From positions 1 through 34,405 of the forward strand of contig JAJFGC010000011.1 in NCBI GenBank assembly GCA_021776345.1: 34,405 nt of DNA. Reading direction: 5' to 3'. Below the pieces are notes generated by a model. The model was not told where the DNA came from and did no database searches. It saw nothing but the letters and a program-made list of their open reading frames with translations. Below are positions 1 through 34,405 of this stretch, in pieces; the first letter of the stretch is position 1, and every line of letters starts with the position of its first letter. Both the position numbers and the translations under genes were made by a program. Source of the stretch: Hyphococcus sp. (GTDB taxonomy: Bacteria > Pseudomonadota > Alphaproteobacteria > Caulobacterales > Parvularculaceae).

Positions 1-47
1 TGATACGGAGTAATGTTATAGTGTAGACTGTTATACCGTTTCAAGCG

Positions 48-584
48 CTACCCGGCATTCACCAATATCGCGACAAGCAGTGCTGTCTCTGCCCCATGAT
101 TAATCCAAGCGTGATTGGTCGCCCGCTGGATCACGACATCGCCGGGCTTGAGCGACGTCGGTTCACCCTCGTCCAGCAAGAGATCAATCTCGCCTTTGAC
201 TAAAACGATCACGTCAAGCGTATCGGTTTTGTGCATCATCGCATGGCGCGATGTATCTACTCTGGCGTGGGATGCGCCGACGGCGCCAAAGCCAAAGGCC
301 GCCGCCGCTTCTTTTTCCTCTACGGTCTTTGACGCATCTTCTGGCGCGACCGTAAACCAGCGGACTTTAACCGCGCCTGCCTCGGGCTCCAGTTTTAAAT
401 CTTCATCTTTAAGCTTGTCAGTCGCGTCAAGAAGCTGGCCTGGTTGGAGTGGCGCGGTCCAAATTTCTGCAAGACCTGCTTCCTCTACCGCAATCAGTTT
501 CGCCGCCTCGCCGTCAATCAAAATTCTTGAGCGACCAGCCTCGTTGTCAGTGGTGACAATCCGTCGGAGAGCTTTCCAATCCAT
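48..584 (-). CDS. Cupin-domain protein
   Basis: A 178-residue protein whose C-terminal half has the features of a single cupin barrel: a segment around HAMMHKTDTLDVIVLVKGEI, then an Asp/Glu-rich turn and a KPGDVVIQRATNHAWINHG segment with His residues typical of cupin motifs 1 and 2. The N-terminal half carries no motif I recognise. The ATG at 584 is preferred; a TTG one codon upstream (587) is also in frame. It begins 5 bases after the stop of the upstream lipoprotein gene, so the two are probably co-transcribed. Cupins bind metals and small ligands, but the substrate cannot be read from the sequence, and enzyme, sensor or storage roles are all possible. The family call is fairly sure; the function is unknown. 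Confidence 0.8.
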   Translation of the reverse strand: MDWKALRRIVTTDNEAGRSRILIDGEAAKLIAVEEAGLAEIWTAPLQPGQLLDATDKLKDEDLKLEPEAGAVKVRWFTVAPEDASKTVEEKEAAAAFGFGAVGASHARVDTSRHAMMHKTDTLDVIVLVKGEIDLLLDEGEPTSLKPGDVVIQRATNHAWINHGAETALLVAILVNAG

Positions 585-589
585 CAATA

Positions 590-1084
590 TTACTCAAAGC
601 TGTCCGGGCCGACAAATGAATCGATCACAGACGCCGCGTCATAGGCGCCGCCATCATCCGGCGCATCGCCCTCGCCCATGATCACTTCCATGCGCACAGT
701 AAAGTAATCCGACGCCCCAACATTGCCGACATTGCCGCCGACACCAACGCTCGTCCCGGATCGGCGACCATAAGAACCGGTGCCGAAGCCTGCGCCAATT
801 GAAACGCCGCCGCGCTCCTCATGGGAAATGTCGCGGGAGACAACCCTGAACCAATCATAGCCGCTTGTAAGCGCCAACTCCGCCGCGCGCCGCAGGGCGT
901 AATCCTCGACAATCTCCGGGGGCATGCCGCCTGAGCCGCGATAAACAATACGGTACCGGTCGTCTTCGATTTTGGTTTCGCTATAACCGAATTTGTCCAC
1001 CCCCGCCGGACCGTAGGCTACAGGGCCAGCCGCCGCGCATGCCGCCAGCAACCCGGCGATCGATAAAATTGTCAGCAGTCTCAT
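590..1084 (-). CDS. CC0125/CC1285-type lipoprotein
   Basis: A 164-residue secreted lipoprotein. The first 16 residues form a signal peptide ending in the lipobox LLAAC, with Cys16 as the lipidation site. The segment around YRIVYRGSGG and YALRRAAELALTSGYDWF resembles the small Caulobacter lipoproteins named after CC0125/CC1285, whose role is unknown. A Gly/Ser-rich stretch follows. I chose the ATG at 1084 because AGGAGA sits just upstream and the signal peptide then starts correctly; an upstream extension to 1168 has no signal character. It heads a two-gene minus-strand unit with the cupin gene and is divergent from the FAD oxidoreductase, so the 145-base gap from 1085 to 1229 should hold both promoters. 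Confidence 0.8.
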   Translation of the reverse strand: MRLLTILSIAGLLAACAAAGPVAYGPAGVDKFGYSETKIEDDRYRIVYRGSGGMPPEIVEDYALRRAAELALTSGYDWFRVVSRDISHEERGGVSIGAGFGTGSYGRRSGTSVGVGGNVGNVGASDYFTVRMEVIMGEGDAPDDGGAYDAASVIDSFVGPDSFE

Positions 1085-1229
1085 CAGCGCGTCTCCTGTT
1101 TCTGATTTGCAAATTAGCACTTCGCCGCCGCCTTCGCAAAACAAGGGTACAGCCTCGCTTATTCCCAACCGTCGCCGATTTTGAGCCGCATTCTTATAAT
1201 ATTTGTCTCAAAATGGCAGGGAGAGGAAG

Positions 1230-2378
1230 ATGAACGACAATCGCAAGCACGCGGACACCCGAGTTTACGACCTTGTGGTGGTCGGCGCCAGTTTCGCTGG
1301 TTTGATCGCCGCCCGCACCGCGGCCCATCGAGGCCTCAAAGTGGCGGTTCTCGATGCGAAGACAGAACCCGGATCGCGTGTCAGGACCACTGGTATTCTG
1401 GTGAAAGTAGCCGTCGAAGAGTGCGACATTCCTTCGGCGCTGACGCGAAAAATCCCGGGCGTCAGGCTCTATGCGCCAAACGGCAAAAATATCGACCTTT
1501 TCGCGCCGGGCTATTATTTCCTCGCCACCGATACGCCGGCGATTATGCGATGGCTGGCGCGAGAGGCCGCCCGCGCCGGCGCCGATCTTTTCTTCGGCGC
1601 GCGGTTTGAGGATGCAACGCTGAGCGATGACCATGTTCACATTCATGATCTCGATTTAAAGGCGCGGTATCTGCTCGGCGCAGACGGCGCCAAGTCACGC
1701 GTCGCACAAGCCTTTAACCTTGGCTGTAATTCTGAATTTTTGATCGGTATGGAGACCGAATATGAAGAAACACCAACCGTCGATCCGGATTTCCTTCATT
1801 GCTTTGTCGATAGCGCCCTGGCGCCCGGTTATCTCGGTTGGGTCGTCCCCGGCGCCAATATGACCCAGGTGGGCCTTGCGGTGTCAGACGGTGTCTTTGG
1901 CGCAAAACGCAAACCCGACATGACGGCGTTCCTGAAACGCATCGACCCAACCTTCGCGCTGTGGAACTGCGAAGTGAAAGCAAAGCGTTCCGGCCCCATC
2001 CCCTGCGGCGGATTAGTTTCACCAATCGGCTCACACCGCGTTCTTCTGACCGGTGACGCTGCAGGTCTCGTCTCACCCCTCACCGCTGGCGGCATCCGCT
2101 TCGCCTTTCAATATGGCCGCCGCGTCGGCGCAGTGATCTCCGAATATCTACAAGATGGCGGCGCCGACCCGGCCGCATTGATGGCGGGCGAATACCCGAC
2201 CTTCGGTCTTAAAACATGGATGCGCCGTGCCTGGTCCGCCGCCCCGCCCAATATGCTGATCAACGCATCGCTGTTCACACCGCCAATGCGTGCGCTGGCG
2301 CAATGGATATATTTTCAAAAGCGGGGTGGCGCGTCATCGAAATCGATGATGTCAATTGCCGCAACAACGCAGCCTTAG
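1230..2378 (+). CDS. FAD-dependent oxidoreductase (geranylgeranyl reductase-like)
   Basis: A 382-residue flavoprotein. Near the N-terminus, VVGASFAGLIAARTA is a Rossmann-type dinucleotide-binding motif followed by a beta strand ending in an acidic residue. LLGADGAKSRVAQ and LLTGDAAGLVSPLTAGGI match the GD-type motifs that bind FAD in the aromatic-hydroxylase/geranylgeranyl-reductase superfamily. Members reduce isoprenoid double bonds or oxidise varied substrates, and the substrate here is unknown. The ATG at 1230 has a GAGAGGAAG ribosome site; a TTG start at 1203 is possible but less likely. Its stop overlaps that of the convergent rhomboid gene by four bases. Confidence 0.82.
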   Translation: MNDNRKHADTRVYDLVVVGASFAGLIAARTAAHRGLKVAVLDAKTEPGSRVRTTGILVKVAVEECDIPSALTRKIPGVRLYAPNGKNIDLFAPGYYFLATDTPAIMRWLAREAARAGADLFFGARFEDATLSDDHVHIHDLDLKARYLLGADGAKSRVAQAFNLGCNSEFLIGMETEYEETPTVDPDFLHCFVDSALAPGYLGWVVPGANMTQVGLAVSDGVFGAKRKPDMTAFLKRIDPTFALWNCEVKAKRSGPIPCGGLVSPIGSHRVLLTGDAAGLVSPLTAGGIRFAFQYGRRVGAVISEYLQDGGADPAALMAGEYPTFGLKTWMRRAWSAAPPNMLINASLFTPPMRALAQWIYFQKRGGASSKSMMSIAATTQP

Positions 2379-2977
2379 CCCGACCCAAAAATCTGCCCAA
2401 CCACTTCCGGTTTCATCAGCACGGTCAATACAACACCCGCAATTGCGCCGCCGAGATGGCCTTCATGGGCGATGCGATTGCCGTCACGGCCCATCAGGCC
2501 AACCGAGACGGCGATAAAGACGCCGGCAAAAACAAAGGCGGGGATCGGGATTGGAATGAAAAACAAAAAAAGCGGCGCCAGCGGATAAAAAAGGCAGAAA
2601 GACAAGACAACGCCGGAAACGCCATCAGATGCGCCAAGAGAGGAATAGTCGAGTTTATCGCGATTTACATAAAATGAAACGATACCGCTCGTCAGGATGG
2701 CGCCGAAATAGACGACCAAAAACCCGTCCGTACCAAGAAGGCGCTCGACCTGCGGGCCGAAAAAATAAAGCGTCATCATGTTGAACATCAGATGGAAATA
2801 ATCGCCGTGCAGGAAGGACGAGGTGAACACGCGATAATGTTCTTTGCGTCGCGAGACGGCGCCGACGTGAAACGCAAAGCTCGATATGAAACCGCGGTCG
2901 AAGGAAAGACCGTAGATGCTTGCAACCAAATTGGCGATAATCAGCGCATAGGTCGCCGGCGCGATTGGAATTTCCAT
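2375..2977 (-). CDS. Rhomboid family intramembrane serine protease
   Basis: A 200-residue multi-span membrane protein that should cleave transmembrane segments inside the inner membrane. The expected catalytic dyad is visible: Ser117 in GASDGVSG and His174 in HEGHLGG. The HxxxN motif of the second membrane segment (H62, N66) is also present. The usual GASG motif reads GASD here, but the nucleophilic Ser is kept. About six hydrophobic segments are seen, as in minimal bacterial rhomboids. Its ATG overlaps the bolA stop by one base (TAATG), which implies translational coupling. Substrates are not evident. Confidence 0.9.
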   Translation of the reverse strand: MEIPIAPATYALIIANLVASIYGLSFDRGFISSFAFHVGAVSRRKEHYRVFTSSFLHGDYFHLMFNMMTLYFFGPQVERLLGTDGFLVVYFGAILTSGIVSFYVNRDKLDYSSLGASDGVSGVVLSFCLFYPLAPLFLFFIPIPIPAFVFAGVFIAVSVGLMGRDGNRIAHEGHLGGAIAGVVLTVLMKPEVVGQIFGSG

Positions 2978-3267
2978 TAAGAAGCAGCCTCGGCGGCCGC
3001 GGCTTCATCCGGCGTCAGTGTCTTCATCGCCAGCGCGTGGATTGGTCCGGTGAGTTCTTCACGCAAAATATCATTGATCAATCGCTGCCGCGCGACACGA
3101 GACAGGCCCTCAAATTGATCAGCAACCACATGCAAGCGAAAATGGGATTCTCCGCCTTCCCTCGCGCCAGCGTGGCCCGCATGGAGGTGCGATTCATCGA
3201 TCACCTCCAGGCGCGAAGGCGACAAACGGTCATTAATTTTCCGTTGGATGAGTTCTGCGACAGACAT
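2977..3267 (-). CDS. bolA: BolA family protein
   Basis: A 96-residue protein of the usual BolA length. BolA proteins pair with monothiol glutaredoxins to handle Fe-S clusters and are linked to stress and envelope regulation. The motif block runs from the N-terminal helix (residues 3-14) through RLEVIDESHLHAGH to the FRLHVVADQFEGLSRVARQR core, followed by a helix and an Ala/Glu-rich tail. His residues at the loop preceding the core are possible metal ligands. It leads a two-gene unit with the rhomboid protease and is divergent from the DnaJ-like gene across 76 bases. A bolA/DnaJ/cobS cluster is common in alphaproteobacteria. Several BolA paralogues exist per genome, so the symbol denotes family only. 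Confidence 0.9.
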   Translation of the reverse strand: MSVAELIQRKINDRLSPSRLEVIDESHLHAGHAGAREGGESHFRLHVVADQFEGLSRVARQRLINDILREELTGPIHALAMKTLTPDEAAAAEAAS

Positions 3268-3343
3268 CGGCGCGACGTCATCGCATATCCTGAGATTCTG
3301 TCAATATTGTATCAATCGATGCGCTGCACCATATTGCCCCTCT

Positions 3344-3982
3344 ATGGCGAAGAAAGAATATAAACCGCGACTGGGTTTTGACATCCGGGTAAAACCTCCC
3401 TCGAGGAGCAAGACCAAGCCGCCGGCTTGGTCAAAACCCGAAGATAAAACCTGCGAGAAAGACGGCTGTAAGGAGCAGGCGGCCTGCTCCCTGCCGAAAT
3501 CTCCGCGGCAGCCGAAGGCGCGCGTCTGGTATTGTCTGGTGCATGCGCGAGAGCACAATAAGAGCTGGAACTATTTTGACGGCTTGAGCGACGCCGAAGC
3601 AAAAGCCGAACAGGAAGCCAACCGTTATGGCGGGCGCCCGACATGGTCCATGGGCAAAAATGACCGCGCCAGAGCCGCGATGAATACCAGCGGTCCCGCA
3701 GACATGGCGGACGCTTTTGGCGTCCTTGGCGAAAAAGCCAAAACCCAGGCCGCAGAACGCGGCCACTACCGCGAAGGCAAACGCCTGACAAAGCTTCAGG
3801 TCAACTCCTTTGACACACTCGCCCTGCCCTATACGGCGCCCGCTCTGGAAATTCGCAAGCGCTATGCGGAGCTGGTGCGGCGGTTCCATCCTGATTCCAA
3901 TCAGGGCGACCGCAGCGCCGAGGAACAGCTTTCCGAAGTCGTCAAAGCCCACACGATTTTGAAAAAGGGCCGCTTTTTATAG
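3344..3982 (+). CDS. J domain-containing protein (DnaJ-like)
   Basis: A 212-residue protein with a short J domain at its C-terminus (about 150-212) holding the HPD tripeptide at residues 182-184, which stimulates the ATPase of a DnaK-type partner. The N-terminal part is basic and contains a Cys/His-rich segment (CEKDGCKEQAAC, then CLVHAREH) that may bind zinc. It lacks the G/F-rich and central domains of DnaJ, so it is a class C-type cochaperone. The ATG at 3344 is chosen because translation from it gives the MAKKEYKPRLGF start seen in related proteins; the frame is open upstream to 3248. It is divergent from bolA and in the same direction as cobS. Confidence 0.85.
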   Translation: MAKKEYKPRLGFDIRVKPPSRSKTKPPAWSKPEDKTCEKDGCKEQAACSLPKSPRQPKARVWYCLVHAREHNKSWNYFDGLSDAEAKAEQEANRYGGRPTWSMGKNDRARAAMNTSGPADMADAFGVLGEKAKTQAAERGHYREGKRLTKLQVNSFDTLALPYTAPALEIRKRYAELVRRFHPDSNQGDRSAEEQLSEVVKAHTILKKGRFL

Positions 3983-4045
3983 GTCAACTGCAACAGCAGA
4001 TCGCCTCCAAGCCCACCCCGCTTGACTAGGCCTGGTTTTTAGAGA

Positions 4046-4795
4046 ATGTCGCGATTGGCAAAACCAAACGGTGATATTACGATGCGAGGCATGGGGCGAT
4101 TACGGCAAGCTAAACGCAAAATCCAACGCATTGCATTTAATAGTCTTAGCCTGCAGACGTTTGTCGACGAAGAAGAACAAAACAGCCTCGAAAAGCACAT
4201 GGGATTTCCTGGGCAATGGCAAGAGCATCGACGCTTTCAACTGGCATTTGTAAAAGAACATGGCGTCATACCGACATCGCGTTTCCTTGAATTTGGCAGT
4301 GGGCCGCTAACCCTCGGCCTTCCTCTGATCGACTATCTGGACAAAAACAAGTATGTCGGCGTCGATATCAGACCGAATGTTACGGATATTGCCCACAACC
4401 AAGTCGCCAAGCACGGTTTGGCCTGGAAAAATCCACGATTGATTGTTTCCGATGATTTTGCAGCTGATGAACTTGCAGACAAAACCTTCGATTTCGTCTT
4501 TTCTTTTTCAATGCTATTTCATTTGAAGGACCAACTCGTCGAACGCCTTTTTGCAGTGATCGCAGAACGGTTAACGCCAACAGGCTGTTATTGGGGGAAT
4601 ATCAACAATGTCGATATGCCTGAAAGCACTTGGCTGAAATTTCCTTTTGTTGGTCGCTCGCCGGAGTTTTACGGCGCAATTGCCGAACAACATGGCATGA
4701 CGATGAAAAGCCTGGGGTCATTGGAAGATAACGGCTTCAGGCTTAAAGACAAATTAGAGCGTCACAATGTGCTTCTCGAGTTCAGATTACGCTGA
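4046..4795 (+). CDS. Class I SAM-dependent methyltransferase
   Basis: A 249-residue protein with a Rossmann-type methyltransferase fold. FLEFGSGPLTLG (80-91) is motif I for S-adenosylmethionine, GVDI (Asp107) the acidic residue that holds the ribose, and FDFVFSFSMLFHL the later strand/helix. The N-terminal 60 residues are basic and may bind substrate. The acceptor is unknown; sugar or small-molecule methylation is possible. No clear ribosome site precedes the ATG at 4046; ATGs at 4082 and 4091 are alternatives. It reads as more A/T-rich than its neighbours and lies between the DnaJ-like gene and cobS, which are usually closer, so it may be an insertion. Confidence 0.8.
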   Translation: MSRLAKPNGDITMRGMGRLRQAKRKIQRIAFNSLSLQTFVDEEEQNSLEKHMGFPGQWQEHRRFQLAFVKEHGVIPTSRFLEFGSGPLTLGLPLIDYLDKNKYVGVDIRPNVTDIAHNQVAKHGLAWKNPRLIVSDDFAADELADKTFDFVFSFSMLFHLKDQLVERLFAVIAERLTPTGCYWGNINNVDMPESTWLKFPFVGRSPEFYGAIAEQHGMTMKSLGSLEDNGFRLKDKLERHNVLLEFRLR

Positions 4796-4913
4796 TCGTG
4801 GCGCGCCAACGCCGCTGTGCGTCAATACACCCCTTCTGATACAAATACTTGAAATGATGCCAGTATCGCGCGAATGTCCGCCCGCATTTTAGACCAAAGA
4901 GACCTGTTTTCCC

Positions 4914-5903
4914 ATGACCGTGATGAGTGACAATAAATTCCCGGAAAAACCGGAAAAAACTGTTTCCGCAAAAGACGTCTTTGGCGTTGATGTGGATTTC
5001 GAAATTCCTGCCTTTGCGGAAACGAATGACTATGTCCCGCCTTTGGATGAGGCTTATCGCTTCGATCCGGAGACCACGATGTCGATCCTCGCAGGGTTTG
5101 CGCGCAATCGACGGGTGATGGTTCAAGGCTATCACGGCACGGGTAAGTCGACTCACATTGAGCAGGTTGCCGCGCGGCTTAACTGGCCCTGCATCCGCAT
5201 CAACCTCGATAGTCATGTCAGCCGCATCGATCTCATCGGTAAGGACGCGATCGTCGTTGAAAACGGCATGCAAGTAACTGCCTTTAAAGAAGGCATGTTG
5301 CCTTGGGCGTTTCAACGGCCCGTTGCGCTCGTCTTCGACGAATATGATGCTGGTCGCCCGGATGTTATGTTTGTGATCCAACGGGTGCTCGAAGCCGAGG
5401 GCCGGTTGACGTTACTCGACCAGAACAAGGTTTTGACGCCCAACCCGTACTTTCGACTGTTCGCGACGACGAACACAATCGGGCTTGGCGACACAACCGG
5501 GCTCTATCATGGCACGCAGCAGATCAACCAAGGCCAGATGGACCGCTGGTCAATTGTCACGACGTTGAACTATCTCGATCACGACGAAGAAACCGCGATC
5601 GTGATTTCAAAAGCCCCGCTCTATGACTCCGAGGAAGGGCGCCAGGCAATAGATGCGATGGTGCGTGTCGCCGATATGACCCGTAACGCTTTCATCGCCG
5701 GCGATATCTCAACGGTGATGAGTCCGCGAACGGTCATCACCTGGGCGCAGAATGCCGAGATTTTCAAGGATATCGGATATGCCTTCCGCGTGACTTTTCT
5801 CAACAAATGCGATGAGCTCGAACGCCCAACGGTCGCTGAATTTTATCAGCGCGCCTTTGGCGAGGATCTGCCCGAAGCCGCGCCGGAAGTCAGCGTCGCA
5901 TAG
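4914..5903 (+). CDS. cobS: Cobaltochelatase CobS subunit (AAA+ ATPase)
   Basis: A 329-residue AAA+ ATPase closely resembling CobS, which with CobT and CobN inserts cobalt into hydrogenobyrinate a,c-diamide in aerobic B12 synthesis. The N-terminal CobS domain (20-65) is followed by Walker [10 protein letters not shown] (72-80), Walker [10 protein letters not shown] (137-145) and a sensor-type segment around [10 protein letters not shown]. Length is normal. The ATG at 4914 has AAGAGA about nine bases upstream; 4923 is an alternative. CobT is normally the next gene, but here a beta-barrel protein follows after 201 bases. Many alphaproteobacteria lacking full B12 synthesis keep cobS-cobT, so a different role cannot be excluded. 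The intergenic 5904-6104 shows no clear gene. Confidence 0.92.
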
Positions 5904-6104
5904 CCCAATCCTTAGATTGCGTCCTCAATACGTCCTTCAGGCGCAGATGGTGTCATGCCTCAGCGAGGCAATCGTTAAGATTTGTCTTACTTTAATTTAA
6001 GCCTCAATCAGGATTTGCCGCCTGTTATTGGTGGAACCTTATCCTATTCGCTTTGTTCGAGTGGCCCGGGGGCGAATGCATAATTTGTAAAAAAGGAGTT
6101 TTAA

Positions 6105-6737
6105 ATGTCTTCCACGAAAATATTAGCGACCGCGAGCATTTTGACCATTGCTCTGGCCGGCGCCGCTCATTCACAAGGCTATGCCGATGCTCGAGAAACC
6201 ACCGGCCCATACATTTCCGGCGGTTACAACTATCTCGACTTTAACGAAGAGCTCGGCGGCAGCGCCGACATCAGCGCGATCACCGCTCGCGGCGGATGGC
6301 AGTTTACCCCGTTCTTGTCTGTTGAAGGTGATATCAGCTTCGGCGTTGACGATGGCAATTTCGATTTTAACAGCAGCGAAGATGATCTCGATTTCGATGA
6401 CAATACTGATGGCGATTTGGATGATGTCATCAACGGACCCGGCGAACTCGGAATGGACTATCTGATCGGTCTTTATGCACGTGCAACATTGCCGCTTAGC
6501 GACCGTTTCGAAGTTTCTGCACGTGGCGGTTACGCATTTGTCGAATTGGATTCAACGGTTCAGACAATTGGCGGCAACGAGCTTGTTTTCGGCGGATCTG
6601 ACGATGGTTTCGCCTTTGGCGGATCTGCCTCATACGACCTGACAGAATCTCTCTCTCTGCGTGCAGACTATACTCATTACGAGTTTGACGACGCAAATGC
6701 TGAAAGTTTCGGGGTCAATCTCCAGGTTAAATTTTAG
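6105..6737 (+). CDS. Outer-membrane beta-barrel protein with Asp-rich loop
   Basis: A 210-residue secreted protein. Residues 1-23 form a signal peptide ending AHS. The rest alternates beta strands as in small OmpA/Opa-type 8-stranded barrels and ends in aromatic Phe210 (NLQVKF), the usual C-terminal signal for BAM-dependent insertion. Between two predicted strands, residues 82-107 hold 13 acidic residues in 26, which would sit at the cell surface and could bind divalent cations. A good AAGGAG site precedes the ATG. The role is likely structural or adhesive, but this is inference. It is probably monocistronic, with a strong hairpin 19 bases after its stop. Confidence 0.85.
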   Translation: MSSTKILATASILTIALAGAAHSQGYADARETTGPYISGGYNYLDFNEELGGSADISAITARGGWQFTPFLSVEGDISFGVDDGNFDFNSSEDDLDFDDNTDGDLDDVINGPGELGMDYLIGLYARATLPLSDRFEVSARGGYAFVELDSTVQTIGGNELVFGGSDDGFAFGGSASYDLTESLSLRADYTHYEFDDANAESFGVNLQVKF

Positions 6738-6755
6738 ACAAATTGAAAAATCATG

Positions 6756-6793
6756 TTGTTCAGAACGGCGCAATACTCAGCCGTTCTGAACAA
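6756..6793. terminator. Perfect 14-bp stem-loop after the barrel gene
   Basis: TTGTTCAGAACGGC (6756-6769) and its exact complement (6780-6793) flank a 10-base loop. The position 19 bases after the barrel stop codon suggests a transcript end or mRNA-stabilising structure. The plus strand has no T-run after it; the minus strand does (from about 6750). It could instead be a protein-binding dyad. Confidence 0.55.
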
Positions 6794-6923
6794 TACAGGT
6801 ATCATTTATGAAGAAGATACTGCCGGCAGCTCTGGATAAAATGTGCGCAGGCCCTATCTCGTTGAACAAATTGTGAGATTCCCAGAGCTTGTTCATTAAG
6901 AAAATCACGCTAAAAACGCCTCT

Positions 6924-8030
6924 GTGCCTAAGTTGAATATAACATCCCGAACCCACCCGCCAACGCCGTCAAATAAAGACGGCGTTGTTGCGACTCAAGA
7001 CGTTGTTGCGTCTCAAGAAAATGCGCTGTCGCGTATTGCATCGCACTGTCAGGCTTTTCGCGGTGCTGATCTCAGCCGCAGCGTCGGTCAGCTCGCCCTC
7101 AACCTCGGACTCTATGTCGGCTTGTTGGCGTTGATGTATGGCGCCTTCGCGATCGGCGCGTGGTGGGCAACGCTTCTTTTGTCGATACCTGCCGCCGGTA
7201 TCCTTGTTCGGCTTTTCATCATTCAACATGATTGCGGCCACGGCGCCTATTTTAAAACCAAAAAAGCCAATCATGTTGTTGGCTGGTTGATGAGCGTCTT
7301 GACTTTTACGCCATTCGGTTTTTGGCGGGACGCCCATAATCGGCATCACGCAAATTCAGGCAATCTTACCCGCCGCGGCATGGGCGGCGTCGACTTGCTG
7401 ACCGTTGAAGAGTTTCGAGCGCTCTCTCCGTTCAAAAAAGCTCTTTATAAATTCTATCGTCATCCGTTAACGCTTCTTGTGTTTGGCCCACCCCTCTATT
7501 TCCTGATTATGCAACGCCTGCCCTTGTCTGGCCCGGCGCCCTACACCGAAGTTTATCATGAGATGAAGGGCAAACAGATCTGGCGCAGTGTCATGCTGTT
7601 GAATGTCGCGCTGCTCGCGCTTTATGGCACGCTCGCATTTTTCCTCGGCGCGATAGCAACCCTTGTTGTTGTTGTCCCGTTGATTTCGATTGCCGGCATT
7701 GCGGGGACATGGCTGTTCTACGTTCAACATCAATATGAAGACGCCTACTGGATGCATCAGGGCGACTGGAATTATAACAAGGCCGCCCTGCTCGGCAGCT
7801 CGCATTATGATTTACCGCCGATCCTGCAATGGTTTACCGGCAATATCGGCCTGCATCACATTCATCATTTGTGCAGTCTTATTCCAAATTACCGTCTGCA
7901 GGAATGCTATGAGGCAAGCAACGATCTGAGATCACTGCCCAAACTTTCTATTCGTGAAAGCTTCAAAGCGCCGAGTATGACGCTTTGGGACGAAACCCAG
8001 CAGCGCATGGTCGGCTTTAAAGCACTATAG
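6924..8030 (+). CDS. Membrane fatty acid desaturase
   Basis: A 368-residue di-iron membrane desaturase that introduces double bonds into acyl chains of membrane lipids. All three His boxes are present: HDCGH (102-106), HNRHH (138-142) and HHIHH (311-315). Hydrophobic segments lie at about 57-100, 115-131, 180-200 and 225-265, and VQHQYEDAYW precedes box 3 as in DesA/Des-type acyl-lipid desaturases. The exact regioselectivity cannot be read. The GTG at 6924 is the first start after an in-frame stop at 6897 but has no Shine-Dalgarno sequence. The N-terminal 35 residues are poorly conserved and include an 18-base tandem duplication. It is transcribed toward the AbgT gene, with a terminator between. 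Confidence 0.9.
   Translation: MPKLNITSRTHPPTPSNKDGVVATQDVVASQENALSRIASHCQAFRGADLSRSVGQLALNLGLYVGLLALMYGAFAIGAWWATLLLSIPAAGILVRLFIIQHDCGHGAYFKTKKANHVVGWLMSVLTFTPFGFWRDAHNRHHANSGNLTRRGMGGVDLLTVEEFRALSPFKKALYKFYRHPLTLLVFGPPLYFLIMQRLPLSGPAPYTEVYHEMKGKQIWRSVMLLNVALLALYGTLAFFLGAIATLVVVVPLISIAGIAGTWLFYVQHQYEDAYWMHQGDWNYNKAALLGSSHYDLPPILQWFTGNIGLHHIHHLCSLIPNYRLQECYEASNDLRSLPKLSIRESFKAPSMTLWDETQQRMVGFKAL
6983..7018 (+). repeat. 18-base tandem duplication in the desaturase N-terminus
   Basis: Two adjacent copies (6983-7000 and 7001-7018) differ at one base and encode VVATQD followed by VVASQE. They lie in the variable leader of the desaturase ahead of the first membrane segment. The likely origin is replication slippage; no function is evident. 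Confidence 0.85.
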
Positions 8031-8035
8031 GAAAC

Positions 8036-8071
8036 GCGGTGGCTCTTTCGAACCACCGCTTATTAATTTTT
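8036..8071 (+). terminator. Terminator of the desaturase gene
   Basis: GCGGTGG (8036-8042) pairs with CCACCGC (8053-8059) around a 10-base loop, followed by the T-rich tract TTATTAATTTTT. It starts 6 bases after the desaturase stop. The convergent AbgT gene ends at 8070, so the stem may also block read-through in the other direction, though no T-run follows on that strand. Confidence 0.7.
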
Positions 8072-9638
8072 ACTGCGCCGGCAGTTGATAGCCGATTTCA
8101 GAACCCGGCCCGAGGGGCAGTCCCAGCATCACCCAGAGAATGACCATGACAAGCCCGCTGATCAGCAGGAACATTGAGTAGGGGATCATTGTTGCGGTGA
8201 GACTGCCCAATCCGAAATCTGGTTTCCAGCGATGGCAGAAGGTCAAGATGAGCGGGAAGTAAACCATCAACGGGGTGATGATGTTGGTGGCTGAATCGCC
8301 GACACGATAGGCCGCGGTGGTCATCTCTGGCGAGACATTCAACAGCATCAGCATCGGAACCAACACCGGCGCCAAGAGCGCCCATTTTGCCGACGCGGAG
8401 CCGACAAAGAGATTGACGACACCGGTTAGCAAGACAAGCATTGCGAGCGTGATCGGCATTGGCATGCCTGACGCTTCAATCGCGCCGGCGCCCTGCACCG
8501 CGAAGATCAATCCAAGATTTGACCACGCAAACATCGCAACGAAATGCGCCGCTGCGAATGCGAGTACGAGGTAATAACCAAGGTCCTGCATCGCGCCCGT
8601 CATCATCGCGACAATATCGCGGTGATTTTTAACCGTGCCAGCCGCCGCGCCATACGCCCACCCCGAAGCGAGAAACAGGATGAAAAACCCTGCAACGAGC
8701 GACTTATAAAATGGCGATAATCGTGCTTCCGGTTTCGCCGCCTCGTCGATCAAGGGCGTGCCCGGTCCGAGAGTGAAGAATACCCAAAGCACGCATACGC
8801 CGATCGTGGCAAAAAGCGCATACCACAGACCTTTTCTCTGTTCCGGCTCAAGAGGTTTGTCTTCATCTTCGACCATGGCGCCGGAGGAACCGGCCGGAAC
8901 ATATTTACCCATGCGCGGTTCAATGATCCGGTCAGTGACAAACCAGATCACCGGCAAAAAGATAAACGTCATCCCCATGATGAAATACCAATTGCCGGCA
9001 ATGTTTGCGTCCCAGGCGGGGACAATCGCTTCGGCGGCCTGTTCAGTGATCCCGAACAGCAGCGCATCAAGCTGGCCGGGCAAGAGGTTTGCCGAGAAAC
9101 CGCCGGAGACGCCTGCAAACGCCGCGGCGATTCCTGCAATAGGATGACGCCCCGCCGCCGCAAACAAAACACCTGCAAGAGGAATAAGCACAACGTAAGC
9201 CGCGTCGGCTGCAAGATTGCCGACCATTGCCACCAGCGCCACCATCGGCGTCAGCAAAAACTTTGGGGCGTTACGAACGCCCGCGCGCATCGCCGTTGCA
9301 AAGAGCCCGGTGCGTTCCGCAATCCCGGCGCCAAGCATCACCACGAGCACATAACCTAGTGGATGGAAATGGGTGAAGGTCTTGGGCATATCGACCCAGA
9401 GTTTCTGGATATTTTCCGCCGACAGAAGGCTAAGCGCGCTTATCACCTCCGGTTGGCCGCTCGCATCGACCATTGTCGGGTGCAGCGCTGAGTAGCCCAC
9501 AAGCGACGCGAGGATACTCACCGCTATGAGGGCGAAGATCAGATAGAAGAAGATAAAAACAGGATCGGGAAGCTTATTCCCTGTCCGTTCAATATAACCG
9601 AGAATGCCTTTTTGTCCCGTCGCCGCTGCCGTCGCCAT
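8070..9638 (-). CDS. AbgT family transporter
   Basis: A 522-residue integral membrane protein of the AbgT family, which includes p-aminobenzoyl-glutamate importers and sulfonamide exporters driven by ion gradients. The N-terminal segment ERTGNKLPDPVFIFFYLIF is characteristic, as are the central hairpin region (about 115-190) and the conserved C-terminal segment SATNIITPLMVYFPLI. About a dozen hydrophobic segments are seen. GGGAGGA lies just upstream of the ATG. The gene follows the carotenoid oxygenase on the same strand after 74 bases, so it may be in the same transcription unit or have its own promoter. Substrate and direction of transport are not evident. Confidence 0.92.
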   Translation of the reverse strand: MATAAATGQKGILGYIERTGNKLPDPVFIFFYLIFALIAVSILASLVGYSALHPTMVDASGQPEVISALSLLSAENIQKLWVDMPKTFTHFHPLGYVLVVMLGAGIAERTGLFATAMRAGVRNAPKFLLTPMVALVAMVGNLAADAAYVVLIPLAGVLFAAAGRHPIAGIAAAFAGVSGGFSANLLPGQLDALLFGITEQAAEAIVPAWDANIAGNWYFIMGMTFIFLPVIWFVTDRIIEPRMGKYVPAGSSGAMVEDEDKPLEPEQRKGLWYALFATIGVCVLWVFFTLGPGTPLIDEAAKPEARLSPFYKSLVAGFFILFLASGWAYGAAAGTVKNHRDIVAMMTGAMQDLGYYLVLAFAAAHFVAMFAWSNLGLIFAVQGAGAIEASGMPMPITLAMLVLLTGVVNLFVGSASAKWALLAPVLVPMLMLLNVSPEMTTAAYRVGDSATNIITPLMVYFPLILTFCHRWKPDFGLGSLTATMIPYSMFLLISGLVMVILWVMLGLPLGPGSEIGYQLPAQ

Positions 9639-9712
9639 AGGTCGTCCTCCCTATTTGAGCCGGGAAGATTGGCGAATTTCGCTCGCTAAATCAATTCTTA
9701 AGGAGACATTGC

Positions 9713-11101
9713 TCAAACACCCGCCGCCCAAACACCGTGAAATCCGAGCGGAACACGCTGCGGCAGCATCACCCGCGCAAGCGGCGGCGCAGAAAAATTC
9801 TGCGCATCAATTATTTGGGCTTCTGACTTGCCGTCCATGTCCGCCGTGAAGGTGATGAGATAACCATCATCTTCGCTTTGCGCATTTATTTTGGGTGCAA
9901 AGGCCGGCTCCGAACCGTAAACGCCGCTCGCAAAATCATGCCTCGCGCTGGCACCAGTTTCGAGATCGTATTTCATCAAGGCCGAGAACCGCTGTTCAAT
10001 GCAATCATCAAAAACCACATGATAGGAATGCCGTGTTTTCTGACCCGCAAAATTATTGTTGATGACGGGAAATTCTGACACCGCGTCATCGATCTGCTCT
10101 TCGCGGCCTTCGCCGGTTTTCATATTCATCCGCCAGCGGAAGGGCTGTGCGCGCAGCGCGAGAACATCCGCCATCGCTGCGTAAGGTCCGTATTTAGGAT
10201 CAGGCTCAAACCGGTTGGGAAGCATCTTGCACGCGGTCATCACCACATCATCGCCCTCCTCCCACGCATTGATGACGTGGTAGACATAGCAGGTCGGAAA
10301 CTCGAACCATTTGGGATCGCCTCCCTTACGCGGCACAACGCCAAACCGTGTTGGCTGATCGGCCACGTGAATTTGCCATAGCCGGTTTTTGATCGCCTGG
10401 TCAGAAAAGATGACGGGGAGATCATGGAGGATCACATAATTTTCCGTCATGCCCATATCATGCGGCAAGCGCGGGCCCGGCAGATCGACTTCCTGAAAAT
10501 GCGTGAGGTCGCCTTGCGCCGACACGGCGCCGGTCCACATTTTTGGCTCGTAAAGCGCATAATCAAAAAATACCAATTCCCCGGTTTTGGGGTCAACTTT
10601 TGAATGTGCTGAAATATTGTGCGGCAGCTTGCCGTTAAATGTCTCTACCCGGATCGTTTCGAGCGTTTGCGCATCCACAGCAACCGGCTGACCGGAAATA
10701 TACCAGAGCGCTAGGAGGTTGCCGTTATGAAAGACGAGATCGGTATTTGCGGTATCTCGGTAGTGAACCGTGCGCCCTGAGGCGTCTTGCGACGGCTCGA
10801 AAATACCGCCGAGCGGCGAGGCGCCGTTTGCCTTGAGGTCCTGCGTCCCGACATAACGGTTGCGATACCGCGCCTCGCCATTTTCAAACCACACCCCATG
10901 GATCATGCCGTCGCCGTCGAACCAATGATGCATGCCCTTGGGCGCTACAGCCGGGTTCGGCCCATTGCGAAAATATCCGCCATGGAGATCGCGCGGGATT
11001 TCGCCAATGACATCGAGCTTGTCGGCGCTCACTTCATCTGTCACCGGCGCATAGAGGCCGTGGAAGTATGGGTTGAGATCGTTTAACGTTTCGGTTGTCA
11101 T
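9713..11101 (-). CDS. Carotenoid cleavage oxygenase (RPE65 family)
   Basis: A 462-residue non-haem iron oxygenase that splits a double bond of a carotenoid, apocarotenoid or stilbene-like substrate. The four iron-binding His residues of the seven-bladed propeller are visible: His166 (ISAHSKVD), His214 (LPHDMGMT), His275 (CYVYHVIN) and His455 in the terminal FHGVW. The N-terminal FRNGPNP and HWFDGDGMIHG motifs are typical. Length matches bacterial apocarotenoid oxygenases. No carotenoid biosynthesis gene is in the window, so the substrate is unknown. It is divergent from the TolB-like lipoprotein gene, with 51 bases between the start codons. Confidence 0.93.
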   Translation of the reverse strand: MTTETLNDLNPYFHGLYAPVTDEVSADKLDVIGEIPRDLHGGYFRNGPNPAVAPKGMHHWFDGDGMIHGVWFENGEARYRNRYVGTQDLKANGASPLGGIFEPSQDASGRTVHYRDTANTDLVFHNGNLLALWYISGQPVAVDAQTLETIRVETFNGKLPHNISAHSKVDPKTGELVFFDYALYEPKMWTGAVSAQGDLTHFQEVDLPGPRLPHDMGMTENYVILHDLPVIFSDQAIKNRLWQIHVADQPTRFGVVPRKGGDPKWFEFPTCYVYHVINAWEEGDDVVMTACKMLPNRFEPDPKYGPYAAMADVLALRAQPFRWRMNMKTGEGREEQIDDAVSEFPVINNNFAGQKTRHSYHVVFDDCIEQRFSALMKYDLETGASARHDFASGVYGSEPAFAPKINAQSEDDGYLITFTADMDGKSEAQIIDAQNFSAPPLARVMLPQRVPLGFHGVWAAGV

Positions 11102-11114
11102 GCTCGTCTTTTAT

Positions 11115-11134
11115 CCATAGCGTTTATACACTAT
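11115..11134. promoter_or_regulatory. Imperfect inverted repeat in the oxygenase/TolB-like divergent gap
   Basis: CATAG and CTATG arms around a 10-base spacer, with partial extra matches inside the spacer, lie in the 51-base gap between two divergent start codons. An operator or overlapping promoters would fit the position. This is positional inference only. Confidence 0.3.
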
Positions 11135-11152
11135 GCTATTTAGGTATTTCTG

Positions 11153-12061
11153 ATGATGCAAACCTGCAAAACAGGTTCAACGCTGATATTCAGCCTGCTA
11201 GCTGTGATCGTCACTGCGTGCACAAACGAATCAAAAAACGACGTTGCCGAGCAACCAAGCGTCGCCCCTTATGAGCGTCCGGCGTGGACGCCAGATGGAA
11301 AAAGCATTGTATTTGGAGGCCAGTTGGACGGAAACCGCGATATCTTTATCATGGATAAGGATGGCGATGCGTACGTCAATCTCACAAACAGCCCGATTGA
11401 TGAAATGTTCCCGTCCGTTTCCTCCTCCGGCGACAAGATCGCCTATGTCGGCAAAGTGGATGGAAACTACGATATCTACGTTATGGATATCGATGGCGAA
11501 AAGCAAACCCGGCTGACCGAAAACGATCGCATTGATGATTGGCCGAGTTGGCGCAATCGTGACCAGAAAATCGTCTACGATTATGTCGATGATGGCAATT
11601 ATGGGTTCATGCGCATGCATGCTGATGGGTCCGGCAAAGAGCTAATCTTTGACGATGACGTTAAAACGGTCGATCCGATGACAGTTGATACAAGCGAGTT
11701 CATTGTCTACAGCAGTGACCGACCCGATCCTGGCGGCAATCGGCAAATTTATTTGTTAAGCTTGGACACTGGCAAAACACAACAGTTGACAAATAACGAT
11801 CTCACGAATGCTCACCCCTCGCTTTCATCCGATGAAAGCGTCGTTTTTAATGCCGGTACAGATTATTGGAATATTTTTACCATGAAAGTCGACGGCTCCG
11901 ACGTAAGGCAACTCACCGATGGAAATTATGACAGCAAATGGGGAGCGTGGTCTCCGGATGGTAAGGAAATCGCCTTCATGTCGAACAAGACCGGCGCCTG
12001 GCAAATCTACATCATGAATGCCGACGGCGGTAATATTCGACAAATCACTGACGTAAATTGA
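11153..12061 (+). CDS. TolB-like beta-propeller lipoprotein
   Basis: A 302-residue protein with a lipoprotein signal (VTAC, lipidated Cys23) followed by six or so PD40/WD40-like repeats. Repeats have the form PSWSPDGKKIAF...IYIMDADG...LT, for example YERPAWTPDGKSIVFGG, IYVMDIDGEKQTRLT and the final IYIMNADGGNIRQIT. These build a beta-propeller as in TolB. It lacks the N-terminal TolB domain and the Tol-Pal gene context, so it is not TolB itself. Starts at 11153 and 11156 are both possible and no strong ribosome site is seen. The likely location is the periplasmic face of a membrane; binding partners are unknown. Confidence 0.8.
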   Translation: MMQTCKTGSTLIFSLLAVIVTACTNESKNDVAEQPSVAPYERPAWTPDGKSIVFGGQLDGNRDIFIMDKDGDAYVNLTNSPIDEMFPSVSSSGDKIAYVGKVDGNYDIYVMDIDGEKQTRLTENDRIDDWPSWRNRDQKIVYDYVDDGNYGFMRMHADGSGKELIFDDDVKTVDPMTVDTSEFIVYSSDRPDPGGNRQIYLLSLDTGKTQQLTNNDLTNAHPSLSSDESVVFNAGTDYWNIFTMKVDGSDVRQLTDGNYDSKWGAWSPDGKEIAFMSNKTGAWQIYIMNADGGNIRQITDVN

Positions 12062-12135
12062 GGTCGCCTCGATTGGCTCGTCACTGTTTTCGTGCCAAAA
12101 CCCGCCTACCACAGTAAAATTTTTCAACCAGGTTC

Positions 12136-13512
12136 ATGCCACGTTCATCCGATACCTATGTCTGCCAATCATGCGGCAACGTCACAGCCAAATGGGCCGG
12201 GCGCTGCGAAGCGTGCGGCGAGTGGAACACGATCGAGCAGGAGCTCTCTGAGGCTGGCCCTCCCGGCTCATTAGCAGGCTCCCTTTCCGGCGGCGGCTCA
12301 AAATCCAAAAGCAAGAAGATTGACTTTACCTCCCTAGCTGGCGGCGGTGAAACCGTGCCGCGGGTGATGACCGGTAATGCCGAGTTTGACCGGGCTTGCG
12401 GCGGCGGCCTGGCCGAAGGCTCGGCGCTCCTCATCGGCGGTGATCCAGGGGTCGGCAAGTCGACATTGTTGTTGCAGATCGCGGCTGGCCTCGCCAATGG
12501 CGGCCAAAGCGTCGCCTACATATCCGGCGAGGAATCGGTCTCGCAGATCCGATTGCGGGCGAGCCGTCTTGGCGCGGAAAAGGCGCCGGTCCATCTCGCA
12601 TCGGCAACAGCGCTTCGCGATATCCTCGCGACGCTAAAATCCACAAAGCCAGACGTCGTCATCATCGATTCGATCCAGACGCTCTGGTCCGATGCGCTCC
12701 CTGCCGCGCCAGGCACTGTGACACAAGTGCGCGCCTGCTCCCATGAGTTGGTCCGGTTCGCCAAGGCCTCCGGGACAATCGTCCTCCTCGTTGGCCACGT
12801 CACGAAAGACGGTCAGATCGCGGGGCCACGAGTGGTTGAGCATATGGTCGACGCCGTGATGTATTTTGAAAGTGAAACGGGGCGCGACTTCCGCATCTTG
12901 CGGGCGGTGAAAAACCGTTTCGGCGCCGCCCACGAGATCGGTGTTTTTGAGATGACCTCAAAAGGTCTCGAAGAAGTCGCCAATCCATCGGCGCTGTTTT
13001 TGACCGACAATGAAGTGCCTGCATCAGGCGCTGCTGTCTTCGCCGGGATCGAAGGAACGCGGCCTGTTCTCGTTGAAATACAGGCGCTTGTCTCCCCCTC
13101 CTCCCTGGCCGCGCCAAGGCGTTCGGTTGTCGGCTGGGACAGCGCCCGGCTGTCGATGCTGCTGGCGGTGTTGGATGCCCGTGCTGATCTTGATTTTGGC
13201 CGCCATGATGTCTTCCTCAATGTCGCCGGCGGTTTGCGCATTGCCGAACCTGCGGCCGATCTGGCCGCAGCTGCCGCGCTGTGTTCGTCCCTCTTTGATA
13301 CGCCGCTTGCAAGCGGTCAGGTCGTCTTTGGCGAGGTTGCACTCTCCGGCGCAGTTCGCCCGGTCAACCAAACCGAAGCGCGCCTTAAAGAAGCCAAAAA
13401 ACTAGGATTTATGGGGGCGCTTGCCCCTTCTGGCGCGGCCAGCGAAACGCTGTCGGTGACGAACGCGACAAACCTTGCTGATTTGGTTCGCTGGGTGCGC
13501 CGCCAAGGCTAG
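12136..13512 (+). CDS. radA: DNA repair protein RadA
   Basis: A 458-residue RecA-related ATPase that drives branch migration of recombination intermediates. An N-terminal C4 zinc finger is formed by Cys10, Cys13, Cys24 and Cys27, all encoded by TGC. Walker A is GGDPGVGKST (101-110), Walker B VVIIDS (174-179), and the RadA-specific KNRFG motif lies at 259-263. The C-terminal third is the Lon-type P domain (ARADLDFGRHDVFLNVAGG). Length is normal. It precedes cvpA by 99 bases in the same direction, an order common in alphaproteobacteria. Alanine racemase, often found upstream of radA, is replaced here by the propeller lipoprotein. Confidence 0.96.
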   Translation: MPRSSDTYVCQSCGNVTAKWAGRCEACGEWNTIEQELSEAGPPGSLAGSLSGGGSKSKSKKIDFTSLAGGGETVPRVMTGNAEFDRACGGGLAEGSALLIGGDPGVGKSTLLLQIAAGLANGGQSVAYISGEESVSQIRLRASRLGAEKAPVHLASATALRDILATLKSTKPDVVIIDSIQTLWSDALPAAPGTVTQVRACSHELVRFAKASGTIVLLVGHVTKDGQIAGPRVVEHMVDAVMYFESETGRDFRILRAVKNRFGAAHEIGVFEMTSKGLEEVANPSALFLTDNEVPASGAAVFAGIEGTRPVLVEIQALVSPSSLAAPRRSVVGWDSARLSMLLAVLDARADLDFGRHDVFLNVAGGLRIAEPAADLAAAAALCSSLFDTPLASGQVVFGEVALSGAVRPVNQTEARLKEAKKLGFMGALAPSGAASETLSVTNATNLADLVRWVRRQG

Positions 13513-13611
13513 TTTGGCTGTTGAGAAATTAGCCGTTCGAGGGTAAGGAAAACAATTGGGGGATCAACGACTCGCTCTAGTGTTCTGGGGCGGAGGAAAC
13601 AGGGCGTAGTA

Positions 13612-14295
13612 ATGTTTGATCTCCTATTTCTTCTAGTCGTGGGCCTCTCGACCGCTTTTGCCGCCATGCGCGGTGGATTGCGCGAATTCGCCACGCTGCT
13701 AGCGCTGGCGATTGCAGGCGGGCTCACATGGGTGATCGCACCCGGGCTTTTAACCACGACAGGCCTTTCTGGCAGTTTCTTTGGCTCGATTATTCTCGCC
13801 GCGGTGCTCATCGCGGCGTTTTTTGTTGTCGTCCATATTGGTCTTCATCTCGTGCTGAAACGCACGCCGCTTGAAGGCCGCGCCGCTCTGATTGACCGCG
13901 CCAGCGGCGGCGCCTTCGGTCTCTTTCGCGGGCTGGTGCTCGTTGGTCTCGGCTTCCTTGGCTACGGCTATTATCTCGATGAGGCGCGCCAACCCGACTC
14001 AGTGAAAAACGCGATCACCCGTCCCGTCGCGGCAGGCATGGCGAGTTGGTTTGAAAGCTTTGCCCCGGAAGACGCCTATATCGAAAACACGGGCGACACC
14101 CCAGAAGAAGAAACAAACGCTGCCGTTGATGGATACGCCCGCAGCGACCGCAACGGTCTGGAAGAAATTGTCACGACAGTGACCACAACCGATCCGACAA
14201 TTTCCGAAACCGGTCCAGAACCGATCGAGGCGAACGCCGAAGATACAAGCCTTGAAGATTCCATTGCCGACATCTTGATCGAGGAAGATCAATAA
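13612..14295 (+). CDS. cvpA: CvpA family membrane protein
   Basis: A 227-residue protein with four hydrophobic segments in the first 130 residues and the family signature MRGGLREF near residue 20. CvpA is an inner-membrane protein named for colicin V production and linked to envelope stress tolerance; its activity is unclear. Residues 130-227 form a long acidic tail rich in Glu, Asp and Thr, extending past the usual family core. It lies directly before purF, and its TAA overlaps the purF ATG by one base (TAATG), so the two are coupled. This cvpA-purF pairing is widespread in proteobacteria. Confidence 0.9.
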   Translation: MFDLLFLLVVGLSTAFAAMRGGLREFATLLALAIAGGLTWVIAPGLLTTTGLSGSFFGSIILAAVLIAAFFVVVHIGLHLVLKRTPLEGRAALIDRASGGAFGLFRGLVLVGLGFLGYGYYLDEARQPDSVKNAITRPVAAGMASWFESFAPEDAYIENTGDTPEEETNAAVDGYARSDRNGLEEIVTTVTTTDPTISETGPEPIEANAEDTSLEDSIADILIEEDQ

Positions 14296-15854
14296 TGTTC
14301 CTGCCAGGCGACGCTTCACTCCCACTTCATGAACGCGCCGCCGACTTTCTAAAACTCGAAGGCCTCCAATATCGCCGCCGCCAATCAGAGCTGGATGCGC
14401 TGCTGGGCGAGCCCAAGCTTAAAGAAGAGTGCGGCGTTTTTGGTGTCATTGGCACGAATGACGCTGCGGCGCTGACGGCGCTTGGTATTCATGCGCTCCA
14501 GCACCGCGGTCAGGAAGCGGCGGGTATCGCCACCTATGACGGGGACCACTTCCATAATGAACGTCATCTTGGTCTTGTTTCGGATAACTTTTCCGACGTG
14601 AAGACACTTGGCCGTTTGCACGGCAACGCAGCGATCGGCCATACGCGATACTCCACGCAAGGCGACACTGTGTTGCGCAATGTGCAGCCGCTCTATGCCG
14701 ATCTTGATCAGGCGGGTGTTGCGATTGCCCATAATGGCAATCTCACAAACGCAAAAACCCTGCGCGCTGATCTCGTTCGCCGCGGTTGTATTTTTCAGTC
14801 GACATCGGATTCTGAAATCTTCCTGCAACTCACCGCGCGATCGCAATATCTCTCTGTCACCGACAAGCTGATCGAAGCATTAAAACAAGTCGAAGGCGCC
14901 TACGCGCTGACGGTTCTGGCGCCGGAAGGATTGATCGGCGCACGCGATCCGGTGGGCATTCGCCCGTTGATCCTTGGTAATCTTGATGGCGCGCCGATCC
15001 TCGCATCGGAAACCTGCGCCCTCGATATTATCGGCGCGGAATTTGTCCGCGACATTAAACCCGGCGAAGTCGTGATCTGCCGCGCCGATGGCTCGATTGA
15101 AAGCCGGCAGGTTTTCCCGGAACCGCCACAGGCGCGCCCGTGCATCTTTGAACTGATCTATTTTGCCAAACCCAACTCGGTCGTCGATGGCGAAAGCGTT
15201 TACGAACTCCGCAAGCGTCTCGGCGTTCATCTTGCAGATGAGGCGCCGTGCGAGGCGGATCTCGTCTCGCCAATCCCCGACTCAGGCGTGCCCGCCGCCA
15301 TCGGCTATGCGCAAGCCTCGGACCTGCCTTACGAGATGGCGCTGATCCGGTCGCACTTTATCGGCCGCACTTTCATTGAACCGGAACAGAAAATTCGCGA
15401 GGCCGGGGTCGCGCGCAAACACTCGCCTAACCGCGAACTGATCAGCGGCAAACGCGTCGTCCTGATCGATGACTCAATTGTCCGCGGCACCACGTCCCGC
15501 AAGATTGCCGAAATGCTCCGCAATGCGGGCGCCAGCGAAGTGCATATGCGCATCGCCTGCCCGCCGATTATTCATCCGGATTTTTACGGCATCAACACAC
15601 CGTCTCATGAAGAACTTCTCGCCGTCGGTCGGTCGGTTGAACAGATGCGCGAACTCATCGGCGTTGACAGCCTCGCCTTCCTGTCGCTGGAAGGTCTCTA
15701 TAAAGCGTTCCGCAAAGAGCGCCGCGACGAGACCGCGCCCGCCTTCACCGATCACTGTTTTACCGGCGATTACCCCACGCGGCTAGTCGATAGAGATGAG
15801 ACGGATCGCAATGCAATGATCACGCAATTGTCGTTTCTCGCCGAGACGAGTTAG
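14295..15854 (+). CDS. purF: Amidophosphoribosyltransferase
   Basis: A 519-residue enzyme catalysing the first committed step of purine synthesis: PRPP plus glutamine to phosphoribosylamine. The class II glutaminase begins at Cys46 (EECGVFG), which becomes the N-terminal nucleophile once the 45-residue leader is removed. The PRPP-binding loop VVLIDDSIVRGTT spans residues 388-400. The ATG at 14295 overlaps the cvpA stop and has GAGGAAG upstream, and no later start exists before Cys46, so the long leader appears genuine. It ends 3 bases before the convergent SIMPL gene. Confidence 0.96.
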   Translation: MFLPGDASLPLHERAADFLKLEGLQYRRRQSELDALLGEPKLKEECGVFGVIGTNDAAALTALGIHALQHRGQEAAGIATYDGDHFHNERHLGLVSDNFSDVKTLGRLHGNAAIGHTRYSTQGDTVLRNVQPLYADLDQAGVAIAHNGNLTNAKTLRADLVRRGCIFQSTSDSEIFLQLTARSQYLSVTDKLIEALKQVEGAYALTVLAPEGLIGARDPVGIRPLILGNLDGAPILASETCALDIIGAEFVRDIKPGEVVICRADGSIESRQVFPEPPQARPCIFELIYFAKPNSVVDGESVYELRKRLGVHLADEAPCEADLVSPIPDSGVPAAIGYAQASDLPYEMALIRSHFIGRTFIEPEQKIREAGVARKHSPNRELISGKRVVLIDDSIVRGTTSRKIAEMLRNAGASEVHMRIACPPIIHPDFYGINTPSHEELLAVGRSVEQMRELIGVDSLAFLSLEGLYKAFRKERRDETAPAFTDHCFTGDYPTRLVDRDETDRNAMITQLSFLAETS

Positions 15855-15857
15855 GCG

Positions 15858-16637
15858 CTACTGCAGGTCGAATTTTCCGTAAATCGAAATGGTAACGGCT
15901 ATATCTTCCGGTTTTGCAAAAATGCGGCTTCCGGTAACTATTATCGTATCCGATTGTGGCGAACTCAATTTAATGCTCGGTCTCAGCTGGCCGCCGGATT
16001 CATCTTGCTCATATACTTCGACAAATCGATCACGAAGGTTGAAATCAAGGCGTTGCGCATCGGTTCCCGCCTCTTCAATCACTTGAATAGTGCCAAGCGT
16101 TTTGCCGGCATTCTGAGCATAAAGTTCAGCCCTCTGGGATGCATCCTTTATAGCCAAATTGCGCGCTTTTTCGAATAAAGGCCCTGTATCTTCGATTAGA
16201 TAAACCGGCGGGCTTACCTCCTCTGCATCCGCCTCAATCAGCGCCGCCAAGAGCTCTCCAGCTTTGCTGACATCATCAGTAACTACACGTATAGTTTGAG
16301 TGGCAACAAATGCCCCATCCTCAGAGTATCGAGACCCGTCTGGGCGCCGAAGATAGATTTGCCGTCTATCAACATCAAAATAAGCGCTTGAAATATCTTC
16401 ATCCGTTAAACCAAAGGTAGCAGCAATTTCGCGGGCATTGGTTATTCGTTCTGAAAGTACCGCTGCTGCAAGAGCAGCAGTCTTACCTTCCCCCTCCATC
16501 GTCACCGACAATGCGGCATGGCTCGGAAACATGCGCGCTTCACCGACCCCAACCACTGCAACATATTCGGTTTCTAACTCCAAGCAGCCCGCCAAGCTCA
16601 AAGAAAGGAGAATAGCAACAGTCCGCAAATCAACCAT
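15858..16637 (-). CDS. SIMPL (DUF541) domain lipoprotein
   Basis: A 259-residue protein with a lipoprotein signal (LAGC) and a SIMPL/DUF541 domain across most of its length. Typical features are the VVGVGEARMFPSHAALSVTM start, the QTIRVVTDDVSKAGELLAAL middle and the final ITVTGSR-like IIVTGSRIFAKPEDI. Family members form periplasmic or surface oligomers with poorly known roles; some relate to oxidative stress or signalling. The ATG at 16637 is preferred; an upstream in-frame GTG at 16649 is possible. It lies downstream of the Lrp-type regulator on the same strand with a 98-base gap. Confidence 0.88.
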   Translation of the reverse strand: MVDLRTVAILLSLSLAGCLELETEYVAVVGVGEARMFPSHAALSVTMEGEGKTAALAAAVLSERITNAREIAATFGLTDEDISSAYFDVDRRQIYLRRPDGSRYSEDGAFVATQTIRVVTDDVSKAGELLAALIEADAEEVSPPVYLIEDTGPLFEKARNLAIKDASQRAELYAQNAGKTLGTIQVIEEAGTDAQRLDFNLRDRFVEVYEQDESGGQLRPSIKLSSPQSDTIIVTGSRIFAKPEDIAVTISIYGKFDLQ

Positions 16638-16735
16638 CAAAGGCCCCACTGATTTTTATGTAAATCTCAGGCATTGTCTTGGGCAACCTTATCACCTGCC
16701 CGGATCGGAACAAGCCACGATTGCCCAGTGTTATA

Positions 16736-17188
16736 TCAAGCCCGCTCGTCCTTTGGCGATTCCATCACAATATAGGATGTGATCGAATTGACCTGCGGCG
16801 CGAGGCCCAGAACTTCCGTGTGAAAATTTTTATAGGCGGCGAGGTCAGCGACTTCAACGCGCAGCAAATACTCAAATGAACCAGTCATGTTGTGGCACTC
16901 GCGCACTTCGGGCGAACGGGCCATCAGCTTCTCAAATGCTTTTTGTGGGCCTTTGGTGTGTTCTGAGAGCCCCACCGCAACATAGGCGGTAAAGCCAGCA
17001 TCAACCGCAGCGCGATTAATCACGGCGCGGTAGCCCTCAATAACGCCGGTCCGTTCAAGCTCCTGCACTCTTCGCAGACAGGCCGACGGCGACAGGCCGA
17101 TCTTTTCCGCGAGGTCAGCATTCGATATCCGCCCATTGCGCTCTAATTCACGCAATATCCTTCGATTTATGTCATCAATTACTCTCAT
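16736..17188 (-). CDS. Lrp/AsnC family transcriptional regulator
   Basis: A 150-residue regulator. Residues 1-60 form an AsnC-type winged helix-turn-helix (LDxxxRRIL-like start DDINRRILREL, then ISNADLAEKIGLSPSACLRRVQELE), and the rest is the ligand-binding RAM domain ending in VMESPKDERA. Such proteins sense amino acids. It is divergent from a LysE family exporter across 73 bases, which strongly suggests it controls that gene. The ATG at 17188 gives the standard family length; the frame continues upstream to 17248 without family similarity. No clear Shine-Dalgarno sequence precedes it. Confidence 0.93.
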   Translation of the reverse strand: MRVIDDINRRILRELERNGRISNADLAEKIGLSPSACLRRVQELERTGVIEGYRAVINRAAVDAGFTAYVAVGLSEHTKGPQKAFEKLMARSPEVRECHNMTGSFEYLLRVEVADLAAYKNFHTEVLGLAPQVNSITSYIVMESPKDERA

Positions 17189-17261
17189 ATGTTGTTGTAT
17201 CTGTGACAAACACGCCGAAAAAAGCAAGCTAATTTTGCTAAAAGTCAACTATTCTTGCGCT

Positions 17262-17888
17262 ATGATGAGCATTGAGCTGATAACCGCCCTCGCCGCTTTT
17301 GCCTTCGTGATGTCAATCACGCCTGGCCCCAACAACCTGATGCTGATGGCGTCTGGCGCCAATTTCGGCGTCCTGCGCACGATCCCGCATATGCTGGGCG
17401 TAGGCATCGGCTTCACCTTGATGATCGTCTTAGTCGGCGCAGGCATCATCCAGATCTTTGACAGGTTTCCGACTAGCTATACGATTCTTAAAATCGCGAG
17501 CGTCGGCTATCTGACCTACCTCGCCTGGAAGCTCGCAACAGCAGCGCCGACTGCGACTACAAGTAATGCACAGACGGAAAACACCAAACCGCTAAGCTTT
17601 ATTCAGGCAGCGCTGTTTCAGTGGGTGAACCCGAAAGCCTGGGCGATGGCGCTCACCGCCGTCAGCGTTTACACCGTTCCTACCGCGCCAGTTCTGAGCT
17701 TGCTGCTCGTTGCGATGATCTTTGGCATGATCAACTTGCCGTCAGTGAGCGCATGGACGCTTGCCGGCTCACAGCTGCGGCGCTTCCTTAGTGACCCGGT
17801 AAAGCTGCGCATCTTCAATATAAGCTGCGCGCTTCTTCTGCTCGCAACGCTGTACCCGATTTTGTTCAGCACAGGGAATGCTGGATAA
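17262..17888 (+). CDS. LysE family translocator (amino acid exporter)
   Basis: A 208-residue inner-membrane protein with about six hydrophobic segments. The N-terminal motif SITPGPNNLMLMASGANFG is the hallmark of the LysE/RhtB family, which exports amino acids or related metabolites; FQWVNPKAWAMAL in the middle is also typical. Starts at 17262 and 17265 are adjacent; the upstream open frame from 17136 runs through the divergent regulator gene and is rejected. Export of the amino acid sensed by the neighbouring Lrp-type protein is inferred. It is convergent with valS, with 11 bases between the stops. Confidence 0.93.
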   Translation: MMSIELITALAAFAFVMSITPGPNNLMLMASGANFGVLRTIPHMLGVGIGFTLMIVLVGAGIIQIFDRFPTSYTILKIASVGYLTYLAWKLATAAPTATTSNAQTENTKPLSFIQAALFQWVNPKAWAMALTAVSVYTVPTAPVLSLLLVAMIFGMINLPSVSAWTLAGSQLRRFLSDPVKLRIFNISCALLLLATLYPILFSTGNAG

Positions 17889-17899
17889 GCAAGCAACGC

Positions 17900-20728
17900 T
17901 TAAAGCCCGCTGAGCCTATCCATCGCTGCTTTCAGCTTTTTGATTTGTGTTTCAAAATCGGCGCGGCGGGTGTGCTGTTCGTCAACGACTTCTTTCGGCG
18001 CGCGCTCGACAAAGTTTTTATTTGCAAGCTTCCTATCGATGCCATCGATCTCTTTGGTCACTTTCGCGATCTCTTTGTCGAGGCGGGCTTTTTCCGCGTC
18101 AAGGTCGATAACCTCGCCAAGCGGCAACCCGACGATCGTCTCGCCATGCACAATCTGGACAGCGCCTTTCGGCGGCGGCGCTTCGGCAATTTCCGATAGC
18201 CGCGCAAGACGGCTCAACACATCCCGATGGGTGTTGAAGCGGTCACTCGCATCGCCGCCGGAGAACACCATCGGTACCTTCGCGCCAGCGGGTACGTTCA
18301 TTTCCTGACGGACCGACCGAATAGCCGTGATAAGGTCAATCACCCAGTTCATTTCCTCCGACGCAGCCTTATTGGTCAGTGCGGTGTCGGCCGTCGGCCA
18401 GGCGGCCGAGATGAGGCGATCGCGCTTTGCGAACGCGCCCCATAGCTCTTCGGAGATAAACGGCATGAACGGGTGAAGAAGTTTCAAAATCTGATCGAGC
18501 GCCCAGGCGGCTGTCGCGCGGGTTTCCGCTTTTGCGCCCTCATCCTCGCCCATAAAAGTCGGCTTTGAGAGCTCAAGAAACCAGTCACAAAAAACGTTCC
18601 ATGAGAATTTATAGATGGCCCCTGCCGCATCGTTGAAGCGGTATGCTTCCAGTTCGCGCGTCACATCGGCAGCGCATTGGTTGGCTTCGTGAACAATCCA
18701 CTGATTGAGTTTTGCCTTCACGTTCGAAGGGGCGAAACTATCAACCGGTTTGCATTCATTCATTTCGCAAAAGCGCGCCGCGTTCCAAAGCTTGGTGCCG
18801 AAATTACGGTAGCCCTCAACTCGCGATTCCGAGAGCCGGACATTGCGGCCATGGGCGGCCTGCGCACACAGTGTAAAGCGCAGCGCATCGGCGCCGAACT
18901 GGTCGATCAGGACAAGCGGATCAATGCCGTTGCCTTTCGACTTCGACATTTTCTGGCCGTGCTCATCCACCACCAGCCCGTGGATATAAATCTCCGGGAA
19001 CGGAATTTCCTTTTGCGCGTAAAGCCCCATCATCATCATCCGGGCAACCCAAAAAAAGATAATGTCGAACGCGGTGACCAGAACCGTGTTTGGATAGTGG
19101 GTTTTCAGTTCCGCCGTTTCATCCGGCCAGCCAAGCGTTGAGAATGGCCAAAGGGCGGACGAGAACCATGTGTCGAGGACATCCTCGTCTTGGTAAATTA
19201 CAACCGGTGATTTGTAATCATGCGTTTCCTCGCGAAGTAAATTTCGCTTAAGGTATTCAGCATTATCAGCTGCAACAGCCGGGATATGGCCATAATATTT
19301 TGTAGCTTGCTGCACCGCTTCTTCCGAGGTAACCGCTACAAAACCAATTTCTTGCCTAAAGTCCACTGACCCATCGATTATCATAGGCCCATACCATGCC
19401 GGTATCCTGTGCCCCCACCATAGCTGGCGGGAAACACACCACGGCTCGATATTGTTCATCCATTGGAAATAGGTCTTGGCCCAGTTTTCCGGCACGAATT
19501 TCGTCTCGCCGCTTTCCACGGCTTTGATCGCCGGTTTGGCCAGCTCCTTCGCGTCGACATACCACTGATCGGTGAGCATCGGCTCGATGACGACGCCGGA
19601 GCGATCACCAAAGGGCTGCATGATCTTTTTATCTTCCGTTGCAATCAGGCGGCCTTCCGCATCAAGATCGGCAACCACCGCCTTGCGCGCCTCAAACCGG
19701 TCCATGCCGCGATATTTCTCCGGCACCGGGTTATCTTCCGCATCGTCGCTGCGCATTTGCGCCTTGGTGTCGAACAGAACATACATCGGGATGTCATTAC
19801 GCTTGGCGACCTGATAATCGTTAAAGTCATGGGCGCCGGTGATCTTCACGGCGCCGGAGCCAAAATCCGGGTCCGGGTGGTCATCGGTAATGATCGGAAT
19901 ATAGCGATCCGCCAGCGGCAGCAGGCAGCGTTTACCGACAATCGGCGCGTAACGCGTGTCCGACGGGTGCACCGCCACCGCACCATCACCGAGCATCGTC
20001 TCGGGCCGGGTTGTCGCAATAGAAATGTAGTCCCGCGTCTCACGAAGCGTTATTTTGCCGTCTTCATCTTTTTCGACATATTCGTAGGTCTCGCCATTTT
20101 CCAGCGGATATTTGAAATGCCAGAAATGGCCGTCAACTTCCGTGTTCTCAACTTCGAGGTCAGAGATCGCCGTTTCGAATTTCGGATCCCAATTAACCAG
20201 CCGCTTATCGCGATAGATCAGGCCGTCATTATAAAGATCAACAAAGACCTTCATTACAGCCTTGACCATCTGGTCGTCAGATGAACCATTGTCGCCCATG
20301 GTGAAGCGCTCGCGCGACCAATCGCAGGTTGCGCCGAGACGTTTCAACTGGTTGATAATTTCGCCGCCGGACTCATGGCGCCATTTCCAGACTTTTTCGA
20401 CAAACGCTTCGCGGCCGATCGCCGTGCGCTTTGGTTCCTGGCGCTCCATCATCTGGCGCTCGACGACCATCTGCGTTGCAATGCCTGCGTGATCCGTCCC
20501 CGGCTGCCATAGAACAGACCGCCCGCGCATCCGCTCGAACCGCGAGAGCACATCCTGCAGCGTATTGTTGAGCGCATGGCCCATATGGAGGGAGCCGGTG
20601 ACATTGGGCGGCGGAATGACGATCGTAAACGGATCGCCCTCGCCCGACGGTTTAAAGGCCCCAGAACTTTCCCAGGCCTCATAAATCCGGCGCTCAGCCT
20701 CTTCAAAGTTGAAATTCTTCTCGAGCAT
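17900..20728 (-). CDS. valS: Valine-tRNA ligase
   Basis: A 942-residue class I aminoacyl-tRNA synthetase that charges tRNA-Val in the cytosol. The HIGH-type motif appears as PPPNVTGSLHMGH (39-51) and the KMSKS loop at 593-597. The editing domain lies between them, followed by the anticodon-binding domain and a C-terminal coiled coil rich in Lys/Glu (about 880-940). Length is normal. It follows popZ on the same strand, but an intrinsic terminator lies between, so a promoter of its own in 20729-20810 is likely. Confidence 0.98.
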   Translation of the reverse strand: MLEKNFNFEEAERRIYEAWESSGAFKPSGEGDPFTIVIPPPNVTGSLHMGHALNNTLQDVLSRFERMRGRSVLWQPGTDHAGIATQMVVERQMMERQEPKRTAIGREAFVEKVWKWRHESGGEIINQLKRLGATCDWSRERFTMGDNGSSDDQMVKAVMKVFVDLYNDGLIYRDKRLVNWDPKFETAISDLEVENTEVDGHFWHFKYPLENGETYEYVEKDEDGKITLRETRDYISIATTRPETMLGDGAVAVHPSDTRYAPIVGKRCLLPLADRYIPIITDDHPDPDFGSGAVKITGAHDFNDYQVAKRNDIPMYVLFDTKAQMRSDDAEDNPVPEKYRGMDRFEARKAVVADLDAEGRLIATEDKKIMQPFGDRSGVVIEPMLTDQWYVDAKELAKPAIKAVESGETKFVPENWAKTYFQWMNNIEPWCVSRQLWWGHRIPAWYGPMIIDGSVDFRQEIGFVAVTSEEAVQQATKYYGHIPAVAADNAEYLKRNLLREETHDYKSPVVIYQDEDVLDTWFSSALWPFSTLGWPDETAELKTHYPNTVLVTAFDIIFFWVARMMMMGLYAQKEIPFPEIYIHGLVVDEHGQKMSKSKGNGIDPLVLIDQFGADALRFTLCAQAAHGRNVRLSESRVEGYRNFGTKLWNAARFCEMNECKPVDSFAPSNVKAKLNQWIVHEANQCAADVTRELEAYRFNDAAGAIYKFSWNVFCDWFLELSKPTFMGEDEGAKAETRATAAWALDQILKLLHPFMPFISEELWGAFAKRDRLISAAWPTADTALTNKAASEEMNWVIDLITAIRSVRQEMNVPAGAKVPMVFSGGDASDRFNTHRDVLSRLARLSEIAEAPPPKGAVQIVHGETIVGLPLGEVIDLDAEKARLDKEIAKVTKEIDGIDRKLANKNFVERAPKEVVDEQHTRRADFETQIKKLKAAMDRLSGL

Positions 20729-20810
20729 GCCCTGTCAGCCCACTTCTATTGCGATTGCGAAAGCCGGTTTACGCGCCGGCGGCAATTTCCTCAACAGTTC
20801 CCGCGTCACC

Positions 20811-20842
20811 CAACAAAAAAGCCGGCCCCGAAAGGCCGGCTT
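20811..20842 (-). terminator. Rho-independent terminator of popZ
   Basis: AAGCCGGCC (20819-20827) pairs perfectly with 20834-20842 around a six-base loop. Read on the minus strand, the stem is followed by a run of six T (20820 to 20815). It lies 27 bases beyond the popZ stop and before valS, separating the two transcripts. Confidence 0.88.
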
Positions 20843-20869
20843 ATTGATAAAACCAATTGCCTTCTGGGC

Positions 20870-21364
20870 TCAGCGACGCCGTCTCGCCACGCGCTGGACT
20901 TCCTCTTCGACCTTCTCCTCAACGATTGATGGCAGATTAGCGTCGAGCCATTCCTTGATCATCGGGTTGAGCATGCCGACCACGATGTCCTCAAGCGTAT
21001 GCCCCGGGCCGTCCGAAACCCGCACAGTCTGCGATAAGGCATGAAAGGCGCTCGACGCCGCTTCCGCTGATGAGGTGTCGAGGATTGCTTCGTCTTCAAT
21101 GGCAGAGGCCACATTTTTCTTAATCATTTCAACGTCTTCCGTTTCCAAATGGGGGTGCGCGTCATCCTGGTCCAAATAGCGCTGCGGCGCCGGCGCCGCT
21201 TGAACGGGTGACGGTGTTGATTGTGTTGGCTTTTTGACCAAGGAGGGTGCTGATGGCTGAGCCGGCGCGGCTTCCGCTGCTGGCTCCTCTTCATCCTCGG
21301 AAATGATCCGACGTATAGACGCCAGGATTTCCTCCATACTCGGTTCGGGTTGTGCGTTTTCCAT
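20870..21364 (-). CDS. popZ: Polar organizing protein PopZ (DUF2497)
   Basis: A 164-residue acidic protein. The conserved N-terminal helix SMEEILASIRRIISEDE (9-25) and the C-terminal helical block (about 125-160: LEDIVVGMLNPMIKEWLD...) match PopZ, separated by a Pro/Ala/Gln-rich spacer (30-75). PopZ self-assembles into a ribosome-free polar matrix that anchors the chromosome origin through ParB and recruits cell-cycle signalling proteins. Caulobacter PopZ is of similar length and also lies beside valS, supporting the call. The tolC gene is upstream on the same strand with a 115-base gap, in which I saw no CtrA site. Confidence 0.92.
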   Translation of the reverse strand: MENAQPEPSMEEILASIRRIISEDEEEPAAEAAPAQPSAPSLVKKPTQSTPSPVQAAPAPQRYLDQDDAHPHLETEDVEMIKKNVASAIEDEAILDTSSAEAASSAFHALSQTVRVSDGPGHTLEDIVVGMLNPMIKEWLDANLPSIVEEKVEEEVQRVARRRR

Positions 21365-21479
21365 GAACAGGCGTCCTGTTAGAAGTCGTACAAATCACGC
21401 AAATGGTGGAGCGACCGCTGTTGATCTCCCCGTTTTCAAGCGCTTCGTCCTAGTTATCAAGACCTTCCTTGCGCGAAGG

Positions 21480-22856
21480 TTAACGGCGCAGTGATTCGAG
21501 CAATTCGCCGTCATATTCAATATTGTTGTTCAGCTCAACAATACCAACCGCCTCTGGCGTCAGCAACCCGATCGCCGCGAGAACCGCATAGGCCGCGGCC
21601 TGCGCGTCTCTCTTGGCGCGAACGAGCGTGACTTCGGCATTCAGGAGTTCCTGTTCTGCGTCCAGGACGTCGAGCGTCGTTCTCGTGCCAAGGTGCGCTT
21701 CTTGTGTGACGCCTTTGAGCGCCAGCCCGTTCGCCTCAACCCCGACTTCAGCAGACTTGATAACAGCTTGAGCAACAAAAAGCTGCGCCCACGCCGCCGT
21801 GACGTTTTCTGCGACCTGGCGTCTGGTTTCATCAACGCGTGAACGCTCGCTGTTATAGAGCGCCTTTGCCTCGCGGATTCGCGAGTAATTAATACCGCCT
21901 GAAAAAATAGGAACGGTGGCCCGCGCGCCAAAACTAAATTCCTCGCTTTGCCTGACAAAGAAGTTTGGCTCTTCCGCATACTGATAGCCAGTAGTGAGTG
22001 AGATAGAGGGGGACAGCGCGCTTCTGGCGATAGCGACTTGTCGGCGAGCCGCTTCCATTTGCTCGCGCGATGCAATCAACATCGGCGCAAATTCAAGAGC
22101 GATAGCTTGCGCATCTTCAACACTATCGGGCACCGCCGGCAGGGTTTCGACCGGTTCAAGGTCTCCGGGCAGTTGTCCGACGAGGCGAGCGTATACAGCC
22201 CGCGCAATCGCAAGTTGGCCACGCGCATTGGTTAAGTCTGCCTGCGCAGCGGCAAGACGCGCATCCGCCTGGGCCACGTCGGTGCGCGTAATTTCACCAA
22301 CATCAAATCGCGCACGAGCCATTTCCTGTTGACGTAACAAAACATCGACATTTTTGGCGTTGAGGCCAAAGATCGCCATGTTTAACTGAACATCGAAATA
22401 GGCGCTTGCGACGTCGCGCAAAACTTGTTGTTCCACGGACACAAGCTGGGCGCCGCCGGCGCGAACGCGGGCGCCTGCCTGTTTGATTGCGTTATAATTG
22501 CGAAATCCGGTAAAGACCGGCTGCTCCGCATTGACGCCCAGCGCGAGCGGTTGAAATTCCGTCGACTGCGATTCTGGCACTGGATCGGGATCGCTTGGGT
22601 CAACGTTAAATAGCGACGCATTGGTCTGGTCGACGTTTTGAATGCTGGCGGAACCGGAAATCTGCGGCAACGCCCCGGCCCACGCTTGGGATTTCAGTTC
22701 GCGTGTCGCCTTCAGCCGGGCGCGCTCAGCGCGTATTGTCGGGTTCGTCTGATAGGCAAGCGACAATGCATCTTTGAGCGTTTCACTCTGCGCTGGAGCG
22801 AATATTCCGCTTAAGACCATCATGGCGGCGAAAAAACTAACGGTCGCGGGGCGCAA
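21480..22856 (-). CDS. tolC: TolC family outer-membrane channel
   Basis: A 458-residue outer-membrane channel used by tripartite efflux pumps and type I secretion. After a signal peptide (about 1-24, ending APAQS), two similar halves show the TolC alpha-helical barrel pattern, e.g. LSLAYQTNPTIRAERARLKA and LDVLDAEQELLNAEVTLVRAKRD. I place the start at a TTG (22856) because GAGGAG lies six bases upstream and the signal peptide then begins properly; the frame is open to 22934 but the extra 26 residues do not look like export signal. It lies between pcm and popZ, an order known from Caulobacter relatives. Confidence 0.92.
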   Translation of the reverse strand: MRPATVSFFAAMMVLSGIFAPAQSETLKDALSLAYQTNPTIRAERARLKATRELKSQAWAGALPQISGSASIQNVDQTNASLFNVDPSDPDPVPESQSTEFQPLALGVNAEQPVFTGFRNYNAIKQAGARVRAGGAQLVSVEQQVLRDVASAYFDVQLNMAIFGLNAKNVDVLLRQQEMARARFDVGEITRTDVAQADARLAAAQADLTNARGQLAIARAVYARLVGQLPGDLEPVETLPAVPDSVEDAQAIALEFAPMLIASREQMEAARRQVAIARSALSPSISLTTGYQYAEEPNFFVRQSEEFSFGARATVPIFSGGINYSRIREAKALYNSERSRVDETRRQVAENVTAAWAQLFVAQAVIKSAEVGVEANGLALKGVTQEAHLGTRTTLDVLDAEQELLNAEVTLVRAKRDAQAAAYAVLAAIGLLTPEAVGIVELNNNIEYDGELLESLRR

Positions 22857-22965
22857 AGTTCTCTCCTCGATTAAATCATCGTGCCAGAGGCAAGCATCAA
22901 TAGCGTGAACCAGCCTTAAGCCAGATGCTCGCATATCATTGTTAATGTTTTTTATTGATTGACGG

Positions 22966-22979
22966 AATTCAACTGAATT
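22966..22979. promoter_or_regulatory. Short dyad upstream of tolC
   Basis: AATTCA and TGAATT arms with a two-base spacer, about 110 bases before the tolC start, in the pcm-tolC gap. It could be an operator or a chance A/T-rich palindrome. Confidence 0.25.
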
Positions 22980-23005
22980 TAGCAGCTATGAGGCCACGCC
23001 GACGC

Positions 23006-23662
23006 TCAAAAACTAAAGGATTTTGGCTTTTCAAATCCGGGCACTACGGCGCTTGTCGCCGCGTCAAAATATTCGGTGAACGCAAAAGTATCGCCGCTGC
23101 GGCAATATAGCCCGCCACGTGAGACGCCGTTTTTGCGAACAATCGCCGCCAACCGACCCCCATCTTTCAGTTGCGCCAGCAAGGCGTCCGGCTGTTGCTC
23201 GATCGCGCCGCCGCCAATGAATATCAAATCGAATGGTCCTTGCTTTAATGCCCCCACCCATGGCTCACTGGTAATCACCGCCGCATTAGAAAGACCAAGC
23301 GACAGCAGGTTTTCCTGAGCTGTGGCGGCAAGAGCCTCATTGTTCTCGATAGAAACCACCATTTCGGCAAGTTGCGAGAGAACGGCTGTCGAGTAGCCGC
23401 TGCCGCAGACTGCATTCAAGATAATATCGTCCGGCTCCGGCGCAGCCACCGCTACTAATTTTGCAAAATCGCGCGCCCGCAGGAGGCGCCGCCCTTCGGC
23501 GTAAACGACTTCCCGCTCAATATAGGCTTGCTCTCTTAGCTCTACAGGTAAGAAAAGCTCGCGAGGCGTTGTTTCCATCGCCAATTGAATGCGAATATCC
23601 GTGACATCATTTGGCCGCACCTGACTGTCGACCATGTGCCGCCGCGCTGCTTGGTAGTCCAT
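23006..23662 (-). CDS. pcm: Protein-L-isoaspartate O-methyltransferase
   Basis: A 218-residue SAM-dependent methyltransferase of the PCMT family, which methylates isoaspartyl residues to repair aged proteins. The N-terminal MDYQAARRHMVDSQVRPNDVTD is typical of the alphaproteobacterial branch. Motif I reads LNAVCGSGYSTAVL (82-95) instead of the canonical VLEIGTGSGY, and ENNEALAATAQENL follows. GGGGAIEQQPDAL-like residues form the later substrate region. The ATG at 23662 has GAGGGCGAA upstream; the longer frame to 23779 overlaps a promoter-like region and is rejected. It lies upstream of tolC on the same strand with a 149-base gap. Confidence 0.88.
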   Translation of the reverse strand: MDYQAARRHMVDSQVRPNDVTDIRIQLAMETTPRELFLPVELREQAYIEREVVYAEGRRLLRARDFAKLVAVAAPEPDDIILNAVCGSGYSTAVLSQLAEMVVSIENNEALAATAQENLLSLGLSNAAVITSEPWVGALKQGPFDLIFIGGGAIEQQPDALLAQLKDGGRLAAIVRKNGVSRGGLYCRSGDTFAFTEYFDAATSAVVPGFEKPKSFSF

Positions 23663-23740
23663 TTCGCCCTCGGATACTGGATAATCTTCACAGCGGCATA
23701 GCGCCGTCCAGCCCCAATCGCAACGCGATAAATTCTCCTT

Positions 23741-23769
23741 TTGACCCGGGCGAGCGCCCACGCTATGAG
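23741..23769 (+). promoter_or_regulatory. Sigma-70-type promoter for tRNA-Cys
   Basis: TTGACC (23741-23746) and TATGAG (23764-23769) are separated by exactly 17 bases and lie 41 bases before the mature tRNA. Both boxes fit the housekeeping consensus reasonably well. Transcription should start near 23776. Confidence 0.6.
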
Positions 23770-23784
23770 AACCGCCCACTCTGG

Positions 23785-23802
23785 AGCCCTCTGGGGCTTT
23801 TT
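23785..23802 (+). terminator. Terminator-like hairpin in the tRNA-Cys leader
   Basis: AGCCC pairs with GGGCT around a four-base loop (TCTG), followed directly by a run of five T ending at 23802. It lies between the predicted promoter and the tRNA. It could attenuate, guide 5' processing, or be a weak end of upstream read-through. Confidence 0.4.
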
Positions 23803-23810
23803 ACGAGGAC

Positions 23811-23884
23811 GGCCACGTGGCGGAGTGGTGACGCAGCGGCCTACAAAGCCGTATACGCCGGTTCGATTCCGGCCGTGGCCTCCA
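23811..23884 (+). tRNA. tRNA-Cys with ACA anticodon
   Basis: A complete 74-base cloverleaf with encoded CCA. The acceptor stem GGCCACG/CGTGGCC is perfect, the D stem is GCG/CGC, the anticodon stem GCGGC/GCCGT, the T stem GCCGG/CCGGC. The discriminator base is U73, a key cysteine identity element, and the anticodon arm and variable loop match alphaproteobacterial tRNA-Cys except that the loop reads CTACAAA where CTGCAAA (GCA) is expected. The anticodon is therefore ACA. No intron or extra arm is seen. Identity as Cys is well supported by sequence, and the A34 is what is odd. Confidence 0.9.
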
Positions 23885-24352
23885 TCTCTAACCAGCTGTC
23901 GTTTAGAGGGCGCCAATCGATCGGCTCAACCTAAATGACGCCCTGTCGAATCCCCGCCGCGCTCGTCTACAAAACCAAAGTCAGAAGCGCCCGGTCCGCG
24001 CCAGCGCTTGTCAATAACACCAGTATTTTTGGATTGCTTAGGCCCCGACAGAAAATCCCATCAGCTTTTGGCGCCACCAATGTGGCGGGAAAATCACATG
24101 TCAACGCAGTTTAATAACAGTTTACCCCAATAACAGGCTTTTAGCCGCCAAAACCGGCCAATTAAACCGAATTTTGTTAATCGGCGACCTTATATTCCGA
24201 CGTATATTAACCATGATGATATGCGCAAAAGGTAGCTTGTCCGCTAAACCATCGGGCGTTCATCGCATCCGCCGAACCGCCCGCCGAATATAGCTTGAAG
24301 TTAGGACGCGGTGCGGACAAGTAACGCTAAAACAAAACTATGAGGGGACACG
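23885..24352. other. Gene-free stretch before the efflux operon
   Basis: 468 bases with no convincing gene. The first part has a weak hairpin with CTCTAA/TTAGAG arms after the tRNA. A TTAA-N7-TTAC element at 24111-24125 is a near match to a CtrA box. The last part (24236-24321) can fold into a nested stem-loop structure just before the efflux genes, listed separately. Confidence 0.6.
24236..24321 (+). promoter_or_regulatory. Foldable leader upstream of the efflux operon
   Basis: CTTGTCCGC (24236-24244) and GCGGACAAG (24313-24321) are exact complements 68 bases apart. Inside them CGGGCG (24253-24258) pairs with CGCCCG (24278-24283). The outer arm ends 31 bases before the start codon. The arms could fold in mRNA or be two halves of a protein-binding site. 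Confidence 0.4.
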
Positions 24353-25951
24353 ATGCAGTCATCCGACAGGATAAAACGAATTCCCAGCCGCATGGGCGCG
24401 GTTGCGTTGTCGGCTTTGCTTGCCGCTTCCTGCGCGAGTATTGATCAAGAGCTGCTGGAAGCACAGCTGCCGGAAACACCGGACGCCTGGACTGCTGACA
24501 CGGCGGCAACCACGCCTCTTACAGGAGATTGGGTTGCGGCATTCGATGATCAAACGCTCTACGGCTTAATCGACGAAGCGCTTCTGCGGAACAACGACTT
24601 TCTCGCGGCAGCCGCCAATCTCGATCAGGCCCGCGCGAGTTTCAAAATTGCACGCGCGGATTTGTTGCCCTCTTTGAACACGTCATTCAACGCTAGCCGC
24701 AATGCTATCGTTACGGACCCTTCCACTGCGGCAAGCGCGGGCGGCGGGGCTGGCGGCACTGGCGGGCGTGTTCGCGCACAAGATTTGGAAGATCAGTTTG
24801 GTCTCGACACAAATGGTGATGGCACACTCGATGGTCTCGATGTCGATGGTGATGGAATCATCGATAGCGATCTGCCCAATCGACGCCTTTATATCAACAA
24901 CTATTCCCTCGGCGCACAGATACGCTGGGAAATTGATCTGTGGGGGCGGTTAGCAGACGAGACAAAAGCCGCCTATCGCGACGCATCCGCCGCTTATGCA
25001 GATCTCGCCGCAGCGCGCCTGTCGATTGCTGCGCGTGTTTCGCAAGCTTGGTTCGCTTTGATTGAAGCGCGTCAACAACGCGAACTTGCAGAGCGAGATG
25101 TCAGTGCCCGAGAAAGCAATTTGCGCGTCACAGATCGCCGATATGAACGCGGCGTTGCTTCAAGCCTCGACGTTCGATTGTCACGATCTGCGCTGGGGTC
25201 CAGCCGTTCAAATCTGGCGTTGCGTCAACGCCTTGAACTGGAGGCGTCCCGCAGCCTGGAAGTATTGCTCGGCCGCTATCCGGGCGCCGAACTTGAAGCC
25301 GCAGCATCGTTGCCAGAACTGCCAGCGCTCGCGGGCGCCGGCGCCCCAGGTGAGCTGCTTGCGCGCCGCCCTGATTTGGTAGCAGCCGAAGCTCGGATGG
25401 AGGCGTCCGGGCTGCGTGCACGTGCGGCTAGAAAACAAATGCTGCCTCAGATTACGCTGACCCCACAGATCAACACGTCGGGGCCGGTCCTCGCGGATCT
25501 GATCGATCCGGAACGTCTAGCGGGTAGTCTTGCAGGCGGTCTCTTTCAGCCGATCTTTCAAGGCGGTCGCATTCGCGCCAACGCCAAACGTGCGCGCGCC
25601 GTCGCGGAAGCCTCTCTTTATAGTTACGCCCAGACCGTATTGAGCGCATATGAAGAAGCAGAGAACGCCCTGTCGGCAGAAACATATCTCGCGCTACAGG
25701 AAGACGCCCTTCGCCTCGCCTTTGAAGAAGCAGCAGCGGCGGAAGAACTGACCGAACGGCGATACTCAAGCGGTGCGGCCACCATCTTCAACCTACTTGA
25801 TGCTCAAACCCGTCGTATTTCGTCGGAGAGCCAATATATACAAGCCCAGCAGCAACGGGTTTCCAATCGCGTTCAACTTTATCTTGCGATTGGCGGTGAC
25901 TTTCTCACCGAAGAAAAGCTCGCTGCGCTTTCAACGGCGGAAAGTGAGTAA
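24353..25951 (+). CDS. Outer-membrane efflux lipoprotein (NodT family)
   Basis: A 532-residue outer-membrane factor for the RND pump encoded downstream. A lipobox LAASC (Cys27) follows the signal peptide. Two TolC-like repeats form helices and barrel strands, with the family motif WEIDLWGRLADETKAAY (192-208) in the first repeat and FQGGRIRANAKRA in the second. Length exceeds the usual 460-500 because of an insert (about 122-178) at the predicted surface loop between strands. It contains DTNGDGTLDGLDVDGDGIID (152-171), a calcium-loop-like pattern. GAGGGG lies five bases before the ATG. The adaptor gene starts 5 bases after its stop. Confidence 0.93.
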   Translation: MQSSDRIKRIPSRMGAVALSALLAASCASIDQELLEAQLPETPDAWTADTAATTPLTGDWVAAFDDQTLYGLIDEALLRNNDFLAAAANLDQARASFKIARADLLPSLNTSFNASRNAIVTDPSTAASAGGGAGGTGGRVRAQDLEDQFGLDTNGDGTLDGLDVDGDGIIDSDLPNRRLYINNYSLGAQIRWEIDLWGRLADETKAAYRDASAAYADLAAARLSIAARVSQAWFALIEARQQRELAERDVSARESNLRVTDRRYERGVASSLDVRLSRSALGSSRSNLALRQRLELEASRSLEVLLGRYPGAELEAAASLPELPALAGAGAPGELLARRPDLVAAEARMEASGLRARAARKQMLPQITLTPQINTSGPVLADLIDPERLAGSLAGGLFQPIFQGGRIRANAKRARAVAEASLYSYAQTVLSAYEEAENALSAETYLALQEDALRLAFEEAAAAEELTERRYSSGAATIFNLLDAQTRRISSESQYIQAQQQRVSNRVQLYLAIGGDFLTEEKLAALSTAESE

Positions 25952-25956
25952 GCGTT

Positions 25957-27153
25957 ATGATCCGTAAGATTATTACATTAGTCGGCACCATCGGCATTCT
26001 CGTTGGCGGTATCGCCTTGGTCATGGTGATGGGTTCGTTGCGGCCAAATCTCGAGCGCCAGGCGCCAGAGATTGCGCCACCGACTGTCTTTTATACGACG
26101 GCTGAGACCCAATCTGTCACGCTTGACGTCGGCGCACAGGGCGAAGTCCGGCCGCGCACGGATATTTCATTAACCGCTCAAGTCGCCGGACAAATCGTCT
26201 CGACTTCCGAAACTTTCGTCAATGGCGGTGCGTTTGAAAAAGGCGAAACGTTGATTAAAATCGAGGACGCTCCTTATCGCGCGACCGCCGCTGCAGCGCG
26301 CGCGCGGCTGGCTCAAGAGGAAGCCGAAGCTTCACTTGCCCGCAAAGATTATGATGACCTCGGTCGTGATGAGGACCCAACGGAGCTGGCGCTACGCGTC
26401 CCGCAACTCGCGCAAGCGCAAGCGGAATACAAGGCCGCGCAATTGGATGTTGAACGGACGTCCATTCGGGCGCCGTTTCCAGGACGGGTTCGCGAACGTA
26501 TTGCCGGCGTCGGTCAGTTTGTGTCCCCTGGCGCTCAGCTTGGTCGCATCTTCTCCACTGATGTTGCGGAAATCAGATTCCCGCTCACCGATACTGACCT
26601 GACAAAACTTGGCCTCCCAATCGACTTTGTTGCAACCGAAGACAACCCTGGACCGCCGGTCGAACTGACTGCTTTCGTTGCCGGCAAGCAGCACAATTGG
26701 ACCGGCCGTATTGCACGCGCCGACGGATCCATCGACGCCGCAACCCGGCAAGTGTTCGTCATCGCTGTTGTCGACGACCCTTATGGCGAAGGCGCGGACA
26801 ATGGCATGCCATTGATCATGGGGCTTTTTGTCGACGCAACGATCCGCGGCAAACCCTTTAACGATGCTATCGTTTTGCCGCGCTCGGCGCTTTACGGCCG
26901 CGACGCTGTCTACGTTATCGCCGAGGACGGCTCGCTTGACCGTCGCCAGGTCAATATCGTGTCGACAGACAAAGATACAATCACGGTCTCCGGCGGCATT
27001 TCAGCCGGCGAAAGAATTGCGATTTCACCACTCCGCGGCGCCGATGACGGCGACAAGGTAACACCCACCGACCCTGATGAGATCGTGCCAAGCAGCGATG
27101 GCGACCTCACCGCGAATGCGGCCGGCGCAACCTCTAATGGAGGAGATAAGTAG
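25957..27153 (+). CDS. RND efflux periplasmic adaptor subunit
   Basis: A 398-residue membrane fusion protein linking the permease to the outer-membrane channel. One N-terminal membrane segment (about 7-29) anchors it. The lipoyl half-motifs GEVRPRTDISLTAQVAGQI and APFPGRVRERIAGVGQFVSPG flank a coiled-coil hairpin (about 105-165) of Ala/Glu/Arg-rich helices, followed by barrel and membrane-proximal domains. The C-terminal 40 residues are acidic and low-complexity. Its TAG overlaps the GTG start of the permease by one base, so translation is coupled. Confidence 0.93.
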   Translation: MIRKIITLVGTIGILVGGIALVMVMGSLRPNLERQAPEIAPPTVFYTTAETQSVTLDVGAQGEVRPRTDISLTAQVAGQIVSTSETFVNGGAFEKGETLIKIEDAPYRATAAAARARLAQEEAEASLARKDYDDLGRDEDPTELALRVPQLAQAQAEYKAAQLDVERTSIRAPFPGRVRERIAGVGQFVSPGAQLGRIFSTDVAEIRFPLTDTDLTKLGLPIDFVATEDNPGPPVELTAFVAGKQHNWTGRIARADGSIDAATRQVFVIAVVDDPYGEGADNGMPLIMGLFVDATIRGKPFNDAIVLPRSALYGRDAVYVIAEDGSLDRRQVNIVSTDKDTITVSGGISAGERIAISPLRGADDGDKVTPTDPDEIVPSSDGDLTANAAGATSNGGDK

Positions 27154-30100
27154 TGAACGGAATGATCGTCTGGTGGACGAAAAACACCGTTGCCGCGAAT
27201 CTTCTGATGGTCGCCTGCTTTGTTGCGGGCGCTATCGCTTTCACCAATCTCGAGCGGGAAATGAACCCGTCAGCGACATTCACCGGCGCGTCGATTGATG
27301 TTGCTTGGCCGGGGGCCTCGCCGCGCGAAATCGAAGAACAGATTGTATTGCGCATCGAAGAGGCCATTGCCGGCATGGATGGTGTCGACCACGTCGACTC
27401 CACTGCGCGCGAAGGCCGAGCATCTATCAACGTTGAAGGCGATGACAATACTGATGCGACCCGCTTCCTAAACGAAATCAAGAACCGCGTAGACGGTATA
27501 TCAACACTGCCGCAGGATGCATTTCCGCCAATCGTCTCCCAGTGGGATAATTTTCAACCCGGCGCCTTTATGGCGGTCTATGGCGACCTCAATGAGCGTG
27601 ACCTCAACCGGCTTGCTCGCGAAATTCGCGATGAGCTGACCCAACTGCCAGGCGGCTCGCCCCTCGTCTTTCTATGGGGCGAACAACGAGAAGAAGTCTC
27701 TATCGAAGTGTCGGAAGACGCGCTGCGAAGGTTTGGCCTGACCTTCGACGATGTATCACGCGCCATCCGCGGGTCATCCATCAATCTTGCCGGCGGCCAA
27801 GTACGAACCGAAACCGGAAATCTCCAAATCGCGGCTCGCGGTCTCGCCGACAGTGAAGAAGAATTCGAGCGCATCGTTGTCCGGCAAAACCCTGATGGGT
27901 CGGTCATTCGGGTGATGGATGTCGCAACGGTCATTGATGGATTTGAAGATCGTCGCCAGATCCGCACACTTAACGGCAAGAAATCTATCTCGATTGCCGT
28001 GCGGTCTCCAGAGACCTCTAACCTGCCGGAACTATCCAAAGCGGTAAACCAATATGTAGAGAGCAAGAATGAAGAGCTTGGAGACAAGGCTCAACTTTAT
28101 ATCTGGTTCGACGCAGCGGACCCTTTCACAGGCCAGCTTAATCTCGTCACTTCCAACGCAGCAATTGGGCTTCTTCTTGTCCTGATCGTGCTCATGTTGT
28201 TTTTGCGACCGGCTGTTGCGCTCTGGGTCGCCGTTGGCATCGCGGTCTCGTTCGCCGGCGCCTTCATTTTGATGCCGGCAACCGGCGTTTCGCTTAATTT
28301 CTTGTCGATTTTCGGCTTTTTGCTGGTGATTGGAGTCGTCGTTGATGACGCTATCATTGTCGGTGAAAGTATTCACAACCAGGTCGAAGAAGGCAATGAC
28401 GGCCAAAGCGGCGCTATTCTCGGTACGCAGCTTGTATTGAAGCCGGTTTTCTTTGCCGTGATAACAACGATGATTGCCTTCTCGCCATGGCTGTTCATCG
28501 GCGGCGGCACGGCGCAGTTCACGCGTCAAATCAGCCTGACGATCATGTACGCGCTTGGCTTCTCCTTGATTGAAGCCTTTTTCATTCTGCCCGCACACCT
28601 CTCTCACATGAAGCCACAAAACAAGAACGGCGTTTACTATCGCTTGCAGCGTGGGTTTGCGGAAGGGATTTTGACTTTTGCAGAAAAAGTTTATCGGCCC
28701 ATCATCAAACTCGCGCTGAAGCTGCGTTACTTTACCGTCGCTGGCTTCATTGTAAGTTTCGCGGTCGCATTCGCCCTCCTCGCGCAAGGATGGATTTCCT
28801 TCAAATTCATGCCGGAAATTCAAGGAACGTTTATTTCTCTGAATGTTCGCCTGCCAGAAGGCTCTTCCTTCACGCGGACTGAGCAGATTTATGATGAGGT
28901 CGAGCGCGCAGCAAATAGCCTGAAAACAAAACTCGGCTCGATTGGCGACGAAGAATATGTTCAGTCGATTTATATCGCTGCGGATGAAGGTGAGGTCACG
29001 TCTTATGTGACGATCATCGAACCCGGCAAGCGCAAGGAATCGACCAAGGATGTTGCGGAAATGTTTCGCGATCAGCTCGGCGAAATTCCTGATGCGGAGG
29101 AAATCAATATCGGGTTTACGCAAAATGAAGGCGGGCCTGATCTCTCCTTTGGTATTCAGTCCGATGATCTTGAAGATTTACGCCTGTCGACCATCGACGT
29201 GCAGAATTATCTGCGCACGCTTCCGGGCGTCTTTGACGTTCGCAACAATCTGCAATCCGCGACGCCTGAGCTTCAGATCGAATTGAAACCGGGCGCAGAG
29301 CGATTTGGCATCACCCTGGCCGAAGTCTCGCGGCAGGTGCGCCAGGCGTTTTATGGCGAGGAAGTCCAACGCCTGCCGCGCGAGGGACAGGACGTGCGCG
29401 TCATGGTGCGCTACCCGAAATCGGCCCGGGAATCGCTGACAACGATTGAAAGCATGCGGATCCGCACTACCGACGGTCGTGAGGTTCCGCTGGCCGCCGT
29501 CGCAGATGCGAAGTTTGCCCCCAGCTTCAAACGCATTGACCGACGCGACCGCAAGCGCTCATCGCGCGTGACGGCGGAGCTTCGTGAGGGCATTGATCGC
29601 GCCGCGATCATGAAGGATTACCGCACGGAATTTGTTCCTGAATGGCAGCGCCGTCATCCTGATGCCTCGCTTGCCCAACGCGGCGATGCCGAAGAACAAG
29701 CGGAATTCATGGGCGAGTTCCTGTCACTCTATGTGATCGCCTTGTTTGCCATGTATATGCTCCTCGCCATCGCCTTTTCATCCTACTGGCAACCGATGCT
29801 GATCATGACGGCGATCCCGTTCGGTTATATGGGCGCCGCCTTCGGCCACTTTATCTTTGGGCTCGATTTTGCGCTGTTCTCCTTCTTTGGGGTTGGTGCG
29901 GCGGCAGGGGTTGTCGTCAACGACAACCTCGTTCTGATCGACTACGTCAACCGGCTCCGCGAAAAAGGCGAAGGCGCTTTCGCGGCGCTCGTAAAGGCTG
30001 GCGTCGGGCGGTTCCGTCCGATTGTCCTGACGTCTTTCACAACCTTTATCGGCCTGTTGCCAATCATGTTCGAGCGCTCGACAGACGCTCAGTTTCTCAA

Positions 30101-30353
30101 ACCGACAATCGTGTCCCTCGCCTTCGGGGTCTTCTTCGCGACTTTCGTGACGCTGATCTTTGTCCCGGCGATGTATGCTGTCGGGGCCGACATCGCCCGG
30201 TTCTACCGCTGGGCATGGACCGGTAAGAAACAGATTGGCATCGGCCATGGCGCCTCGGCAGAGAGCGATTATGCAGGTGACCGCCCCGACGACACAGGCC
30301 ATGATTTGTCTGGCCGCGAGCGACCAAATCCACTATGGCGTCCCGCCGAGTAA
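27153..30353 (+). CDS. RND efflux permease
   Basis: A 1066-residue inner-membrane proton-driven exporter of the AcrB/HAE type. It has the N-terminal membrane segment, the two large periplasmic domains and 12 expected membrane segments. The TM4 proton-relay motif GVVVDDAIIVGE has the Asp pair at 398-399. A GTG start at 27153 overlaps the adaptor stop, with GGAGGAGA upstream. The C-terminal tail after the last membrane segment is long and hydrophilic (about 1020-1066). The substrate is unknown; a hydrophobic-compound or multidrug exporter is the usual role. Sequence features rule out the heavy-metal signature only tentatively. Confidence 0.95.
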   Translation: MNGMIVWWTKNTVAANLLMVACFVAGAIAFTNLEREMNPSATFTGASIDVAWPGASPREIEEQIVLRIEEAIAGMDGVDHVDSTAREGRASINVEGDDNTDATRFLNEIKNRVDGISTLPQDAFPPIVSQWDNFQPGAFMAVYGDLNERDLNRLAREIRDELTQLPGGSPLVFLWGEQREEVSIEVSEDALRRFGLTFDDVSRAIRGSSINLAGGQVRTETGNLQIAARGLADSEEEFERIVVRQNPDGSVIRVMDVATVIDGFEDRRQIRTLNGKKSISIAVRSPETSNLPELSKAVNQYVESKNEELGDKAQLYIWFDAADPFTGQLNLVTSNAAIGLLLVLIVLMLFLRPAVALWVAVGIAVSFAGAFILMPATGVSLNFLSIFGFLLVIGVVVDDAIIVGESIHNQVEEGNDGQSGAILGTQLVLKPVFFAVITTMIAFSPWLFIGGGTAQFTRQISLTIMYALGFSLIEAFFILPAHLSHMKPQNKNGVYYRLQRGFAEGILTFAEKVYRPIIKLALKLRYFTVAGFIVSFAVAFALLAQGWISFKFMPEIQGTFISLNVRLPEGSSFTRTEQIYDEVERAANSLKTKLGSIGDEEYVQSIYIAADEGEVTSYVTIIEPGKRKESTKDVAEMFRDQLGEIPDAEEINIGFTQNEGGPDLSFGIQSDDLEDLRLSTIDVQNYLRTLPGVFDVRNNLQSATPELQIELKPGAERFGITLAEVSRQVRQAFYGEEVQRLPREGQDVRVMVRYPKSARESLTTIESMRIRTTDGREVPLAAVADAKFAPSFKRIDRRDRKRSSRVTAELREGIDRAAIMKDYRTEFVPEWQRRHPDASLAQRGDAEEQAEFMGEFLSLYVIALFAMYMLLAIAFSSYWQPMLIMTAIPFGYMGAAFGHFIFGLDFALFSFFGVGAAAGVVVNDNLVLIDYVNRLREKGEGAFAALVKAGVGRFRPIVLTSFTTFIGLLPIMFERSTDAQFLKPTIVSLAFGVFFATFVTLIFVPAMYAVGADIARFYRWAWTGKKQIGIGHGASAESDYAGDRPDDTGHDLSGRERPNPLWRPAE

Positions 30354-30375
30354 CCGATGGCGGGGCCTGGGGATG

Positions 30376-30390
30376 TTAACCTTATGTTAA
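30376..30390. promoter_or_regulatory. CtrA-type box
   Basis: TTAA-CCTTATG-TTAA is an exact match to the full CtrA recognition sequence. It lies 22 bases after the permease stop. A further TTAA occurs at 30406-30409. No protein gene starts within the next kilobase. Confidence 0.5.
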
Positions 30391-30412
30391 GACCTTGATG
30401 AGAGGTTAAGAA

Positions 30413-30432
30413 TATCTTCTCCCGAGAAGATA
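30413..30432 (+). other. Perfect 8-bp hairpin after the CtrA box
   Basis: TATCTTCT pairs exactly with AGAAGATA around a CCCG loop. It is followed by a short tandem of ATACCCCAC-like units rather than a T-run. It may be part of an RNA or the 3' end of the efflux mRNA. Confidence 0.45.
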
Positions 30433-30463
30433 CCCCACCATACCCCACGACAGTGAGTACCGG

Positions 30464-30515
30464 CCGCGTTTTCCCCCAAGACGCGGTCGTCTCGCATTGG
30501 GGGCTCGCTATTTTT
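30464..30515 (+). terminator. Candidate terminator before tRNA-Asn
   Basis: CCCCCAA (30473-30479) pairs with TTGGGGG (30497-30503), with an inner GACG/CGTC stem, and TTTTT follows at 30511-30515. An alternative shorter stem CCGCGT/ACGCGG (30464-30469 with 30481-30486) overlaps it. It could end the efflux transcript or an RNA starting at the CtrA box. Confidence 0.5.
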
Positions 30516-30605
30516 GCACCGTTCAGACAAACTTCAGGCAATATCGCAAAAAGATGGTGGATTTGACCAAAAGCCTTTGCTATATCCGCCGCCTCCAACA
30601 GGCAT

Positions 30606-30681
30606 TCCCCGATAGCTCAGTTGGTAGAGCAGCTGACTGTTAATCAGCTTGTCGCTGGTTCGAGTCCAGCTCGGGGAGCCA
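30606..30681 (+). tRNA. tRNA-Asn (GTT)
   Basis: A complete 76-base tRNA with encoded CCA. Acceptor stem TCCCCGA/TCGGGGA is perfect, the anticodon loop reads CTGTTAA giving anticodon GTT, and the T loop is TTCGAGT. G73 is the expected discriminator for Asn. Confidence 0.98.
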
Positions 30682-31470
30682 TATTTTCGCACGATAAATA
30701 CAATTAGCTATGCTCATCTTTAGCGCGTCCCCATTTCGGGTCTCGAACTTTTTTCGTTGCGTGCTGTTGCACAACTTCAAAATTCTCGGCGCCCTCCCTG
30801 CGCCGATCAAATTACTGCGGCAGAGACCGGCATCCAGGAATCGCACAACTCAACCGGCGAAAGACCATCAATCTCAGAGCACCGCACGACAACAGAAGCG
30901 CAGCGCAACCGGTTTGGTAGGACAATCAAAAGGGTCAGTACGGATCAAGCCGTCAAATCGGCTTGCGCCGGGCCGGCCCTGCGACATGCCTCGCCTTCCG
31001 TTCAACCGTTCCAACGGTGCCGGGAAATTTACGTAAAATGTCGCGGCGCAGGCGGCGACCTTGTCCTGTTCGAGTAAGGGCGCACCTATAGAAGCATGAT
31101 CATTGTAAACACGCATTCGATGCAAAGGCAGGAAATCTACTGTTAAGAGGATTTTAGCGCCGCGTTTCGAGTTTTTGGCGCGCATAGAGCCCTGAATATT
31201 TTACCCCTTATACCTCATCCACAGATTTTGTATTTCTCTACGAAACTGAAGCGCTACCCTTAGTTGGGCCACCCGGCTCGAGGATTTCCGGGTTTCAGTT
31301 CACGGGAATTCACAAGCGTTGGCGAGAATCTGGTCTCCGGCAGGGGCAATCGGGTCGCCGTCCGCCTGCAACAACTGTCAAATTCCGATGGCATCATCGG
31401 CTTTTCAATTGGTTAGCGCCCGCCCGTCGCGGTTAGGCTTAGTCATAGCTTTCCATCGAAGGGACCCATC
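30682..31470. other. Gene-poor gap between tRNA-Asn and the catabolic operon
   Basis: 789 bases without a recognisable gene. Short open frames on both strands overlap each other and resemble no family I know. A TTTACGTAAA palindrome lies at about 31028-31037. A 51-codon open frame (31264-31416) has protein-like composition but no start context or family match. Near the end, AAGGGA precedes the ligK-like ATG. Tandem copies of the tRNA 3' end, as at an attachment site, were not seen. Confidence 0.6.
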
Positions 31471-32166
31471 ATGGGCGTTGTCGTTCAAAACATCAACCGC
31501 GCCGAGAAAAGCGTCGTCGATGCATTTTCAAAGGGCCGGTACGGCGTCGCCACTGTGCACGAAGCGCAAGGGCGCAAAGGTCTCCTCGCGCCCGGCATCC
31601 GTCCGATTTACCAAGGCGCGCATGTCGCCGGCACAGCAGTCACTATATCCGCGCCGCCTTGCGATAACTGGATGATCCATGTGGCGGTTGAGCAATGTCA
31701 GCCGGGCGATGTGCTGGTGCTGGCGCCCACATCGGAGTCAGACGCAGGCTATTTCGGCGATTTGCTGGCCACGTCATTGATCGCGCGCGGCGTTAAGGCG
31801 CTGATCATCAATGCCGGCGTGCGCGACACAAGAGATTTGACTGAAATGAAATTTCCGGTCTGGTCGAAATGCGTGTTTTCACAAGGCACCGTCAAGGAAA
31901 CCCTTGGCTCGGTGAATGTGCCGGTTGTGTGCGCCGGCGCGCTGGTGCGTCCTGGCGATCTGATCGTCGCCGACGATGACGGCGTCGTGGTGGTCGAACG
32001 CGAAGACGCCGCAGACATTCTTAAAAAATCGCAGGAGCGCGAAGCCAACGAAGACGCAAAGCGCAAACGCCTCGCCGCCGGCGAATTGGGCCTCGATATT
32101 TATGATATGCGCGGACGCCTGGCGGAAAAAGGGCTCAACTATATCGATCAGGCTGATCTGGACTAG
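31471..32166 (+). CDS. ligK: 4-carboxy-4-hydroxy-2-oxoadipate aldolase (RraA-like)
   Basis: A 231-residue class II aldolase of the LigK/GalC/ProA type, splitting 4-carboxy-4-hydroxy-2-oxoadipate to pyruvate and oxaloacetate, with oxaloacetate decarboxylase activity in known members. The RraA-like fold shows the conserved FGDLLA (95-100) and [10 protein letters not shown] (114-123) segments, which carry the metal/pyruvate-binding Arg118 and Asp119. The C-terminal helix is Glu/Lys-rich. AAGGGA lies upstream of the ATG. The stop is 5 bases before the tautomerase gene, so it heads an operon for the lower protocatechuate/gallate 4,5-cleavage route. The symbol follows Sphingobium usage. Confidence 0.9.
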
Positions 32167-32171
32167 ACGCC

Positions 32172-33266
32172 ATGCAAACAGCGATCCCCACAACGCTTAT
32201 GCGCGGCGGCACATCCAAAGGACTTTATTTCGCCAAGGCCGATTTGCCGGACGACAATGAAACCCGCGACCGGGTTTTGCTCGCCGCCATGGGATCGCCA
32301 GACATCCGCCAGATCGACGGCGTCGGCGGCGCGCATCCACTGACCAGTAAAATTGCGGTCATTTCGCCGTCGCCGCGCGATGACGCCGATGTCGATTATC
32401 TTTTTTTGCAGGTCGCTGTCGATAAGCGGGAAGTCTCCGACAGCCAGAATTGCGGCAATATACTCGCCGGCGTTGGCCCGTGGGCGATTGAAAACGGCCT
32501 CGTTGACGCTTCGCGCGAGACAACGCCGGTGCGCATTCATATGGTCAACACCGGCGCCATCGCGGTTGCGCATGTGCCGACCCCCGGGAACCGTGTCGAG
32601 TATGAAGGCGATGCAGCGATCGACGGCGTGCCCGGAACCGCGGCTGCAATTCCGATCGACTTTCTCGATGTTGCGGGATCGAGCTGCGGGTCGCTGCTGC
32701 CCACCGGAAACATCGTGGACATTGTTGACGGCGTTGAAATCACCTGCATCGACAACGGCATGCCGGTGGTGATCCTGCGCGCCGACGATTTCGGCCTCAC
32801 CGGAAATGAAACGCCGCAGGCGCTTGAAGAGAATGCGCCGTTGAAGGAGCGCCTTGAGCGAATTCGCCTCGCCATGGGCCCGACAATGAATCTCGGCGAC
32901 GTCGCCAAAAAAACCGTTCCCAAAATGACATTGGTCTCCCCGCCGGGCGCTGGCGGCGTCATCTCCACAAGAAGCTTCATTCCGCACCGCGTTCATGAGG
33001 CGATCGGCGTTCTCGGCGCGGTAAGCATCGCGACCGCCTGCGTCCTGCCGGGGTCGACCGCGGCGGCGGCGGCAAACCTCGCCGCACCCGGAAGCGGTGC
33101 GCACCGTCTCGACATTGAGCATCCAACAGGGTTTTTCACCGTGGATATCGAAATCGATGTCGACGGTCCGGCAATCCATGTCAAACGAGCTGCGCTGTTG
33201 CGGACTGCGCGCAAACTGATGCGCGGCGAGGTTTATGTTCCCTCGGCCATATGGAGGCACGGATGA
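32172..33266 (+). CDS. ligU: 4-oxalomesaconate tautomerase (PrpF family)
   Basis: A 364-residue protein of the PrpF superfamily. The N-terminal LMRGGTSKGLYF and the SDSQNCGNILAGVGPWAIE segment (including a conserved Cys) match 4-oxalomesaconate tautomerases (LigU, GalD, PmdU), which interconvert keto/enol or allylic isomers of the ring-cleavage product. Length is normal. Other PrpF-type isomerases act on methylaconitate, but the LigK- and LigJ-like neighbours make the aromatic role more likely. Its TGA overlaps the next ATG by four bases (ATGA). Confidence 0.88.
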   Translation: MQTAIPTTLMRGGTSKGLYFAKADLPDDNETRDRVLLAAMGSPDIRQIDGVGGAHPLTSKIAVISPSPRDDADVDYLFLQVAVDKREVSDSQNCGNILAGVGPWAIENGLVDASRETTPVRIHMVNTGAIAVAHVPTPGNRVEYEGDAAIDGVPGTAAAIPIDFLDVAGSSCGSLLPTGNIVDIVDGVEITCIDNGMPVVILRADDFGLTGNETPQALEENAPLKERLERIRLAMGPTMNLGDVAKKTVPKMTLVSPPGAGGVISTRSFIPHRVHEAIGVLGAVSIATACVLPGSTAAAAANLAAPGSGAHRLDIEHPTGFFTVDIEIDVDGPAIHVKRAALLRTARKLMRGEVYVPSAIWRHG

Positions 33267-34159
33267 GCATTTCACGCATTGCCTTGCTCGGATTTGGCGA
33301 GGTCGGACAAATTCTCGGTTATGACCTCACCGATCTTAATGCCGGCGCCGTCAGCGCATGGGATATCAAATTCACCGACAGTGACAGCGCGCCCGCCCGT
33401 GCGCTGATCGGGAATACGGTGGGCGCCGGCGAAGACGCCGCCGACGCCGTAAAGAACGCCGACCTTGTCATTTCCGCGGTAACAGCTGAACAAACGCTGG
33501 CGGCGGCGAGCGACGTCGCCGGCTTTCTGGCGGATGGTGCGTTTTTTCTCGATATGAATTCCGCATCGCCATCGGTGAAACAAGAAGCCGCGAAGGCCGT
33601 CAACGCCGGCGGCGGGCGTTATGTGGAAGCGGCGGTGATGTCGCCCTTTCCGCCAAAACGGATGGCGACGCCGATGTTGCTTGGCGGTCCGCACGCCAAT
33701 AAATTTGTTGAGGCGACCGCTGGCCTCGGATTTGCGAATATGTCGGTTTTCAGCGCACAATATGGAACAGCGGCGGCCGCCAAAATGTGCCGCAGCGTCA
33801 TGGTCAAGGGTGTGGAGGCGCTATTGATGGAAGCGTTGCTGACGGCGCGGCGTTACGGCGTTGAAGAAAGCGTCCTCACTTCGCTCGACGATCTCTTTCC
33901 CGGCCCCAACTGGGAAGAATTATCGCGCTATATGATATCGCGCTCCCTCATCCATGGCGGCCGGCGCGCGGAAGAAATGCGCGAAGCAATACGCACCGTT
34001 CGCGACGCCGGCCTGGATGCGCCGATGAGCGCCGCCATCGCCGAACGGCAGGGCTGGGCGGCGCAGTTTGGCGCGGCAAGCAACGAAGCAACGCTGGCGC
34101 CGATGCTCGACGGCATCTTAAACGCAACGCAAAACCGCGAAGGAAGCGTGCGATGTTGA
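33263..34159 (+). CDS. NAD(P)-dependent dehydrogenase, 6PGDH-like with DUF1932
   Basis: A 298-residue protein. Residues 6-15 hold the Rossmann motif IALLGFGEVG; the N-terminal half is NAD-binding as in 6-phosphogluconate/beta-hydroxyacid dehydrogenases, and the C-terminal half (about 190-265: MVKGVEALLMEALLTARRYG...) is a DUF1932 domain. The ATG at 33263 has GGAGG five bases upstream and overlaps the tautomerase stop; an in-frame ATG at 33251 is less likely. It is not LigC, which belongs to a different dehydrogenase family. Placement between LigU- and LigJ-type genes suggests a step in the same route, but the substrate is unknown. Confidence 0.83.
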   Translation: MSISRIALLGFGEVGQILGYDLTDLNAGAVSAWDIKFTDSDSAPARALIGNTVGAGEDAADAVKNADLVISAVTAEQTLAAASDVAGFLADGAFFLDMNSASPSVKQEAAKAVNAGGGRYVEAAVMSPFPPKRMATPMLLGGPHANKFVEATAGLGFANMSVFSAQYGTAAAAKMCRSVMVKGVEALLMEALLTARRYGVEESVLTSLDDLFPGPNWEELSRYMISRSLIHGGRRAEEMREAIRTVRDAGLDAPMSAAIAERQGWAAQFGAASNEATLAPMLDGILNATQNREGSVRC

Positions 34160-34405
34160 TCATAGATTGTCACGGCCACCATACAGTGGCGCCGCAAGCG
34201 CACCTTGACTATCGCACCGCGCAAAAAGCGCGCTTGAACGACGCATCCCTGCCGCGCCCAGGCAAACCGGCGATCAGCGATGATGAGATCCGCGAGGGCG
34301 TTGAACAAAACCAGTTGAAACTGATCAAGGAACGCGGCGCCGACATTACCGTCTTTTCGCCGCGCGCATCTGCAATGGAACCTCATATTGGCGACGCTGA
34401 AACCG
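34153..34405 (+). CDS. ligJ: 4-oxalomesaconate hydratase, amidohydrolase type (partial)
   Basis: The first 84 codons of a gene running off the window end. MLIIDCHGHHTVAP gives the metal-binding HxH pair (His7, His9) of the amidohydrolase fold, and ISDDEIREGVEQNQLKLI followed by ERGADITVFSPRASAM closely resembles LigJ, which hydrates 4-oxalomesaconate to the LigK substrate. The ATG at 34153 lies within the end of the DUF1932 gene (7-base overlap) with AGGAAGCG upstream. It is unrelated to the other hydratase type (GalB). The truncation is only due to the window edge. Confidence 0.87.
   Translation, partial: MLIIDCHGHHTVAPQAHLDYRTAQKARLNDASLPRPGKPAISDDEIREGVEQNQLKLIKERGADITVFSPRASAMEPHIGDAET

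Follow-up and report, generated by a model that had tools for sequence, protein, structure and literature searches.

Described parallels to the gene considered here are the tRNA-Leu(IAG) genes of Streptococcus and other Lactobacillales, which likewise belong to bacterial tRNAs other than tRNA-Arg with an encoded adenosine at the wobble position (A34). In these bacteria the deaminase TadA has taken on tRNA-Leu as a second tRNA: inosine has been shown at position 34, the tRNA serves a four-codon box, and the choice of codons has shifted (PMC13249217, PMC11472039). Motifs known from TadA editing of RNA require a G where base 36 would stand: UACG in E. coli (PMC13170351), UAMG in S. pyogenes (PMC11472039). 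For cysteine, the identity set of cysteinyl-tRNA synthetase (CysRS) comprises G34, C35, A36, and U73 (PMC9976931), and one review calls CysACA universally absent (PMC8007984). In one experiment, 15 A34 tRNAs sharing a common body were tested in E. coli. Inosine was found in 3 of the 15, all in the CNU row, and the tRNA with anticodon ACA was not deaminated; as a reporter it decoded UGU at 3.6%, while any decoding of UGC lay under the detection limit (PMC11066159). The same source tells of a Mycoplasma Thr-tRNA with A34 that reads ACC. Among the titles and abstracts listed in literature searches, we found no report of a tRNA-Cys gene with A34.

We analyzed a stretch of 34,405 nucleotides from Hyphococcus sp. 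(Alphaproteobacteria, Parvularculaceae; assembly GCA_021776345.1, contig JAJFGC010000011.1), hereafter the window. The draft genome to which it belongs as contig C3 (G000) has 3,639,159 bases in 293 contigs and is 96.68% complete and 3.11% contaminated. On its forward strand, ARAGORN names a tRNA-Cys (aca) at 23811-23884, and the Rfam model RF00005 scores the same bases at 66.3 bits (cut-off 29, E 1.7e-12). The gene folds as a cloverleaf tRNA with discriminator U73 and an encoded CCA; its anticodon loop is C32-U33-A34-C35-A36-A37-A38 (CUACAAA), so that C35 and A36 of the usual GCA anticodon are kept and G34 is replaced by A. Modifications aside, the tRNA body tested in E. coli carries this same loop (PMC11066159). 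The coordinates of the anticodon are 23843-23845; those in the earlier note (23844-23846) are one base too high. The structural reading given there, a cloverleaf tRNA-Cys with A34, an arm of alphaproteobacterial type, and U73, is correct, and its view of G34 as a CysRS identity base agrees with the published set (PMC9976931). A free-energy fold was uninformative: its minimum is not a cloverleaf for the window gene or for the GCA gene of the relative G016.

The gene departs from that of its relatives in exactly two bases. A search of relatives matched 56 of 60 genomes, and 30 loci were read including the window's; the other 29 comprise 24 from the genus, 4 from the family, and 1 from the order. 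All 29 carry anticodon GCA, with G34 and G44. The window gene shares length, U73, and 72 of 74 bases with the commonest tRNA-Cys(GCA) of the genus, and differs from it by G34A (23843) and by G44A (23853), a second change that the earlier note had not recorded. That note had proposed aligning the locus in relatives, and had named a G at position 34 in them as evidence against a genuine A34; the G is present in all 29, and among the loci read the A stands in the window only. Private changes in the relatives' tRNA-Cys are few (G008 has two that are paired, while G017 and G029, the latter from the family, have a single one each), alongside a shared G/T variant in the D loop. Two changes on the branch leading to G000 are nevertheless unremarkable in number, since the tRNA-Asn of the window differs at 4 places from that of G013 and at 3 from that of G016, whose copies are identical to each other. 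It is the place of one of the two tRNA-Cys changes that is extraordinary. In a scan of the class that allowed A or G at position 34, inspected by eye, G34 stood in every row but the window's among the matches listed. At least six of the rows listed combine A44 with GCA, which indicates that A44 is tolerated.

The surroundings of the gene are those of the genus. The tRNA-Cys was found in 22 of 22 relatives' stretches, and its neighbors were matched in most of them: on the reverse strand, a protein-L-isoaspartate methyltransferase-like (PCMT) gene at 23006-23779 (19 of 22), and on the forward strand, a putative NodT-type outer-membrane efflux gene at 24353-25951 (20 of 22). These counts rest on best tblastn pieces, and some relatives' stretches end early. 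Upstream of the tRNA, a promoter-like pair, TTGACC (23741-23746) and TATGAG (23764-23769) separated by 17 bases, spans 23741-23769 on the forward strand. The pattern TTGAC, about 17 bases, GCTA(T/A)GAG was seen by eye in every one of the 21 upstream regions compared, the window's among them; a stricter scan for consensus promoters did not report the pair. Because all compared loci have the pair in common, the tRNA-Cys gene looks live, and because the listed frame of the methyltransferase-like gene overlaps the pair at its 5' end, the true start of that gene is probably further in. Shared neighbors, a shared promoter-like pair, and 72 of 74 equal bases mark the window gene as the orthologue of the usual tRNA-Cys of the genus. 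An old pseudogene was considered and rejected, the promoter-like pair being intact; so was contamination of the contig by another organism, its gene order being that of the genus.

Two further features of these loci deserve mention. Between the promoter-like pair and the tRNA lies a terminator-like hairpin followed by a T run (23779-23796, forward strand; 1 found against a mean of 0.3 in shuffles), and look-alikes occur at the same place in G016, G021, G006, G007, and G024, so that the leader may be attenuated or processed. Separately, the last 26 to 27 bases of tRNA-Cys are repeated about 90 bases beyond the gene in G022 (C7, 328206-328232; L053) and in G009 (C5, 8900-8926; L044), as expected of the attachment site of an integrated element.

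The window gene is the only tRNA-Cys that we could find in the draft. The genome has 36 matches to RF00005, and ARAGORN names 36 tRNAs at those loci, one of them Cys. The scan for other tRNA-Cys genes that the earlier note had suggested, run by covariance model, ARAGORN, and BLAST, returned no second copy from the 293 contigs; BLAST with the GCA gene of G016 found the window locus only, without a partial copy. A supplementary copy, as that note had put it, is thus unsupported: this is the syntenic, ancestral locus, and the draft shows none besides it. The draft is, however, incomplete for tRNAs, as genes for Asp-GTC and Ile-GAT, for example, are missing from the 36. The relatives G013 and G016 have more RF00005 matches (48 and 46), and reading covered the 30 best loci in either genome. 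Across the genus, BLAST matched a tRNA-Cys in 25 of 28 genomes including G000, and found none in the drafts of G005, G018, and G026. Of the 24 relatives that gave a match, two have a second gene, which in G024 is another full match and in G009 matches at 87%.

Anticodon ACA is rare in tRNA-Cys well beyond this genus. A strict tRNA-Cys(ACA) pattern was run on one genome per species from 84,980 species, a set that may not include the window's genome. Of its 43 stretches, ARAGORN identified 3 as tRNA-Cys(ACA), 2 as tRNA-Val, and 1 as tRNA-Phe; in the remaining 37 it placed no tRNA at the pattern. The rarity claimed in the earlier note is therefore real. The TRCAAA form of the pattern, with fixed spacing, matches 315 of 385 genomes of the class; given this strictness, some ACA genes will have escaped it. 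All three genes are recognizable as tRNA-Cys, like that of the window. In Shewanella sairae (L079, 3725-3798) three copies stand in a row, and the ACA gene in their center differs from the GCA gene on either side at base 34 alone; further GCA copies lie elsewhere, and the ACA gene is certainly an extra copy. In Scopulibacillus daqui (L062, 1501-1574) it is diverged and stands alone, outside the tRNA cluster. The relatives of this species carry their GCA gene in that cluster in 14 of 14 genomes where tRNA-Cys was read (9 of 26 genomes gave no match), so the GCA gene is likely to be missing from the draft of S. daqui. Its C-share of cysteine codons is 0.525, against 0.346 in the relative G070, with no move towards UGU. 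Unlike the window gene, neither of these two is the syntenic ancestral copy. The third, in the Clostridiales MAG RGIG6040 (L090, 3389-3462), is an otherwise normal tRNA-Cys and the nearest parallel to the window. Neither pattern nor BLAST found a GCA tRNA-Cys in S. daqui or in the MAG.

Codon use in G000 is unchanged. Counts come from 233 long frames, called mechanically in 370,316 bases and in the window. Cysteine is encoded by 535 TGC and 271 TGT codons in G000 (C-share 0.664), by 659 and 220 in G013 (0.750), and by 521 and 215 in G016 (0.708); the C-share of G000 is the lowest of the three genomes for Cys, and likewise for Asp and for Ser-AGY. At shared cysteine sites there is no net shift to TGT, with moves of 2 against 2 among 24 sites relative to G013 (9 protein pairs) and of 4 against 6 among 37 sites relative to G016 (14 protein pairs). 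The zinc-finger cysteines of RadA (codons 10, 13, 24, and 27) are all TGC, as the earlier note had observed; with UGC also the main cysteine codon of the genome, the cell must read UGC well. UGA is the stop codon of 65 of 233 frames in G000; the counts for G013 and G016 are 106 of 228 and 71 of 234, so that UGA is not depleted. Reprogrammed codon use was thus not seen in the comparison with G013 and G016. A young change in decoding need not show a shift of this kind.

TadA and CysRS, too, resemble those of the genus. The only TadA candidate, on contig C164, scores 101.9 bits with PF14437, over the cut-off, and 140.6 bits with NF008113, just under the curated cut-off of 150; its best solved match is 2a8n. 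Compared across the genus, it has two private changes only, both conservative, and a special TadA was not seen. The other two PF14437 matches in the genome are a cytosine-deaminase-like protein on C158 and a further protein on C232. One CysRS is above cut-off. Compared across the genus, seven of its residues are private changes, and three of these (A429T, K430R, and T457R) fall within the final 45 residues; the E. coli enzyme carries A, K, and T at these positions. R427, D436, and D451, which we take to be anticodon contacts, are all kept. Elsewhere in the genus the tail has 0 or 1 private change, with the exception of G003, which has 3 and anticodon GCA, and of G009, which has 18 (G010 was left out, its sequence being shortened). 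The 18 changes in G009 (L161) all affect positions that the genus conserves, as though the last 45 residues had undergone a frameshift or been exchanged for others. The mild excess in the tail of the G000 enzyme may hint, at most, at adaptation of CysRS. The earlier note had pointed to TadA and to the anticodon-binding residues of CysRS as places to look; apart from this hint, both appear ordinary. The structure and rarity that it described stand, and the altered decoding system that it entertained finds little support, with UGC still the main cysteine codon and UGA undepleted.

What, then, is the A at position 34? Among single readings, an error at this base, which the earlier note had named as the simplest alternative, is the most likely. 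We favor, at a little short of an even chance, that A34 as printed is not the base of the working tRNA. The window gene would be the ordinary, live, single-copy tRNA-Cys of the genus; UGU and UGC would be read in the ordinary way by a tRNA-Cys with G34, charged by an ordinary CysRS; and A34 would be a consensus error of the 293-contig draft, or a minority variant taken into the consensus. G44A would be a separate, tolerated substitution. In its favor are GCA in all 29 relatives' loci read, at the syntenic place and behind the shared promoter-like pair, the unmoved codon use, the ordinary TadA, the outcome of the E. coli assay, and the reported absence of CysACA. This reading needs one wrong base and one natural change: if A34 is an error, G44A must be natural, since two independent errors in 74 bases are unlikely. 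Against it stand the presence of two changes in one gene, the few private changes in the relatives' tRNA-Cys, and a contig without the signature of error. In seven conserved proteins of the contig, whose genes are intact, G000 has private changes at 33 of 3,686 otherwise invariant columns, fifth highest of 20 genomes, and G>A accounts for 5 of the 33 (RadA, with only 4 sequences, matches below 80% of length, and the non-genus G029, G031, and G033 were not counted). An error-rich contig was thus not seen in these proteins, a result compatible with an error at one given base. Next in rank, and in our view unlikely, is that A34 is real and that the draft has missed a GCA tRNA-Cys gene which the cell carries elsewhere; the syntenic copy, made redundant, would then have begun drifting by G34A and G44A. 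The essential tRNA genes absent from this draft, the three of 27 relatives' drafts with no tRNA-Cys whatever, the second genes in two relatives, the extra ACA copy of S. sairae, and the solitary one of S. daqui all favor it, and two changes in an otherwise constant gene fit relaxed selection. Any such redundancy would be recent, given an intact promoter-like pair and a gene that has changed at only two of its 74 bases; most relatives have a single copy, at the window locus, and no partial GCA copy lies at the contig ends.

The remaining readings take A34 as real and the gene as the sole tRNA-Cys. It is improbable, to about the same degree as a missing GCA copy, that TadA deaminates A34 to inosine, with UGU and UGC read and some reading of UGA as the price. 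Inosine resembles G, so CysRS would charge such a tRNA, which would permit the continued use of UGC. A TadA gene is present, the loop differs from CUACGAA of the genome's own TadA substrate, tRNA-Arg, at position 36 only, TadA has accepted a second tRNA in Lactobacillales, and the count of three private CysRS changes near the anticodon-binding end is exceeded only by the aberrant tail of G009. The loop has UACA, however, where the known motifs (PMC11472039, PMC13170351) call for G at base 36; a tRNA with this loop escaped deamination in E. coli; TadA of G000 has no private change of note; UGA is not avoided; and G003 matches the CysRS count with a GCA anticodon. Unlike tRNA-Leu(IAG), the window tRNA-Cys has a box shared with a stop codon, unshifted codon use, and an inosine that is putative. 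Far less probable still is an unmodified A34 that decodes UGC through an A34-C3 wobble pair, made easier by a looser hinge (A26, A44, and G27-U43). In its favor, a single branch has gained a change in the anticodon together with another in the 26/44 hinge, and Mycoplasma has its A34 Thr-tRNA; and because the E. coli assay pitted the ACA tRNA against the native GCA tRNA, it is conceivable that UGC would be read weakly where no competitor is present (PMC11066159). This reading clashes with the use of UGC over UGU at about two to one and with the place of G34 in the CysRS identity set, and the occurrence of A44 with GCA elsewhere in the class makes a link to A34 unneeded. The weights given to these four readings are our own judgement. 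On balance, the printed base is more probably wrong, or unrepresentative of the cells, than a sign of novel decoding.

If the base is wrong, the case is a caution for anticodons taken from draft genomes; the novelty of the gene holds for the sequence as printed and would be lost. Should A34 be genuine in a cell with no other tRNA-Cys, that cell would be using an anticodon which has been called universally absent, and the reading of UGC, acceptance by CysRS, and termination at UGA would all need explaining. Were TadA to accept UACA, this would be the first bacterial wobble-inosine tRNA in the box shared by Cys, stop, and Trp. With a real and sole A34, the question of why bacteria avoid A34 outside tRNA-Arg and a few others would become directly testable.
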